A stretch of DNA of 64,000 nucleotides from Salinarimonadaceae bacterium (GTDB taxonomy: Bacteria > Pseudomonadota > Alphaproteobacteria > Rhizobiales > Beijerinckiaceae): positions 1-64,000 of the forward strand of contig REDO01000131.1 of the NCBI GenBank assembly GCA_007693435.1, read 5' to 3'. Of this stretch, positions 1 through 64,000 are shown piece by piece. Position numbers and translations under genes: made by a program. Numbering within the stretch: the stretch's first letter is position 1; each line of letters opens with the position of its first letter. The notes below the pieces were generated by a model. It was not told the DNA's origin and searched no databases. It was given only the letters and a program-made list of their open reading frames with translations.

Positions 1-447
1 ACGCAGATGAGCTGGGCCGACGCCCAGCCCGCGCTCACCACCGGCGCCGTCGACGGGCAGGAGAACCCGCTGACGATCTACCGGGTGCTCAACATGCACG
101 AGCTCGGCCAGACCTACGTCACCCAATGGCGCTACCTTGCCGATCCGCTGATCTTCGCGGTGAACCGGGATGTCTGGAACTCGTTCACGGCCGAGGACCA
201 GGAGATCGTGCGTCAGGCCGCCGTGGAAGCCGGCGCGCATGGCGTCGAGGTCGCCCGCACGGGTCTGATGGACGATGACACGAGCCTTGTCGACGAGATC
301 CGCGGCTTCGGCGTCGAGGTGACCACGCTGACGGACGAAGAGCGTCAGGCCTTCGTCGATGCGACGCGTCCGGTCTACGAGGCGTGGCGCGACCGCATCG
401 GCGCGGACTTCGTCCGTCTCGCCGAAGAGTCCATCGCCAACCGCTGA
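1..447 (+). CDS. TRAP transporter solute-binding protein, C-terminal part (5' end outside window)
   Basis: The frame is open to the left edge, so this is the last ~148 residues of a DctP-family periplasmic receptor. The segment around TTGAVDGQENP, followed by an IFAVNRDVW strand and a charged helical C-terminus, is typical of DctP receptors, whose usual length is ~330 residues. The receptor binds an organic acid in the periplasm and hands it to the DctQ/DctM permeases encoded next. The ligand cannot be read from the fragment. A strong hairpin separates it from dctQ, as is common where the receptor must be made in excess over the permease. Confidence 0.9.
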   Translation, partial: TQMSWADAQPALTTGAVDGQENPLTIYRVLNMHELGQTYVTQWRYLADPLIFAVNRDVWNSFTAEDQEIVRQAAVEAGAHGVEVARTGLMDDDTSLVDEIRGFGVEVTTLTDEERQAFVDATRPVYEAWRDRIGADFVRLAEESIANR

Positions 448-471
448 TCGGACCCGTAACGGCCTCCAGAA

Positions 472-506
472 CGCCGCGCCCTTCTCGAAAGGGGAAGGGC
501 GCGGCG
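472..506 (+). terminator. Intergenic hairpin between TRAP receptor and permease genes
   Basis: A perfect 12-bp inverted repeat (cgccgcgccctt / aagggcgcggcg), extendable by G-U and G-C pairs, encloses a short loop. No U-tract follows. It lies 25 bp after the receptor stop and 50 bp before dctQ. It therefore probably acts as an mRNA-stabilising or partial-termination element that lowers permease expression relative to the receptor. The structure is seen; the role is inferred. Confidence 0.6.
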
Positions 507-555
507 CTCCCGAATTGCTTGCCCCCGACATGCCGCCTCAGGGAGTCTCCGCAAG

Positions 556-1095
556 ATGAGCGATGAACGCGTCCCGGCCCAACCTCTGCACGGCAATGAC
601 ACGGGAGCCGACCATGTCGTGGTTCCCGTGAAGATCGAGGAGGCGCTCGGCGCCGCCGCGATGGCCGCGATCTGTCTGATCTCCTTCGGCAACGTCGTGG
701 CGCGCTATCTGACGAACATATCCTTCGCCTTCACCGAAGAGTTCTCGGTCTTCCTGCTCGCGTTCATGACCTTCGTCGGCGCTTCGGCGGCCTTCGCGAC
801 GAACGAGCATATCCGTATCACCTTTCTCGTCGAGCGCCTGAACCCGACATGGCGCTTCGTGTGCGAAATGATCGCCCTTCTCGCGACGACCGCCATGTTC
901 TCGCTGATCGTCTATTACGGCGGGCGGGTCACCTACGACGAATGGTACTGGCGCGAGACCTCGCCGGGTCTCGGCAATCCGGTCTGGATCTACACGATCT
1001 GGCTTCCCCTTCTGTCGGTCGCGATCATCCTGCGCGTGCTGGGACGCGCATGGGCGAAGTCGATCCGTCCGCGCCTGCGCGCCAGTCGCGGCTGA
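556..1095 (+). CDS. dctQ: TRAP transporter small permease (DctQ family)
   Basis: A 179-residue membrane protein with four predicted hydrophobic segments (about residues 30-50, 65-85, 105-125 and 145-165), the normal DctQ size and topology. The segment NVVARYLTNISFAFTEEF is the conserved first part of the family. With DctM it forms the Na+-driven permease that accepts solute from the receptor encoded upstream. It is followed 10 bp later by dctM behind a strong GAGGAGG ribosome site, so the two are one operon. The first ~25 residues are polar and poorly conserved in the family. Confidence 0.92.
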   Translation: MSDERVPAQPLHGNDTGADHVVVPVKIEEALGAAAMAAICLISFGNVVARYLTNISFAFTEEFSVFLLAFMTFVGASAAFATNEHIRITFLVERLNPTWRFVCEMIALLATTAMFSLIVYYGGRVTYDEWYWRETSPGLGNPVWIYTIWLPLLSVAIILRVLGRAWAKSIRPRLRASRG

Positions 1096-1105
1096 GGAGG
1101 CGGGA

Positions 1106-2407
1106 ATGATCGACGCCAACCTCGCCCTGCTCGTATCCTTCCTCGCGCTGATGCTGATCGGAACGCCTATCGCCGTCTCGCTAGGCCTCGCCGCCGCCAT
1201 CGGCATCGTCATCGGCCTCGACGTCGTGTCGCTCGGAATGATCGGCACCAACACCTATAACGGCATCGCGAAATATCCGCTGATCGCCATCCCGCTCTTC
1301 ATTCTGACCGGCATGATGTTCGATCGCTCCGGCGTCGCGGCCCGGCTCGTCGGCTTCGCGCAGGCCTGCATCGGGCCGCGCAAGGGCGGGCTGGGTCTCG
1401 TCGCCATCCTCGTGTGCATGATCATGGGCGGCATGTCGGGCTCCGGCCCCGCCGACGCCGCAGCCGTCGCGACTGTGATGCTGCCCTCGATGGTCAAGGC
1501 CGGCTATCCGCGCGCCTTCACGGCGAGCGTCATCGCGGCCTCCGCCTCGACGGCGATCCTCATTCCGCCTTCGATCGCGCTCATCGTCTACGCCGTGCTC
1601 GTGCCGGGCACGGACCTGCGCGCGCTCTTCGCCGCCGGGATGATACCCGGCCTCCTCGTCGGCCTCTCGATCGCCATCCCGACCCTGATCCTCTCGCGCA
1701 AATTCGGCTTCGGCGCGCAGGAATCGCCGGACCGGCCGCCTTTCTGGCCGAGTCTCTGGCGCGCGTTCCCGGGCCTGATGGCGCCGGTGATCATCCTCGG
1801 CGGCCTGCGCAGCGGCCTGTTCACGCCGACCGAAACGGCTGTCGTCGCGGTGTTCTACGGCCTGTTCGTCGGAACCGTGCTCTACCGCACGATGGGCCTG
1901 CGCGACATCTACGAGACGCTCGTCGACAGCGCCAAGATCTCGGGTGTCCTCATGCTCATCATCGCGCTCGCCGGACTCTTCGCCTGGGCCGGCTCAACGA
2001 TGGGGGCGTTTCGCGCGACGACGCAGGCTCTGCTCGCGGTCAGCGAGAATCCCTGGATCATCCTGGCGCTCATCATGGCCGTGCTCCTGCTCGCCGGCAT
2101 GCTGCTCGACGGCGTATCGATCTATCTGATCACGCTGCCGCTGCTCGTGCCGATCGCGCAGGCCTTTGAATGGTCCTTCGTATGGTTCGGCGTGGTCATG
2201 GCCATGAACATCGCCATCGGACAGGTCTCGCCGCCCATTGCGGTCAACCTCATGGTGACGGCGAAGATCGCCGGGATACCCATCGAGAGCACGTTCCGAT
2301 GGGTGCTCTGGCTGCTCGCCTCGATGGCGGTCGCGATGGGCCTCGTCATCGCCTTCCCCGAAATCGCGCTCTGGCTTCCCCGGACGCTCGGTTACCGCAT
2401 CACGTAA
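1106..2407 (+). CDS. dctM: TRAP transporter large permease (DctM family)
   Basis: 433 residues, almost entirely hydrophobic with 11-12 predicted transmembrane segments, the usual DctM length. Family landmarks are GGMSGSGPADAAAV near residue 110, ILIPPSIALIVYAV near 155, FTPTETAVVAVFYG near 240 and QVSPPIAVNL near 375. It is the ion-coupled transport subunit of the TRAP system in the inner membrane. A very good ribosome site (gaggaggcggga) precedes the ATG. The downstream ThDP enzyme starts 14 bp after the stop, so uptake and metabolism of the same compound are probably co-transcribed. Confidence 0.95.
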   Translation: MIDANLALLVSFLALMLIGTPIAVSLGLAAAIGIVIGLDVVSLGMIGTNTYNGIAKYPLIAIPLFILTGMMFDRSGVAARLVGFAQACIGPRKGGLGLVAILVCMIMGGMSGSGPADAAAVATVMLPSMVKAGYPRAFTASVIAASASTAILIPPSIALIVYAVLVPGTDLRALFAAGMIPGLLVGLSIAIPTLILSRKFGFGAQESPDRPPFWPSLWRAFPGLMAPVIILGGLRSGLFTPTETAVVAVFYGLFVGTVLYRTMGLRDIYETLVDSAKISGVLMLIIALAGLFAWAGSTMGAFRATTQALLAVSENPWIILALIMAVLLLAGMLLDGVSIYLITLPLLVPIAQAFEWSFVWFGVVMAMNIAIGQVSPPIAVNLMVTAKIAGIPIESTFRWVLWLLASMAVAMGLVIAFPEIALWLPRTLGYRIT

Positions 2408-2421
2408 GAAAGGCATCAGGC

Positions 2422-4161
2422 ATGACCGTCGCGGATCGCGCGAACGAAATGACGGGCGGCGAGGCGCTGGCCCGGATGCTGGAGGTCCACGGGGCCGGGC
2501 CGATCTTCGGCATGGGCGGCTTCCAGCTCCTGCCGTTCTACGACGCCGCGCGGCGTCTGGGCCTGCGCCACATGCTTATCAACGACGAGCGCTGCGGGGC
2601 CTTCGCCGCCGACGCCTACGCCAAGGTGAGCGGCCGGGTCGGGCTTTGCGACGCGACTCTCGGGCCGGGCGCGACAAACCTGGTCACGGGGCTCGTCGAG
2701 GCGCTGAACGCGGGCAGCCCCCTTGTCGCGATCGTAGGCGACACCCACCGCGCCCATTCGTGGAAGAACATGACGCAGGAATCCCAACAGGCCGACATCC
2801 TGCGCCCCGCATGCAAGGAGGTGCTGCGCGTCGAGCGCATCGAGCGCATCCCCGAACTCGTGCGCCGCGCCTTCACGGTGGCGACGACGGGGCGGCCGGG
2901 ACCGGTCGTGCTCATCGTGCCGGAAGACGTATGCCACGACCAGCACCCGTTCGACGCCGCCGAATTCGACGCCGATCCGCGCTACGAGGCTGCGCCCGCG
3001 ATCCGCGCGCGGCCCGACGCCGACGACCTCGCCCGCGCCGCCGCGCTTCTGGCGAAAGCCGAGCGCCCGCTCATCCTCGCCGGCGGCGGCGTGCATATCT
3101 CGCAAGCCGCGGAGGCGTTGCAGGCCTTCGCGGAGGCCGCGCGCATCCCCGTGGCGCATACGCTGAGCGGGAAGGGCGCCATCGCCTGCTCCTCGCCTCT
3201 CTCGGCCGGCCTCTTCGGGCGCTACGACCGCATCGCCAACGGCATGATCGCGGACAGCGATTGCCTGCTCGTGATCGGCTGCAAGCTCGGCGAGATCGCG
3301 ACGAAGCGCTATACGGTGCCCGAGCCCGGCAAGACGCTCATCCATCTGGATATCGTGGCCGAGGAGATCGGCCGCACCTACCGCCCGACCGTGCCGCTCT
3401 GGGGCGACGTGCGGGCCGGAATCGCCGATCTGGCGGGGGCGCTGAAGGCGCTCGGGCCGGCGCCGGCCGCGCGCGAGGCGTGGTGCGCGCAGGTTCCCGA
3501 ACGCATGGCCGCGTGGCGCGAAACCGCGCGCGAGCGGCTCGAGAGCGAGGAGGTTCCCGTCTCGATGGGCCGCCTTATGGGCGAACTGAACAAGATCCTC
3601 GCCGACGACGCGATCCTCATCGCCGATGGCGGGTTCGCGGCCCATTGGGGCGGATTGCTCTACGATTCGAAACGCGCAGGTCGCGGCTTCACGCCCGATC
3701 GCGGCTTCGCCTCCATCGGCTACGGCGTGCCCGGCGCCATCGGCGCCTGCCTCGCCGCGCCGGATCGCGACGTGGTGGCGATCACCGGCGACGGCGGCTT
3801 CAACATGACGCTCGGCGAGATCGAGACGGCGCGGCGCATGGGGCTCTCGCCGACGATCATCGTCGTCAACAACGCGGCCTCCGGCTACGTCAAGGCGTTG
3901 CAGCACCTGATGTACGGGGAGGGGGCCTACCAGTCGAGCGATCTCGCGGAGACGAATTTCGCCAACGCCGCCGAGGCGTTGGGTTGCCGCGGCATCCGCG
4001 TCGAGGAGCCGGGCGCGCTCGCCGACGCGATCCGCGCGGCGCTCGCGGAGAATGGCCGCCCGACGATCCTCGACGTCGTGGTGACCCGCGATCCGGGCAA
4101 GATGCTGCCCGCCGCCGACAGCCGAGCGGTGAAGATCAAGAAGGGTGATCGTGTCGCCTGA
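2422..4161 (+). CDS. Thiamine diphosphate-dependent enzyme, acetolactate synthase-like
   Basis: 579 residues with the three-domain layout of the acetohydroxyacid synthase/benzoylformate decarboxylase superfamily. The N-terminal pyrimidine-binding domain has the activating Glu in INDERCGAFAADAYAK. The middle domain lies at about residues 200-335. The C-terminal diphosphate-binding domain has GDGGFNMTLGEIETA ending in VVNN. The ORF track extends 84 codons upstream into dctM; ATG 2422 is chosen because it follows dctM by 14 bp and begins the conserved domain. It is not the biosynthetic AHAS, which is ilvB at 19040. By context it probably decarboxylates or ligates a 2-oxo acid imported by the TRAP system. 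The substrate is unknown. Confidence 0.85.
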   Translation: MTVADRANEMTGGEALARMLEVHGAGPIFGMGGFQLLPFYDAARRLGLRHMLINDERCGAFAADAYAKVSGRVGLCDATLGPGATNLVTGLVEALNAGSPLVAIVGDTHRAHSWKNMTQESQQADILRPACKEVLRVERIERIPELVRRAFTVATTGRPGPVVLIVPEDVCHDQHPFDAAEFDADPRYEAAPAIRARPDADDLARAAALLAKAERPLILAGGGVHISQAAEALQAFAEAARIPVAHTLSGKGAIACSSPLSAGLFGRYDRIANGMIADSDCLLVIGCKLGEIATKRYTVPEPGKTLIHLDIVAEEIGRTYRPTVPLWGDVRAGIADLAGALKALGPAPAAREAWCAQVPERMAAWRETARERLESEEVPVSMGRLMGELNKILADDAILIADGGFAAHWGGLLYDSKRAGRGFTPDRGFASIGYGVPGAIGACLAAPDRDVVAITGDGGFNMTLGEIETARRMGLSPTIIVVNNAASGYVKALQHLMYGEGAYQSSDLAETNFANAAEALGCRGIRVEEPGALADAIRAALAENGRPTILDVVVTRDPGKMLPAADSRAVKIKKGDRVA

Positions 4162-4948
4162 TCGAGAACCGTTCCTGGCCGACAGCGTCACCCGGCTCGG
4201 CCCCGAAATCGCCGGGTCCGTGCTGGTGACGGGCTCGCACGGGGGCGTCTACGCGGCGTGGCTGGCGCGAAAATCGGGCGCGCGCGCGGCGATCTTCAAC
4301 GACGCCGGGATCGGCCTCGACCGGGCGGGGATCGGCGGGCTCGACTGGCTCGACGCGCATGCGATGGCGGCTGCGGCCGTCGCCGCCGACAGCGCGGATA
4401 TCGGCGACGCGCGGGCGATGCTGGCGCTAGGGCGCATTTCGCACGTCAATGCGCGCGCGTTGGCGCTCGGCGTCGCGCCGGGCATGGCCTGCATCGAGGC
4501 GGCGAAGCTCCTCGAAGGCGCGGCGACGCCGCGCGGCGAGATCACGCCTGTCGCCGAATCGCGGCGGGTTCTGTCGCCGGAGGGCGCGGCGCGGCGCATC
4601 GTGCTTATCGATTCCGCCTCGCTCGTCCTGCCCGAAGACGCCGGCCAGATCGTCGTCACGGGCTCGCACGGGGCCTTGTTCGGCGGCGATCCGATGAACG
4701 CGCTCAAGATCGACGCCGCGCTCGCGCTGTTCAACGATGCTGGCGGCGGCGTCGGCGTCACGCGTCTGCCGGCGCTGCAAGCGCGCGGGATCGCCGCCGC
4801 GACGGTCGCCGCGATGAGCGCGCGCATCGGCGACGCCGCCTCAACCTACGACGATGGCGTGATCTCGGCCGCGAACGAGGCGGCCGTCGCGCTGGGCGCG
4901 CGCATCGGTATGAAGGCGCGCGAATTCGTCAATCTGCTGCGGGTTTGA
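4151..4948 (+). CDS. Unrecognised protein made of two tandem homologous repeats
   Basis: About 265 residues that I cannot assign to a family. It contains an internal duplication. Repeat 1 begins VLVTGSHGG and repeat 2 begins IVVTGSHGA. Each continues with an alanine-rich helix, FNDAGxG, a stretch ending SAxIGDA, then GxIS, N and ALG. There is no signal peptide or membrane segment, so it is probably cytoplasmic. The start is GTG; 4151 is preferred over 4145 because AGAAGG lies 6 bp before it. It overlaps the ThDP-enzyme gene by 11 bp, so the two are translationally coupled and probably act on the same substrate. The doubled TGSHG and FNDAG motifs suggest a pseudo-twofold active or binding site. 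Confidence 0.8.
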   Translation: MSPDREPFLADSVTRLGPEIAGSVLVTGSHGGVYAAWLARKSGARAAIFNDAGIGLDRAGIGGLDWLDAHAMAAAAVAADSADIGDARAMLALGRISHVNARALALGVAPGMACIEAAKLLEGAATPRGEITPVAESRRVLSPEGAARRIVLIDSASLVLPEDAGQIVVTGSHGALFGGDPMNALKIDAALALFNDAGGGVGVTRLPALQARGIAAATVAAMSARIGDAASTYDDGVISAANEAAVALGARIGMKAREFVNLLRV

Positions 4949-4949
4949 T

Positions 4950-4967
4950 TGTCGCAAATTTGCAACA
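4950..4967. promoter_or_regulatory. 18-bp near-perfect palindrome, possible operator
   Basis: TGTCGCAAATTTGCAACA is an inverted repeat with a single mismatched pair and a perfect GCAAATTTGC core. It begins 2 bp after the repeat-protein stop and lies ~100 bp before the L,D-transpeptidase start. The size and symmetry fit a dimeric helix-turn-helix regulator. It could control the L,D-transpeptidase gene. No regulator gene is adjacent, so the role is a guess. Confidence 0.35.
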
Positions 4968-5065
4968 CGGTTGGCGCTCGCGATTTCGTCATCCCTCCCT
5001 GCGCCAAAATGGTCATGATTGCAGCGCGAAGCTCCTTGCAGGTTACTTTTCGTCAGAAGGATAAA

Positions 5066-5773
5066 ATGTCCCGATCCACTCCCTCACTCATCTCCCGTCG
5101 CGTCTTTCTCGCGGGAATGCCGCTCACGCTCACGGCCTGCGTTTCCGCCGGCCGGGTTCCCGAGCCCGTCGCCGCGACGAGTTTCGTCGATCCCTTCTAC
5201 GTCTCGATGTACAGCGCGTTGCCCGATGAGCGCTTTCCGGTTCCCGCCATCGACGTGTCGCAGGTCGATCCGGCCCTCCTGCGTCAGGAAGTCCTGTTCG
5301 CTGGCCCCGAAGGACCGGGCGAGCTCGTCGTAGATCCCGCGCGCCGTTTCCTTTTTCTCGTTCGCGAGAACGGCCGGGCTTTGCGATACGGCGTCGGCGT
5401 CGGCAAGGAAGGCTTCGATTATCAGGGCGATGCGATCATCGCGCGCAAGGCCGAGTGGCCGCGCTGGACGCCGACCCAGGCGATGGTGCGCCGCGAGCCG
5501 GAGCGCTACGGCCCTGTCGCCGGCGGCGTGCCCGGTGGGCTGGACAACCCGCTCGGCGCCCGGGCGCTCTACCTGTACAAGAACGGCCGCGACACGCTCT
5601 ACCGCATTCACGGCACCAACGAACCGTGGTCGATCGGCGAGTCGCTCTCAAGCGGCTGCATCCGCCTGTTCAATCAGGACATCATCGATTTGCACCGCCG
5701 CGTACCGACGGGCACGCGGGTCACGGTCCTCACCCACGGGGCCTCCGATCGTACGGCGCAGACGCTGGTCTGA
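5066..5773 (+). CDS. L,D-transpeptidase (YkuD domain), exported
   Basis: 235 residues. The N-terminus carries SRRVFLAG followed by a hydrophobic stretch and the lipobox-like LTAC, suggesting Tat and/or lipoprotein export to the periplasm. The YkuD domain ends with the catalytic signature IHGTNEPWSIG...SSGCIRL, where His and Cys are the catalytic residues. Such enzymes form 3-3 cross-links in peptidoglycan or attach proteins to it. The ORF track starts 39 codons earlier; ATG 5066 is chosen because AGAAGG sits 5 bp upstream and the signal sequence begins there. A hairpin follows the gene. Confidence 0.92.
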   Translation: MSRSTPSLISRRVFLAGMPLTLTACVSAGRVPEPVAATSFVDPFYVSMYSALPDERFPVPAIDVSQVDPALLRQEVLFAGPEGPGELVVDPARRFLFLVRENGRALRYGVGVGKEGFDYQGDAIIARKAEWPRWTPTQAMVRREPERYGPVAGGVPGGLDNPLGARALYLYKNGRDTLYRIHGTNEPWSIGESLSSGCIRLFNQDIIDLHRRVPTGTRVTVLTHGASDRTAQTLV

Positions 5774-5786
5774 CGATCGCAACTGG

Positions 5787-5808
5787 GCCCGGCGTAACTG
5801 CGCCGGGC
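5787..5808. terminator. Hairpin between convergent genes
   Basis: gcccggcg and cgccgggc form a perfect 8-bp stem around the loop taactg, 14 bp after the L,D-transpeptidase stop and just beyond the end of the convergent gene. There is no U-tract on either strand. It may mark 3' ends from both sides. Confidence 0.45.
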
Positions 5809-5812
5809 GATC

Positions 5813-6316
5813 TCACGCCGTGGCGAGGGAACTTCTGGCTATGGCGGCCGGGATAGGCGCGACGCGCGAGCGTCCTCCATCCAGCCGCGAGACGTGCACG
5901 ACGTCGCCGGCGCGCGTGCCGCGCGACCAGCGCGCAAGCGCGTTCGCGAACCATTCCCGCAAGCCGCGCGAGCGACGCGCCAGCCGACCGACGGGAAAGC
6001 CCTCCATGCTCGCCACGAAGGCGAACCGATCGACGGCGTCGATCCAGCCTTCGAGGGGAAGATCGCCCGCTTCGAGACAGATGAGCCATTCGCGTCGCGC
6101 AACACGGGCGCCCGTGCTCCACGGATCGGCGCCGTCATGCGCGACGACATATTCCGCGCCGGTGGCGTCGGCGATGCTGGCGCTGTCCGGATCGTGCTTC
6201 TCGACGATCACAACCGCGTCGGCCACGACGCCCTGCGCGACGCCCGCGACGAGGGCCGAGAGGGTCACGGCCAGCGATTCCGGGCCGTTGCGGGAGAGGA
6301 TCAGTGCGCTCAACAT
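5813..6316 (-). CDS. Small glycosyltransferase-2-like protein of uncertain activity
   Basis: 167 residues. The N-terminal half (LSALILSRNGPESLAVTL, then a strand ending VVIVE) resembles the nucleotide-binding half of GT-A glycosyltransferases. At the position of the family's metal-binding DxD there is LEAGD. Canonical GT2 proteins are at least 230 residues, so this is a short and possibly degenerate member. It reads as one intact frame with no frameshift. It lies 133 bp downstream of hppD on the same strand but is probably not functionally linked to it. Confidence 0.6.
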   Translation of the reverse strand: MLSALILSRNGPESLAVTLSALVAGVAQGVVADAVVIVEKHDPDSASIADATGAEYVVAHDGADPWSTGARVARREWLICLEAGDLPLEGWIDAVDRFAFVASMEGFPVGRLARRSRGLREWFANALARWSRGTRAGDVVHVSRLDGGRSRVAPIPAAIARSSLATA

Positions 6317-6434
6317 CTCGTTGACTATATGACGCTACGTCCGGTTTGTCTTGTGTTGCAGCGCAAAAAGTCGAAACGGCGCGCTCAGGAACGATCCCCA
6401 AGCGCGCCTTCGCCGTTCCCCGCCGGCTTTTTCG

Positions 6435-6464
6435 TCAGCCAGCCTTGTCTCAGCCAGCCTTGTC
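6435..6464. repeat. Tandem duplication of the last five hppD codons
   Basis: Two perfect adjacent 15-bp copies of tcagccagccttgtc. On the minus strand each encodes DKAG plus stop, so the duplication repeats the C-terminus and stop codon of hppD in frame without changing the protein. It looks like a recent slippage event. Confidence 0.85.
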
Positions 6465-7565
6465 CTTGAGGACGCCGCGGCGGATCTGGTCTTCTTCGAT
6501 CGACTCGAACAGGGCCTTGAAATTGCCCTCTCCGAAGCCTTCGTCGCCCTTGCGCTGGATGAACTCGAAGAAGATCGGCCCGATCATGGTCTTCGAGAAA
6601 CGCTGGAGCAGGCATTTGGTGTAGCCGCCCTCGACCACGCCCTCGCCGTCGATGAGGATGCCGTTCTTGCGCAGTCGCTCGAGCGGCTCCTGATGGTTGG
6701 GCAAGCGCTTCTCGATGCGCGAATAGTATATTTCATTGGGCGCGGGCATGAAGTCGACGCCGTTCTCGATGAGCGTTTCGATGGAGGCGTACAGATCGGT
6801 CGAGCCGAGCGCGACGTGCTGGATGCCCTCGCCCTTGTACTCCTCCAGATATTCCTGGATCTGCCCCGACTCGCCCGCATCCTCGTTGATCGGGATGCGG
6901 ATTTTGTTGTCGGGGCTCGTCATGGCGCGCGAATGCAGGCCCGTCAGCTTGCCCTCGATATCGAAGTAGCGGATCTGCCGGAAGTTGAAGAGGCGGACGT
7001 AGAATTCCGCCCATTCGTTCATGCGGCCGCGATGCACGTTGTGCGTCAGATGGTCGATATAATGCAGCCCGACGCCTGGCGGATGCGGGTCGCGTTCGCC
7101 GAGCCATTCGAAATCGACGTCGTAGATCGAGCCCTTCTCGCCGTAGCGGTCGACGAGATAGATCTGCAATCCGCCGATGCCCTCGATCGCGGGAATGTTC
7201 AGTTCCATCGGCCCGACCTGCGTGCGCGCCGGCTTCGCGCCGAGTTTCAGCGCGCGCTCGTATGCGTGTTTCGCATCGACGACGCGAAACGCCATGGCCG
7301 GAGCGGAAGGGCCGTGTTCGGCGGCGAATTTCGCCGCGAAGCTCTCCGGCTCAGCGTTGAGGATGAAGTTGATGTCGCCCTGCCGATAGAGCGTGACGTT
7401 CTTCGAGCGGTGCCGCGCGACGGGCGAAAAGCCCATGCGCTTGAACTTCGCGTCGAGATCGGCGGGATCGGGATGACAGAACTCGACGAATTCGAACCCG
7501 TCCGTTCCCATCGGGTTGTCTTCGCTGATCTCGGGCGGCGGGGCGTCGTGGGGAAAGGGTCCCAT
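6450..7565 (-). CDS. hppD: 4-hydroxyphenylpyruvate dioxygenase
   Basis: 371 residues, the normal bacterial HPPD length. The enzyme converts 4-hydroxyphenylpyruvate to homogentisate in tyrosine breakdown. The three iron ligands are visible in [18 protein letters not shown] and FFEFIQRKG, in the expected order in the C-terminal vicinal-oxygen-chelate domain. Two adjacent ATG codons exist; the second (7565) is preferred because AGGAGG lies 5 bp before it and only 2 bp before the first. It follows maiA by 32 bp on the same strand and is probably co-transcribed with it and the MarR gene. Confidence 0.97.
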
Positions 7566-7597
7566 CATATCCTCCTGCGGGTTGTTTCGGACGCGGC

Positions 7598-8224
7598 CTA
7601 AGCCGCGTCCGGCTGGGTTTCGGGGGCGGCCGTGACGAAGGCCGGATGAGCCGCGCAGGCCGCCGCCACGGCGCGGATTCTCGGATAGGCGTCGAGCGGA
7701 ATGTCGAAGCGCTTCGCGTTGTAGACCTGCGGCGCGATATAGATGTCCGCCATGGTCGGCTCCGCGCCGAAGGCGAAGGGGGCGGGCGCGATCATCGCCT
7801 CAACCGCATTGAAGCCCTCGAGGACCCAGTGGGCGTACCAGGCGCTCTTCGCCTCCTCGGAGACGCCTAGAGAACCTGTGAGATATTTCAGCACCGCGAG
7901 GTTGTTCAGCGGATGCACGTCGCAGCCGATCACCGCGCTGACGGCGCGGATCGCGGCGCGGCTTTTCGCGTCGCCCGGCAGGAGGGGAGGTTCGGGATGG
8001 GTTTCCTCGAGATATTCGAGGATCGCCGGGGATTGCGCGATGGCGAATCCGTCCGTTTCGAGAAGCGGCACGCGCCCTTGCGGATTGAGCGCGCGATAGG
8101 CCGGCGCCGTCTGCTCGCCCTTCAGGAGGTTCACGTAAGTCCGCTCGCAGGCGATCCCCTTCAACGCGAGCGCGATGCGCACGCGATAGGCGGCCGTGGA
8201 GCGAAAGTAGCCGTGTAGCCTCAC
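7598..8224 (-). CDS. maiA: Maleylacetoacetate isomerase (zeta-class glutathione transferase)
   Basis: 208 residues. An N-terminal thioredoxin-like domain starts [21 protein letters not shown], the zeta-GST position of the active-site Ser motif, with [10 protein letters not shown] and [11 protein letters not shown] for glutathione binding. A helical C-terminal domain contains [14 protein letters not shown]. It isomerises maleylacetoacetate to fumarylacetoacetate with glutathione. The GTG start overlaps the TGA of the upstream MarR gene (GTGA), indicating coupling. With hppD and fahA in this window it supplies most of the homogentisate pathway. Confidence 0.95.
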
Positions 8225-8712
8225 GCCTCTATCTCCATGTCGGGCGCGAGGCTGCGAGCCTGCGCGTCGAGTTTGTCAATCATCGCAAGGAAGAGCCGCC
8301 GCTCCTGCGGATCGAGCGCCGTCATCAGCCGCGCCTCGAAGGCGAGCGCCTCGGGAACGATCGAGTCGTAGATCCGGCGGCCCGCATCCGTGAGCCTCAG
8401 GTGCTCCTCGCGCATGTCGTGCGCGTTAGGCTCCTTGCGCAGGAGCCCGCGCGCGACGAGCGCCGAGACGGCGCGCGAGACGGTTGATTTATGCATCATG
8501 CCATGGCTGGCGATGTCGCGGGCGGTCGCGACGGGGGACTGGCCCAGCGTCGCGATCACGCGCCATTGCGGGATCGTGAGCTCGAACCTCTCCGCATATA
8601 TGCGCGCGAGCGCGTTCGACGTGCGCGCTGAAAGCGCGACCAGCCGGTAGGGCAGGAAGCGTTCGAGAGTAAGCGCTGGCGCGCTGCTGCTTGCGGGTGT
8701 CGGGGCGTCCAT
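8221..8712 (-). CDS. MarR-family transcriptional regulator of the tyrosine catabolic genes
   Basis: 163 residues with a central winged helix-turn-helix (LTIPQWRVIATLG, then HKSTVSRAVSALVARGLL and the wing MREEHLRLTDAGRR). The track ORF is 22 codons longer, but ATG 8712 places the repeated CAACCAA palindrome just upstream rather than inside the gene. It overlaps maiA by 4 bp and is the first gene of a marR-maiA-hppD unit. It is most likely an autoregulating repressor responding to an aromatic pathway intermediate. The ligand is inferred from context only. Confidence 0.9.
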   Translation of the reverse strand: MDAPTPASSSAPALTLERFLPYRLVALSARTSNALARIYAERFELTIPQWRVIATLGQSPVATARDIASHGMMHKSTVSRAVSALVARGLLRKEPNAHDMREEHLRLTDAGRRIYDSIVPEALAFEARLMTALDPQERRLFLAMIDKLDAQARSLAPDMEIEA

Positions 8713-8718
8713 GATCTC

Positions 8719-8778
8719 GCAACGATTTGGTTGACTGTGCAACCAAGTTGCCACAGGATCAGTCTCACGCGCAACCAA
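8719..8778. promoter_or_regulatory. MarR operator candidate with repeated GCAACCAA boxes
   Basis: Immediately upstream of the MarR start lies the inverted repeat TTGGTTG-N6-CAACCAA (8727-8746). A further direct copy GCAACCAA stands at 8771-8778, and a related GCAACGA at 8719. The copies at 8739 and 8771 are 32 bp apart, about three helical turns. The position and symmetry are those of an autoregulatory MarR operator. Confidence 0.65.
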
Positions 8779-8893
8779 TTTATACGCCGGCCTCAGCCGG
8801 CCATACCATCGCGATCAGGGTGGAGACATGGGTGAAGCGGCGTACGCGTCCCCGCCGGAACGCGGCGGAGACGCGACTTCGGCAGGCCCGCGC

Positions 8894-10003
8894 TCAGGAG
8901 CGGCCTCGGGTGCGTGCCATGAAGTTGTCGAAGGCCAGTTCATTGACGGGCCACCAGAGCAGCGCGTCGTTGCGGTAGTCCTTCATCGACTCGTAGGCGC
9001 GTTTGAAGGTCGCGTTTTCGGCCGACATTTCATCGTAGAGTTCGTTGGCCGCCTTCAGCGACGCCTCCATGACCGTTTGCGGGAAATAACGCAGCTCCGC
9101 CCCCCCGGCGACGAGACGGCGCAAAGCCGGGGCGTTCACCGCGTCGTATTTCGCCAGCATCCAGTTATTGGCCGCTTCCGCCGCATGGAACAGGATGCTC
9201 CGGTAATGCGCGGGCAATTCGTTCCATTTCTCCTCGTTGATGATGGCGTGCAGCATCGCCCCGCCTTCCCAGAAACCGGGCGCGTAGTAGTACCTCGCGA
9301 CCCGGTGGAGGCCGAGCTTCTCGTCGTCGTAGGGGCCGACGAACTCCACCGCGTCGATCGTTCCGCGCTCCAGCGCCGGGTAGATGTCGGCCGGGGCGAT
9401 CTGCTGTGGGATGACGCCGAGTTTCTCGAGGACTTGCCCGCCGATCCCGCCGATGCGGAATTTCAGGCCCTGGAGGTCTTCGACGCCCGTAATTTCCCTG
9501 CGGAAGAAGCCGCCCATCTGCGCGCCGGAATTGCCGCAGGCCAGCGAGGTGCAGCCCATCCTGCCCAGCACCTCGTTGATGATTTCCTTGCCTCCGGCGA
9601 AATGCCACCAGGAATGTTGCTGACGGGCGTTGAGCCCGAAAGGCACGCCGGTTCCGAAGGCCAGCGCCGGCTCGCGGCCATAGTAGAAATATGTCGGCGT
9701 ATGGCCCGCCTCGATCGTGCCGTTGGACACGGCTTCGAGCACCTGAAGGCCGCCCACGATCTCGCCGGGCCCGAAGACCTGGATCTGGAAGCGGTTGTCG
9801 GTCGCGTCGGCGACGTATTTCGCGAAGGTCTCCAACGTGCCGAAAATTGTGTCGAGCGTTTTGGGGAAGCTCGATACCATGCGCCAAGCGACGTCCGGCG
9901 CGGATTGCGCGATAGCGGGCGCGGCGAGCGTCGCGCCCGCGGTCGTGCCGGCCGCAGCGAGGCCCGCCGCTTTCAGGAAGTTTCTTCTCTTCAGATTAGT
10001 CAT
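8894..10003 (-). CDS. Orphan TRAP solute-binding protein (TakP-like)
   Basis: 369 residues with a twin-arginine leader (RRNFLKAAG, then a hydrophobic core ending APAIAQS). Family landmarks are MGGFFRREI and the signature [16 protein letters not shown], seen in receptors related to the 2-oxo-acid-binding TakP. The start 10003 is supported by GGAGGTGGG 7 bp upstream; the track ORF adds 27 non-conserved codons. No permease genes are adjacent. It is divergent from fahA and lies next to the hppD operon, so a 2-oxo acid such as 4-hydroxyphenylpyruvate is a reasonable but untested ligand. It is a paralogue of the receptor at 11583. Confidence 0.9.
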   Translation of the reverse strand: MTNLKRRNFLKAAGLAAAGTTAGATLAAPAIAQSAPDVAWRMVSSFPKTLDTIFGTLETFAKYVADATDNRFQIQVFGPGEIVGGLQVLEAVSNGTIEAGHTPTYFYYGREPALAFGTGVPFGLNARQQHSWWHFAGGKEIINEVLGRMGCTSLACGNSGAQMGGFFRREITGVEDLQGLKFRIGGIGGQVLEKLGVIPQQIAPADIYPALERGTIDAVEFVGPYDDEKLGLHRVARYYYAPGFWEGGAMLHAIINEEKWNELPAHYRSILFHAAEAANNWMLAKYDAVNAPALRRLVAGGAELRYFPQTVMEASLKAANELYDEMSAENATFKRAYESMKDYRNDALLWWPVNELAFDNFMARTRGRS

Positions 10004-10071
10004 TGAACCCACCTCCCCGATACAGGCCGTCGATCGCCTCGTCCCAACGCCGCGAAAGGTAATCCAGCACC

Positions 10072-11085
10072 ATGAAGATTGCATCCCTGAAACACGGCCG
10101 CGACGGCAGGCTGGTGGTCGTCTCCAAGGACCTCACTCGTGCGACCGACGCATTCTTCATCGTACCGACGCTGCAGGCCGCGCTCGACGATTGGGACCGC
10201 GTCGCGCCGCGCCTCGAGGATCTCGCGGCGCAGTTGGAGACCGGCTCCGTGCCGAGCTTCCGCTTCCATGAACACGATTGCGCCTCGCCATTGCCGCGCG
10301 CGTATCAGTGGGCCGACGGTTCGGCCTACGTGAACCACGTCGCCCTCGTGCGGCAGGCGCGCGGGGCCGAAATGCCCGAGAGCTTCTGGACCGAACCGCT
10401 GATCTACCAAGGGGGCTCCGACGCCTTCCTCGGGCCGCGCGATCCGGTCCTCATGGCGGATGAGGAATGGGGGATCGATTTCGAGGGGGAGATCGCCGTA
10501 ATCGTCGACGACGTGCCGATGGGCGCCGATCGCGAGGAAGCGGCGGCCGCGATCCGGCTCGTGATGCTCGTCGACGACGTGTCCCTGCGCGGGCTGATCC
10601 CCGGGGAACTCGCCAAGGGGTTCGGGTTCTTCCAGTCGAAGCCCTCCTCGGCCTTCTCGCCGGTCGCCGTGACGCCGGACGAACTCGGCGACGCCTGGGA
10701 CGGCGGACGGCTCCATCTGCCGCTGCTGTCCAGCGTCAACGGCAAGCTCTTCGGTCATCCGAACGCGGGCGTCGACATGACCTTCGACTTCCCCGAGCTG
10801 ATCGTCCACGCCGCGAAGACGCGCCCGCTTTCATCCGGCGCGATCATCGGTTCGGGCACGGTCTCGAACCGCGATCCGGACGGCGGCCCCGGCCGGTCGG
10901 TCGCCGACGGGGGGCTCGGCTATTCGTGCATCGCCGAGCAGCGCACCGTCGAGACGATCAGGGAGGGAGCGCCGAAAACGCCCTTCCTGCGCTTCGGCGA
11001 CGTGGTGCGCATCGAGATGAAGGACGCGCGCGGGCGTTCGATTTTCGGGGCGATCGAGCAGGAGGTTCAGCGTTACACGCGTTGA
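10072..11085 (+). CDS. fahA: Fumarylacetoacetate hydrolase family protein
   Basis: 337 residues. The FAH-fold C-terminal domain has metal-ligand segments WGIDFEGEIAVIVDD and MLVDDVSLRG, with KPSSAFSPVAV and IGSGTVSNRD downstream, matching bacterial fumarylacetoacetases of ~335 residues. The enzyme cleaves fumarylacetoacetate to fumarate and acetoacetate, the last step of tyrosine degradation. It is divergent from the orphan TRAP receptor with 68 bp between starts, so promoters may be shared. A weak ctccc/gggag hairpin at 11123-11136 follows the gene. Other acylpyruvase activities are possible, but hppD and maiA nearby favour this one. Confidence 0.92.
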   Translation: MKIASLKHGRDGRLVVVSKDLTRATDAFFIVPTLQAALDDWDRVAPRLEDLAAQLETGSVPSFRFHEHDCASPLPRAYQWADGSAYVNHVALVRQARGAEMPESFWTEPLIYQGGSDAFLGPRDPVLMADEEWGIDFEGEIAVIVDDVPMGADREEAAAAIRLVMLVDDVSLRGLIPGELAKGFGFFQSKPSSAFSPVAVTPDELGDAWDGGRLHLPLLSSVNGKLFGHPNAGVDMTFDFPELIVHAAKTRPLSSGAIIGSGTVSNRDPDGGPGRSVADGGLGYSCIAEQRTVETIREGAPKTPFLRFGDVVRIEMKDARGRSIFGAIEQEVQRYTR

Positions 11086-11170
11086 TGGGACAGCAGGGCG
11101 CCTGAAACACGGCAGGAGAACTCTCCCCGGCGGGAGGGAGTCAAGTTGGCGCTTCCCGATACTCTCCCGG

Positions 11171-11572
11171 CTACTCGCTCGACAGCCCGAACCGATCCAC
11201 GACTTCGGGCTGGACGACCTTCGCGTGCAGCGTCAGCAGGATGAGTTGGGCGTCGAGCCCCTCGCCGGCGCCGAGCGCCCGTTCGATCCGGGCCTCGACC
11301 CGCTGGATGAGATCGGGCGGGCTCGTGGCCGAGAGCATCGTGGGGCCGAGCATGCAATAGGCCAGCATTTCGGCCGCCGCCGCATAGGCCTGCGGGGCTG
11401 GCTCGGCGCCCACCGCGTGGTCCTTGAGCAGGTTGACGACAGTGAGTTTCACGGCTTCGGACACGAGCTTCGGATGCAGGTCCGCGGCCCGCAGGGCCGC
11501 GTCGAGCTGCTTGAGGTCGTGCGAGCGTCCGAAGACGCCCATGAAGCCGAACGAGGAGGGTGAACGCGCCAT
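11171..11572 (-). CDS. Conserved hypothetical protein at the end of the thiamine operon
   Basis: 133 residues, no signal peptide or membrane segment, helical throughout. The opening FGFMGVFGRSHDLKQLDAAL and the following VKLTVVNLLKD look like a conserved alphaproteobacterial family of unknown function; I know no assigned role. It begins only 10 bp after the stop of the thiD-linked TRAP receptor gene on the same strand, so it is probably the last gene of that transcript. Whether it has any part in thiamine metabolism is unknown. Confidence 0.7.
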   Translation of the reverse strand: MARSPSSFGFMGVFGRSHDLKQLDAALRAADLHPKLVSEAVKLTVVNLLKDHAVGAEPAPQAYAAAAEMLAYCMLGPTMLSATSPPDLIQRVEARIERALGAGEGLDAQLILLTLHAKVVQPEVVDRFGLSSE

Positions 11573-11582
11573 ACGCCCGATC

Positions 11583-12665
11583 TTAAGTCCTCAGGAGCGA
11601 ACGCGCCATATCCGAGGACAGGGCGGACCAGTGCCGGAAGGCCGCAGTCGCCTCGCGATAGGAGGCGACGATGCGCCCGGCGAGCTCGGAGCTGGCCGCG
11701 ATCTCGTCCATCAGCGCGTTCGAGGCCTCCTGCGCGGCGCGCATGACGTCGGCGGGGAAGGCCTCCAGCGACACGTTCCCGGTGCGCATGATGGCGTCGA
11801 GCGCCGTCGCGTTTTGCGCGTGCGCGTCTGCGAGGCCCATCGTGTGCTCGGCGCGCGCCGATTCGCGCACGATGGTCTTCAGATCGTCCGAGAGGCGCGA
11901 CCAGGCGCTTTCCGAGATCAGCAGTTCGCTCGCCCCGTTCGGCTTGTTGAAGCCCGGCGCGTAGTAATGCGCCGCGTGCTGGTGCAAGCCGGTTTCGTAG
12001 TCGGTTGAGGGCGCGAGGAACTCCACCGCGTCGATCGTGCCGCGATCGAGCGAGGTCACGAGATCGCCTGCCGCGATGCTCATCGGCGTCGCGCCGAGCC
12101 GCTCGAACACCTGCGCGCCGATGCCTTGCACCCGGATGCGCAGGCCGCGCAGATCCTCGACGCTTGTGATCCGGCGGCGGAACCAGCCGCCCATGGACGG
12201 GCCGGTGTTGCCCGCCATGAAGGCCCGCACGCCATAGGGCGCGTAAAGCTCGTCCCAGAGCGCCTGCCCGTCGCGCAGCTCGATCCAGGCCTGATGCTCG
12301 ATCGGGCCAAGGCCGAAGGGGACGGTGGTGAAGAAACCGGCGGCCGGATTCTTGCCCTGCCAGTAGAGCGCGGCCGTGTGGCCCATCTCGACGGTTTCGT
12401 TCGACACCGCGTCGAGGATGCCGAGCGGCGCCACGATCTCGTTGGCGGCGAACAAATCGACGCGCATCCGTCCGTCGGCCATCGCGTTGATGCGGTCGAC
12501 GATGCGCTGGGCCGAGACGCCCGGCCCCGCGCGTCCGCGCGGCCAGGACGTCACGAGGCGGAACCAAAGGGGCTCGCCGGTCTGCGCGATCGCGGGAGCG
12601 GTGAGGCCGGAGGCGGCTGCGCCGGAGGCTGCCGCGCCACTCAGAAGAAGACGACGTGAAATCAT
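11583..12665 (-). CDS. TRAP solute-binding protein in a TPP-riboswitch operon, candidate thiamine-precursor receptor
   Basis: 360 residues with a twin-arginine leader (ISRRLLLSG, hydrophobic core, APAIAQT). It has the same landmarks as the receptor at 8894: [33 protein letters not shown] 12665 is chosen because it overlaps the original thiD stop as ATGA; the track start 12677 lies inside thiD. No permease gene is adjacent, so it must share DctQM subunits encoded elsewhere. Its position after thiM-thiE-thiD behind a TPP riboswitch suggests that it captures thiamine, hydroxymethylpyrimidine, hydroxyethylthiazole or a breakdown product. The ligand is inferred from context alone. Confidence 0.88.
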
Positions 12666-13465
12666 TTTGACCACCATGCGTGAAAGTGATGAACGGGACC
12701 GGCGCCATGGCCGATCCGCAACTCGTTGGAAGCTGCGATCGCGGCGCTGACATAGGCTTTTGCAGCCTCGACCGCTTCGCGCAGTCCGAGACCCCGGGCG
12801 AGCCCCGCCGCAATCGCCGAGGAGAGCGTGCAGCCGGTGCCGTGGGTGTTCTTCGTGGCGATGCGTGGGCTCGCGAGGCGTTGGACGCCGTCGGCGTCGA
12901 TCAGGAGATAGACGCTCTCTTAGCCCTCGCCATGGCCGCCTTTTATGAGCACCGCGCGCGGCCCAGTTTCGAGGATGCGCAGACCCTGCGCCAACATCGC
13001 CTCCTCGTCGCGCGCCAATGGCTCGTCGAGGATAGCGGCGGCCTCGGGCAGGTTCGGCGTGACGACGAGCGCGCGCGGGATCAGGAGTTCGCGCAACGCC
13101 TCCACGGCGTCGCCTGCGAGGAGCCGGTCGCCGGAGGCCGCGACCATCACCGGATCGAGGACGATTTTCGCGACGCCGTGGCGGGCGAGCCCGGCGGTGA
13201 CGGCCTCGATCATGGGAACCTGCGAGAGCATGCCGATCTTCACCACGTCCACTGCGAGATCGGAGAACACGCTGTCGATCTGTTGCGCGACGAATTCCGG
13301 CGGCGCGTCGTGGATCGCCTGCACGCCCCGCGTATTCTGCGCGGTGAGCGCCGTGACGACGCTGGCGCCGTAGACGCCGAGCGCCGAGAACGTCTTGAGA
13401 TCGGCCTGAATGCCGGCGCCCCCGCCGGAATCCGAACCTGCGATCGTGACTGCGATGGCCGTCAT
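12662..13465 (-). pseudogene. thiD: Hydroxymethylpyrimidine (phosphate) kinase thiD interrupted by an in-frame TAA
   Basis: The reading frame starts as a normal ThiD (MTAIAVTIAGSDSGGGAGIQ, later DPVMVAASGDRLL and VVTPNLPEA). It meets TAA at 12922-12920 after ...KGGHGEG. The same frame then continues as unmistakable ThiD ([15 protein letters not shown], then [21 protein letters not shown]) to a TGA at 12664. Read through, it would give ~266 residues, the family norm. The stop removes the GTGC anion-hole segment needed for kinase activity. One G-to-T change (GAA to TAA) would explain it. It may be a real lesion, a sequencing error or a recoded codon. The original stop overlaps the next gene by ATGA. 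Confidence 0.9.
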
Positions 13466-13480
13466 TTCATCCCGTCTCCG

Positions 13481-14143
13481 TCAGGCGCCGCGCGCGGCGA
13501 GCGCGCGGTCGATGGCGTCGCGCAAAATGCGCGCGGCTTTTTCGATGTCGTCATGGCCGAAGATCGCGGAGATGACCGCGACGCCGTCGGCGCCCGCGCC
13601 GATGACGGCGGGTATCTCGCGCAAACCGATGCCGGCGATGGCGCCGACGGGCGCGCCCGGCAGCGCCGTTCTGGCGATCGCCTCAATACGCGCCAGCCCG
13701 TCGAGGCCGACCGGCGGATCGGGGTTGTCCTTGCTCGTCGTCGCAAAGACGCCGCCGATGCAGCTGTAGTCGATCGGTTGTCCCTCCAGCGCCCGCGCAT
13801 GGTCCGTCATCTTGAGCGTGAGGCCGATGATGGCGTCGGGGCCGAGCAGGCGGCGCGCGTCCTCGGGCGCGATGTCGTTCTGGCCGAGATGCACGCCGTC
13901 CGCCTCCGCGGCGAGCGCCACGTCGATCCGGTCGTTGATCAGGAGCGACGCGCCCGATCCGGCGATGGCGCGCTTGATGGCGCGCGCGTTGGCGACCAGG
14001 TCGCGCCCCTCCGATTGCTTGTCGCGATACTGGATCACGGTCGCCCCGCCCGCGACGGCGGCTGCGGCGCATTGCGCGAGATCGCGGCCTCGCGTGTCGC
14101 CGGGACCGAGGATGGCGTAGAGGCGGATGTCGACTTGGTTCAT
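13481..14143 (-). CDS. thiE: Thiamine phosphate synthase
   Basis: 220 residues of TIM-barrel ThiE type, the usual length. Signatures are TVIQYRDKQSEGRDL for pyrophosphate and metal binding, LLINDRIDVALAAEADGVHLGQNDI, GLTLKMTDHARAL in place of the more common GxS, YSCIGGVFATTSKDNP and IGLREIPAVIGAGADGVAVISAI. It joins HMP diphosphate and thiazole phosphate to thiamine phosphate. ATG 14143 overlaps the thiM stop (ATGA), and thiD follows after 15 bp, so these genes form one translationally coupled salvage operon under the riboswitch. Confidence 0.96.
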   Translation of the reverse strand: MNQVDIRLYAILGPGDTRGRDLAQCAAAAVAGGATVIQYRDKQSEGRDLVANARAIKRAIAGSGASLLINDRIDVALAAEADGVHLGQNDIAPEDARRLLGPDAIIGLTLKMTDHARALEGQPIDYSCIGGVFATTSKDNPDPPVGLDGLARIEAIARTALPGAPVGAIAGIGLREIPAVIGAGADGVAVISAIFGHDDIEKAARILRDAIDRALAARGA

Positions 14144-14925
14144 GAAATCCTCGCAAGCGAGCGAATGGCGGTCTCGTCGGCGGCGTGGATCGCGTCGAGA
14201 AACGCCGGCTGGAAGGTTCCCGGACCCTGCGCTGCGCCCCCGGCGATCTCGCCCGCAATCCCGAGCCGAAGCAGGGCGGCCGTCGCGGCCTCGAAGGGAT
14301 CGTCCGTCAGCGCGGCGCCGGCGGCGATCAGCGCGGTGCCGGCGCAGCCCATCGCCGTGACCCGGGCCATGAGCGGATGGCCGTTCTCGATGCGAGCGAC
14401 GCGGGCGCCGTCAGTGATGAAATCGACGGGGCCTGTGAGAGCGACGACGCAGCCCCAGGCGCGGGAGCGGGCCATGACTGTCTCCTCGTCGGCTGGAGCG
14501 TCGGCGAGCGCGACGAATTCGGCGGCGTTGCAGCGCAGGATCGCCGGCCCGTCGGCGAGACGCGCGCGCGCCGCGGCGAGGCGGGGAGGGGAGCGGTCCA
14601 CGAAAACGGGATCGAGCACGAAGGGCCGCCCCGCCGCTTTCGCCGCAGGGATGGCGCGCGCGATGCCTGCGCGCCGCTCGCGGTCGAGCGTGCCGAGATT
14701 GACGAGCAGCGCGTCGGCCCGCGTCGTGAAGGCCTCGACCTCCTCCTCGGCGTAGGAGAGAGAAGGCGTTGCGCCCGCCGCGAGCAGAAGATTGGCCGTA
14801 AAGACCTGCGCCGCGAAATTCGTGATGGCGTGGACGCGCGGCGCGCGCTCCGCCACGCGCCGCATCAGGTCGATGCAGGCGTCGACTTGCGGATTCGCGA
14901 AGATCTGGCCTTGGCGGTGATTCAT
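14140..14925 (-). CDS. thiM: Hydroxyethylthiazole kinase
   Basis: 261 residues, ribokinase-like. The catalytic cysteine segment is VTAMGCAGTALIAAG. Also visible are HAITNFAAQVFTANLLLAAGATPS at the N-terminus, NLGTLDRERR, and VLDPVFVDRS. It phosphorylates 4-methyl-5-hydroxyethylthiazole in the salvage branch of thiamine synthesis. It is the first gene behind the TPP riboswitch. Its ribosome site GGAGGG lies inside the conserved 3' part of the aptamer, 7 bp before ATG, which points to control of translation initiation by TPP. Confidence 0.96.
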   Translation of the reverse strand: MNHRQGQIFANPQVDACIDLMRRVAERAPRVHAITNFAAQVFTANLLLAAGATPSLSYAEEEVEAFTTRADALLVNLGTLDRERRAGIARAIPAAKAAGRPFVLDPVFVDRSPPRLAAARARLADGPAILRCNAAEFVALADAPADEETVMARSRAWGCVVALTGPVDFITDGARVARIENGHPLMARVTAMGCAGTALIAAGAALTDDPFEAATAALLRLGIAGEIAGGAAQGPGTFQPAFLDAIHAADETAIRSLARIS

Positions 14926-14930
14926 CTCTC

Positions 14931-15006
14931 ATCCCTCCGCCGGCATGACCCGGATCAGGTTCGATGGGTTGACGCCAAGCGCCTCTCAGCCCGAACGGGC
15001 ACCCCA
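14931..15006 (-). promoter_or_regulatory. TPP riboswitch (THI element)
   Basis: On the minus strand the sequence contains the diagnostic blocks in order: ggggtgcc, gggctgagagg, ACCTGATCCGGGTCATGCC and ggcggaggga, spaced as in the Rfam TPP aptamer. These build the pyrimidine-sensing and pyrophosphate-sensing helices. The last block includes the thiM ribosome site, so TPP binding should hide it and shut down the thiM-thiE-thiD-TRAP receptor unit. No intrinsic terminator follows, which supports translational control. Confidence 0.95.
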
Positions 15007-15028
15007 AGGAGATTGATTACATGACGGA

Positions 15029-15057
15029 TAATTAGGCGCCGGCGCGGCCGGACGCAA
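15029..15057 (-). promoter_or_regulatory. Promoter of the thiamine operon
   Basis: Minus-strand TTGCGT (15057-15052), a 17-bp spacer and TAATTA (15034-15029) form a housekeeping-type promoter. Transcription would start near 15022, about 15 bp before the riboswitch. Confidence 0.6.
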
Positions 15058-15133
15058 GGGTGATCGGGGGGCGATTATGTCCGGATCGCTTGCGCAGAGC
15101 TGCGTGAGACCGACCATGATCGTCGAAAAAATA

Positions 15134-15161
15134 TTTACAAAACTAGAAATGTAGTTATGTT
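15134..15161 (+). promoter_or_regulatory. arsR promoter with an operator between -35 and -10
   Basis: TTTACA (15134-15139), a 16-bp spacer and TATGTT (15156-15161) can be read as a promoter. The spacer holds the inverted repeat AACTA-N6-TAGTT (15141-15156). The expected transcription start falls on or next to the ATG at 15168, and there is no Shine-Dalgarno sequence, so the mRNA may be leaderless. A related repeat precedes the downstream permease. Confidence 0.55.
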
Positions 15162-15167
15162 GTCCCC

Positions 15168-15488
15168 ATGAGCACGACGAGCCCGAACGCCCGCGCCCTG
15201 GCCGCGCTCGGCCATGACGCCCGCCTGTCGATCTTCCGCCTGTTGGTCCGGGCGGGGGACGAGGGGCTTCGGGTCGGCGATATCGGCGAGCATCTGGCCC
15301 TCGCGCCCTCGACGCTCGCCCATCATCTGTCCGCGCTCGTCGATGCGGGACTGGTGGTGCAGGAGAAGCGGGGGCGTGAGGTCTTCAATCGCGTGGATTA
15401 TCCGCAAATGCGCCGTGTCCTGAACTTTCTGACCTCGGAATGCTGCGCCGGAGTGGGGTTGCAGACATCGGACGCGGCGGCGAACTGA
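15168..15488 (+). CDS. arsR: ArsR-family transcriptional repressor
   Basis: 106 residues, a single winged-helix domain (ARLSIFRLLVRAGDEGLRVGDI, then LAPSTLAHHLSALVDAGLV and wing KRGREVFNRV). A vicinal cysteine pair in TSECCAG near the C-terminus is a likely thiol sensor site for arsenite or an organoarsenical; it matches the position of the cysteine pair in several ArsR subclasses. The upstream inverted repeat indicates autoregulation. The ArsP-like permease follows by 47 bp on the same strand. No arsC or arsenite efflux gene is present here. Confidence 0.92.
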   Translation: MSTTSPNARALAALGHDARLSIFRLLVRAGDEGLRVGDIGEHLALAPSTLAHHLSALVDAGLVVQEKRGREVFNRVDYPQMRRVLNFLTSECCAGVGLQTSDAAAN

Positions 15489-15509
15489 GCCCGCTTTTTT
15501 CGGCCCAAA

Positions 15510-15537
15510 ATAACTAGAAATCTGGAGATTTAGTTAT
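15510..15537 (+). promoter_or_regulatory. 28-bp palindrome over the permease translation start, probable ArsR operator
   Basis: The core AAATCT-GG-AGATTT is a perfect inverted repeat, flanked by ATAACTA on the left and TAGTTAT on the right with one extra G in the left arm. The half-site AACTAGAAAT is shared with the operator in front of arsR. The palindrome contains the permease ribosome site (GGAG) and the first two bases of its ATG, so it could act as DNA operator, as mRNA hairpin hiding the ribosome site, or both. Confidence 0.65.
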
Positions 15538-16585
15538 GTCGGAAATAGCCCTCTCACGGCCCGGATTGCTGACCTCGCTCAGACATCTGTGGCGCGACCA
15601 GCGCGTCTGGCTCGCGTCGGCGCTGCTGCTCGGCGTCCTCGCGCTGTTCGATCCCGCGCAGGCGATCGAAAGCGCCGGCTTCGCCGGAGGCGCGCTCCTG
15701 AGGACGGCGCCGTTCCTGATCCTGTCGATCGCCGTCGCCGCTTGGGCCGGGGCGACGGGCGCGGACAACCTGATCGCCCGGGCCTTCACCGGCGCCCCTC
15801 TGCTGATGATCGGACTGGCCGCTCTGGCGGGCGGTCTTTCACCCTTCTGCTCATGCGGGGTGATCCCTTTGATCGCGGCCCTGCTCGCGATGGGCATCCC
15901 GTTATCCGCCGTCATGGCCTTCTGGTTGGCCTCGCCGCTCATGGACCCGTCGATGTTCGTGCTCACGACCGGCGTTCTGGGGCTCGAATTCGCGGTGGCC
16001 AAGACGCTCGCGGCTGTGGGAATAGGCGTGTTCGGCGGCAGCGTGGTCCACCTTCTCGCGCGAGGCGGCGCGCTCTCCGATCCGCTGCGCGAGGGGATCG
16101 GAAACGGCGGGTGCGGCGGCGCGAAGGTGCGAGCGCCGAAGCCGGTCGTCTGGTCCTTTTGGCGCGACGCCGAGCGCCGGGGGAAATTCGCGGGCGCGGC
16201 CTGGAACACAACATTGTTCCTCGCCAAATGGCTGACCCTCGCCTTCCTGCTCGAAAGCCTCATGCTCGCATGGATTCCCGCCGAGGCCGTCACTGCGACC
16301 TTGGGTGGGGCGGGGCTGGCGCCGATCCTGACCGCGACGCTCGTGGGCGTTCCGGCATATCTGAACGGTTACGCCGCCCTGCCTCTGGTCGGCGGGCTGA
16401 TCGGGCAAGGCATGGCGCCGGGGGCGGGCATGGCGTTCCTGATCGCAGGCGGCGTCACGTCGATCCCGGCTGCGATGGCGGTCTGGGCTCTGGCGCGACC
16501 GACGGTCTTCGCGCTCTATGTCGGGCTGTCCCTGTCGGGCGCCTTCACGTCGGGTCTGCTGTTCCAGCTCTGGCAGATATCGTGA
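15536..16585 (+). CDS. ArsP-like permease (DUF318 family)
   Basis: 349 residues with about eight to ten hydrophobic segments. The family signature SPFCSCGVIPLIAALLAMG near residue 105 carries the cysteine pair that in ArsP is implicated in binding trivalent organoarsenicals. A second family block, GVPAYLNGYAALPLVGGL, lies near residue 285. The hydrophilic loop at about 185-205 has a glycine-rich GNGGCGG. Regulation by the adjacent thiol-type ArsR supports an organoarsenical or metalloid efflux role; related family members have other or unknown substrates. Confidence 0.85.
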   Translation: MSEIALSRPGLLTSLRHLWRDQRVWLASALLLGVLALFDPAQAIESAGFAGGALLRTAPFLILSIAVAAWAGATGADNLIARAFTGAPLLMIGLAALAGGLSPFCSCGVIPLIAALLAMGIPLSAVMAFWLASPLMDPSMFVLTTGVLGLEFAVAKTLAAVGIGVFGGSVVHLLARGGALSDPLREGIGNGGCGGAKVRAPKPVVWSFWRDAERRGKFAGAAWNTTLFLAKWLTLAFLLESLMLAWIPAEAVTATLGGAGLAPILTATLVGVPAYLNGYAALPLVGGLIGQGMAPGAGMAFLIAGGVTSIPAAMAVWALARPTVFALYVGLSLSGAFTSGLLFQLWQIS

Positions 16586-16650
16586 ACGCCCGGTCGCCGG
16601 AAACGGGCGCGGCGACGAGGCGTCGCAGGCGCCCGAGCGGCGGTTCCTGC

Positions 16651-17811
16651 TCAGGGCGCGAAATAGCGCTCCAGAACGCCCCTGTAGATCGCCGTCAGGC
16701 GCTCGAGATCGGCGAGCGGGACGCGCTCGTCGATCTTGTGCATCGTCTGGCCGACGAGGCCGAATTCGACCACGGGGCAGGCGCTCTTGATGAAGCGGGC
16801 GTCCGACGTCCCGCCCGTCGTCGATAGCGCCGGGCGAAGACCCGTCTCGGCCTCGACGGCGTCGCGAACGAGCTCCACGAAATCGTCCGGCTGCGTCAGA
16901 AAGGCGGGGGAGTTCGTCGGATCGAAGGCGAGTTCGAACTCGACCTCCTCGCCAGCGGCGGCGGCGAGCCGCCTTCGGATCTCGTCACCGAGCGTCTGAG
17001 GCGTCCAGATGTCGTTGAAGCGGATGTTGAAGACCGCCCGGGCCCTGCCCGGAACGACGTTCGTCGCCGTGTTGCCGACGTCGACGCCGGTGATTTCGAG
17101 GTTCGAGGGGTCGAAATGCTCCGTGCCCCCGTCGAGCGGTTCGGCCTTGAGCGCGGTGAGGAGGCGCAGCATCCCGTCGATCGGATTGCGGGCGAGGTGG
17201 GGATAGCCCACATGCCCCTGAACGCCCTCGACGGTCAGTCGGCCCGTCAACGAGCCGCGACGGCCGATCTTGATCATCTCGCCGAGGCGCTCGGGATTGG
17301 TCGGCTCGCCGAGGAGGCAATGGTCGAAGGTTTCACCCCGCGCCTGCGCCCATTCGAGCAGCTTCACCGTGCCGTTGATCGCCGGGCCTTCCTCGTCGCC
17401 GGTGATGAGAAAGCCGATGGAGCCTTTGAAGTCCGGGCGCTCGCGGATGAAGGCGAGGACCGCAGCGATCTTGGCCGCGATCGCGCCCTTCATGTCGACG
17501 GCGCCGCGCCCGTAGAGTTCGTCGCCGACGATCTCCGCCGCGAAGGGCGGACGCCGCCACGAAGCCTCGTCGCCCGGCGGCGTCACGTCCGTATGGCCGG
17601 CGAAGAGCAGGAGGGGGCTCTTCGTGCCGTAGCGCGCGTAGAGATTGGCGACGTCGGGCGTGCCTTCCTCCGAGAAAACCCGCCGGCTGACGGCGAAGCC
17701 CGCCGCCTTGAGAGCGTCGGCGACGACGTCCAGCGCGCCGTTGTCCTCGGGCGTGACGGAGGGGGCGCGGATGAGCGCCTGCGCAAGCTCGAGGGCGGAG
17801 GGCTGGGACAT
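16651..17811 (-). CDS. dapE: Succinyl-diaminopimelate desuccinylase
   Basis: 386 residues of the M20 metallopeptidase fold. Zinc-site motifs are [32 protein letters not shown], and the C-terminal TSDARFI and TMHKIDERV. It removes succinate from N-succinyl-LL-diaminopimelate in lysine and peptidoglycan synthesis. Two starts lie 6 bp apart; 17811 is chosen because GGAG lies 7 bp before it, against 1 bp before the track start 17817. It follows dapD closely, forming a dapD-dapE operon. Confidence 0.96.
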
Positions 17812-17824
17812 CGTCATGCTCCGC

Positions 17825-18667
17825 TCAGTCGCGCAGAATCTCGTTGATGCTCGTCTTCGAGCGGGTCTGCGCGTCGACCCGTTTGACGATCACCGCGCAG
17901 TAGAGCGAGGGGCCGGGCGAGCCGTCGGGCAGGGGCTTGCCGGGAAGCGCGCCCGGAACCACGACGGAATAGGGCGGAACCTTGCCCCGGAAGACCTCGC
18001 CCGTCTCGCGATCGATGATCTTCGTCGAGCCGCTGATGAACACGCCCATCGAGAGCACGGAGCCCTGTCCGACGACAACGCCCTCGACGACTTCGGAGCG
18101 GGCGCCGATGAAGCAGTCGTCCTCGATGATGGTCGGGTTGGCCTGCAGGGGCTCCAGCACGCCGCCGATGCCTACGCCCCCCGAGAGGTGCACGTTCTTG
18201 CCGATCTGCGCGCAGGAGCCGACCGTCGCCCAGGTGTCGACCATCGTGCCCGAATCGACATAGGCGCCGAGATTGACGAAGGACGGCATCAGCACGACGC
18301 CCGGCGCGATATGGGCGCCGCGCCGCACGACGCAGTTCGGCACCGCGCGAAAGCCGGCGTCCTTGAAGCGCGCGGCGTCCCAGGCGTCGAACTTCGACGC
18401 CACCTTGTCCCACCACACCGACTGGCCGGGGCCGCCGGGAATGATCTCCATGTCGGCGAGGCGGAAGGAGAGGAGCACGGCCTTCTTGAGCCACTGATGG
18501 ACGACCCATTCGCCCTCCACCTTTTCCGCGACGCGCGCCTCGCCCGCATCGAGCATGGCGAGCGCCGCCTCGACTGCTTCGCGCACCGCGCCTTTCGTGG
18601 CGGCGGAGACGGAGGCGCGATCCTCCCAGGCGGCGTCGATGGCGGCGGCGAGATCGGTGTGGGACAT
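17825..18667 (-). CDS. dapD: 2,3,4,5-tetrahydropyridine-2,6-dicarboxylate N-succinyltransferase
   Basis: 280 residues, the normal DapD length. An N-terminal helical domain ([10 protein letters not shown]) is followed by a left-handed beta-helix of hexapeptide repeats ([58 protein letters not shown]). It succinylates tetrahydrodipicolinate in the lysine/meso-DAP pathway. It begins the dapD-dapE operon and is divergent from the ilv operon, with about 370 bp between them. Confidence 0.97.
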
Positions 18668-18783
18668 GGGGTTGTCGCTCCGGAATGTCAGATCGTTCCG
18701 GGCTGATTAGCAACATGGCGCGGCTTTGGGTAGAGCGCAGCGCGCCGGCCGGGCGATTTGGAGGCTCCGGAGAATTTCGCCGC

Positions 18784-18812
18784 TTGACCGGCCCTGGCGG
18801 CTGCGATACTTT
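18784..18812 (+). promoter_or_regulatory. ilv operon promoter
   Basis: TTGACC (18784-18789), a 17-bp spacer and TACTTT (18807-18812) make a good housekeeping promoter. The predicted start near 18819 leaves ~25 nt before the leader peptide ATG. Confidence 0.65.
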
Positions 18813-18844
18813 CCGCGCAACTTTCGTGAAGAGAACCGCGACCC

Positions 18845-18895
18845 ATGCGCACGCTTATTGTCGTAATTCGAACGCCATCGACGGAGCGGGCATAG
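18845..18895 (+). CDS. ilv leader peptide (16 residues)
   Basis: ATG at 18845 opens a 16-codon frame MRTLIVVIRTPSTERA ending in TAG. Codons 4-8 are Leu-Ile-Val-Val-Ile, exactly the products of the acetohydroxyacid synthase pathway. It is too short for the ORF track. Ribosome stalling at this run when branched-chain aminoacyl-tRNAs are scarce would change folding of the RNA downstream and prevent the terminator at 18921 from forming. This is the classic ilv attenuation arrangement. Confidence 0.88.
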   Translation: MRTLIVVIRTPSTERA

Positions 18896-18917
18896 CCCGC
18901 ACGATCCGGCGATGGCG
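18873..18917 (+). promoter_or_regulatory. Pause/antiterminator RNA structure of the ilv attenuator
   Basis: CGCCATCG (18873-18880) pairs with CGATGGCG (18910-18917). Between them gcgggc/gcccgc (18886-18891, 18895-18900) forms a 6-bp hairpin over the leader stop codon. The outer 5' arm is inside the leader reading frame, so a stalled ribosome would affect it. The detailed switching scheme needs RNA folding. Confidence 0.55.
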
Positions 18918-18920
18918 CGC

Positions 18921-18946
18921 AGGCCCCCGACGGGGCCTTTTTTATT
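18921..18946 (+). terminator. ilv attenuator terminator
   Basis: aggcccc-cgac-ggggcct followed directly by a T-run and an A/T stretch: an intrinsic terminator 25 bp after the leader peptide stop and ~95 bp before ilvB. It is positioned to end transcription when the leader peptide is translated without stalling. Confidence 0.9.
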
Positions 18947-18948
18947 GG

Positions 18949-18972
18949 CCGAACCACTTTTTGACGGTTCGG
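18949..18972 (+). repeat. Inverted repeat between attenuator and ilvB
   Basis: CCGAACC and GGTTCGG form a 7-bp stem with a 10-nt loop, directly after the attenuator's T-run. It may protect the 5' end of ilvB mRNA or take part in alternative folding. Its role is unknown. Confidence 0.4.
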
Positions 18973-19039
18973 AGACATAGCGAAACGCGAACACGACGGA
19001 CCGAGCCGGTCCGCAAGGCACGAGCGAAGGAAGCCAGCC

Positions 19040-20827
19040 ATGAGCGAGATGATGACCGGAGCCGACATGGTCGTCCGCGCCCTGCAGGACCAGGGCGTCG
19101 AGCATTTGTTCGGATATCCCGGCGGGGCCGTGCTTCCGATCTATGACGCGCTTTTCCATCAAAACAGCGTGCAGCACATCCTCGTGCGGCATGAGCAGGG
19201 CGCGGTTCACGCGGCCGAGGGCTACGCGCGCTCCACCGGCAAGGTCGGCGTCGTGCTCGTGACGTCGGGCCCCGGGGCCACGAACGCCGTGACGGGCCTC
19301 ACGGACGCGATGATGGATTCGATCCCGATCGTCTGCATCACCGGCCAGGTGCCGACGCATCTGATCGGCTCGGACGCGTTCCAGGAATGCGACACGGTCG
19401 GCATCACGCGCCACTGCACGAAGCACAATTACCTCGTGAAGGACATCGCCGACCTGCCGCGCATCCTGCATGAGGCCTTCTACGTCGCCGCCAACGGCCG
19501 CCCGGGCCCGGTCGTGATCGACCTGCCCAAGGACATCCAGTTCCAGACGGGCCTCTACGCGCGCCCCACGAGCAGCCAGCACAAGACCTACCGCCCCACC
19601 GTCAAGGGCGACCTCGACCAGATTCGCAAGGCCGTCGAGATGATCGGCGCGGCCAGGCGCCCCATCTTCTACACGGGCGGCGGCGTCATCAATTCGGGTC
19701 CGCACGCGGCCGAGCTGCTGCGCGAAATGGTGCGCCTCACGGGCTACCCGATCACCTCGACCCTGATGGGGCTCGGAGCCTACCCGGCCTCGGACAGGCA
19801 GTTCCTCGGAATGCTCGGCATGCACGGCACCTACGAGGCGAACCTCGCGATGCATGATTGCGATCTGATGATCTGCGTCGGGGCCCGGTTCGACGACCGC
19901 ATCACCGGCCGGATCGACGCCTTTTCGCCGAACTCGCACAAGATCCACATCGATATCGATCCGTCCTCGATCAACAAGAACGTCAAGGTCGATGTCGGCA
20001 TCGTCGGCGATTGCGGGCATGTGCTCGAGGACATGGTGCGCCTCTTCCGCACCACGTCGCCGCAGATCGACAAGCCGGCGCTGAAGGAGTGGTGGGCGCA
20101 GATCGAGCGCTGGCGCTCGCGCAAGTGCCTCGCCTATCGGCCCTCGAGCGAGGTCATCAAGCCGCAATACGCCGTCGAGCGCCTGTTCGCGGCGACGAAG
20201 GCTCCGGTCAACAGGGGGCGCGAAACCTACATCACGACCGAGGTCGGCCAGCACCAGATGTGGGCGGCCCAGTATTTCGGCTTCGAGGAGCCCAATCACT
20301 GGATGACGTCGGGAGGGCTCGGCACCATGGGCTACGGCCTGCCGGCCGCGATCGGCGTGCAACTCGCCCATCGTGACGCGCTGGTCGTGGACATCGCCGG
20401 CGAAGCCTCGATCCTCATGAACATCCAGGAGATGTCGACGGCCGTGCAGTACCGCGCGCCGGTCAAGATCTTCATTCTCAACAACGAGTATATGGGCATG
20501 GTCCGCCAGTGGCAGGAGCTGCTGCACGGCGGGCGCTATTCGCAGAGCTATTCGGAATCGCTGCCCGATTTCGTGAAGCTCGCCGAAGCCTACGGCGCGG
20601 TTGGCATGCGCTGCGACAAGCCGGACGATCTCGACGCGGCCATCGCCGAAATGATCGCGGTCGACCGGCCCGTGATCTTCGATTGCGTCGTCGATAAGTC
20701 GGAGAACTGCTTCCCGATGATCCCCTCGGGCAAGGCGCATAACGAGATGATCCTCAACGAGTATCTCTCCGAGGACGCGCAGGACATCGGGTCGATCATT
20801 GACGAGAAGGGCAAGATGCTCGTCTGA
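19040..20827 (+). CDS. ilvB: Acetolactate synthase large (catalytic) subunit
   Basis: 595 residues, normal length. The catalytic Glu is in VRHEQGAVHAAEGYARSTG. Other landmarks are the FAD/regulatory middle domain (LMGLGAYPASDRQFLGMLGMHG), SGGLGTMGYGLPAAIG, and the ThDP motif GEASILMN...FILNNEYMGM in the C-terminal domain. It makes acetolactate and acetohydroxybutyrate for Val, Leu and Ile. GAAGGA precedes the ATG. It is controlled by the attenuator just upstream. The regulatory subunit ilvN is downstream, separated by a GST gene. Confidence 0.98.
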   Translation: MSEMMTGADMVVRALQDQGVEHLFGYPGGAVLPIYDALFHQNSVQHILVRHEQGAVHAAEGYARSTGKVGVVLVTSGPGATNAVTGLTDAMMDSIPIVCITGQVPTHLIGSDAFQECDTVGITRHCTKHNYLVKDIADLPRILHEAFYVAANGRPGPVVIDLPKDIQFQTGLYARPTSSQHKTYRPTVKGDLDQIRKAVEMIGAARRPIFYTGGGVINSGPHAAELLREMVRLTGYPITSTLMGLGAYPASDRQFLGMLGMHGTYEANLAMHDCDLMICVGARFDDRITGRIDAFSPNSHKIHIDIDPSSINKNVKVDVGIVGDCGHVLEDMVRLFRTTSPQIDKPALKEWWAQIERWRSRKCLAYRPSSEVIKPQYAVERLFAATKAPVNRGRETYITTEVGQHQMWAAQYFGFEEPNHWMTSGGLGTMGYGLPAAIGVQLAHRDALVVDIAGEASILMNIQEMSTAVQYRAPVKIFILNNEYMGMVRQWQELLHGGRYSQSYSESLPDFVKLAEAYGAVGMRCDKPDDLDAAIAEMIAVDRPVIFDCVVDKSENCFPMIPSGKAHNEMILNEYLSEDAQDIGSIIDEKGKMLV

Positions 20828-20867
20828 TGACGGCCGGCTACGGCGCGCGCAGCGAAAGGCCCGACAC

Positions 20868-21557
20868 ATGACGACGCTGGTCATCGCCAACAAGTGTTAC
20901 TCCTCGTGGTCGCTGCGGCCATGGATCCTCATGCGCCATCACGGGATCGTCTTCGTCGAGATGCTTATCCCGCTCGGCTTGCCGGATACGCGCGAGCGCA
21001 TCCTGCTGCTCTCGCCATCCGGCAAGGTTCCCGCTCTCATCGAGGACGGCGTCGCGGTCTGGGAATCGCTCGCGATCATGGAGACATTGGCGGAGCGCCG
21101 GCCCGATCTTCCGATCTGGCCGCGTGATCCCGCCGCGCGGGCGCATGCGCGTTCGATCGCCGCCGAGATGCATGCCGGTTTCGGGGCTCTGCGCAACGTG
21201 CTGCCGATGAATCTCGGCAAGCGCTACGCGCATCGCGACCGGGGCGAGAAGCTCGCGGCGGACGTCGCGCGCGTCATCGCCCTCTGGAAGGACACCCGCG
21301 CGCGTTTCGGCGCAGACGGGCCGTTCCTTTTCGGGGCCGACTTCACGGCGGCGGACGCCATGTACGCGCCCGTCGTGACGCGGCTCGACACTTACGACTG
21401 GCCGGTCGACGGGGCGACGCGCGCCTATATGGACGCGATTCTCACGCTGCCGGCCTTCAAGGAATGGCTTTCGGCGGCGTTGCGCGAGACGTGGATCGTG
21501 GCCGAAGACGAAATTGACGAAGAGGCGATCGCGAACTTTCGCGGCGCCGGGGCTTAA
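20868..21557 (+). CDS. Glutathione S-transferase family protein
   Basis: 229 residues. Thioredoxin-like N-terminus with the putative catalytic NKCYSSWSLRPWIL, then SPSGKVPALIEDG and ESLAIMETLAE for glutathione, and a helical C-terminal domain containing FGADFTAADAMYAPVVTR. The track ORF begins 23 codons earlier inside the ilvB end; ATG 20868 with GAAAGG upstream begins the fold. It sits between ilvB and ilvN on the same strand with short gaps and so is almost certainly in the ilv transcript. The substrate is unknown. Confidence 0.9.
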   Translation: MTTLVIANKCYSSWSLRPWILMRHHGIVFVEMLIPLGLPDTRERILLLSPSGKVPALIEDGVAVWESLAIMETLAERRPDLPIWPRDPAARAHARSIAAEMHAGFGALRNVLPMNLGKRYAHRDRGEKLAADVARVIALWKDTRARFGADGPFLFGADFTAADAMYAPVVTRLDTYDWPVDGATRAYMDAILTLPAFKEWLSAALRETWIVAEDEIDEEAIANFRGAGA

Positions 21558-21569
21558 GGCGGAAAAAGA

Positions 21570-22109
21570 ATGAACAGTCAGACGCATTATCCGGCGCAGA
21601 CCGTGTCGCAGGCCGTGCACCGGCACACCCTCGCCATCATAGTCGACAACGAGCCGGGCGTGCTCGCGCGCATCGCGGGCCTGTTCTCGGGGCGCGGCTA
21701 CAACATCGAGAGCCTGACCGTCTCCGAGACGGAGCACGAGAAGCACATCTCGCGCATCACGATCGTGACGGCGGGCACGACGAACGTGATCGAGCAGATC
21801 AAGTTCCACCTCCTGCGGCTCGTGCCCGTGCACCGGGTCGACGACCTGACCGTGAACGGCGAGGCGGTCGAGCGTGAATTATGCATGGTGAAGGTCGTCG
21901 GCAAAGGCGATCACCGCGTCGAAGCGATGCGGCTCGCCGCCGCCTTCGGCGCCCGCACGCTCGACGCGACGCTCGAATCCTTCATTTTCGAACTGACCGG
22001 CGCAAGCGACGAGATCGAGCGCTTCATCAAGCTCATGACCGTCGTCGGGCTGACCGAAGTCGCCCGCACCGGGATCGCCGCCATGAGCCGGGGTTCCGAG
22101 TCGCTGTGA
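21570..22109 (+). CDS. ilvN: Acetolactate synthase small (regulatory) subunit
   Basis: 179 residues. The N-terminal ACT domain (HTLAIIVDNEPGVLARIAGLFSGRGYNIESL) binds valine for feedback inhibition, and a C-terminal regulatory domain contains RVEAMRLAAAFGARTLDATLESFIFELTG. It activates IlvB and confers feedback control. It starts 12 bp after the GST gene and ends at a strong intrinsic terminator, closing the ilvB-GST-ilvN operon. Confidence 0.97.
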   Translation: MNSQTHYPAQTVSQAVHRHTLAIIVDNEPGVLARIAGLFSGRGYNIESLTVSETEHEKHISRITIVTAGTTNVIEQIKFHLLRLVPVHRVDDLTVNGEAVERELCMVKVVGKGDHRVEAMRLAAAFGARTLDATLESFIFELTGASDEIERFIKLMTVVGLTEVARTGIAAMSRGSESL

Positions 22110-22133
22110 GCGACGTCCAGCTGAAACGTTTTC

Positions 22134-22162
22134 GGGCCGCGCCTTTCGGGCGCGGCCCTTTT
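22134..22162 (+). terminator. Intrinsic terminator of the ilv operon
   Basis: A 10-bp G+C stem (gggccgcgcc / ggcgcggccc) with a short loop is followed by TTTTCGTT, 25 bp after the ilvN stop. Confidence 0.88.
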
Positions 22163-22182
22163 CGTTCGTCGGAGAAAGGGGA

Positions 22183-22212
22183 GGCGGCTCCGGAAGGGAA
22201 GCCGGAGCCGCC
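22183..22212. terminator. Second strong hairpin between ilvN and flgH ends
   Basis: ggcggctccgg / ccggagccgcc is a perfect 11-bp stem with an 8-nt loop, about 90 bp beyond the flgH stop and without a U-tract on either strand. It probably protects or marks the 3' end of the flgF-flgG-flgA-flgH transcript. I see nothing else in 22110-22300. Confidence 0.5.
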
Positions 22213-22300
22213 GGGATGCGAGGCCGAGGGCGAGAGGGGAGCGTGCCCTGGAGACGGCCTCGCGGGGAGCCTTTTTCGAAGGCGGCCGGTTGGCGCGCCC

Positions 22301-23053
22301 TCAGAACGGAAGCAGGATGTCCATCACCTGCTGGCCGTAGCGGGGCTGCTGCACGTCCGTGATCTGGCCGCGTCCGCCGTAGGAGATCCGGGCCTGCGCG
22401 ATCTTGGTCGAGTCGATCGTGTTGTCGGCCTCGATATCCTCGGGGCGCACGACGCCCGCGACGATCAATTCCCGCACCTCGAAATTCACGCGGATCTCCT
22501 GCTTGCCCTCGATCACCATGTTGCCGTTTGGCAGCACCTGGGTGACCACGGCGGCGACGTTCGTCGCGAGCTGTTCGGAGCGCCGCGTCGAACCCGCCCC
22601 CTGGCTCGACGAGTTCGAGCCGATCCCGACAAGCGCGTCCGCCTGCACTTCCTCCGGGAAGACCTGGCCGAGCTTGGTTTCGAAGCCGAACATGCTGTCT
22701 GCCGAGAGGTTCTCGCCGTTCGCGCGCGAGCGGCGGGTCTGGTTGTCAAACTGGGCGCGGTCGGTGACCCGCACCCTGACCGTCACGAGATCGCCGATGC
22801 GGGCGGCGCGCTGGTCCTTGAAGAAGGCGCGCGAACCCTGTCGCCACAGCGAGTTCGAGGCGAAGGCGGCGGGCTCGATGTCCGGCATCGGCATGCGCAC
22901 GGGCTTGTAGCCGGGCAGGGCGGTCGGGTCCTCGATCGCGGAGAGCGGAGGCGCGCGGCCGACATTGGCGAGCCGGTCCGCCGTCGAACAGGCGCCCAGC
23001 GCGAGCGCGAGGCCGAGGACGGCGAAGGGCTTCATGGAGCGGGAGGCGGGCAT
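22301..23053 (-). CDS. flgH: Flagellar L-ring protein (lipoprotein)
   Basis: 250 residues. The N-terminus has a lipoprotein signal with lipobox LGAC. Conserved FlgH blocks are SLWRQGSRAFFKDQRAARIGDLVTV, the SSSQGAGSTRR linker and LPNGNMVIEGKQEIRVNFEVREL. It forms the outer-membrane ring around the flagellar rod. Start 23053 lies 28 bp after the flgA stop; the track ORF wrongly extends 63 codons into flgA. It is the last gene of the flgF-flgG-flgA-flgH operon. Confidence 0.95.
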   Translation of the reverse strand: MPASRSMKPFAVLGLALALGACSTADRLANVGRAPPLSAIEDPTALPGYKPVRMPMPDIEPAAFASNSLWRQGSRAFFKDQRAARIGDLVTVRVRVTDRAQFDNQTRRSRANGENLSADSMFGFETKLGQVFPEEVQADALVGIGSNSSSQGAGSTRRSEQLATNVAAVVTQVLPNGNMVIEGKQEIRVNFEVRELIVAGVVRPEDIEADNTIDSTKIAQARISYGGRGQITDVQQPRYGQQVMDILLPF

Positions 23054-23081
23054 CTTGTTTCTCACTTCTTCCTGCTCGGGA

Positions 23082-24146
23082 TTACTGGATGCGACGGGCG
23101 CTGGAGGCGATCGGCCCCAGGGCCGGGCCTTCGACGACGACCTGCCCGGGGGCGACGATCGTAGCCTGCAGCACGCGGTTGCTCTGGATGTTGGAGACCG
23201 GAATGATGTCGCCCCGAGCGCCGGCCTCGCGGGCCACGCCACGCGTCGTCAGGGTGAGGTTGCGGGTGCGGTAGACGATCATGACGTTCTCGTTGCGGCC
23301 CACGAGCTGCGGGCGGACGAGATCGCCGGAGCGAAGCGCCGCGCCGGCGGAAAGCGCGCGGCGAGCCACGACTTCGCGCAGGTCGAGCCCGTCGAGCCGC
23401 GCATCCTGCGGGACGGAGCCGCGCGGACGGCGTTCGATCGTCACATCGCTCTGGCCGACGACCTCGCCGCGTTCGATCGGGCGGTTGAGGATCGCGATCT
23501 CGACCGTTTCGAGCACGCTCGCCGAAACCATGGCCTGCGCCCGGCGGCGGTTGGCGTCGGGGCCGACATAGACCATCGCGGAGAGCCTGCGGCTTGTCGT
23601 GTCGAGGCGCATGTCCACGACGGCGACGGCCTCCGTGACGTCGGGAGCGACGACGAGCGTGGGCGCCTCGCCGTCGAAGCGCAGCGAGAGCGTTTCGGGC
23701 GCAACGGCGAGTCGGCTCGCGGCCTCGACCGTAAGTGCCTCGACGATCTCGTCGCGGGAAATGAATCTGGCGGCGCGCACGACGTTGACGTGGCGCCGGC
23801 CATAGGTTTCAAGTTCGCCGAAGCCGAGGGACTCGGCCGCCGCTTCGATCCGGGCGGTCTGGATGGTGCCGGTTTCGCCGAGACCCGGCGCGCGGAAGAC
23901 CGGGATCGTGGCGACGTCTTCCGGCGCGCCCGCGACGAGGTCGCCGAAGGTGACGATATCGCTGCGAACCGTGACGTCGCCGCGCAACTGCGGGCGTTCG
24001 CCGGCGTTGGCCGGAGCGGCGAAGAGCGCGGCGCCGAGGGCGACGGCGAGGCCGATGACGAGCGCCGCCGCGCGCAGGATGGCGACGGAGCCGATGCGGC
24101 CGCGGCGATTGGAGCCGAGCGTCTGGGCGTGGAGATCGAGGCTCAT
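23082..24146 (-). CDS. flgA: Flagellar P-ring assembly chaperone FlgA
   Basis: 354 residues. A signal peptide ends at APANAGE. The SAF-like C-terminal half includes NRPIERGEVVGQSDVTIERRP, ARRALSAGAALRSGDLVRPQLVGR, VMIVYRTRNLTLTTRGVA and the ending NRVLQATIVAPGQVVVEGP. It acts in the periplasm to help FlgI form the P-ring. It is longer than the enterobacterial FlgA (~220), as usual in alphaproteobacteria with an extra N-terminal domain. It follows flgG by 6 bp. Confidence 0.95.
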   Translation of the reverse strand: MSLDLHAQTLGSNRRGRIGSVAILRAAALVIGLAVALGAALFAAPANAGERPQLRGDVTVRSDIVTFGDLVAGAPEDVATIPVFRAPGLGETGTIQTARIEAAAESLGFGELETYGRRHVNVVRAARFISRDEIVEALTVEAASRLAVAPETLSLRFDGEAPTLVVAPDVTEAVAVVDMRLDTTSRRLSAMVYVGPDANRRRAQAMVSASVLETVEIAILNRPIERGEVVGQSDVTIERRPRGSVPQDARLDGLDLREVVARRALSAGAALRSGDLVRPQLVGRNENVMIVYRTRNLTLTTRGVAREAGARGDIIPVSNIQSNRVLQATIVAPGQVVVEGPALGPIASSARRIQ

Positions 24147-24152
24147 GTCGCG

Positions 24153-24944
24153 TTACCCCCGGAACATCTGGTTGGCCGCCGTCAGCATCTGGTCGGCTGC
24201 GCTGATGACCTTGGAATTCATCTCGTAGGCGCGCTGCGCCGCGATCAGCGAAGAGATCTCGGTCACGGCGTTGACGTTGGCCTCTTCTAGGAAGCCCTGC
24301 TGGAGAGAGCCGAAGCCTTCCTCGCCCGGCTGCCCCTCGATCGCCGCGCCGGAGGCCGCCGATTCGAGGAACAGGTTGTCGCCGATGGATTCGAGGCCGG
24401 TCTTGTTGATGAAGCGGGCGAGTTGAAGCCTGCCGACTTCCTGAGGTTCGGCTTCATTGCCGACGATCACCTGCACGCCGCCCTGATTGCTGATCGAGAC
24501 GCTGCGTGCGCCCGCCGGAATCTGGATGCCGGGATCGACCAGATAGCCGTCCTTGGTGACGATCTGGCCCTCGGAGTCGAGGTCGAAGCCGCCGTCGCGG
24601 GTATAGGCGGTGCGCCCGTCCGGCATCTGGATGCGAAAGAAGCCCTCGCCGCGAATGGCGATGTCGAATTCCTTCTCGGTGGGCGTGATGCTGCCCTGGG
24701 ACATGGCGCGCGCGGTCGAGACGGTCTTGACGCCCGTGCCGATCTCGACGCCCGAGGGCGCCCGGGTGCCCTGCTCCGAGGTTCCCGAGCCGGTGCGGCG
24801 CAGATCCTGATAGAGAAGATCCTGAAAATGCACCTGCTGGCGTTTGAAGCCGGTCGTGCGCATGTTGGCGATATTGTTGGAGATGACCTGGACGTTCATC
24901 TCCTGGGCCGCCATTCCGGTCGCTGCGGTGTAGAGGGCGCGCAT
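24153..24944 (-). CDS. flgG: Flagellar distal rod protein
   Basis: 263 residues, the standard length. The conserved N-terminal rod motif ALYTAATGMAAQEMNVQVIS leads into NNIANMRTTGFK. The ends carry the coiled-coil heptads of axial proteins (LIAAQRAYEMNSKVISAADQM). It builds the distal rod in the periplasm. It lies 19 bp after flgF in the same operon. Confidence 0.97.
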   Translation of the reverse strand: MRALYTAATGMAAQEMNVQVISNNIANMRTTGFKRQQVHFQDLLYQDLRRTGSGTSEQGTRAPSGVEIGTGVKTVSTARAMSQGSITPTEKEFDIAIRGEGFFRIQMPDGRTAYTRDGGFDLDSEGQIVTKDGYLVDPGIQIPAGARSVSISNQGGVQVIVGNEAEPQEVGRLQLARFINKTGLESIGDNLFLESAASGAAIEGQPGEEGFGSLQQGFLEEANVNAVTEISSLIAAQRAYEMNSKVISAADQMLTAANQMFRG

Positions 24945-24963
24945 GGCGTGTTCTCCTTATCCG

Positions 24964-25704
24964 TCAGACCGCCTCGCCGAGGCGCTGGATCGTCGTCCGC
25001 TGCATCTCGGCAAGGCGCTGTAGGGTGTTGGCGACGCTCGTATAGGCGCGGCTCACATCCATGAGGCGCGTCATCTCAAGGACCGCGTTGACGTTCGAGC
25101 GCTCGATCATCCCGCTTTGAACGCGGGTGGTGTCGAAGGCGGGTATGGGAGCCTCGTCGCTGGCGAAGACGTTGGCGCCCTCGTTGCGCAGGGCCTGCGC
25201 GTTCTCGAACCGAGCGAGGCGCAGCCGTCCGCGATCGCCCTGGTCGGAGGAGATCGTTCCGTCGGCGGCGATCGTCACGCCGTTTTCCTCGGGGTCGAGG
25301 ACGATCGGCCCGCCGTCGCCGAGCACCGGCCACCCGTCGCTCGTGACCAGACGGCCCTCATTGTCGAGCTGGAGGGAGCCGTTGCGGGTGTAGCGCTCGC
25401 CGCCGGGCGTATCCACGACGAGAAAGCCGTCGCCCCGAAGCGCCACGTCGAGCGGGTTGCCCGTCTGCTGCATCGCGCCGGCGCTCAGGTCGAGCGGCGT
25501 TCCCGCGTCGATCACGTAGGAGATGCGACGATCCGGCCGAGGGAATTCCTCGGCGCTCGCGCGCTCCATGAGATATTCGCGAAACAGCGAGGAACGCGCC
25601 TTGAAGCCGTTCGTCGATACGTTGGCCATGTTGTTGGCGATGACGTCCAGCTCACGCGCCAGCGCCACCTGCCGAGACAGGCCGATGAGAAGCGTGTTCT
25701 CCAT
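24964..25704 (-). CDS. flgF: Flagellar proximal rod protein
   Basis: 246 residues. It starts ENTLLIGLSRQVALARELD followed by VIANNMANVSTNGFKA, the rod-protein N-terminal motif. The C-terminal LQRLAEMQRTTIQRLG heptads are also typical. It is the first gene of the flgF-flgG-flgA-flgH operon, divergent from fliL across a 287-bp control region containing a CtrA-type box and a long hairpin in its own leader. Confidence 0.95.
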   Translation of the reverse strand: MENTLLIGLSRQVALARELDVIANNMANVSTNGFKARSSLFREYLMERASAEEFPRPDRRISYVIDAGTPLDLSAGAMQQTGNPLDVALRGDGFLVVDTPGGERYTRNGSLQLDNEGRLVTSDGWPVLGDGGPIVLDPEENGVTIAADGTISSDQGDRGRLRLARFENAQALRNEGANVFASDEAPIPAFDTTRVQSGMIERSNVNAVLEMTRLMDVSRAYTSVANTLQRLAEMQRTTIQRLGEAV

Positions 25705-25734
25705 CAGAGCCGCTCCAGTTCCCTTTATCCCCGC

Positions 25735-25765
25735 CGGAACCTCGGCGCTCCCCAGCGCGGTTCCG
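25735..25765 (-). promoter_or_regulatory. Long hairpin in the presumed flgF 5' leader
   Basis: CGGAACC/GGTTCCG (7 bp) encloses GCGCT-cccc-AGCGC (5 bp) with a 3-nt bulge, about 30 bp upstream of the flgF ATG. It may stabilise or regulate flgF mRNA. Structure seen, role inferred. Confidence 0.5.
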
Positions 25766-25911
25766 ACGCCCTCCCCGTCGCAGGAGGCGTGCCAAACATG
25801 GTTAATCGTGAAAAACGCATATTTTTCAAAGATCTGGCGTATCAGGCGCCGCGCATCCGGGGGCGCCGGGTTCGCCGGGCGGCAGAAACGCGCCGGCAGA
25901 ATTTGCCCACC

Positions 25912-25928
25912 TTAACGGGGCGTTAACC
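25912..25928. promoter_or_regulatory. CtrA-type binding site between flagellar operons
   Basis: TTAA-CGGGGCG-TTAACC matches the full alphaproteobacterial CtrA consensus TTAA-N7-TTAAC. It lies 64 bp before the fliL start and ~210 bp before flgF. Flagellar class II genes are established CtrA targets in Caulobacter and relatives. A further TTAA half-site is at about 25802. Confidence 0.75.
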
Positions 25929-25991
25929 GTAACGCGTGATCATGCGACGGGTGAACGAAACCTTGGCGCGGACCCGGGAAGAGCGCGTTCG

Positions 25992-26495
25992 ATGGCGAAG
26001 AATCAGGACGAAGAAGACCAGACCGAAGACGAAGGCGCTGCTGAAAACGCCGGCGCGGGCAAGAAGAAGCGGCTCGTGACCTTCGCGGCGGCCGGCGCGC
26101 TAGCATTGCTGCTCGCGGGCGGCGGCGGGTATTTTTTCCTCGCCGGCGGCGATTCTTCCGAATCGGATGCCGAAGCGGCGAAACCGGTCGTGTTCGTCGA
26201 TATGCGCGAGATGATCGTCAACCTCGCCTTCGAGCCTCCGCAGGAGCGTCCCCGCTTTCTGAAATTCCGCGTGTCGCTGGAGCTGGACGACCCGCGCGCG
26301 GTCGCGGCGATCGAGCCGCTGATGCCGCGCATCGAGGACGCCTTCCAGGTGTACCTGCGTGAATTGCGCCCCAGCGAACTCGACGGCTCCGCCGGCGTGC
26401 ACCGTCTGCGCGAGGAGCTTTTGCGACGGGTCAATATTGCGGTCCATCCGGCCAAGGTGAACGCGCTGCTCTTCCAGGAAGTCGTGGTTCAGTGA
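25992..26495 (+). CDS. fliL: Flagellar basal body-associated protein FliL
   Basis: 167 residues. A charged cytoplasmic N-terminus is followed by one membrane segment (TFAAAGALALLLAGGGGYFFL) and the periplasmic FliL domain (FVDMREMIVNLAF..., RFLKFRVSLEL, LREELLRRVNIAV...KVNALLFQEVVVQ). It surrounds the stator and affects torque. It starts the fliL-fliM-DUF6468-motE operon, with fliM 12 bp after its stop. Confidence 0.95.
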   Translation: MAKNQDEEDQTEDEGAAENAGAGKKKRLVTFAAAGALALLLAGGGGYFFLAGGDSSESDAEAAKPVVFVDMREMIVNLAFEPPQERPRFLKFRVSLELDDPRAVAAIEPLMPRIEDAFQVYLRELRPSELDGSAGVHRLREELLRRVNIAVHPAKVNALLFQEVVVQ

Positions 26496-26507
26496 GGAGC
26501 ATGGGCC

Positions 26508-27731
26508 GTGGCTGACGATCCGGAAAACCCGCAGGAAGAAGCCCTCGACGACGACTGGGCCGCAGCTCTGGCCGAGCAGGGCGCGAGCGACCCCGCGCTC
26601 GCCGACGAATGGGGCGCGGCGCTCGCCGAGCAGGGCTCCGCCGCCGCCGTGAGCGACATGGCCGCCGAATGGGCGACCATGATCGACGAGAGCACGGACG
26701 ACGACAGCCCGGACATGGCCGGCGCCGACCGTATCCTCAACCAGAGCGAAATCGACCAGCTGCTCGGCTTCTCGCTGCACGAGCTGTCCGCGTCGGGCGC
26801 GGGCGGCATCAAGGCCATCGTCGATTCGGGCGTCGTCTCCTACGAACGCCTGCCCATGCTCGAAATCATCTTCGACAGGATGGTCCGCCTCCTGTCGACG
26901 AGCCTGCGCAACTTCTTCCAGGACAACGTCGAGGTGACGCTCGACAACATCCGCTCCGTGCGCTTCGGCGACTATCTCAACTCGATTCCGCTGCCCGTGC
27001 AGCTCGCGGTGTTCCGATGCGACGGCTGGGAGAATTCCGGCCTCGTCACCATCGAGTCGAACCTCGCATATTCCACGCTGGACCTGCTTCTCGGCGGCAA
27101 ACGCGGCAGCCAGGACACGCGCCTTGACGGTCGACCCTTCACCACGATCGAGATGCAGCTCGTCAAGCGCATGGTCGAAATCGTGCTGGGCGATCTTCAG
27201 GTCTCCTTCGCCCCGCTCTCGCAGGTGGACTTCGTCGTCGACCGGATCGAAACCAACCCGCGCTTCGCCACGATCACCCGGCCCGCCAATGCGGGAATCC
27301 TGATCGATCTGAAACTGGACATGGAAGGGCGCGGCGGCGTCCTCCAGATCATGTTCCCCTACGCGACGATCGAGCCGATCCGCGACCTGCTGCTCCAGAG
27401 CTTCATGGGCGAGAAGCTCGGGCGCGATTCCGTCTGGGAAGGTCATCTCGCGACCGAGATCTGGCAATCGGATTTCGAGGTGAAGGCGGTCCTGCACGAG
27501 ATGCGGGTGCCGCTCAAGAAGATCGTCGGCCTCGAGGTCGGGGACACGCTCGTCTTCGACGTCAGGCCCAGCGATCTGGTCACGCTCCAATGCGGCGAAT
27601 GGCGATTGACGCAGGGGCGCGTCGGGCGCGTCGAGGACAAGATCGCGGTGAAGATCGCGCGGCCGATGCGGCGCGCGCGCACGACGCTCGCCGCCTTCGA
27701 GGCGAGCGCCAAAAATCAGAGTGAGGCGTAA
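26508..27731 (+). CDS. fliM: Flagellar motor switch protein FliM
   Basis: 407 residues, longer than the ~335 typical because of an acidic, repetitive N-terminal ~75 residues (two copies of WAAALAEQG-like sequence). The core starts at ILNQSEIDQLLGF and has the middle GGIKAIVDSGVVSYERLPMLEIIFDRMVR and C-terminal SpoA domain. It binds CheY-P and forms the C-ring. The start is GTG with GAGGAG ~8 bp before it; the nearby ATG 26501 runs into a stop at once. Confidence 0.95.
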   Translation: MADDPENPQEEALDDDWAAALAEQGASDPALADEWGAALAEQGSAAAVSDMAAEWATMIDESTDDDSPDMAGADRILNQSEIDQLLGFSLHELSASGAGGIKAIVDSGVVSYERLPMLEIIFDRMVRLLSTSLRNFFQDNVEVTLDNIRSVRFGDYLNSIPLPVQLAVFRCDGWENSGLVTIESNLAYSTLDLLLGGKRGSQDTRLDGRPFTTIEMQLVKRMVEIVLGDLQVSFAPLSQVDFVVDRIETNPRFATITRPANAGILIDLKLDMEGRGGVLQIMFPYATIEPIRDLLLQSFMGEKLGRDSVWEGHLATEIWQSDFEVKAVLHEMRVPLKKIVGLEVGDTLVFDVRPSDLVTLQCGEWRLTQGRVGRVEDKIAVKIARPMRRARTTLAAFEASAKNQSEA

Positions 27732-27735
27732 CGGG

Positions 27736-28254
27736 ATGGGTTCGATGCTGATGCTCTTCGCCGATATTCTCGTCGCCGTCCTGCTCGTGGCCACCGTCGT
27801 CACCTGCGTGCGCCTGAGCCGCCGCATCACCCGGCTTCAGACGGACGAGGCCTCGATGCGCAAGACGATCGTGGAGCTCGTCGTCGCAACCGACAATGCC
27901 GAGCGTGCGATCGCCGGCCTGCGCGCCACGCTCGGCGAATGCGAGAAGACGCTCGCAGACCGGCTGCGCACCGCCGAGCGCTACGCCGCCGATCTCGCCG
28001 AACAGGTCGAAGCGGGCGAGAACGTGATGTCGCGGATGATGACCATCGTCGATTCGTCGCAGGCCGCAAAGCGCGCCGGAAGCGCTCCTGCGCCGGCTCC
28101 GGAACCCGCCCCCGCTCCCGCGCCAGCACATCGCGAGCAGTCGGCGCTTGAGCCTGCGCATTTTCGCCTCATGAGCGACCGGATCAGCGACGCGGCCGAG
28201 CTCCTTGCGCAACGCGCCATGCGTCGCGTCGGCGGGCGGGAAGGCGGCGCATGA
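27736..28254 (+). CDS. DUF6468 flagellar-operon protein
   Basis: 172 residues. One N-terminal membrane segment (LFADILVAVLLVATVVTCV) is followed by a coiled coil (RRITRLQTDEASMRKTIVELVVATDNAERAI...), a Pro-Ala linker of about 25 residues, and a short C-terminal helix. It matches the DUF6468 proteins found beside fliM/motE in alphaproteobacterial flagellar operons; the function is not known to me. ATG 27736 is preferred over the track GTG 27721, which lies inside fliM. The end overlaps the next gene as ATGA. Confidence 0.85.
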   Translation: MGSMLMLFADILVAVLLVATVVTCVRLSRRITRLQTDEASMRKTIVELVVATDNAERAIAGLRATLGECEKTLADRLRTAERYAADLAEQVEAGENVMSRMMTIVDSSQAAKRAGSAPAPAPEPAPAPAPAHREQSALEPAHFRLMSDRISDAAELLAQRAMRRVGGREGGA

Positions 28255-29036
28255 AGACCCGCTTTCGCCTGATCGACGCCGTCGTGCTCGCCGCCGTCGC
28301 TTTGCTGGCGCTGAAGGGTCTCGATTACCTTCGCCGCGATCAGGGCGCGCCGGTTCAGGCGCAGACTCTGCCGACGCCTCAGGCGCGGCCTTCGCCCGTG
28401 CGGGCGGTCGACGACCTGCCGGCCTTCGGGCGCGCCCTGTCCTATGCGCATTCCGACGCGCGCGGAGCCGAGATCGTCGCGACGGGATCGACGGAGACCG
28501 CCCCCGCTGCTGCGGATGCGCCTCCGGCGGATGCGCTCGCCCCACGGGAAACCTCCCGCTCTCCGGCGGAGCAGGCGATCCTCGAACGGCTGGAGGACCG
28601 CCGTCAGAACATCCAGCAGCGCGACAAGGATCTGGAATTGCGCGAGCGGCTTCTGGAGCAGGCCGAACAGCGGCTCGAGGCGCGCCTGCGCTCAGCGCGG
28701 GAGCAGGAAGGCGCAGCCGCTCCAGCCGATATCGAGGAGCAGCGCAGGGCCGGCATGCGCAACATCGTGGCCATGTATCAGGCCATGCGCCCCAAGGACG
28801 CCGCGCGCGTCTTCGATCGGCTCGGCCTCGACATCCTCGTGCCGGTGGCGCTGGAAATGAACCCGCGCACCATGGCCGAGATCTTGGCCGCCATGTCGCC
28901 GGAAGCCGCTGAACGCCTGACCGTCGCGCTCGCGCGCCGCGCGCAGGGGGAGCAGGTGATTTCGCGCAACGTCGGCGTTCAGGGCGCCGGCACGCCGAAC
29001 GAATTGCCTGCGCTCGAACTGCCGCCGCGTCGCTGA
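28251..29036 (+). CDS. motE: MotE-like flagellar protein (MgtE N-domain-like)
   Basis: 261 residues. An N-terminal signal-anchor is followed by a Pro/Ala-rich linker, a strong coiled coil (ERLEDRRQNIQQRDKDLELR onward) and a C-terminal MgtE_N-like helical domain (MYQAMRPKDAARVFDRLGLDIL...MAEILAAMSPEAAERLTVAL). This matches MotE, the periplasmic chaperone of MotC in rhizobia, and related proteins. It overlaps the DUF6468 gene by 4 bp and closes the flagellar operon. Confidence 0.85.
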   Translation: MKTRFRLIDAVVLAAVALLALKGLDYLRRDQGAPVQAQTLPTPQARPSPVRAVDDLPAFGRALSYAHSDARGAEIVATGSTETAPAAADAPPADALAPRETSRSPAEQAILERLEDRRQNIQQRDKDLELRERLLEQAEQRLEARLRSAREQEGAAAPADIEEQRRAGMRNIVAMYQAMRPKDAARVFDRLGLDILVPVALEMNPRTMAEILAAMSPEAAERLTVALARRAQGEQVISRNVGVQGAGTPNELPALELPPRR

Positions 29037-29049
29037 AGCAATCATGGCC

Positions 29050-29066
29050 CCGCCGTAACCCGGCGG
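29050..29066. terminator. Short hairpin between convergent motE and glcB
   Basis: CCGCCG-taacc-CGGCGG, a 6-bp G+C stem in the 52-bp gap between two converging genes. No U-run. It may serve both 3' ends. Confidence 0.35.
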
Positions 29067-29088
29067 CTCCCGTGTTTCGTCGCGCGCG

Positions 29089-31257
29089 TCAGCCGCCGGC
29101 GAGCGCCTTCTTCTCGAGGCGTCGCGCGTGCAGCACCGGCTCGGTATAGCCCGAAGGCTGGACGCGGCCCTCGAAGACGAGGTCGCAGGCCGCCTTGAAG
29201 GCCGGTCCGTCGAAGGCCGGGGCCATCGGCTCGTAGAGCGGGTCGCCGGCGTTCTGGCCGTCGACGACGGCCGCCATGCGCTTCATCGTCTCCATCACCT
29301 GCTCGCGGCTCACCACGCCGTGATGCAGCCAGTTGGCGAGATGCTGGGAGGAGATGCGGCAGGTCGCGCGGTCCTCCATCAGGCCGACATTGTTGATGTC
29401 GGGCACCTTGGAGCAGCCCACCCCCTGATCGACCCAGCGCACGACGTAGCCGAGAATGCCCTGCGCGTTGTTGTCGATCTCGGCGCGCACCTCCTCCTCC
29501 GACCAGTTGGGGCGATCGGCCAGCGGGATGGTGAGGATGTCGTCGAGGCTCGCGCGGGCGCGCGTCGCGATCTCGATCTGGCGCGCCTTGACGTCGACCG
29601 CGTGATAATGCGTCGCGTGCAGCGTCGCGGCGGTCGGGGAGGGCACCCAGGCGCAGTTCGCGCCGGCTTTCGGATGGCCGATCTTCTGCTCGAGCATCGC
29701 CTGCATGAGGTCGGGCATGGCCCACATGCCCTTGCCGATCTGCGCCTTGCCGCGCAGGCCGCAGGCCAGCCCGATATCGACGTTCCAGTCCTCATAGGCC
29801 TTGATCCAGGCCTGCGCCTTCATATCGGCCTTGCGCACCATCGGGCCGGCCTCCATCGCGGTGTGGATCTCGTCGCCGGTGCGGTCGAGAAAGCCGGTGT
29901 TGATGAAGGCGACGCGGGCCTTGGCGGCGCGGATGCACTCCTTGAGGTTCACTGTGGTGCGGCGCTCTTCGTCCATGATGCCGACCTTGAGCGTGTTGAC
30001 GGGGAGGCCGAGCGCCTTTTCCACATGCCCGAAAATCTCGTCCGTGAAAGCGACTTCCTCCGGCCCGTGCATCTTCGGCTTGACGATGTAGACCGAACCC
30101 GCGCGCGAGTTGCGCAGGCCTTCCTTGCGGTTCAGGTCGTGCATGGCGAGAAGCGCCGTCGCCATCGCGTCGATCAGCCCTTCCGGCGCCTCGTTCCCGT
30201 CGCGGTCGAGGATCGCGGGGTTCGTCATGAGATGCCCGACGTTGCGAACGAGCATCAGCGAGCGGCCGTGGACAACGAGCGTCGAGCCCTCGGGGGCGAC
30301 GTATTCGCGGTCGGGGTTGAGCCGGCGGGTGAACGAGCGCCCGCCCTTCGAGACCTCCTCGGTCAGGTCGCCCTTCATCAGGCCGAGCCAGTTGCGATAG
30401 GCGACGACCTTGTCCTGCGCATCGACGGCGGCGATCGAATCCTCGCAATCCATGATCGTCGAGACGGCGGATTCGAGCACGAGGTCGGCGACGCCGGCCT
30501 TGTCGGTCTTGCCGATCGGATTGGCGCGGTCGATCGCGATCTCGATATGCAGGCCGTTGTTCTTCAGGAGCACGGCGCGCGGCGCCGCCGCCTCGCCGAC
30601 GTAGCCCGCGAATTGCGCGGGCGTCTTCAGCCCCGTCGTCGAGCCGTCGGTCATCGTCACCGCGAGCGAGCCCGAGGCGACGGCGTAGCCGGTCGCATCG
30701 GCATGTGAGCCGCGCGCGAGCGGCGCCGTGTCGTCGAGGAAGCGCTTCGCCCAGCCGATGACGCGCTCGCCGCGCGCAGGGTCGTAGCCGGAGCCGGAGG
30801 GCGTATCGCCCATGGCGTCCGTGCCGTAGAGCGCGTCGTAGAGCGAGCCCCAGCGTGCATTCGCGGCGTTGAGCGCATAGCGCGCGTTCATCACGGGCAC
30901 GACGAGCTGCGGGCCTGGAATCTCGGCGATCTCGGGGTCGACATTCGCGGTCTCGACGGCGAAATCCGGTCCCTCGGGAACGAGATAGCCGATTTCGCTC
31001 AGGAACGCCTTGTATTCGCTCATGTCGATCGGCTTGCCTCGACGCGCGACGTGCCAATCGTCGATGCGGCGCTGGATGTCCTCGCGCCTGGCCAGCAGCG
31101 CGCGGTTCTTCGGGCCGAGTTCGTGGATCAGGGCGGAGAGGCCGCTCCAGAACGCGTCGGGCGTGACGCCTGTGCCGGGCAGCCCTTCCTCGACGATGAA
31201 GGCGTGCAGCTCCGGGGCGACCTGGAGCCCGTGGGTCGTGATGCGCTCGGCGGTCAT
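29089..31257 (-). CDS. glcB: Malate synthase G
   Basis: 722 residues, the size of the G isoform. Signatures include [92 protein letters not shown] and [21 protein letters not shown]. It condenses glyoxylate with acetyl-CoA to malate. No isocitrate lyase or glycolate oxidase gene is in the window. It is monocistronic and divergent from the MAPEG gene. A perfect 12-bp palindrome upstream is a candidate operator. Confidence 0.97.
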
Positions 31258-31342
31258 GCTCTTGTCCTTGATCTGGTCCTGGCGGTATCCTCAAAAGGCA
31301 AGATGCCAGTGCGCGGACCATGCCGCAATTTCAAAGATTGCA

Positions 31343-31373
31343 CTTGATTTTTTCCAATTTAGAAAAAATCAAG
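31343..31373. promoter_or_regulatory. Perfect 12-bp AT-rich palindrome upstream of glcB
   Basis: CTTGATTTTTTC and GAAAAAATCAAG are perfect inverted arms around a 7-bp spacer (31355-31361). It lies 86 bp upstream of the glcB start and 48 bp before the MAPEG start. Because both neighbours diverge it cannot be a terminator of either, so it is best read as an operator. A second repeat, GCAAT-N7-ATTGC (31325-31341), abuts it. Confidence 0.6.
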
Positions 31374-31420
31374 ACGCGCCTCCGATTGCGGGAGCGCGGC
31401 AGGGGTGGCATCAAGGCGGA

Positions 31421-31843
31421 ATGAACCACGCCGCGATCCTCGCCCCCGTCCTCGTCCATGTCACGATGACCTTCGCCCTGCTGCTCTGGATGGGGCGCGA
31501 GCGCTACGCCAGCGTGCGGCGCGGGGAGGTGCGCGTCGCCGAGGCGGCGATCGGTCGGGCCGATTGGCCGGCGCGGGTGCGCCAGATCGAGCGCTCGTTC
31601 CACAACCAGCTCGAATTGCCGCCGCTCTACTACGCGCTCAACGCCTTCGCGATGATCGCGCAGCTCGCCGACGGGCTCTTTCTCGTCCTGTCGTGGCTGT
31701 TCGTCGCGAGCCGGCTGGCGCACGCCTTCGTGCACGTGACCTCGAACGACGTTCGCCTGCGCGGCCCCGCCTACATCGTCGGGGCCTTCATCCTGATGGG
31801 CATGTGGGCGATGTTCGCCGTCAGGCTGTTTGCGGGGAGCTGA
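31421..31843 (+). CDS. MAPEG-family membrane protein
   Basis: 140 residues with four hydrophobic segments. The family core is RSFHNQLELPPLYYALNAFAMIAQLADGLF followed by SRLAHAFVHVTSNDVRLRGPAYIVGAFILMGMW. MAPEG proteins include membrane glutathione transferases, but many bacterial members have no known activity. The track ORF is fused to upstream antisense sequence; ATG 31421 has AGGCGGA directly before it. It precedes the rRNA methyltransferase gene by ~70 bp. Confidence 0.88.
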   Translation: MNHAAILAPVLVHVTMTFALLLWMGRERYASVRRGEVRVAEAAIGRADWPARVRQIERSFHNQLELPPLYYALNAFAMIAQLADGLFLVLSWLFVASRLAHAFVHVTSNDVRLRGPAYIVGAFILMGMWAMFAVRLFAGS

Positions 31844-31875
31844 GCGTCCCCGCCATTGGACAAGGCGGCGCGAAT

Positions 31876-31920
31876 ATGGCCAAGAAGGCGGCGCGCCCAG
31901 CCGAACGAAAGATCCGATGA
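31876..31920 (+). CDS. Possible 14-residue upstream ORF coupled to the methyltransferase gene
   Basis: ATG 31876 with AAGGCGG upstream opens MAKKAARPAERKIR, ending in a TGA that overlaps the next ATG as ATGA. It is very basic. It may be a regulatory upstream ORF or a remnant of a longer gene; it may also be chance. It is not in the ORF track. Confidence 0.35.
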   Translation: MAKKAARPAERKIR

Positions 31921-33212
31921 TCCCCTCCGCCCGCATCTCCGCCGCCATCGAAGTTCTCGCAGACATCGCCGCCCGCCGGCGCCCCGTCTCCGACGCGCTC
32001 AAGGATTGGGGCCTGAGCCATCGCTTCGCCGGTTCGAAGGACCGCGCGGCGATCGCCTCGCTCGTCTACGACGCGCTGCGGCGGCGTTCCTCTGCGGCCT
32101 GGGTGATGGGCGACGACAGCGCCCGCGCCGTCATGATCGGCGCGCTCGCGCTCCAGCGCGGGCTGACGCCCTCCGCGATCGCTTCGCTCTTCTCGGGCGA
32201 GCGCTTCGCGCCCGAGCCCCTGACCGAGCCCGAACGCGCGGCGCTGGAAAACGCCTCACTCGCCGACGCGCCCGCCCATGTCGCAGGCGACTTCCCGGAA
32301 TGGCTGGAGGAACAGTTCGCGGCCTTCTTCGGCGAGGCGCTCGTTCCCGAAATGCAGGCGCTTTGCGCCCGCGCGCCGCTCGACATCCGCGCCAATACCC
32401 ACAAGACGACGCGCGCGGCGCTTCAGGACAGGCTCGCTCATTTGAGCCCGATCGAGACGCCGCTCGCGCCGCACGGATTGCGCGTGCCCATAGGCGAGGA
32501 CGGGCGCGGCCCGTCGCTCCAAAGCGAGCCGGAATTCATCAAGGGCCTGTTCGAGATCCAGGACGAGGGCTCGCAGCTCGCGGCGCTCCTGTGCGCCGCC
32601 AAGCCCGGCGAGCAGGTGATCGACCTGTGCGCCGGCGCCGGCGGCAAGACGCTGGCGCTCGCGGCGATGATGGAGAATCAGGGTCAGATCTTCGCCACCG
32701 ACACCGACAAGCGCCGCCTCGCGCCGATCCATGACCGTCTCGCGCGTTCCGGCGCGCATAACGTTCAGGTCAGGACGCCGCGAGGGGCCGACGATCCGCT
32801 GGCCGATCTCGCCGGGAAGGCGGATTGCGTGCTCGTTGACGCGCCCTGCACGGGTTCCGGCACATGGCGGCGCAATCCCGACGCCAAGTGGCGGCTGCGC
32901 CCGGGGAGCCTCGCGGTGCGGGAGGCCGAGCAGGCGCAGGTTCTCGACCGCGCCGCCGGGCTCGCGCGGCCGGGCGGACGCGTCTTCTACATCACCTGCT
33001 CGATCCTGCCGGCGGAGAACGACGACGCGGTCTCGGGCTTCCTCGCGCGCCATCCGGAATTCACGGCGACGCCCGTCGCCGCGCTTCTCGCGGCGCATGG
33101 CTGCGGCGCCCTCGAGGGCAAGGCGCGCACGACCGCGCACGGCCTTCAGATGACGCCGCTCTTCACCGGAACGGACGGGTTCTACGTCGCGGGACTGACG
33201 CGCGCCGCCTGA
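31917..33212 (+). CDS. RsmB-like RNA (cytosine-5) methyltransferase
   Basis: 431 residues. An N-terminal NusB-like helical region is followed by the Rossmann methyltransferase core: DLCAGAGGKTLALAAMM binds SAM, VLVDAPCTGSGTWRRNPD is motif IV, and YITCSILPAEND is motif VI with the catalytic cysteine. It probably methylates 16S rRNA. The arrangement fits the RsmB group of alphaproteobacteria rather than the tRNA enzymes. ATG 31917 is chosen over the longer track ORF because homology begins there. Confidence 0.9.
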   Translation: MIPSARISAAIEVLADIAARRRPVSDALKDWGLSHRFAGSKDRAAIASLVYDALRRRSSAAWVMGDDSARAVMIGALALQRGLTPSAIASLFSGERFAPEPLTEPERAALENASLADAPAHVAGDFPEWLEEQFAAFFGEALVPEMQALCARAPLDIRANTHKTTRAALQDRLAHLSPIETPLAPHGLRVPIGEDGRGPSLQSEPEFIKGLFEIQDEGSQLAALLCAAKPGEQVIDLCAGAGGKTLALAAMMENQGQIFATDTDKRRLAPIHDRLARSGAHNVQVRTPRGADDPLADLAGKADCVLVDAPCTGSGTWRRNPDAKWRLRPGSLAVREAEQAQVLDRAAGLARPGGRVFYITCSILPAENDDAVSGFLARHPEFTATPVAALLAAHGCGALEGKARTTAHGLQMTPLFTGTDGFYVAGLTRAA

Positions 33213-33309
33213 GCGCGTCGCCAGGATTGCGGAACGACGCGAGGCGGGCCTACAACTCCGGTTGCGGCGAAACCGCGCATCGAGACGAACGATTGAGAAA
33301 GGCGAGGAA

Positions 33310-35592
<2,283 letters not shown>

Positions 35593-35617
35593 GCCGCCGG
35601 ACGCCGGCGCGCGCGCG

Positions 35618-36070
35618 ATGACGACCTTTCGAAGAGCCGAGCGGCTCGATCTGGACGTGATCGTGCGCCTGCTCGCGGACGATCCGCTCGGCGCCGGGCG
35701 CGAGGCGCCGGGAGAGCCCCTCGATCCGCGCTATCTCGCGGCTTTCGAGGCCATAGACCGGGACGCGAACCAGCTCCTCCTCGTCGCCGAAGAGGCGGGC
35801 GAGGTCGTCGGCTGCCTGCAACTGACCTTCATCCCCGGAGTCACGCGCGCCGGCATGTGGCGCGGGCAGATCGAGGGGGTGCGGATCGCGGCTTCGCAGC
35901 GGGGCAGGGGGCTTGGACGGAAATTGTTCCTCCACGCGATCGAGCGATGCCGCGCTCGCGGCTGCGGCCTGGTCCAGCTCACGACGGATGCGAGCCGCGA
36001 GGACGCTCACGGCTTCTACGAAGCGCTCGGCTTCATCCCGAGCCATGTCGGGATGAAGCTGGCGTTGTAA
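35618..36070 (+). CDS. GNAT-family N-acetyltransferase
   Basis: 150 residues. Acetyl-CoA motif A is IEGVRIAASQRGRGLGRKLFLHAIERC, with motif B near SREDAHGFYEALGF. It is a single-domain cytoplasmic acetyltransferase; the substrate cannot be inferred. It starts 26 bp after maeB and ends 7 bp before the convergent unknown gene. Confidence 0.92.
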   Translation: MTTFRRAERLDLDVIVRLLADDPLGAGREAPGEPLDPRYLAAFEAIDRDANQLLLVAEEAGEVVGCLQLTFIPGVTRAGMWRGQIEGVRIAASQRGRGLGRKLFLHAIERCRARGCGLVQLTTDASREDAHGFYEALGFIPSHVGMKLAL

Positions 36071-36077
36071 GAACGCC

Positions 36078-37946
36078 TCAGCGCGCGATGGCCGTCAGGT
36101 CGATCTGCTCCATCAGCGCCGCCGGGCTCGACAGCATCGTGAGCTCCAGGACCGGCACGCCTTCCGGGTCGCGGGCCTGCGCGGAGATCTCGATCTCGCC
36201 CGGCGCCTTCAGAAACGCGCCGATCGCCTGACCGAGGCCGCGAGCCTGATCCGAGCCGCCGAGCATCATCGGCAGCATGCCCTCGGCCATCACCGAAAAC
36301 TGCATCGCGACCTCTTCCGCGCTCATGCCCAAGTCGGTCGCCTGAAGCGCCAGCAGCTGCTCGACGACGCCCCTGTTCTCGAACATCAGATGGACGTTCT
36401 TGACAGTGGCGCTGAACAGCGTGCTCATCCGCTCGTCCTCGTCGGCGGAGAAAAGTCCGGGGCCGACGCCTCCCACGACGCCGCGCAGGGACAGCGCGCC
36501 GATATCTGCGCCGCCGAAAGACACATCCGAGACGACGATCTCGTTGGTCGCCTCGTTCCAGCGCATGCCCAGCGCGCCGCTGAGATCGACGCGCTCGTAG
36601 CCGAATTCGCGCATCTGCTCCACGAATTCCTCGCCGCTGTCCTCCGGCAGGTCGAAGGCGAGATTCGAGAAGGAGAAGCGGATATTGGTGGGCAGGCCGT
36701 TGACCGGTTCGTCCGCCGTCATCGAGAGCGCGCCGAGAGCGACGTTGACCTCGCTGCCGGGCCCGTCGGGGGCCATGTCGGCGACGAGTCCGGTGATCGT
36801 GGTGGTGCCGATGACGGGTATCATGCGCTGCATGGAGGCCGGGTCCATTTCGAGCGACGGATCGGCGGCGACGCTGCGCATGCCTTCGATGACCGGCGCG
36901 AGCGAGAAGCCCTCCGACGCGATGCGTTGGATCGAGAACGAGCCGGCATCGGTCTCGCCGTCGACGCCGTCGATGCGCATGCCCGTGAAGCCGAGGCTGC
37001 CGGTCGGATCAAAGGCGATGCTGGCGATCGTCAAGTTGACGGCCTCGTCGCCGGTCGCCTCTATCGCGACGTCGATCGCTCCAAAGGGGCCGGAGCTGAA
37101 TGACTCCATTATGTCGATCACGAATGTGAGCGCGGACCTCGTTTCCTCGGGCGTCAGGTCGTCCCTGCCCTGGATCTCTTCGAGAAAGCGCACCGTCTCC
37201 GGGAAGGGCTTGTCGAGAAGCCGCATCTTGAAGTCGGAGCCGGTGATCGCCGCGACCCGAATCTCGTATTCGCGACCGTCTCCAACGACGAGATCGTCCA
37301 GCGTGAAGGCGTCATAAACCGTGACCATTTCATTGGGAGCGTCACCGGCTGAATCGACATAGAAGCGCAAGGAGAAGGCGAGATCGAAATTGGTTGCGGA
37401 GAAGGCGCCGAACGAGCCTTCCAAACGCTCTTCGCCGTCATGGGCGCTGATCGTTCCGCCCTCCATCGTCAGCGAGCCGACGCGTCCCTCGTTGACGTTG
37501 AGCGCCTCGAGCCTGCGATAAACGACGCTCTGCGCATAGTCTCCGATCGTCTGGGTCGCGGTCATTTCCGGGGCCGTGACGGCGGTCGCCGAGAGGCGCT
37601 CGAGCAGACGCAGGAGATCGACCGGATCGCCCCCTGCGAAAACGGCCTGGATCTCGGCCTGCGCCAGATTGACGCCGGAGAAGGTGATGGTCGGGAAGGA
37701 GTAGGCTCCAAAATCGCCGGAGAACTCGACATTCTCGAGCACGAAGTCGCCGCTCTGCGCGAGCGCGGCGCCGATCAGGCCGCCATCCAGCGCAATCCGC
37801 CCGATCTGCAGGGTCTTCCCGCCCGCGAGCGAGATCGTCACGCCCTCCAGCGCGGGCGCAGCCCGATCGAGAACCACTGCGCCGCCCGTCGCGACGAGAC
37901 CCGCCGCCAGTAGCGCTGATGCGAGTGCGAACTTTCTTCCGGCCAT
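36078..37946 (-). CDS. Large exported protein of unknown function
   Basis: 622 residues with an N-terminal signal or anchor (KFALASALLAAGLVATGGAVVL). The body is beta-rich with repeated blocks describing 'levels' such as VTISLAGGKTLQIGRIALDGG, FVLENVEFSGDFGAYSFPTI and SFGGADIGALSLRGVVGGVG. This resembles AsmA-type or other long beta-strand periplasmic proteins, but I do not recognise the family. ATG 37946 is chosen because GGGAGG lies 6 bp upstream; the track ORF adds 58 residues. It is downstream of the DUF815 ATPase on the same strand after an 83-bp gap. Confidence 0.75.
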   Translation of the reverse strand: MAGRKFALASALLAAGLVATGGAVVLDRAAPALEGVTISLAGGKTLQIGRIALDGGLIGAALAQSGDFVLENVEFSGDFGAYSFPTITFSGVNLAQAEIQAVFAGGDPVDLLRLLERLSATAVTAPEMTATQTIGDYAQSVVYRRLEALNVNEGRVGSLTMEGGTISAHDGEERLEGSFGAFSATNFDLAFSLRFYVDSAGDAPNEMVTVYDAFTLDDLVVGDGREYEIRVAAITGSDFKMRLLDKPFPETVRFLEEIQGRDDLTPEETRSALTFVIDIMESFSSGPFGAIDVAIEATGDEAVNLTIASIAFDPTGSLGFTGMRIDGVDGETDAGSFSIQRIASEGFSLAPVIEGMRSVAADPSLEMDPASMQRMIPVIGTTTITGLVADMAPDGPGSEVNVALGALSMTADEPVNGLPTNIRFSFSNLAFDLPEDSGEEFVEQMREFGYERVDLSGALGMRWNEATNEIVVSDVSFGGADIGALSLRGVVGGVGPGLFSADEDERMSTLFSATVKNVHLMFENRGVVEQLLALQATDLGMSAEEVAMQFSVMAEGMLPMMLGGSDQARGLGQAIGAFLKAPGEIEISAQARDPEGVPVLELTMLSSPAALMEQIDLTAIAR

Positions 37947-38029
37947 GCCCTGCCTCCCGTCTTTGCGATCCGCAGGCGGGATCGCTCGTCGGCGGGGATC
38001 ATACATCTCCCGATCAGGAATGACAGGGT

Positions 38030-38908
38030 TCAGCTGAGGCGTTTGCCGAGCCGACCGGCGAGATCCTGAATAAACTGCCACGCCGTGCGGCCGGATCGCG
38101 ACCCGCGCGTCGTCGCCCATTCGAGCGCCTCGCGGCGCATCGCGTCGCGGTCATGGTCGAGGCCGAGATGGTCGGCGTAGCCATAGACCATCTCCAGATA
38201 CTCGTCCTGAGAACACTTGTGGAAACCGAGCCAGAGCCCGAAACGATCGGAGAGCGAGACCTTCTCCTCGATCGCCTCTCCGGGATTGATTGCGGTCGCG
38301 CGCTCGTTGTCCATCATGTCGCGGGGCATGAGGTGCCGGCGGTTGGACGTCGCGTAGAAGAGCACGTTCCCCGGCCGCCCCTCGACGCCGCCCTCCAGCA
38401 CCGCCTTGAGCGACTTGTAGGAGGTGTCGTCCGTATCGAATGAGAGATCGTCGCAGAAGACGATGAAATGGTGCGGATCGTCGCGCAGCAGGCTCATCAA
38501 GGCGGGCAGGCTCTCGATGTCCTCGCGGTGGATCTCGACGAGCTTGAGAGGACGTATCTCCGGAGCGCGCGTCGCGTTGATCTCGGCGTGAACGGCCTTG
38601 ACGAGCGAGGACTTGCCCATGCCGCGCGCGCCCCAGAGCAGCGCGTTGTTCGCCGGCAGGCCTTCGGCGAAGCGGCGGGTGTTCTCGTGGAGCTGATCGC
38701 GCACGCGGTCGATGCCCCGCAGGAGCGCCATCTCGACGCGGTTTACGTTGCGAATCGGCGCGAGTCGGGGAGGCGAGGCGTGCCAGACGAAGGCGTCGGC
38801 GGCGGCCATGTCGGCCGGCTGCGCATGCGCCGGAGCCGTGCGTTCCAGCGCGTCGGCGATTCGGGCGAGCAGGGCCGTGATCTCGGGCGATGCGTTCTTG
38901 GAGGACAT
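38030..38908 (-). CDS. DUF815 AAA-type ATPase
   Basis: 292 residues. Walker A is WGARGMGKSSLVKA and Walker B is HFIVFCDDLSF. Downstream lie EGRPGNVLFYATSNRRHLMPR, the sensor 1 region, and SDRFGLWLGFHKCSQDEYLEMV. The family is widespread in proteobacteria with no settled function. ATG 38908 is chosen because AGAAGG lies 6 bp before it. It is divergent from yajC with 199 bp between. Confidence 0.9.
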   Translation of the reverse strand: MSSKNASPEITALLARIADALERTAPAHAQPADMAAADAFVWHASPPRLAPIRNVNRVEMALLRGIDRVRDQLHENTRRFAEGLPANNALLWGARGMGKSSLVKAVHAEINATRAPEIRPLKLVEIHREDIESLPALMSLLRDDPHHFIVFCDDLSFDTDDTSYKSLKAVLEGGVEGRPGNVLFYATSNRRHLMPRDMMDNERATAINPGEAIEEKVSLSDRFGLWLGFHKCSQDEYLEMVYGYADHLGLDHDRDAMRREALEWATTRGSRSGRTAWQFIQDLAGRLGKRLS

Positions 38909-39107
38909 GACGCGCCTTCTTTTGGTTGCCTTAGCGGTGCGGTCGGGTGAATAACGCGCGAGCGACTTCGCGTCCATCGGCCGTAACGCGCAACGAGATT
39001 TGCTTTCGGCCGTCGCGTCGCTATAAGTTGCGCCGCTTTTAAAGAACGGGGCGACGCGGGCCGGCCACGCCGGCGAGCGCCGCCTCTACGCACTCCAGGA
39101 GACGCCG

Positions 39108-39425
39108 GTGATCACTCCCGCTTATGCCCAGTCCGCCGGAGGCGGCGGCGCGGATCTGTTTATGACGCTCGTTCCGTTCATCCTCATTTTCGTCATCATG
39201 TGGTTCCTCATCATTCGTCCGCAGCAGCGGCGGGTGAAGGCCCATCAGGAAATGGTGAAAAATCTGCGCCGTGGCGATACCGTGGTGACCAATGGCGGCA
39301 TCGTCGGCAAGATATCGAAGGTCGTCGACGACTCGGAGATCGAGGTCGAGGTCGCCGAAGGCGTGCGCCTTCGCGTCATGCGCGGCATGGTCGCGGATGT
39401 GCGGGCCAAAAGCGAGCCCACATAA
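39108..39425 (+). CDS. yajC: Preprotein translocase subunit YajC
   Basis: 105 residues with one N-terminal membrane helix (LVPFILIFVIMWFLIIRPQQ) and the conserved RRVKAHQEMVKNLRRGDTVVTNGGIVGKI. It associates with SecDF in the inner membrane. The start is GTG with AGGAGA before it. It is the first gene of the yajC-secD-secF block; secD begins ~100 bp downstream. I see no other feature in that gap. Confidence 0.95.
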   Translation: MITPAYAQSAGGGGADLFMTLVPFILIFVIMWFLIIRPQQRRVKAHQEMVKNLRRGDTVVTNGGIVGKISKVVDDSEIEVEVAEGVRLRVMRGMVADVRAKSEPT

Positions 39426-39527
39426 GGCGCGTCGGCGCTTGGCGCGAGTGTAAAGGTTTCGAGTTCGGAGCGCGCCTCCTCGGTGCGCTTCGGGCCATTG
39501 GGGTTCAGACAGAAGGGCCGCACGGGA

Positions 39528-41138
<1,611 letters not shown>

Positions 41139-41150
41139 GGAACAGGCATC

Positions 41151-42092
41151 ATGTGGCTCGTTCGTTACATTCCCGTCGAAACCCGATACCGGTTCATGCA
41201 TTACCGGCACTGGGCGCTGCCGCTCTCGGCGATCCTTTCAATTCTCTCGATCGTCGCGTTCCTCCATTTGGGCATGAACACCGGCATTGACTTCCGCGGC
41301 GGCACGCTCGTCGAGATGCAGGCGCGCGAAGGCGCCGCCGACATCGCCCAGATCCGCGCTGACGGCAACGCGCTGGGCTTCGGGCAGGTCGAAGTGCAGG
41401 AATTCGGCGGGCCGCGGGACGTGTCGCTGCGCGTCCAGATCCAGGACGGCGGCGAAGCCGCGCAGCAGGCCGTCGTCACGAGCCTGCGCCAGACCTTCGA
41501 GGCGGATTACGAGTTCCGCCGCGTCGAGGTGGTCGGGCCGCGCGTTTCGGCCGAGCTCGTGCAATCGGGCACGCTGGGCGTCGTCATCGCGATCATGGGC
41601 GTGCTGGTTTATCTCTGGTTCAGATTCGAGTGGCACTTCGCCATTGGCGCCGTGATCGCGACGGTCCACGACCTTGTGCTGACGATAGGCTTCTTCGCGA
41701 TCACGCAGATCGACTTCAATATGACGTCGATCGCGGCGATCCTGACCATCCTCGGCTACTCACTGAACGATACGGTGGTGATCTACGACCGAATCCGGGA
41801 GACGCTGCGAAAATATAAGAAGATGAGCGTCGTCGACATCCTCGATGTCGGCCTCAACGCCACGCTGTCGCGCACGATCCTGACCGGCGTTACGACCTTC
41901 TTCGCGCTCATGGCGCTCGCGATCCTCGGCGGCGAGATCATCCGCTCCTTCGCCTATGCGATGATCTTCGGGCTGATCGTCGGCACCTACTCGTCGATCT
42001 TCGTCGCCGCGCCGATCCTGATTTATCTCGGCGTGCGCCAGGCGCCCGAGGCCGCGAGCGAGCCTGCGGCCGAGGCGAAGCCGGCGGAGTGA
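41151..42092 (+). CDS. secF: Protein translocase subunit SecF
   Basis: 313 residues with six membrane helices. It carries GIDFRGGTLVEMQ and SIAAILTILGYSLNDTVVIYDRIRE, the SecF counterparts of the SecD motifs, and LSRTILTGVTTFFALMAL. It partners SecD in the inner membrane. The next gene (GTG 42097) starts 4 bp after its stop, so the complex I assembly homologue downstream is part of the same operon. Confidence 0.97.
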   Translation: MWLVRYIPVETRYRFMHYRHWALPLSAILSILSIVAFLHLGMNTGIDFRGGTLVEMQAREGAADIAQIRADGNALGFGQVEVQEFGGPRDVSLRVQIQDGGEAAQQAVVTSLRQTFEADYEFRRVEVVGPRVSAELVQSGTLGVVIAIMGVLVYLWFRFEWHFAIGAVIATVHDLVLTIGFFAITQIDFNMTSIAAILTILGYSLNDTVVIYDRIRETLRKYKKMSVVDILDVGLNATLSRTILTGVTTFFALMALAILGGEIIRSFAYAMIFGLIVGTYSSIFVAAPILIYLGVRQAPEAASEPAAEAKPAE

Positions 42093-42096
42093 GCGC

Positions 42097-42480
42097 GTGA
42101 GCGGGCGGCGCTACGACGGTTTCGCGCCTGGTCGCCACGCCATCGACGCCTATGGCGGCGGGGGCTTCCGCTTTACGGATATGGCGCATCGCGGCTCCAT
42201 CCTCGCGCTGCCCTCGGGGATTCTGGCCTGGGACGTCGCGTCTCCGGACCAGCTCGACGAAGCAGCCTTTGCGCCCGTTCTGGCCGAGGCGGAGGAAATC
42301 GAGGTTCTGCTCATCGGCACCGGCGTGAACCTTGTCGCGCTTCCCGATGCGCTGGTCTGGCGGTTGCGCGATTCCGGCATGCGGCTCGACGTCATGCAGA
42401 CCGGCGCGGCGGCGCGCACATACAATATCCTGATCGCCGAGAATCGTCGCGTCGCCGCCGCGCTCATCGCGACGCCCTGA
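42097..42480 (+). CDS. Mth938-like protein (NDUFAF3 homologue)
   Basis: 127 residues of the Mth938/DUF498 fold: a glycine-rich start (YGGGGFRFTDMAHRGSILALP) and the core EIEVLLIGTGVNLVALPDAL followed by MQTGAAARTYNILIAENRRVAAALI. The mitochondrial relative NDUFAF3 is a complex I assembly factor. The location directly after secF is a known alphaproteobacterial arrangement. The GTG start is 4 bp after the secF stop. Confidence 0.9.
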   Translation: MSGRRYDGFAPGRHAIDAYGGGGFRFTDMAHRGSILALPSGILAWDVASPDQLDEAAFAPVLAEAEEIEVLLIGTGVNLVALPDALVWRLRDSGMRLDVMQTGAAARTYNILIAENRRVAAALIATP

Positions 42481-42495
42481 GCCGGAGAGGACGCG

Positions 42496-43338
42496 ATGCC
42501 CGGTCCCGGCGAAACGCGTCTGCCCGTCACCTGCGCGATCATTGCGCGGGACGAGGAGGATCGCATCGGGCGCTGCATCGCCTCGGTGATCGATCTGGTC
42601 GATGATGTGGTGGTGGTCGATTCCGGCAGTCTCGACCGCACCGTCGCCGTCGCGCAGGAATTCGGCGCGCGGGTGTTCCATAATCAGTGGCCCGGCTACG
42701 GCCCGCAGAAGCGCTTTGCCGAGGATCAGGCCCGCAACGACTGGATTCTGAGCCTCGACGCCGACGAGTGGCTGCCGCCCGAGACGCAGGCCGAGATCGC
42801 CTCGTATTTCGGGGGAGGGCGGCTTTCCGGGCGCGACGGAGTCTATTTCCGCATTCCGACCGTCTATCCGGGCAAGGAGAAGCCGCGTCCCTTCGCCGGA
42901 TATCACGCCCATGTCCGCCTCTACGACAGACGCCGGCGGCGCATCCCGGACTCGCTCGTCCACGACGCGATCGACTACGATCCGAAGACGATGTTCGAGG
43001 CGCGCCATCCGATCCATCACCAGTCGATCCGCAGCCTCGCGCATCTCGTCGAGAAGAACGTCGCCTATTTCCATCTTCAGGCGGTCGAGGCGCCGCGCTC
43101 GAAACTCGCGACGCTGCCGCGCCTCCTCGTCGAGCCGCTGGCGGTGTTCTTGAAATACTACGTCCTGCGCCGCCACTTCACCGGCGGCCTCTTCGGCCTG
43201 CGCTACGCGCTGACGATCGCCCAACTGCGCACCTATCGTCTCGCCGTGCTTGCGGGCTTCTTCCGCGAGCGGACGGAGGCCGCGCGGCGCACGCTCGGAG
43301 CGGGGCCGGTCGCGGAGCCGTCGGGCGACGCGCCGTGA
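42496..43338 (+). CDS. Glycosyltransferase family 2 (LPS core WaaE/KdtX-like)
   Basis: 280 residues. The GT-A fold starts VTCAIIARDEEDRIGRCIASV, with VVVDSGSLDRTVAVA and the DxD motif in WILSLDADEWLPP. The middle (VYPGKEKPRPFAGYHAHVRLYDR) resembles the WaaE/KdtX-type transferases that add a sugar to the LPS inner core. It acts at the cytoplasmic face of the inner membrane. Its stop overlaps the next start as GTGA, so it is translationally coupled inside the sec/complex I block. Confidence 0.88.
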   Translation: MPGPGETRLPVTCAIIARDEEDRIGRCIASVIDLVDDVVVVDSGSLDRTVAVAQEFGARVFHNQWPGYGPQKRFAEDQARNDWILSLDADEWLPPETQAEIASYFGGGRLSGRDGVYFRIPTVYPGKEKPRPFAGYHAHVRLYDRRRRRIPDSLVHDAIDYDPKTMFEARHPIHHQSIRSLAHLVEKNVAYFHLQAVEAPRSKLATLPRLLVEPLAVFLKYYVLRRHFTGGLFGLRYALTIAQLRTYRLAVLAGFFRERTEAARRTLGAGPVAEPSGDAP

Positions 43339-44195
43339 GCGAGGCCGCTTTCGCGCATTGCGAGGCGCTGGTGCGCGAGGGCGATCCCGATCGCTACTTC
43401 CCCACTCTCTTCGCGCCCGCCGACAAGCGACCATATCTCCATGCGCTCTACGCCTTCAGCCTCGAAGTCTCGCGAATTCGCGAGGCGGTGACGCAGAGCC
43501 TCGCCGGCGAAATCCGCCTGCAATGGTGGCGCGACGCGCTTTCCGGCGAGGCGCGCGGCGACGCCTCCGCCAATCCCGTCGCGGCCGCGCTGGAGGAGAC
43601 GATCGCGCGCTTCAGCCTGCCGCGCGCGGCGCTCCTCGCCCTCATCGATGCGCGCACGCACGATCTCTACGACGATCCGATCGCGACGCTGAACGACCTC
43701 GAAGGCTATTGCGGGGAGACCTACTCCGCGATCTTCCGGCTCGCCTCGCTTGTCCTCGCCGACGGGCGCGATCCCGGCGCCGCTGACGCGGCCGGGCATG
43801 GCGGCGTCGCCTGGGCGATGACGGGGCTGATGCGCGCCTTTCCGTGGACGGCGAGGCGCGGCCAGCTCTACCTGCCGCCGCTCGACATCCTTGCGGAGCA
43901 CGGACTGGCGCGTAACGATGTGGTTTCCGGGCGAGGCGGCGAGGCGCTGAAGGCGGCGCTGCGACAGATGCGGGACGGGGCGCGCGAGCATCTGGCGCTC
44001 GCGCAGGCCGCGCTTGCGGACGCCGATCCGCGCATCGGCCCCGCCTTCCTGCCGCTCGCGCTCGTTCCGCTCTATCTGGACGCCATGGAGCGCTCCGGCT
44101 ACGCGCCCTTCGACGACGTCGTGGAGGTTCCCCTGTGGCGGCGTCTCTGGCGGCTCTGGCGCGCATCCCGCGCCGGCTTTCGCGGCGCGGGCTGA
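43335..44195 (+). CDS. Squalene/phytoene synthase-like protein (NDUFAF6 homologue)
   Basis: 286 residues, all helical. Landmarks are HALYAFSLEVSRIREAV, QWWRDALSGEA and TLNDLEGYCGETYSAIFRLASLVL. The first aspartate-rich motif of true squalene or phytoene synthases (DxxxD) is not intact, as in the NDUFAF6 complex I assembly branch. A carotenoid or hopanoid role is less likely with no other such genes here. The GTG start overlaps the glycosyltransferase stop. The longer track ORF is the overlapping frame of that gene. Confidence 0.85.
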   Translation: MSEAAFAHCEALVREGDPDRYFPTLFAPADKRPYLHALYAFSLEVSRIREAVTQSLAGEIRLQWWRDALSGEARGDASANPVAAALEETIARFSLPRAALLALIDARTHDLYDDPIATLNDLEGYCGETYSAIFRLASLVLADGRDPGAADAAGHGGVAWAMTGLMRAFPWTARRGQLYLPPLDILAEHGLARNDVVSGRGGEALKAALRQMRDGAREHLALAQAALADADPRIGPAFLPLALVPLYLDAMERSGYAPFDDVVEVPLWRRLWRLWRASRAGFRGAG

Positions 44196-44224
44196 CGCGG
44201 CGCGATAGTTCTGATATGAACTAT
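44192..44224 (+). promoter_or_regulatory. MarR promoter with embedded palindromic operator
   Basis: ATAGTTC-TGATAT-GAACTAT (44205-44224) is a perfect 7-bp-arm palindrome ending 3 bp before the MarR ATG. It overlaps a promoter reading CTGACG (44192-44197), 17-bp spacer, TATGAA (44215-44220). Transcription would begin at or beside ATG 44228, and no ribosome site is visible, so the mRNA may be leaderless. Confidence 0.6.
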
Positions 44225-44227
44225 TGA

Positions 44228-44767
44228 ATGTCGAGCGCCGAAATCCTGCCGCCGCAAGAGACGGTCCAAGAATCCGCCGCTGATCCGATACGGGTCTGGC
44301 TGCGCGTCGCGCGGCTCCAGCAGCGTCTGTCGGGCGCGCTCGCGTCGGAACTGCGCGTTATCGGCCTGTCGATTCCCCAGTTCGACGTTCTCTCGACGCT
44401 CACCGAAGGCGAGGGCGTCACCCAGCAGGATCTCGCCGAGCGGCTTTACGTGACCAAGGGCAATGTCTCGGGCCTGCTCGACCGGATGGAGGAGGGGGGA
44501 CTTGTCGAGCGACGCGCCATTCCGGGAGACCGGCGCTCGCGCGCGGTGCATCTGACGGTTCGCGGTCGCGAGCTCGCGGCCCGGGGCCTCGTGCTTCAGA
44601 AGGCGTTCGTCGATGCGACGCTCGGGACTTTGCCCATTGCCGACGTGAACGAACTCGACCGGCTCCTGCGCGCCTGGCGCGACGCGGCGCGCATTCACGC
44701 CGAAGGCGACGCGCGCTCCAGCGCGTCGACCAGCGCCGCCAGATCGGCGATTGAACCCAGCATGTGA
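44228..44767 (+). CDS. MarR-family transcriptional regulator
   Basis: 179 residues. The winged helix is IPQFDVLSTLTEGEGVTQQD, LYVTKGNVSGLLDRMEEGGLVERR and the wing PGDRRSRAVHLTVRG. The palindrome over its promoter suggests autoregulation; other targets and the ligand are unknown. Its last ~73 bp overlap the convergent HAD phosphatase gene, and the tail (SSASTSAARSAIEPSM) is low-complexity, so it may be a recent extension. Confidence 0.92.
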   Translation: MSSAEILPPQETVQESAADPIRVWLRVARLQQRLSGALASELRVIGLSIPQFDVLSTLTEGEGVTQQDLAERLYVTKGNVSGLLDRMEEGGLVERRAIPGDRRSRAVHLTVRGRELAARGLVLQKAFVDATLGTLPIADVNELDRLLRAWRDAARIHAEGDARSSASTSAARSAIEPSM

Positions 44768-45426
44768 TCGGCATGCGGGGCGAGATGCGCGTGCGCAGAT
44801 TCGCCAAGCGGGCCGGTGAGGACTGCGATCGCGCGCGCGCCGGCCGCTCGTGCGGCGTGCAGGTCGTGGATGGAATCTCCGACAAGCGCGACCTCGCGCG
44901 GTGCCAAGCCTTGCGCTGCGGCGAAGGCCGAGACCATGCCGGGCTGCGGCTTGGATCCATGACCGGAATCGTAACCGGCGATGAAACTCATATGCGCGTC
45001 GAGGCCGAGCGCCTTGGCCTGCGCCCGGGCCGACGCCTCCGCGTCGTTCGTCGCGATGCCGAGCCGCAGGCCGCGCGCGCGCAGCGCGGCCGCGACGCCC
45101 GCCGGATCGCCGATCGGCGCCAGATTGGCGAGCCCGTGCACGCGAAACAGATCATCCATGAGGCCGAAGAAGCCGGGCCCCGCCTCGCGCCCGAGAACCT
45201 GCGCCCAGAGCGGGCCGTAATGCGCCGAGGAGCCGGCTACGAGCGGTGAGGTCGGCAGAAAGCGCCGTTCCGTCTCCACATATTCGCTGACCTGCATGAG
45301 GCGGCGCAGCGCCTCGCCGTCACCGTCGGCGAGTTCGCGCATCACGGCGAAGGCGGCGGGGCCCCAGGTCGCGTCGAAATCGATCAGCGTCCCGTCCTTG
45401 TCGAAGAGTATGGCGCGCAGCCGCAA
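44695..45426 (-). CDS. HAD-superfamily phosphatase (phosphoglycolate phosphatase-like)
   Basis: 243 residues. HAD motif I is ILFDKDGTLIDFDATW, motif II is GIATNDAE, motif III the Lys in GSKPQPGM, and motif IV VALVGDSIHDL. A helical cap lies between I and II. Gph-type enzymes clear 2-phosphoglycolate, but substrate range is broad. The start is taken as TTG 45426 because GGAGG lies 8 bp before it and the fold starts there; the track ORF from 45528 adds 34 Pro/Arg-rich residues. It overlaps the MarR gene tail-to-tail. Confidence 0.88.
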   Translation of the reverse strand: MRLRAILFDKDGTLIDFDATWGPAAFAVMRELADGDGEALRRLMQVSEYVETERRFLPTSPLVAGSSAHYGPLWAQVLGREAGPGFFGLMDDLFRVHGLANLAPIGDPAGVAAALRARGLRLGIATNDAEASARAQAKALGLDAHMSFIAGYDSGHGSKPQPGMVSAFAAAQGLAPREVALVGDSIHDLHAARAAGARAIAVLTGPLGESAHAHLAPHADHMLGSIADLAALVDALERASPSA

Positions 45427-45541
45427 GACGTCGTCCTCCCGCGCGAAGACGCGCCGGAACGATCTGGGCCGATCCGGTCTGGGGGTCAATGGGGCGGGAA
45501 GCCTTCGGGGCGGGAAGCCTTCGCGCATTGCGCCTTCGCGA

Positions 45542-45557
45542 TTAAGGCCCCGTTAGC
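45542..45557. promoter_or_regulatory. CtrA-like box upstream of the TPR-type protein
   Basis: TTAA-GGCCCCG-TTAGC differs by one base from the CtrA consensus TTAA-N7-TTAAC. It is 46 bp before the large secreted protein gene and ~115 bp before the divergent HAD gene. Confidence 0.4.
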
Positions 45558-45602
45558 CGCGAGCCGCTATCAAGAAAGGGCCGGAGGCCGCGTTCGCCGC
45601 CG

Positions 45603-48600
45603 GTGAGCCGTTCGCGTAACCGGGTGTCGTCGTCGATGCGTAACCTTCGCCGACGGGTCGGAATTTCACCATTCCGGCGCGTTCGTTCGACCCTTTCGAC
45701 GTTTCTCGTCGTCGCGTTCGTCGCGGCGACGCTGATCGGCGCGTCCGCTGCTTTCGCTCAGACGGCGACCATCGAAGGCTCGCAGGAGCAGGGTTTCGGG
45801 CGCATTCTCCTGACCTTCGAGCGTGAGACGCCCGTATCCGCGCGATCCGTGAACGGCGTCCTCATCGTCACGTTCGGAAACGAGACGGAGGTGCGCGGCG
45901 ACAGGCTACCCCAGCAGATGCCAGGTTACGTCTCGATCGTGCGCCACGATCCGGGGGGGGCGGGCTTGCGCATGGCCCTGACGCAGAATTTCCGCGCCAA
46001 CGTGTTGCCGGCGGGAGAGCTCGTCTTCATCGACCTTCTTCCCGAGCGCTGGACGGGCCTGCCGCCGGGGCTGCCGCCGTCGGTCGTCGCCGAACTGGCC
46101 CGCCGGGCGCAGGAAGCCGAGTCGCGGCTCGCGGCGGAGGAAGCGCGAAGGCGCGATTCCACGCCCAGGCCGCTGCCCGTGCGCGTGGCGGAGCTTCCGA
46201 CGCTCGCCCGATTGATCTTCGATCCCTCCACCCCCGCCGCGATATCCGACCGGATCGTCGACGACCGCGTGGAGTTGCGCTTCAGCGAGCCCTTCGAGCT
46301 CGAGCCGGAAAGGGCGCTACGAACGCTTCCTGGCGTCCAGCGGGTGGAGACGCGCCTCGACGAAGGCGCGACCTATGTGACGCTGTCGCTGGCGCGCGGC
46401 TTCTCCGCGCGCGGTTTCCACGAGGAGCAAGGTTTCGTCGTCGATATTGAGCCAATGGAGCGGGAATCCGCCGAAATCGACCTCGTGGCCTCCCCGGAGG
46501 CGCGGCGTCCAGCGCCCGGCGAGGGCCCGCGGGCTGCGCCCGACCAGCGTGGCGAAGAAACCGTCGGCGCTTCGGAGACGACGCAGGACGTTTCGCTCCC
46601 GGCCAAGGAAGAGGAGCCGGACGCGCAGGCGAGCGCCGCAGCGGACCCTCCCGCGCCCTCTGCGATTCCCCTCGCTCAAGCGCGTGGCGTCGCGCATCTG
46701 GAGGACGATCGCGTCCGTATCGATTTCGTCTTCGGCGACCAGCCGCCCGCCGCCGTCTTTCAGCATGCGGGAATATTGCGCGCCGTTTTCCATACGCCGA
46801 CGCCGCTCGTCATGGAGCCGATCCCGGACGAGGCGCGCGACCGTGTGGAGATCGTCGAGACGGTGCGCGAAGGCGCCTTTGTGATCCTCGGCCTGCGGCC
46901 GCTTTTCGAGGGCGTGGCGCGTCTCGCTCCTCAAGCGGATGGCTGGAAACTGACGATCGGCGAGGAGCCGGATGTTCCCGCGCTGCCGCTTGTCGTCCAT
47001 CGCGACATCGACGAGCGCGGCGCGACGAGCATCTCCGTCGCGCTCGAAGGCGCGTCGGGCGTGCATTGGTTCGAGGCGCCCGAAACGGGTGAACGCATCG
47101 CCGTCGTGACCGCCGGCGGCGAGGCCCGCAACATCCCCGGGACACAGCGCTTCGTCGAATTCACGCTGCCGGCGACCGCCCACGGCGTCGCCGTCGTCGC
47201 TCACGCGGACGACCTGATAGCGCGCGTCCACGGCGCCTATGTCCTGATAAGCCGACCGCAGGGTCTCGTTCTCAGCGAGATCGCCGGAGGTGACCGCGCG
47301 CGCAGTCCGCTACCCGAAAAGCCCGTATTCGACCGCGTCGTCTGGGAAGAGGCGCAGCGCGGCGCCGTCCGGGAGGCCTTGCGCGGATTGATGAACGCCG
47401 TCGTCTCCGCGCGCCCCACGGAGAAGACGATGGCGCGCCTTGACCTCGCGCGCGCCATGCTCGCCAACGGGCTGGCCTCCGAGGCTGTCGCGGCGCTGCG
47501 CGTGGCTGGCGCGGATGATCCGGGCGTTCGCGGCGACAGGCGTTTCGCGCTCCTTCTCGCCGGCGCAAATGTGGCGCTCGGCCGGCTCGCCGAGGCTCGC
47601 GCGGCCCTCGCCGAGCCCGCCCTCGCCACCGATGCGGAGGGCGAGCTGTGGCGCGCCTACCTTGCGGCGTTGGAGGGCCATCCGCGCCGCGCGCTTGAAG
47701 AGTTCCGCAAGGCGCGCCCGATGCTCGAAGCCTATCCGGACGATCTTCAGGGCCGGATGCGGGTGGCGATGGCGCAAGCCGCTCTCGCCGAAAACGAATT
47801 CGAGATCGTCGAGCGCGAACTCGCGACGATCGGATTGCTGGCCCCCGGCAGCGTGCCGCGCAACGAGAGCGCGCTAATCAGGGCGCAACTCGAACTCGTA
47901 TACGGGCGCACCGATGTCGCCCTGTCCGCGCTTTCGCGGATCATGGAGGAGGGCGCGCGCCCTCTCGCGGCCCGAGCCCGGTTGTACTGGACCGAGCGCG
48001 CCCTGAAGGAGGGCGACATTTCTGTCGAAGACGCGATCGCAGCTCTCGAGACGCTCGCGGTATCCTGGCGCGGGGACGAAGTGGAGCTGCGCGCGCTCGC
48101 GCGACTGGCCGATCTTTACGCGAGAGAAGGGCGCTGGCGAGACGTTTTCCTCGCCGCCCGGTCCGCCAACAGGAACTTTCCGGACCATCCCGTCTCGCGC
48201 GATCTGAACGAGGACGCTTCGCGGCTCTTCGACGAGATCTATCTCGGCGGGCTAGACGAAGGCATGAGCCGCGTGCAGGCGATCGGTCTTTTCTTCGATT
48301 TTCCGGAATTCCTGCCGATCGGCCGTCGGGGCGACGAGATCGTGCGGCAGCTCTCCGACCGTCTCGTCGAGCTCGGTCTCGTCGACAACGCGGCCGAGTT
48401 GCTGCGTCACCAGGTCGAGAATCGCCTCCAGGGCGCAGCGAAAGCCACCGTCGCCGCGCGTCTCGCGACGCTTTATCTGATGGAGGGCGCCCCGCTCGCG
48501 GCGCGCGAGGTGCTGCGCGACACGCGCCTTCCCGGGCTGCCCGAAACCATCGCGCGGGCGCGGATGCTGCTTGAGGCGCGCGCCCTTTCCGATCTCGCGC

Positions 48601-49091
48601 GCGTCGATCTCGCCCTCGAACTTCTGGAAGGCGAGGAGGGCCCCGAGGTCGATCGCCTGCGCGCCGACATCCACTGGAGCGCGAGCCGCTGGCGAGAGGC
48701 CGGCGAGGCGCACGAGGCCATGGTCGCCGACAGATGGCGCGATCCTGCGCCGCTCTCGCCGCGCGAGCGCACGGACGTCATGCGCGCCGCAATCGCCTAC
48801 ACCCTCGCCGACGAACAACTGGCCCTCGATCGCCTGCGCGCGAATTTCTTCGAGCCCATGTCGCAGTCCGAGGATGCGCGCGTCTTCGCGCTTGCGACCA
48901 CGCCCGATGTTCAGTCGACCGCCGCTTTCCGCGAGATCGCAGACCGCGTGACGGGAAGCGATACGTTGCTCGATTTTCTGGAGGAATACCGTCGGCGTTA
49001 CCCGGACATGGCGGCTCCGCCGCGCGGGACGCCCTCCGGAGCCGCGCCGCGCCCGTCCGCGTCCGGCCGAACGGGCGCCGAACCTGCTTGA
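45603..49091 (+). CDS. Giant exported helical-repeat (TPR-like) protein
   Basis: 1162 residues. A basic N-terminus and signal peptide end near ASAAFAQ. Residues ~55-330 contain beta-rich AMIN-like stretches (FGRILLTFERETPVSARSVNG; later ARLIFDPSTPAA and ARGVAHLEDDRVRIDFVFG) joined by a Pro/Glu-rich linker. From ~590 on it is all helical, with TPR-like units (RLDLARAMLANGLASEAVAAL, LLAGANVALGRLAEARAAL, ARLADLYAREGRWRDVFLA). It is probably a periplasmic scaffold. Function is unknown to me. The start is GTG 45603; ATG 45636 is an alternative that still keeps the signal. Confidence 0.8.
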   Translation: MSRSRNRVSSSMRNLRRRVGISPFRRVRSTLSTFLVVAFVAATLIGASAAFAQTATIEGSQEQGFGRILLTFERETPVSARSVNGVLIVTFGNETEVRGDRLPQQMPGYVSIVRHDPGGAGLRMALTQNFRANVLPAGELVFIDLLPERWTGLPPGLPPSVVAELARRAQEAESRLAAEEARRRDSTPRPLPVRVAELPTLARLIFDPSTPAAISDRIVDDRVELRFSEPFELEPERALRTLPGVQRVETRLDEGATYVTLSLARGFSARGFHEEQGFVVDIEPMERESAEIDLVASPEARRPAPGEGPRAAPDQRGEETVGASETTQDVSLPAKEEEPDAQASAAADPPAPSAIPLAQARGVAHLEDDRVRIDFVFGDQPPAAVFQHAGILRAVFHTPTPLVMEPIPDEARDRVEIVETVREGAFVILGLRPLFEGVARLAPQADGWKLTIGEEPDVPALPLVVHRDIDERGATSISVALEGASGVHWFEAPETGERIAVVTAGGEARNIPGTQRFVEFTLPATAHGVAVVAHADDLIARVHGAYVLISRPQGLVLSEIAGGDRARSPLPEKPVFDRVVWEEAQRGAVREALRGLMNAVVSARPTEKTMARLDLARAMLANGLASEAVAALRVAGADDPGVRGDRRFALLLAGANVALGRLAEARAALAEPALATDAEGELWRAYLAALEGHPRRALEEFRKARPMLEAYPDDLQGRMRVAMAQAALAENEFEIVERELATIGLLAPGSVPRNESALIRAQLELVYGRTDVALSALSRIMEEGARPLAARARLYWTERALKEGDISVEDAIAALETLAVSWRGDEVELRALARLADLYAREGRWRDVFLAARSANRNFPDHPVSRDLNEDASRLFDEIYLGGLDEGMSRVQAIGLFFDFPEFLPIGRRGDEIVRQLSDRLVELGLVDNAAELLRHQVENRLQGAAKATVAARLATLYLMEGAPLAAREVLRDTRLPGLPETIARARMLLEARALSDLARVDLALELLEGEEGPEVDRLRADIHWSASRWREAGEAHEAMVADRWRDPAPLSPRERTDVMRAAIAYTLADEQLALDRLRANFFEPMSQSEDARVFALATTPDVQSTAAFREIADRVTGSDTLLDFLEEYRRRYPDMAAPPRGTPSGAAPRPSASGRTGAEPA

Positions 49092-49229
49092 GACGGAAAT
49101 CCAGTTTGGTTTTGTTCTAAATTACTGAAATTAATGGATAATTTCTTGACCTGGAGTCGCTAGGGCGGCATCGTGCCGGCATATTCATTCTTCGAGCCCG
49201 GGCCTTGAACCCGGCGGTTGAGGATCGTC

Positions 49230-49448
49230 ATGAACAGTGAGACGCAGGCGTCGCCGCCGGGCGAAGACGGGCGATCGCCGGAGGTCGGCTTAGCCTTGGC
49301 GGACGCCGAGCGGCGCCTTCGCGAGGCGCGAGACCGGCGCGCAGCCTATGCCGGAGACAGCGACCATGTGCGCCGCAAGCTCGACGCGGCCCTGCGTTCG
49401 GCCGAGTACGACGTCGCCATCCTGCGATACGCCGCGCAGGAAGAGTGA
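49230..49448 (+). CDS. Small hypothetical coiled-coil protein
   Basis: 72 residues, charged, with one long helix (ALADAERRLREARDRRAAYAG ... VRRKLDAALRSAEYDVAILRY). No signal or membrane segment. ATG 49230 has GAGGA 5 bp upstream, and codon use is like neighbouring genes, so it is probably real. It is preceded by ~140 bp of AT-rich DNA that may hold its promoter (TTGACC at about 49147). Function unknown. Confidence 0.65.
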   Translation: MNSETQASPPGEDGRSPEVGLALADAERRLREARDRRAAYAGDSDHVRRKLDAALRSAEYDVAILRYAAQEE

Positions 49449-49502
49449 GACTGTCTTCCGCGCCGTCTCCCCAAGGGCGCAGTTCTGCTCTAGAAGAGGC
49501 TC

Positions 49503-52283
49503 ATGAACCCGAGCCGCCTCGAAGCCCTCCTCGAATCGATCCGGCATGAAGCCCGCGGCAAGGGCTTTCCCGATTCCGACAGCCTGCGCGCGCGCATCGT
49601 CCCGGAACTGCGGCTCTTCCTCGACGAGGGGCGCGCCGCGGCCGAACGGCTGCTGTTCGAGGAGCGTGACGGGCTCGCCTGCGCGCGCCGTCTCTCGGGC
49701 GACATGGACGCAACGGTTGTCGCGATTCACGCCGCCGTTCATCACGCCCTCTACCCGAACCAGAACCCCTCGACCTCCGAGCGTCTCGCGGTCGTCGCCA
49801 CTGGCGGTTACGGGCGCGGGGCGCTGGCGCCGGGTTCCGACGTCGATCTGCTCTTCCTGCTTCCCTACAAGCAGACGGCCTGGGGCGAGAGCGTCGTCGA
49901 GGCGATGCTGTACGTGCTCTGGGATCTGAAGCTCAAGGTCGGACACGCGACGCGCTCAATCGACGATTCCATCCGTGAGGCGCGCGGCGACATGACAATC
50001 CGCACGGCGTTGCTGGAAACGCGCTTCCTCGTCGGCGACGAGGCGCTCTACGCCGAACTGACCGAGCGTTTCGACGCCGAGGTGGTGCAGGGGACGGCCC
50101 CGGAATTCGTGGAAGCCAAGCTGCGAGAGCGCGACCAGCGCGTGCGGCGCGCCGGCGCCTCCCGATATCTCGTCGAGCCCAACGTCAAGGACGGCAAGGG
50201 CGGGCTTCGCGACCTGCATACGCTGTTCTGGATCGGCAAATACGTCTACCGCGTGCCCGATGCGCGCCAGCTGGTGAAGGCGGGGCTGTTCTCGCAGAAG
50301 GAGGCGCGGCTTTTCGCGCGCTGCGCGGAGTTCCTCTGGCGCGTGCGCTGCCATCTGCATTTCGCGTCGGGCAGGGCCGAAGAGCGCCTGACCTTCGACA
50401 TGCAGCGGCCAATCGCCGAGCGCATGGGATTCACCGAGCGTGGGGGCCTCTCTGCGGTCGAACGCTTCATGAAGGCGTATTTCACCATCGCCAAGGAGGT
50501 CGGCGACCTCACCGCCATCGTCTGCGCGGCGATGGAGGCGCGCGAGACCAAGAAGGCGCCGATGCTCGACCGCCTGATCGGCGCCCTGCGCCGCGCTCCC
50601 CCCCGGCGTGTGGTGGGCGAGTTCGTCGTCGAGAACAACCGACTGACGGTCAAGGACGCGCAGATCTTCGAGCGCGATCCGGTCAACCTCATCGCCTTGT
50701 TCCGGCAGGCGGACAAGCTCGACATGGCGATACACCCGGAGGCGAGCCGTCTGGCTACGCGCTCCCTCAAGCTGATCACGCCGACCCTGCGGCGCGACGA
50801 GCGGGCCAACGCCCTGTTCCTCGAGATTCTCACCTCGAAGAACAAGCCGGAAGTGGTGCTGCGGCGCATGAACGAGACCGGCGTTCTCGGGCGATTCGTC
50901 CCGGAATTCGGGCGCATTGTCGCGATGATGCAGTTCAACATGTATCACCACTACACGGTCGACGAGCACCTGATCCGGTCGATCGGCGTGCTCGGGGACA
51001 TCGAAACCGGACGCCGCGCCGACGCGCACCCGCTATCGAACAAGATCATTCACACGATCAGCCACCGTCGCGCGCTGTACGTCGCACTGTTCCTGCACGA
51101 CATCGCCAAGGGCAGGGCCGAGGACCACTCGATCGCGGGCGCGCGCATCGCCCGCAAGCTCGGGCCGCGCCTCGGGCTGACGCGGGCCGAGACGGACACG
51201 GTCGCGTGGCTCGTAGAGCATCATCTCCTGATGTCGACGATCGCCCAGAGCCGCGATCTTTCCGATCCGCGCACAATCGAGAGCTTCGCGAGGGTCGTCC
51301 AGACGATCGAGCGGCTGAAGCTGCTCCTGCTCCTCACAGTGGCCGACATCGCCGCCGTGGGACCGGGCGTCTGGACCGGCTGGAAGGGCGAGCTCCTGCG
51401 CACGCTCTATTACGAGACCGAAGTGGTGCTCGGCGGAGGCGACGTGGAGATCGCCCGTCCCGAGCGCATTCGGCTCGCGCAGGAGCGGCTACGCGAGGAG
51501 CTTCCAGACTGGAGCGACGCCGCGTTCGAAGCCTATGCGCGCCGGCATTATCCGGCCTACTGGCTCAAGTCCGACGAGCGCTGCCGGGTGCAGCAGGCCC
51601 GCTTCATCCGGGCCGCCGAGGATGCCGGGGCCACCGTCGCCACGCGCTACGAGACCGACGCATTTCGCGGCGTGACCGAGATCACCGTGCTCTCGCCCGA
51701 CCATCCGCGTCTGCTCGCCATCATTACGGGCGCCTGCGCGGCTGCGGGCGGCAACATCGTCGACGCGCAGATCTTCACGACCGCCGACGGGATGGCGCTC
51801 GACACGATCTTTGTCTCCCGCGCCTTCGATCGGGACGACGACGAAATGCGCCGGGCCGAAAAGGTCGCAGCCTCCATCGAGCGCGCGCTGAAGGGCGAAG
51901 TGAAGATCGCCGATCTCGTCGATGGGCGCCGCCAGCCCCGCGAGCGGGTCAAGCCCTTCGTCGTGATCCCGGAGGTCGTCATCGACAACTCGCTGTCGAG
52001 CCGGCACACGGTGCTCGAAGTGACGGGTCTCGACAGGCCGGGCCTGCTCTACGATCTGACCACGGCGCTGGGGCGGCTCAACCTCAACATCGCCTCGGCC
52101 CATATCGCCACTTTCGGCGAGAAGGTGGTCGACGTGTTCTACGTAACCGATCTGACTGGAGGCAAGATCACCCAGGCCGCCCGCCAGAACGCCATCCGCC
52201 GGACGTTGCAGGAGATTATCAGGGCCGACGATGCGCCGGCCCGGCCGCCGCGCAGCGCGCCGCCTCTGCAACGCAGCGCTTGA
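49503..52283 (+). CDS. glnD: Bifunctional PII uridylyltransferase/uridylyl-removing enzyme
   Basis: 926 residues, the normal GlnD size. The nucleotidyltransferase active site is VVATGGYGRGALAPGSDVDLLFL. The HD hydrolase domain has HTISHRRALYVALFLHDIAKGRAEDHS. Two C-terminal ACT domains (EITVLSPDHPRLLAIITGACAAAG and VLEVTGLDRPGLLYDLTTALG) sense glutamine. It uridylylates PII when nitrogen is scarce and reverses this when glutamine is high. It is monocistronic as far as seen, 54 bp after the small gene. Confidence 0.98.
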   Translation: MNPSRLEALLESIRHEARGKGFPDSDSLRARIVPELRLFLDEGRAAAERLLFEERDGLACARRLSGDMDATVVAIHAAVHHALYPNQNPSTSERLAVVATGGYGRGALAPGSDVDLLFLLPYKQTAWGESVVEAMLYVLWDLKLKVGHATRSIDDSIREARGDMTIRTALLETRFLVGDEALYAELTERFDAEVVQGTAPEFVEAKLRERDQRVRRAGASRYLVEPNVKDGKGGLRDLHTLFWIGKYVYRVPDARQLVKAGLFSQKEARLFARCAEFLWRVRCHLHFASGRAEERLTFDMQRPIAERMGFTERGGLSAVERFMKAYFTIAKEVGDLTAIVCAAMEARETKKAPMLDRLIGALRRAPPRRVVGEFVVENNRLTVKDAQIFERDPVNLIALFRQADKLDMAIHPEASRLATRSLKLITPTLRRDERANALFLEILTSKNKPEVVLRRMNETGVLGRFVPEFGRIVAMMQFNMYHHYTVDEHLIRSIGVLGDIETGRRADAHPLSNKIIHTISHRRALYVALFLHDIAKGRAEDHSIAGARIARKLGPRLGLTRAETDTVAWLVEHHLLMSTIAQSRDLSDPRTIESFARVVQTIERLKLLLLLTVADIAAVGPGVWTGWKGELLRTLYYETEVVLGGGDVEIARPERIRLAQERLREELPDWSDAAFEAYARRHYPAYWLKSDERCRVQQARFIRAAEDAGATVATRYETDAFRGVTEITVLSPDHPRLLAIITGACAAAGGNIVDAQIFTTADGMALDTIFVSRAFDRDDDEMRRAEKVAASIERALKGEVKIADLVDGRRQPRERVKPFVVIPEVVIDNSLSSRHTVLEVTGLDRPGLLYDLTTALGRLNLNIASAHIATFGEKVVDVFYVTDLTGGKITQAARQNAIRRTLQEIIRADDAPARPPRSAPPLQRSA

Positions 52284-52308
52284 TTCAAACCGCCTCCGGC
52301 ATGATATG
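52279..52308 (+). promoter_or_regulatory. Possible heat-shock-type promoter of grpE
   Basis: CTTGATT (52279-52285) followed about 17 bp later by GATATG (52303-52308) lies 44 bp before the grpE ATG. The CTTG element is characteristic of RpoH promoters, and grpE is a standard RpoH target, but the -10 match is loose. Confidence 0.35.
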
Positions 52309-52351
52309 AGGCGCATGATCCGACGCCGTTCCACGAAAAGCAAAGCGAACC

Positions 52352-52957
52352 ATGACTGAATCTTCGGAAACGCAAGACGACTTCGCCGCCCGCCCGGAGC
52401 AAGATGGCGACGAGACCCCCGCATCGGAGGCGCAGGCTGCGGTCGAACTGATCGCCGCTCTTGAGGCGGAGAGGGCCGATCTGAAGGACAAGCTCCTGCG
52501 CACCCTCGCGGATATGGAGAATCTGCGCCGGCGCACCGAGCGCGAGGTCGCGGACGCGCGGGCCTACGCGGTCACGGGCTTCGCGCGCGACATGCTCACC
52601 GTCGCCGACAATATCCGCCGCGCGCTCGACGCCGTTCCCGATCAGGCGAACGCCGCGATGGACGAGGCGTTGCGGGCGCTCGTCGAGGGAATCGAGCTGA
52701 CCGAGCGCGACCTTCACAAGACCATGGAGCGCTACGGCGTGAAGAAACTCTCGCCGGAGGGCGGGCGCTTCGATCCCAACCTCCATCAGGCGATGTTCGA
52801 GATCCCCAACCCGGATGTCCCCAGCGGTCAGGTCGTGCAGGTCGTGCAGGACGGCTACGTCATCGGCGAGCGCGTTCTGCGCCCCGCGCTCGTTGGCGTG
52901 GCCAAGGGCGGCCCGAAGGCCGCTCCGAACGGCGACGGCTTTCCCTCCGCCGGTTGA
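52352..52957 (+). CDS. grpE: Nucleotide exchange factor GrpE
   Basis: 201 residues. An acidic N-terminus leads into a long coiled coil ([42 protein letters not shown]). The C-terminal beta domain has [23 protein letters not shown] and [23 protein letters not shown]. It releases ADP from DnaK in the cytoplasm. dnaK is not adjacent here. A small lipoprotein gene follows within 4 bp. Confidence 0.97.
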
Positions 52958-52961
52958 CGAT

Positions 52962-53369
52962 GTGGTGCGCCTGAAGGCCATCCGCAGCGCGATTTTGCTC
53001 GCGCCGCTCGCACTCGTAGCCTGTGGCGAAAGCGTCGATCCGGAAATGGCCGCGATCTGCCGGATGACGCTTCCGGCGCTCAACGCGGCCGGCGCGCGAA
53101 TAGCCGTCACCCGCGTCGCGCCGGGCGCCGACGCGCGCACGGTGCGCGTCGAGTATTCGGTGACGGGCGGGCAGGGCGCGTCGCCTGCGCAAGGCCTCCG
53201 GCGTCGCTACGTCGTCTGCGCCTTCTCGGCCACGCCGCCGTCAGGCGCTCAGCCCGATCTTGTCGGGATCGACACCGACACGGGCCCGGTCACCGGCGCT
53301 TCCGTCTATCTCATGAAGCGATACTGGCTCTCGACGCCCGAGGCGCGCGAGGCCGACCCGGGACGCTGA
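52962..53369 (+). CDS. Small hypothetical lipoprotein
   Basis: About 135 residues. It starts with a short basic segment and a lipoprotein signal, ILLAPLALVACGES, whose lipobox is LVAC. The mature part has two conserved-looking strands around a Cys (AICRMTLPALNAAGARIAV, RRRYVVCAFSA). No assigned function. The start is GTG 52962 or 52965; the ATG at 52960 is in another frame and stops at once. It ends at an intrinsic terminator. Confidence 0.75.
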   Translation: MVRLKAIRSAILLAPLALVACGESVDPEMAAICRMTLPALNAAGARIAVTRVAPGADARTVRVEYSVTGGQGASPAQGLRRRYVVCAFSATPPSGAQPDLVGIDTDTGPVTGASVYLMKRYWLSTPEAREADPGR

Positions 53370-53390
53370 CGCGCGGGCGCGCGGTTTTTT
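53370..53390 (+). terminator. Intrinsic terminator after the small lipoprotein gene
   Basis: CGCGC-gggc-GCGCG followed by G and six T residues, directly after the stop codon of the lipoprotein gene. It closes the grpE-lipoprotein transcript. Confidence 0.8.
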
Positions 53391-53454
53391 CCCTTTCCAC
53401 GAAAGCGTCCTTCTGTTGATCTCGGAAGCGTCGCAATCCCTGCGGAGCGCCATC

Positions 53455-54702
53455 GTGTCTCAAGCCGCTCACGCCATCACGCTCGAAGACGTCCGGCGGG
53501 CCGCCGCCACCATCGCCGGCCACGTGATCGAGACGCCGATGATCGCCTCGCCGCGCCTGTCGGAACTGACGGGCGCGCAGGTGCGGCTCAAGCTCGAGAA
53601 CATGCAGGCCACGGGCGCATTCAAGGAGCGCGGCGCGGTCAACCGGCTCGCGGCGCTGGACGCCGCGCAGCGCGAGGCCGGCGTCATCGCGATGTCCGCG
53701 GGCAACCACGCGCAGGCGGTGGCCTACCACGCTCGACGCATGGGCGTTCCCGCGACGATCGTGATGCCCGAGACGACGCCTCTGGTGAAGGTCGAGAACT
53801 CCCGCGCGCAGGGCGCGCGCATCGTTCTGCACGGCGAGACGCTCGCCGATTCCGAGATTCGCGCCCGCGCGATCGCCGAAGAGGAGGGGCTGACATTGAT
53901 CCACCCCTTCGACGATGCGCTCGTCATGGCGGGGCAGGGGACGGTCGGGCTCGAGATGCTGGCGGCGGCGCCCGATCTGGATACGCTCGTCGTGCCGATC
54001 GGCGGCGGGGGACTGATCTCGGGGATCGCGGTCGCGGCCAGGGCGCTGTCTCCCGGCATCCGCATCGTCGGCGTTGAGGCGGCGCTCTATCCGGGCTTCC
54101 ACAATGCGCTCACCGGCGCGGACCTGCCGATCGGCGGCGCGACGCTCGCCGAGGGCATCGCCGTGAAGCATCCCGGCGAATTGACGCTCCCGATCGTGCG
54201 CGATCTGGTCTCCGAAATCGTGCTCGTGGACGAAGATCTCATCGAAAGCGCCGTCAACGCCTGCGCCACGCTCCAGCGCACCATGGCCGAGGGCGCCGGC
54301 GCGGCCGGCCTCGCGGCGATGCTGGCGCGGCCCGATCTCTTCGCCGGGCGCAATGTCGGGATCGTGCTGTGCGGCGGCAACATCGACGCGCGCATTCTGG
54401 CCTCCGTGATGGTGCGCGAGCTCGAGCGCGACGAGCGCGTCGTGGCCTTTCGCATTTACTCCAACGACAGGCCGGGACTTCTGGGCCGGCTGGCGACGCG
54501 GCTTGGAGAATTAGGGGCGAATATTCTGGAAGTTTCGCACGGTCGTCTCTATCTGGATGTGCCGGCCAAGGGCGTCACGGTCGACCTGACGATCGAGACG
54601 CGCGACGCGGCGCATACGGCGGCGATCTTCGCTGATCTGCGCGCCGAGGGTTACGAACCGCGCCGGATCGATCCGCGCGGCCTCACGCAGACGGCCGGCT
54701 GA
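53455..54702 (+). CDS. ilvA: Threonine ammonia-lyase with C-terminal ACT domain
   Basis: 415 residues. The PLP lysine lies in ATGAFKERGAVNRL. The phosphate-binding loop is PIGGGGLISGIAVAA, and CGGNID is near the end of the catalytic domain. The last ~75 residues are a single ACT domain (AFRIYSNDRPGLLGRLATRLGELGANILEV). It deaminates threonine to 2-oxobutyrate, either for isoleucine or catabolically; the single ACT form resembles the TdcB-like group. GTG 53455 has CGGAG upstream; the track TTG 53416 adds 13 residues. Confidence 0.93.
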   Translation: MSQAAHAITLEDVRRAAATIAGHVIETPMIASPRLSELTGAQVRLKLENMQATGAFKERGAVNRLAALDAAQREAGVIAMSAGNHAQAVAYHARRMGVPATIVMPETTPLVKVENSRAQGARIVLHGETLADSEIRARAIAEEEGLTLIHPFDDALVMAGQGTVGLEMLAAAPDLDTLVVPIGGGGLISGIAVAARALSPGIRIVGVEAALYPGFHNALTGADLPIGGATLAEGIAVKHPGELTLPIVRDLVSEIVLVDEDLIESAVNACATLQRTMAEGAGAAGLAAMLARPDLFAGRNVGIVLCGGNIDARILASVMVRELERDERVVAFRIYSNDRPGLLGRLATRLGELGANILEVSHGRLYLDVPAKGVTVDLTIETRDAAHTAAIFADLRAEGYEPRRIDPRGLTQTAG

Positions 54703-54724
54703 TCCGGTCGATGGAGACGACGCG

Positions 54725-55192
54725 ATGAGCACGAACCCCGTTCCCGCCTATGCGGCGCAGCCCTTGCCCGTGACGGACGGAGTCCTGACGCGGCGGCTCC
54801 TCGCCTATCTGATCGACATCTTCGTGATCCTGGGTTTCACGTTGCTGGTCCTCGTCGCGATCCTGATCCTCGGCGTCGTCACCTTCGGCATCGGCTGGCT
54901 TCTCTTCGCCATCGCGGCTCCGGGGGCGGCGATTCTCTACACGGCGCTGACAATGGCCGGTCCGAAGCAGAGCACCATCGGAATGCGCTTTTGCGGGCTC
55001 CGCGTCATCGACGCCGCCAGTGGAGGACCGATCGACGCCCTGCGCGCGGCGGTGCATGCGCTCCTCTTCTATCTCGCCATTTCGACGTTCGTGATCTGGG
55101 CGATCGACATCGCCATCGGCGTGTTCCGCGCCGACCGCCGCCTCGGACGCGATCTCGTCGTCAATCTCATGGTGGTCCGCGCGGTTGCGTGA
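54725..55192 (+). CDS. RDD-family membrane protein
   Basis: 155 residues with three to four hydrophobic segments. The family pattern is [25 protein letters not shown] at the start and [15 protein letters not shown] with [18 protein letters not shown] at the end. RDD proteins are mostly uncharacterised; some are ion transporters. It starts 22 bp after ilvA on the same strand and may be co-transcribed with it. Confidence 0.9.
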
Positions 55193-55293
55193 GACCCGGC
55201 GCCGCATTGGCGAATCGCACGCTTCCGCGTGGGCGTAGTGGCTGTTATTCTCTTCAAGGTTTGCTGGTCCAGCCAACGCGGAGCCGGACGCGC

Positions 55294-56043
55294 GTGACGA
55301 GCCATTCGCGGGACACCCCGCAATTCTTCCTGACGGCCCCCTCGCCCTGCCCCTATCTGGAGGGGCAAGAGGAGCGCAAGGTCTTCACGCATCTCGTCGG
55401 CGGCGGCGCGAGCGCCCTCAACGATATCCTGACGCATGGCGGCTTCCGGCGCTCGCAGACGATCGCCTACCGCCCGGCCTGCGAGACCTGCCGGGCCTGC
55501 ATCTCCGTGCGCGTGCCTGTCGACGATTTCGTCTTCCGCCGCAATCATCGCCGGGTCTGGTCCGACAACCGAGATCTGATCGGCCGGGCAAGCGAAGCTT
55601 CCGCCACCTCCGAGCAATACGGTCTATTCCGCCGTTATCTCGAGAGCCGGCACGCCGACGGCGGCATGATGGACATGTCGATGCTCGACTACGCCATGAT
55701 GGTCGAGGACAGCCATATCGAGACGCTGATCGTCGAGTACCGCCGGCGCGGACCGGATTCGCGCATTAACGGGCGAGGAGAAGGTCCGCTGCTCGCCGCT
55801 TGCGTGACCGACGTGCTCGCCGACGGGTTGTCGATGGTCTATTCATTCTACGATCCCCAAGAGGCGCCGCGCAGCCTGGGGACCCTGTTGATCCTCGATC
55901 ATATCGAGCGCGCGCGGGCGATGCGCCTGCCCTATCTCTACCTCGGCTACTGGGTCGCCGGTTCGCCGAAAATGGCCTACAAGGCCCGCTTCACGCCGCA
56001 GGAGCGGCTGATGCCGTCCGGCTGGACGCGGTTCGAGCGCTGA
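55294..56043 (+). CDS. bpt: Leucyl/arginyl-type protein transferase Bpt (aspartate/glutamate leucyltransferase)
   Basis: 249 residues. ATE signatures are [20 protein letters not shown] near the N-terminus, [18 protein letters not shown] with the CxxC pair, [14 protein letters not shown], and the C-terminal [21 protein letters not shown]. It adds Leu (or Arg) to N-terminal Asp/Glu of proteins, feeding them to ClpAP via ClpS. GTG 55294 is the only suitable start after the RDD gene. Confidence 0.95.
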
Positions 56044-56060
56044 AGGTCCAGATCGCCGAT

Positions 56061-57371
56061 ATGGGTGACATCGCAGGAATGAACGCTCGCGCGATCCGTG
56101 AAGCCGTCCGCGCCGGAATTCTCGCCCCGCAGGCGGCCGCAGACGCGGCGATCGCCAAAGCCCGCGCCATGAACGCCGATCTGCGCGCCTTCATCGCCAT
56201 GGGCGAAGAGCCGGTTCTGGCGAATGCTGATGGCCCGGTCCATGGCGTCCCGCTCGCGGTGAAGGACAACATCGCCGTCGCCGGGCGCGCGCCCTCCGCC
56301 GGCATAGCCGCCTCGCCCTTTCCGCCGGCCGGGCGTGACGCGCGTCTCGTCGCCTTGTGGCGGGCGGCCGGCGGGGCGCTCGTCGGGCGACTGAACATGC
56401 ACGAGGGCGCGCTCGGCGCGACGAGCGACAACCCCGCTTTCGGCCGTATCGACAACCCGGCTGCTCCCGGCTTCACGCCTGGCGGCTCCAGTGGTGGGTC
56501 GGCGGCGGCTGTTGCGGCCGGGATCGTTCCCGTCGCGCTGGGCACCGACACGATGGGGTCGGTTCGCATACCGGCGAGCTATTGCGGGGTCGTCGGCTTC
56601 AAGCCCAGCAGGGGCGTCCTGTCGCGCGACGGGATCATCGCGCTCTCGCCGACGCTCGACCATGCGGGCGTATTCGCGCGCGACGTCGCCGACGCAGCGC
56701 TCGCCTTCGATGCGCTCGCCGTCGAAGACCCTCGCGACCCTGCCTCCCGCGCCCTTCCGGCCATGCTCGACGATGCGCCACGCGCGCTGGCCGGGCTCGT
56801 CTTCGGACTGCCCGAAAGCGTCTCGTGCGCAGCGCTTGAGCCCGAGGTCGCCGCCGCCTTTGACGCGGCTTGCGCCCGGCTGCGCGAGGCCGGCGCGCGG
56901 ATCGAGCCGCTCGACGATTCCGGTTTCGCCGGGGCGGGCCTGCGCAAGGAGGCCTTCCTCGTCTCCGAGGTGGAGGGCGCGCGCGTCTACGCAACGCACC
57001 TCGCGAACGAGAATTCCGGATTGAGCGCCGCTTTCCGCAAGATGCTCGCCTATGGCCGCGACCTGCCCGGGACGCGGTACGCGGCGGCTCTGCAAGCCTG
57101 CGAGCGGGCCGGCGGCGGCGCCCGGCGCGCGGCGATCCGCTTCGACGCCATATTGTCGCCGACGACGCCGCAGCGCGCTTTTCCGCACGGCGCGCGCGCG
57201 CCGGTCGATCAGGCCGACTTCACGGTGGTCGCCAACGCCTCAGGGCTCCCGGCCATATCTGTGCCCATGCCTTGCTGGGACCGCCCCGCCGGCCTGCAAC
57301 TGACATGCGCTGATCTCGCTGACCGGCGGTTGCTGGCGATCGCGACGCTCGTGGAGGCCGCGATCGGCTAA
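56061..57371 (+). CDS. Amidase signature-family enzyme
   Basis: 436 residues. The Ser-cisSer-Lys triad is in LAVKDNIAVAG (Lys) and GFTPGGSSGGSAAAVAAGIVP, followed by GTDTMGSVRIPASYCGVVGFKPSRG. It hydrolyses an amide; the substrate is not predictable, and GatA is unlikely because of the shorter length and isolated position. ATG 56061 is chosen; the track ORF overlaps bpt in another frame. It starts 17 bp after bpt. Confidence 0.92.
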   Translation: MGDIAGMNARAIREAVRAGILAPQAAADAAIAKARAMNADLRAFIAMGEEPVLANADGPVHGVPLAVKDNIAVAGRAPSAGIAASPFPPAGRDARLVALWRAAGGALVGRLNMHEGALGATSDNPAFGRIDNPAAPGFTPGGSSGGSAAAVAAGIVPVALGTDTMGSVRIPASYCGVVGFKPSRGVLSRDGIIALSPTLDHAGVFARDVADAALAFDALAVEDPRDPASRALPAMLDDAPRALAGLVFGLPESVSCAALEPEVAAAFDAACARLREAGARIEPLDDSGFAGAGLRKEAFLVSEVEGARVYATHLANENSGLSAAFRKMLAYGRDLPGTRYAAALQACERAGGGARRAAIRFDAILSPTTPQRAFPHGARAPVDQADFTVVANASGLPAISVPMPCWDRPAGLQLTCADLADRRLLAIATLVEAAIG

Positions 57372-57373
57372 GC

Positions 57374-57401
57374 GGGTCAGCGCTCTCGGGTCAGCGTTCT
57401 C
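57374..57401. repeat. Two 14-bp tandem repeats between convergent genes
   Basis: gggtcagcgctctc and gggtcagcgttctc (13 of 14 identical), followed by a partial third copy aattcagcgctt that runs into the MaoC stop. It looks like local slippage in a 33-bp gap. Confidence 0.7.
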
Positions 57402-57404
57402 AAT

Positions 57405-57908
57405 TCAGCGCTTGGGCTCCGGGCGATGCTTTCCGTCGGGGCCCTTGCCGCGCCTGTAGACCAGCAAGGTGCGCTTGAACGAGATCACGATGTCGCCGTG
57501 CTGGTTGGTGCCGATGGTCTCGACCTTGACGATGCCGAGATCGGGTCGCGAGCCGCTCTCGCGCTTCTCGAGCACGGTCGATTCCGAATAGATCGTGTCG
57601 CCCTCGAAGACGGGATGGGGCAGCCGCACCTCGTCCCAGCCGAGATTGGCGAACACGTTCTGGGAAATGTCCTGGACGCTCTGGCCGGTCACGAGCGCGA
57701 TCGTAAAGCACGAATTGACCAGCGGCTTCTTGAACGCCGTGTGCTCAGCGTAGTTCACGTCGAAATGCAGATGCGCGGTGTTCTGCGTCAGCAGTGTGAA
57801 CCAGGAATTGTCGGTCGCGGTCACGGTGCGTCCGAGCGCATGTTTGTAGACGTCGCCGGGCTCGAAATCCTCGTAGAAACGTCCGTTCCAGCCTTGCTTG
57901 AGCGTCAT
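57405..57908 (-). CDS. MaoC-like (R)-hydratase family protein
   Basis: 167 residues of hot-dog fold. Landmarks are GRFYEDFEPGDVYKHALGRTVTATDNSWFTLLTQNTAHLHFD and VNSCFTIALVTGQSVQDISQNVFANLGWDEVRLPHPVFEGDTIY. It resembles the MaoC group acting on branched or dicarboxylic acyl-CoA esters, near mesaconyl-CoA hydratase-like proteins but single-domain. ATG 57908 has GGGAGAGG 5 bp before it; the track ORF adds 26 residues. Its precise substrate is unknown. Confidence 0.88.
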   Translation of the reverse strand: MTLKQGWNGRFYEDFEPGDVYKHALGRTVTATDNSWFTLLTQNTAHLHFDVNYAEHTAFKKPLVNSCFTIALVTGQSVQDISQNVFANLGWDEVRLPHPVFEGDTIYSESTVLEKRESGSRPDLGIVKVETIGTNQHGDIVISFKRTLLVYRRGKGPDGKHRPEPKR

Positions 57909-58124
57909 CGCGCCTCTCCCTTTCGACCTGTCGACTTTTTGCGATAGCGCGCCGGCGTGGCGCGCGACACCGGAAATCCGGCACATCGCCTTCCGCGAAT
58001 CGGGCCGGCGGCCGAATCACGCTCGCGCAATTCCCGCAGGTTGCGCAGGATCAAGGCGGCGCTCGGCCGGACATGGCCTGATCGGCCCGAAGTCAGAAAA
58101 CAGGCATCAGGGAGAAAGCCGGCC

Positions 58125-58520
58125 ATGTCCATCCCCCACCACTTCAAGCGCATCACGCTCCATCTGGCGCGCAACAAGGAATATCCTGTCGGATCGCACA
58201 TGCACGGCTACGACATTGTCGCGCCGCTTGACGCCGATTCCCGGATCGACGCCGCAGAATGGCGAAAGCACCGCGAGATTTGCCGTGTGCGCCGGTTCTG
58301 GGCGGGAGAGCCGGACCAGATCGGGTATTTGCGCCATAGGCCAGGCGGACCAGGCGGCGCGACCTGGATCGTGGATTACGACGCCGCGCGCAGCGACGAC
58401 GACGAGCCGGCCTACCGTCTCGGCGACCACCGGATGCAGGTAGGCGAATATGTGTCGATTCGCGACGAAGACGACGAGCTGCGCACTTTCCAGATCGTCG
58501 CGGTGGAGAACGCCGCCTGA
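58125..58520 (+). CDS. Conserved hypothetical protein
   Basis: 131 residues, soluble. The start SIPHHFKRITLHLARNKEYP and the following DIVAPLDADSRIDAAEWRKHR, VRRFWAGEPDQIGYLRHRPGG and MQVGEYVSIRDEDDELRTFQIV look like a conserved alphaproteobacterial family without assigned function. ATG 58125 is preceded by GGGAGA; the track ORF adds 56 residues that have no such character. Confidence 0.8.
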   Translation: MSIPHHFKRITLHLARNKEYPVGSHMHGYDIVAPLDADSRIDAAEWRKHREICRVRRFWAGEPDQIGYLRHRPGGPGGATWIVDYDAARSDDDEPAYRLGDHRMQVGEYVSIRDEDDELRTFQIVAVENAA

Positions 58521-59019
58521 ATCGGCGATTGCCTCTGGACTCTATCTGCAATTGTTCGCGGACAATGCCGGCCATGTTGGCGACCGGAGGGCTCTTCATC
58601 TTTCGCACGCATGGCGACAGATCAATCTGAGATTGCTACCTGTTGCTGTAGCACTTAAAAAATATGATCGTTTTTACAAGAACGTTATGAGGATATTTTG
58701 TCGACAAATTATTCTTGATGAATTGCAAAACTTTACCGATGCGCGCATAATGCGCCATGTGCAGGCTTGGCGTGCATAACTGGGGTCGATCATAAGTTAC
58801 GTAAACGCATTGAGTGTATACTAGGTTGCATTATTGCGCAGGTTTGACGGTTAGGCTATAGGGCACGTATAGGAAGGGTTTGAGCCTGTCGCAGGGCGTA
58901 AGTCACGCCTACGAAACGGGTGATTCGTTTTCGCATCGGGTGCGGGCAGTGATCGCCGACCGGCGCGGGAACGTTTTACGCCGAACACTTTGCCGATTTG
59001 CGTCACGAGGTATTGCGAC
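58521..59019. other. AT-rich intergenic region, no convincing gene
   Basis: About 500 bp between the hypothetical gene and the XRE regulator, clearly richer in A+T than the rest, especially 58640-58860. It contains the palindrome GCGCAT-A-ATGCGC (58743-58755) and the related GCATTATTGCGC (about 58828). A possible promoter is TTGACG near 58845 with TATAGG ~18 bp further. The track ORF 58450-58779 crosses it but starts inside the upstream gene and has no recognisable domain. Confidence 0.6.
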
Positions 59020-59439
59020 ATGCTGCATATGAAGAAGGCGCCTAACGCGATCGACCATGAGATCGGTCGTCGCATCAAGGCCCGGCGCCAGTTTCTCGGC
59101 CAAAACCAGCAGTTCCTCGCCGACGAGATCGGCGTTTCATATCAACAGGTGCAGAAATACGAGAACGGGGCGGATCGGGTCGGCGCAAGTCGACTCTTCG
59201 CCATCGCGAAGGCGCTGGGCGTGCCGATTTCGTATTTTTTCGAGGATGAGCGCGACGACGATACGGAGACCGAGGCCGCGGACGCCGAAAGGCAGATCAT
59301 CGATCGCACCGTGGCGGAAGAGGAGGGGCGCAGCCTAATCCTGCATTTCGCCCGCATTCGGGATCCGCAGCTGCGACAGAAGGTGCTTGAACTGGCAGAG
59401 TTGCTGTCGGACGCCTGCCTCTCGACCAAGCGCCGCTGA
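59020..59439 (+). CDS. XRE-family transcriptional regulator (PraR-like)
   Basis: 139 residues. The N-terminal helix-turn-helix is IGRRIKARRQFLGQNQQFLADEIGVSYQQVQKYENGADRVGASRLF, with a C-terminal helical tail (EEEGRSLILHFARIRDPQLRQKVLELAELL). This arrangement is that of the PraR/SinR-like regulators of rhizobia linked to biofilm and quorum sensing. ATG 59020 is preferred (CGAGG 9 bp upstream) over the track start 58990. It is next to an exopolysaccharide cluster, which it may control. It ends at an intrinsic terminator. Confidence 0.9.
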   Translation: MLHMKKAPNAIDHEIGRRIKARRQFLGQNQQFLADEIGVSYQQVQKYENGADRVGASRLFAIAKALGVPISYFFEDERDDDTETEAADAERQIIDRTVAEEEGRSLILHFARIRDPQLRQKVLELAELLSDACLSTKRR

Positions 59440-59554
59440 GCGCCTCGGCTGACGGGTCGGTCGGCGCCAGCGACACAACTTCTTGCACGTGAATGATATC
59501 GCGGCTAAAGTCTCGCTTGCGCCTGTGGGGGCGTAACATCGAGAGCGACTTCAA

Positions 59555-59585
59555 CCGCCGGCTGTTCATCAGTCGGCGGCTTTTT
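59555..59585 (+). terminator. Intrinsic terminator of the XRE regulator gene
   Basis: ccgccggctg-ttcat-cagtcggcgg (10-bp stem with one G-U pair) then C and TTTTT. The T-run touches the stop codon of the convergent O-antigen ligase-like gene. Confidence 0.85.
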
Positions 59586-60874
59586 CATCGCAAGTCGGCT
59601 GTCACGATCGCCCGGCTGCCGGGGTTGCGCACTGGCTCGCCGGCTTTCCACCTTGCGGCGTCCCGATGAATCGCCTCGCGCCTTCTTCCGATGTCGAACA
59701 GCCCCCAGGTCAGCCCGAGCAGCAGATAGAAGTGGCGCCAGTGGTCGGTGTCGATCGTGAAGCCCTGCAGGATCTGCACGAACAGCGTCGACCAGACAGC
59801 GATGGCGAAGGGCTGCGTCGGGCCGGCCATGGCGACGCTGCGCCAGCCGACGACCAGCGTCGCGACGATGAGCGTTAGATAGGCCACGCCGCCGAGCCAG
59901 CCATAGGAGGAGAAGGCGTTGAGGTAGACGTTGTGCGGGTCCTCAAGCCAGAAATGCCTGAATTGCAGCGGACCATAGCCGGCTGGCCTGTCGAGCAGTT
60001 CGGGCAGCGCGCGAGAATAGCGCCCGAAGCGCCCTGTCTCCCCGATATCGTAGGCCTGGGTCAAGCTGGCGCGGTCTTGGAACATCGCGCCCACTTCCTC
60101 GATCGAGAGAAGCGCCAGCAATCCTGTAGCCAGCACGCCGACGCCGGCGATAGAGAGCATTACGATCCGCCGCCGCAGCCGCGCTCCGGCGGTAAGCAGG
60201 AACGTCAAACCGACCGTAAGCGCGATCGAAAACACCGCGTGCCCCCAGGCGCCACGGGAGAACGAGAGGAATACGCCGCCGAAGAGGATGATCGCAAAGG
60301 CCGCGAGGACGCCCGGTCGCAAGCGGCGGCTCGTCAGGATGTCTTGAGTGAGCAGCACGAGCGGCAGGATGACGAAGGTGCCGAGCACGTTCGGGTCCTT
60401 GAAGGTGCCCGATGCGCGCCCGAAGAGGGTGAAGACGGAGCCGAGTCCGGCGACGTTGAAGTAACCCAGCACGCCGGCGCTCGAGGCGATGACGGCTCCG
60501 CAAACGCACCCCCATTTCAGGGCGTGGAGTCGGGCGTCTGAATCGTTCTGGATGACCGCCGCGATGAAGACGGCGGTGATCGCCAGATAGTACGAGATCG
60601 CGATGAACATCACCGCGTCGCCGTCATGCAGGAAGGGGATCAGCGAGAACAGCCCGCCCGTGTTGAAGATCATCAGGAGCGTGATCAGGACGACCGCTCC
60701 CGCGCCCATCCGAAGGCCGCCTACGATGAAAACGAGAAAGGCCAGGGCGAAGGCGAGTTCATAGGGGGAGGGCTCGACGAAGACCACTCCGCCGCCACAG
60801 CCCATGAGCCAGAGCGCCCACCACTCGACGCGTGGCGAGAAGCGTCGGCGCGCGACGGAGGCGGCGGAGCTCAA
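59585..60874 (-). CDS. O-antigen ligase / polysaccharide polymerase family membrane protein
   Basis: About 429 residues with ten or more hydrophobic segments and the Wzy_C-type periplasmic loop region (LPELLDRPAGYGPLQFRHFWLEDPHNVYLNAFSSYGWLGG, where the Arg/His residues are conserved). It is probably the polymerase or ligase of the exopolysaccharide made by this cluster. The start is taken as TTG 60874, which overlaps the upstream TGA as TTGA; an internal GTG ~15 codons later is possible. The track ORF to 61600 is the wrong frame of the upstream gene. Confidence 0.85.
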   Translation of the reverse strand: MSSAASVARRRFSPRVEWWALWLMGCGGGVVFVEPSPYELAFALAFLVFIVGGLRMGAGAVVLITLLMIFNTGGLFSLIPFLHDGDAVMFIAISYYLAITAVFIAAVIQNDSDARLHALKWGCVCGAVIASSAGVLGYFNVAGLGSVFTLFGRASGTFKDPNVLGTFVILPLVLLTQDILTSRRLRPGVLAAFAIILFGGVFLSFSRGAWGHAVFSIALTVGLTFLLTAGARLRRRIVMLSIAGVGVLATGLLALLSIEEVGAMFQDRASLTQAYDIGETGRFGRYSRALPELLDRPAGYGPLQFRHFWLEDPHNVYLNAFSSYGWLGGVAYLTLIVATLVVGWRSVAMAGPTQPFAIAVWSTLFVQILQGFTIDTDHWRHFYLLLGLTWGLFDIGRRREAIHRDAARWKAGEPVRNPGSRAIVTADLR

Positions 60875-62406
60875 TAGGCGTTCTCCGTCTTGAGCAGCGC
60901 AAAGGGCGTCATCGCCAGGATTTGCAGGTCGAAGAACACCGACCAGTTCTCGATGTAATAGAGGTCGTGCTCGACGCGCCGCTGGATCTTTTCCTGCGTG
61001 TCGGTCTCGCCGCGCCAGCCGTTGATCTGCGCCCAGCCCGTGATGCCGGGCTTGACCTTGTGGCGGGCGAAATAGCCGTCGACGACCTTGTCGTAGAGCT
61101 GGTCGGCGGCTTTCGCCTGCACCGCGTGCGGGCGCGGACCCACGAGCGACAGGTTGCCCTTGAAGACGACGTTGATGAGCTGCGGCAGCTCGTCGAGCGA
61201 CGTCTTGCGGATGAAACGTCCGACGCGGGTGACCCGCGGGTCGTCCTTGGTGACGAGTTTCGAGGCGGGGGCGTCGCTCTGTTCGACATACATCGAGCGG
61301 AACTTGAAGACCTCGATCAGCTCGTTGTTGAAGCCGTAGCGGTTCTGCCGGAAGAAGATCGGTCCGCGCGAATCGAGCTTGATGGCGATGGCGGTCGCCA
61401 GCATCACGGGCGACAGAGCGATCAGCAGAAGCGCGCCGACGATCTTGTCGAAGAGCCACTTCAGGACGAGGTCCCAGTCGGCGATCGGGCGATCGAACAC
61501 GTCGAGCACCGGCACGTTGCCGATGTAGGAATAGGCCCGAGGACGCAGGCGCAGCTTGCTCGCATGCGCGGCGAGACGAATGTCGATCGGCAGCACCCAA
61601 AGTTTCGAGAGCATCTGCAGAATGCGGCCTTCCGCCGAGATCGGGACCGTAAAGATCACGAGATCAAGATGCGTGAGGCGCGCATAGTCGACGAGATCGT
61701 CGATCGTGCCGAGTTTGGGGTAGCCGGCGACGATGTCGGGCGCGCGGCTGTCGCCGCGATCGTCGAAGACGCCGACGATCCGAACGCCGGTTTCGCCCTG
61801 CGCCTCAAGCGCCTCGATCATCGCCACCGCCGCGTCGCCGGAGCCCACGATCGCCGTGCGGCGGTCGAACCGCCCGTCGCGCGTCATTGCGCTCATCACG
61901 GAGGAGAGGGCGCTGCGTTCTATCGCCAGAGCCACGCCGCCGACCGCGAACCACGCGAGGAGCCAGAAGCGCGAAAACTCGTCGCCGAGCTTGAGCAGGA
62001 AGATGAGCGTGAAAGCGGCGATGAAGACGCCGGCGTAGATCAGCAGCATCCGGAAAGCTTCGCGCACGAAGCGCCGGAACGCCTGAAGCGCATAAAGCCG
62101 CACCGTCTCGAAGAGCCCGACCGTTGCGGCGGGTAGCGCGAAGATGACGCTGACTTCGAGCGCCAGCGGCGGCCTGCCGAGATACAGCTGGTGCACTACG
62201 AGACCGCACAACGCGAGCAGGGCGAATTCGACGAGCCGGACGCTTCCGGTCAGGACGATCGGCGAAAGGGCGCCGGCGACGGGCACTCCCGCCATCGTCT
62301 CCGCCACACGCGGTGCGCTTGCCTGATCCCCCGACCGGGCAGGCGCTTTCTCGAGGCCGGCCGACGCCGCAGCCTGGATGAGGTCCCGGATGTCGATGCT
62401 ACTCAT
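60871..62406 (-). CDS. Undecaprenyl-phosphate sugar phosphotransferase (WcaJ/ExoY type)
   Basis: 511 residues. Four N-terminal membrane helices and a Rossmann-like CoA-binding domain ([17 protein letters not shown]) precede the C-terminal bacterial sugar transferase: [76 protein letters not shown] and [19 protein letters not shown]. It starts repeat-unit synthesis by putting a sugar phosphate (often glucose-1-P) on undecaprenyl phosphate. The gene overlaps the polymerase gene by 4 bp. Confidence 0.96.
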
Positions 62407-62492
62407 GACCCGTCTGTTCCCCGAAAGTCCGATGACGCAACGTTAGCGTGGTCCGGTGAGAGAACGCTTAACGGGATCGTCGAAACCTGCGG

Positions 62493-63641
62493 TCAGCGCG
62501 TCATGCGGCGGCGGGTCGCACCGGCCTCGTAGCCCGCGAGAACGGCGTCGGTCATGCGCGCCACCGAGAAATTGTCGCGCAGGTAATCGCGGACGCGCTC
62601 GGCGCGCTCGTTCGCGTCGACGTCCTGCTCGCCAAGTCGCGCGAGCAGGGCGCGCGCGAGCGCCGGCGCGTCGCCGGGGGCGATGAGATCGCCGGCGACT
62701 GGCGCAAGAATCTCGGGCACGCCGCCCACGTTGGTGGCGACGATGGGTCGGCCCGCCGCTGCCGCCTCGAGCACGACATAGGGCAGGGATTCGGCGCGCG
62801 AGGGCATCGCCATGACACGTGCGCGCGAGAGCGCGGCGCGGATCGGCTGTGGACCTTCGAAAACGACCGTATCCGCGATGCCGAGCGCGCGCGCCATTTC
62901 CTCGATCCGCTCCCTGTCCGGCCCCGAGCCGACGGCGAGGAGCGTCGGTGCGTCTCCACGACGTTCCCTGATCATGGCCAGCGCCTCAAGCAGCGTGTCG
63001 ACGCCCTTGGCGAGCAGCATCTCGCCGATGAAGAGCAGATCGAATCTCTCGGCCGCCGGCTCGACCGGTTCGAATTCGTGCGGGTGAAGCCCGTTATGGA
63101 CGATGAATGCCGGCCGGTCGCTTTGTCCGACGAATTCCTCGAAGCAGCGCGCGACGTATCGGCTCTCGAACAGGAACACGTCGGTGCGCCGGCCGAGGAA
63201 CCGCTCGGCGGCCATGTAGAGATGGTGGCGCAGGTCGCCCGGCTTGAAATGAAACGACCCGCCATGCGGCGTGTAGGCCGTCACGGCTCCGGCCCGGGCG
63301 CTCCGGCTCAGCCCGCGCGCATAGGCGCCGCCCTTGGAGCCGTGTCCGTGCAGCACATGTGCTTCGACTTTTCTCTGAAGGCGCGCCAGCATGCGCAGCG
63401 CCCGAATGTCGCCGAGCCCCGGCTCGCGCTTCATCGGCGTGCGCGTGATCCCGAGCGCGAGATGCGGCGCGACCTCCTCGAGCAATTGCCCTGTGCGCGC
63501 GTTCTCGGTGAGCGAGTCGAAGAACAGCCCGACTTCGCACCCCCGCACGGCCTGCTCGCGGGCGAGATCCAGCACATGCCGGAACAGCCCTCCGATCGGA
63601 GAGCGAAAAACGTGCAGGATGCGCTTCGGCGGCTTGTCCAT
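62493..63641 (-). CDS. Glycosyltransferase family 4
   Basis: 382 residues, GT-B fold. The N-terminal domain has RILHVFRSPIGGLFRHVLDLAREQAVRG and HVLHGHGSKGGAYARG. The C-terminal domain has LLFIGEMLLAKGVDTLLEALAMI, LAVGSGPDRERIEEMARALG and the nucleotide-sugar motif AMPSRAESLPYVVLEAAAAGRPIVATNVGGVPEIL. It adds a sugar in exopolysaccharide repeat-unit assembly at the cytoplasmic face. It is upstream of the priming transferase on the same strand. Confidence 0.95.
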   Translation of the reverse strand: MDKPPKRILHVFRSPIGGLFRHVLDLAREQAVRGCEVGLFFDSLTENARTGQLLEEVAPHLALGITRTPMKREPGLGDIRALRMLARLQRKVEAHVLHGHGSKGGAYARGLSRSARAGAVTAYTPHGGSFHFKPGDLRHHLYMAAERFLGRRTDVFLFESRYVARCFEEFVGQSDRPAFIVHNGLHPHEFEPVEPAAERFDLLFIGEMLLAKGVDTLLEALAMIRERRGDAPTLLAVGSGPDRERIEEMARALGIADTVVFEGPQPIRAALSRARVMAMPSRAESLPYVVLEAAAAGRPIVATNVGGVPEILAPVAGDLIAPGDAPALARALLARLGEQDVDANERAERVRDYLRDNFSVARMTDAVLAGYEAGATRRRMTR

Positions 63642-63671
63642 GGGCGGCTCTTGTTGCGTCGCGACGACGGC

Positions 63672-64000
63672 CTAGAACCAGCGCTCGCGGACCATCACCG
63701 TATCGCCCGGACGCACGGGGTGATCGGCGGGAACGCTGAAGCGTTTGATCTCGCCGCCGACCGGGCGCGAAATGGTGGCCGAACTCCGGACGGCGCGGGG
63801 GGTGAAGCCGCCGGCGATGGCCACCGCCGTCTCGACGGTCAGGCCCGCGACATAAGGGTATTGTCCGGCCTGGTTGACCTCGCCGAGGATGAAGAACGGC
63901 CTGTACGTGTCCACCTCGACCGTGACGCGCGGCTCGCGGATGAAACCCGAGCGCAGACGCCCGGCGATCCTGTCCGCCGCCTCACGCGTGGTGAGGCCCC
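63672..64000 (-). CDS. Polysaccharide export protein (Wza-like), C-terminal part; 5' end outside window
   Basis: The frame is open to the right edge (64000). The last ~109 residues include the end of the Poly_export domain (LTTREAADRIAGRLRSGFI, then REPRVTVEVDTYRPFFILGEV) and a SLBB domain (VNQAGQYPYVAGLTVETAVAIAGGFT). Wza proteins form the outer-membrane channel for capsule or exopolysaccharide. The track ORF starts at an internal GTG (63914); the true start is beyond the window. It is 30 bp upstream of the GT4 gene. Confidence 0.92.
   Translation of the reverse strand, partial: GLTTREAADRIAGRLRSGFIREPRVTVEVDTYRPFFILGEVNQAGQYPYVAGLTVETAVAIAGGFTPRAVRSSATISRPVGGEIKRFSVPADHPVRPGDTVMVRERWF

Follow-up and report, generated by a model that had tools for sequence, protein, structure and literature searches.

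Organization of the receptor operon

The window analyzed here, the whole stretch of 64,000 nucleotides from a Salinarimonadaceae bacterium whose named close relatives are Salinarimonas (Hyphomicrobiales), carries on its minus strand an operon in which a TPP riboswitch is followed by thiM, thiE, thiD, and the gene for a Tat-type DctP receptor of the TRAP transporter family (Table 1). The initial annotation, made from the sequence alone, had described this arrangement, and it is borne out by the Rfam and Pfam/NCBIfam matches and by the sequence itself. Both gene junctions that it reported are present as ATGA, one joining thiM to thiE and the other formed by the receptor ATG at 12665 and the thiD TGA; the longest receptor open reading frame begins 12 bases further upstream, at 12677. 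The promoter proposed at the same time stands only in part, as the string TTGCGT-N17-TAATTA is present, but it is a weak match (3/6 in the −35 element) that passed unreported in the consensus scan.

Table 1. Features of the thi-receptor operon, in window coordinates
Feature	Position	Strand	Basis
Weak promoter-like match, TTGCGT-N17-TAATTA	15029..15057	-	present in sequence; unreported by consensus scan
TPP riboswitch aptamer, thiM ribosome site in its 3' end	14914..15016	-	Rfam RF00059
thiM, hydroxyethylthiazole kinase	14140..14925	-	PF02110, NF006830 above cut-off
thiE, thiamine phosphate synthase	13481..14143	-	PF02581, TIGR00693 above cut-off
thiD, HMP/HMP-P kinase, in-frame TAA at 12920-12922	12660..13465	-	PF08543/TIGR00097; read-through translation
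Tat-type DctP (TRAP) receptor, proposed thiazole/cHET receptor	11583..12665	-	PF03480
133-aa protein 3' of receptor	11171..11572	-	no Pfam/NCBIfam match

The in-frame TAA in thiD, which explains why the initial annotation wrote of an "original thiD stop," falls in a loop where relatives have Pro, Ala, or Ile. No other clear thiD is present in the genome, where the second-ranking match is a weak kinase hit of 66 bits. Because the genome is a draft of 206 contigs, the TAA may reflect an error in sequencing, variation between strains, or a genuine mutation. The 133-aa protein has homologues of 71–75% identity in its own genus (G001–G003), the only genus in which it follows the receptor gene, with a weaker copy nearby in G023. 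Beyond the operon, the plus strand carries an ArsR-type regulator followed by an ArsP_1-type permease (15168–16585), and a flg-Rhizobiales RNA match on the minus strand (25659–25764) lies barely over its gathering score (56 vs. 55 bits).

Control by the TPP riboswitch

The riboswitch aptamer scores 76.4 bits (E 2.7e-13) in the Rfam scan, and its 3'-most bases, GGCGGAGGGATGAGAG, directly abut the thiM ATG, so that the ribosome site lies inside the aptamer, as had been claimed. Judged from this placement, control is probably exerted at translation. An Rfam-level TPP riboswitch is found upstream, in the same direction, in 17 of the 19 first relatives. A second model, built from the riboswitch sequences of these relatives, detected one upstream in 68 of 73 further thi-linked loci, the remaining five being cut by contig ends, and in none of seven loci of unlinked homologues. 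Among loci from named genomes the count is 67 of 78, and most of the others begin at a contig end no more than 3 kb from the receptor. With a riboswitch upstream and the same direction of transcription, the receptor gene counts as part of the TPP regulon. In three loci (L281, L286, and L290) 60–90 bases separate the riboswitch from the receptor ATG that follows it, and no thi gene is within reach, which identifies the receptor itself as a target of TPP control.

Other TPP riboswitches were seen in the course of the survey. A second one in the source genome (L072 9679–12344, contig C183) precedes genes for an NMT1/ThiY-like receptor and an ABC system, and in three loci an EamA-type permease gene lies directly upstream of a TPP riboswitch (L057 12868–13800, L059 5775–6800, and L063 5885–6847).

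Conservation of the linkage to thiamine genes

Across 60 relatives, the receptor homologues with identities of 44% or more, found in 19 genomes, are without exception neighbors of thiM, thiE, or thiD, while the homologues of lower identity whose neighborhoods were fetched do not adjoin thi genes. A profile of 20 rows, comprising the proteins of these 19 relatives and that of the window, was used to search 398 genomes of the order and separated 79 genomes at 504 bits or more from eight at 461–490 bits and the rest at 449 bits or less. After 80 more loci had been fetched, all those at 504 bits or more proved to be thi-linked, together with three of seven intermediate ones that were checked, so that all 82 receptors of the subfamily in the order survey adjoin thi genes. 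A scan of 84,980 named genomes returned 377 relatives; among the best 80 of these, 76 adjoin thi genes, and three of the other four lie directly behind a TPP riboswitch.

The linkage, which the initial annotation had reported between thiD and dctP, is clearly conserved: it holds in no fewer than 18 families of this order and also in another one, Sneathiellales. Its versions include TPP-thiM-thiE-thiD-receptor, TPP-thiM-thiD-receptor, TPP-thiM-receptor (the only one in Sneathiella), TPP-thiC-receptor (in Beijerinckiaceae MAGs and others), and TPP-thiC-thiM-thiE-thiD-receptor. In most loci thiD is the immediate neighbor of the receptor, and thiM is its usual partner. Chance linkage was considered, given the many DctP genes in such genomes (20 in the source genome), and was rejected because this subfamily alone is linked, and the link is present in each sampled genome that carries it. 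A conserved neighbor of 600 aa (c11), examined as a possible fused DctQM permease, was assigned by Pfam to ThiC.

A tree built from 118 proteins sets the other TakP-type receptors apart as a group (SH-aLRT 100). The rest of the tree consists of thi-linked receptors, save four descendants that are unlinked and a single, very long branch that is unreliable. This single grouping with few unlinked descendants suggests that the subfamily most likely arose once, with occasional loss of the linkage. Of the four unlinked descendants, three come from one genus, g119 (L180, L181, and L183); they derive from the thi-linked group and are no longer beside thi genes, and their genomes retain ThiG.

Structure and binding pocket of the receptor

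The receptor matches PF03480 with 143.6 bits against a curated cut-off of 23.4, and a twin-arginine motif, read as ISRRLLL in the protein from the window, is present in the N-terminal region of all 93 thi-linked receptors. An AlphaFold (AF2) model with a pLDDT of 86.7 found its best PDB matches in TakP-type keto-acid receptors (7ug8, 4yic, 4pet, 5cm6, and 2hzk). These proteins, namely TakP of Rhodobacter sphaeroides (2hzk/2hzl), 7ug8, 4yic/4yzz, 4pet, and 5cm6, share the DctP fold and subfamily of the receptor, at about 31–36% structure-based identity and TM-scores of at least 0.9 by target length. The structure 4yic may hold picolinate.

The ligand site of TakP was mapped onto the receptors from its published description (PMC1839085). 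The arginine that binds the carboxylate, Arg182 (Arg177 in TakP), is present in 93/93 thi-linked receptors and in 25/25 other rows. Of the TakP cation ligands Gln156, Glu214, and Glu240, only Glu214 is invariant across the thi-linked clade; the receptor from the window has Ser161, Glu219, and Lys245 at these positions and so departs from the TakP-type set. At the position of Glu240, 49 of the 93 proteins have Lys and 44 have Glu; that of Gln156 is variable, and the two are partly coupled, with Gln-Glu in 38 and Ser-Lys in 33. With cation ligands that change in this way, a single fixed binding mode across the clade is not evident from the alignment. The clade does have invariant residues of its own in or near the pocket, since Pro52, Asn247, and Gly248 occur in all 93 members; relative to TakP, these correspond to the changes Ile47 to Pro, Gly242 to Asn, and Pro243 to Gly, to residues that are in the minority among other receptors. 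The receptor further differs from TakP in the replacement of Tyr99 by Phe or Leu, in the Lys at the Glu240 position in about half of the members, in its setting behind a TPP riboswitch among thi genes, and in having no adjacent QM genes, while the equivalents of the carboxylate arginine and Glu214 are retained.

Thiazole and pyrimidine synthesis in receptor genomes

The thiazole synthase ThiG is absent from 18 of 20 receptor genomes compared with 10 of 40 genomes without the receptor (p 1.7e-6). Over the order, where the sampled genomes are mostly >90% complete, ThiG is absent from 69/82 receptor genomes vs. 137/316 others (Fisher p 1.3e-11) and, counted by genus, from 29/37 receptor genera vs. 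34/105 others (p 1.9e-6), tests in which relatedness is allowed for only roughly. Every receptor genome is without ThiG in 14 of 18 families. Thirteen of the 82 receptor genomes retain it, making the association a strong tendency rather than a rule. Thi4 was considered as an alternative source of thiazole and found in one genus only: it is also absent from 75 of the 78 ThiG-less receptor genomes, and the three that have it all belong to genus g55. In this genus, which has the receptor too, a bacterial Thi4-type gene lies directly behind a TPP riboswitch (G057:C16:97738–98874, minus strand).

The pyrimidine synthase ThiC, by comparison, occurs in half of the receptor genomes examined (10 of 20) and shows no association with the receptor (p 0.28). 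Neither ThiG nor ThiC was found in the source genome. The absence of ThiG, together with thiM as the usual partner and a distribution of ThiC that is unbiased, points to the thiazole rather than to the pyrimidine or thiamine. On the simplest reading, the pyrimidine would be supplied by ThiC or an ABC system, and the thiazole would enter by the TRAP receptor and be used through ThiM.

The permease

The thi-linked loci examined have no DctQM gene next to the receptor, as the initial annotation had noted for the window, and a search for DctM in about 100 loci gave only matches that were distant or beside unlinked homologues. The source genome has about 24 DctM genes, of which the nearest in the window (at about 1130–2365) accompanies another DctP. 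That DctP is cut by the window start and precedes the DctM in a separate TRAP system (1–2365, plus strand). A second TakP-type DctP, again with no adjacent DctM, is encoded at 8894–10084 on the minus strand, divergent from a fumarylacetoacetase-type hydrolase (10072–11085, plus strand). The nearest unlinked relatives of the receptor (L184–L186) adjoin a TakM-like permease, and three small receptor genomes (G057, G195, and G424) have only three or four DctM genes each, one of them TakM-like. These two observations make it fairly probable that the receptor works with a TakQM-type permease from another locus, which a paralogous receptor would use as well. The data agree with the earlier proposal that the DctQM subunits are supplied by genes elsewhere in the genome.

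Proposed ligand and alternatives

The receptor is predicted to be the periplasmic part of a TRAP importer that takes up the thiazole moiety of vitamin B1, with 5-(2-hydroxyethyl)-4-methylthiazole-2-carboxylate (cHET) as its most likely substrate, a reading to which we assign a probability of about 0.6. The initial annotation had left the ligand as thiamine, HMP, thiazole, or a breakdown product. The survey of ThiG, ThiC, and Thi4 and the thiM partner narrow this list to the thiazole moiety, which is likely to be the ligand, and the invariant arginine favors cHET within it, a choice that is held with somewhat less assurance. This arginine acts as a carboxylate filter in TRAP receptors (PMC4646407), and cHET is the carboxylate among the thiazole vitamers listed in PMC10881298. 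Use of cHET in Ostreococcus needs ThiM, sub-picomolar cHET suffices for an E. coli thiG mutant, and high-affinity cHET transport has been reported as being of "unknown sequence identity" (PMC5899164). From the arginine, the carboxylate character of cHET, and the need for ThiM, we infer that cHET is the favored vitamer. Against this reading count the receptor genomes that keep ThiG, the Thi4 of genus g55, the changing cation ligands within the clade, the missing co-encoded permease, and, in the source genome, the interrupted thiD.

The neutral alcohol HET, a thiamine breakdown product, is the classical substrate of ThiM, and the usual thiM partner and the usual absence of ThiG speak for it; it is nonetheless an improbable ligand, because the carboxylate-selecting arginine is invariant and because E. 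coli needs roughly a million times more HET than cHET, with HET entry thought to occur by diffusion or low-affinity routes (PMC5899164). Less probable again is that the receptor still binds a keto acid of the pyruvate type, as TakP does, with TPP control imposed for metabolic reasons. Its closest solved relatives are keto-acid receptors, and 38 of 93 members retain both Gln156 and Glu240 of TakP, but the clade has its own invariant Pro52, Asn247, and Gly248 along with altered pocket walls, 49 of 93 members have exchanged Glu240 for Lys, and the import of a keto acid would leave the thiM link and the absence of ThiG unexplained.

Uptake of the pyrimidine precursor, HMP or similar, is suggested by the adjacent gene in most loci, thiD, which encodes the HMP kinase. 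It is very unlikely, given that half of the examined receptor genomes make HMP by ThiC with no association, that thiC-receptor operons are common, that another TPP-controlled operon of the source genome encodes a ThiY-like ABC system, and that HMP is not an acid. Thiamine itself, or an oxidized (carboxylated) thiamine product, would suit the TPP control that is well established as typical of thiamine importers such as ThiBPQ, but this is just as unlikely, as the receptor is tied to genes for salvage and synthesis of the two halves and to the absence of one half only, and thiamine carries a positive charge, while TRAP receptors are selective for carboxylates.

In the proposed scheme, scarcity of TPP would cause the riboswitch to free the thiM ribosome site and allow translation of the operon. 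The receptor, exported by Tat, would catch the thiazole carboxylate through the invariant Arg182 and hand it to the shared TakQM-type permease. The imported thiazole would then be phosphorylated by ThiM and joined by ThiE to HMP-PP, itself supplied by ThiC or, in the source genome, from HMP imported by ThiYXZ and passed through ThiD.

Relation to known systems and implications

In the open-access literature, no description of a TRAP system for a thiamine vitamer was found, in agreement with the initial annotation, which knew of no TRAP receptor for thiamine or its precursors. A functional parallel is ThiW, for which thiazole uptake under riboswitch control has been proposed and which is described as a "predicted HET-P transporter" (PMC6429828). 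ThiW is an unrelated type of transporter, whereas the present protein is a TRAP receptor of alphaproteobacteria. ThiBPQ and ThiXYZ are likewise TPP-controlled systems for vitamer uptake, but they are ABC importers for thiamine or pyrimidine and have their own permease. What is new in the DctP receptor described here is its regulon and, probably, its ligand; it is not a new class of transporter.

Taken with its TPP riboswitches, its thi neighbors, and hosts that mostly lack thiazole synthesis, the genomic record makes the receptor family a strong candidate for a cHET/thiazole importer. Carboxythiazole has been described as a key exchanged precursor of vitamin B1 whose uptake route was reported as unknown (PMC5899164), and the family provides a named gene candidate for this uptake. 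There is perhaps an even chance that it represents the first TRAP system known to serve a vitamin precursor, namely a TPP-controlled, ThiM-coupled, high-affinity cHET importer with a shared permease that marks many thiazole-auxotrophic alphaproteobacteria. It would then extend TRAP transport to a vitamin precursor, and its presence in a genome may mark predicted thiazole auxotrophs among the alphaproteobacteria of marine, soil, and plant-associated habitats, such as Roseibium, Pseudovibrio, Microvirga, and Beijerinckiaceae.
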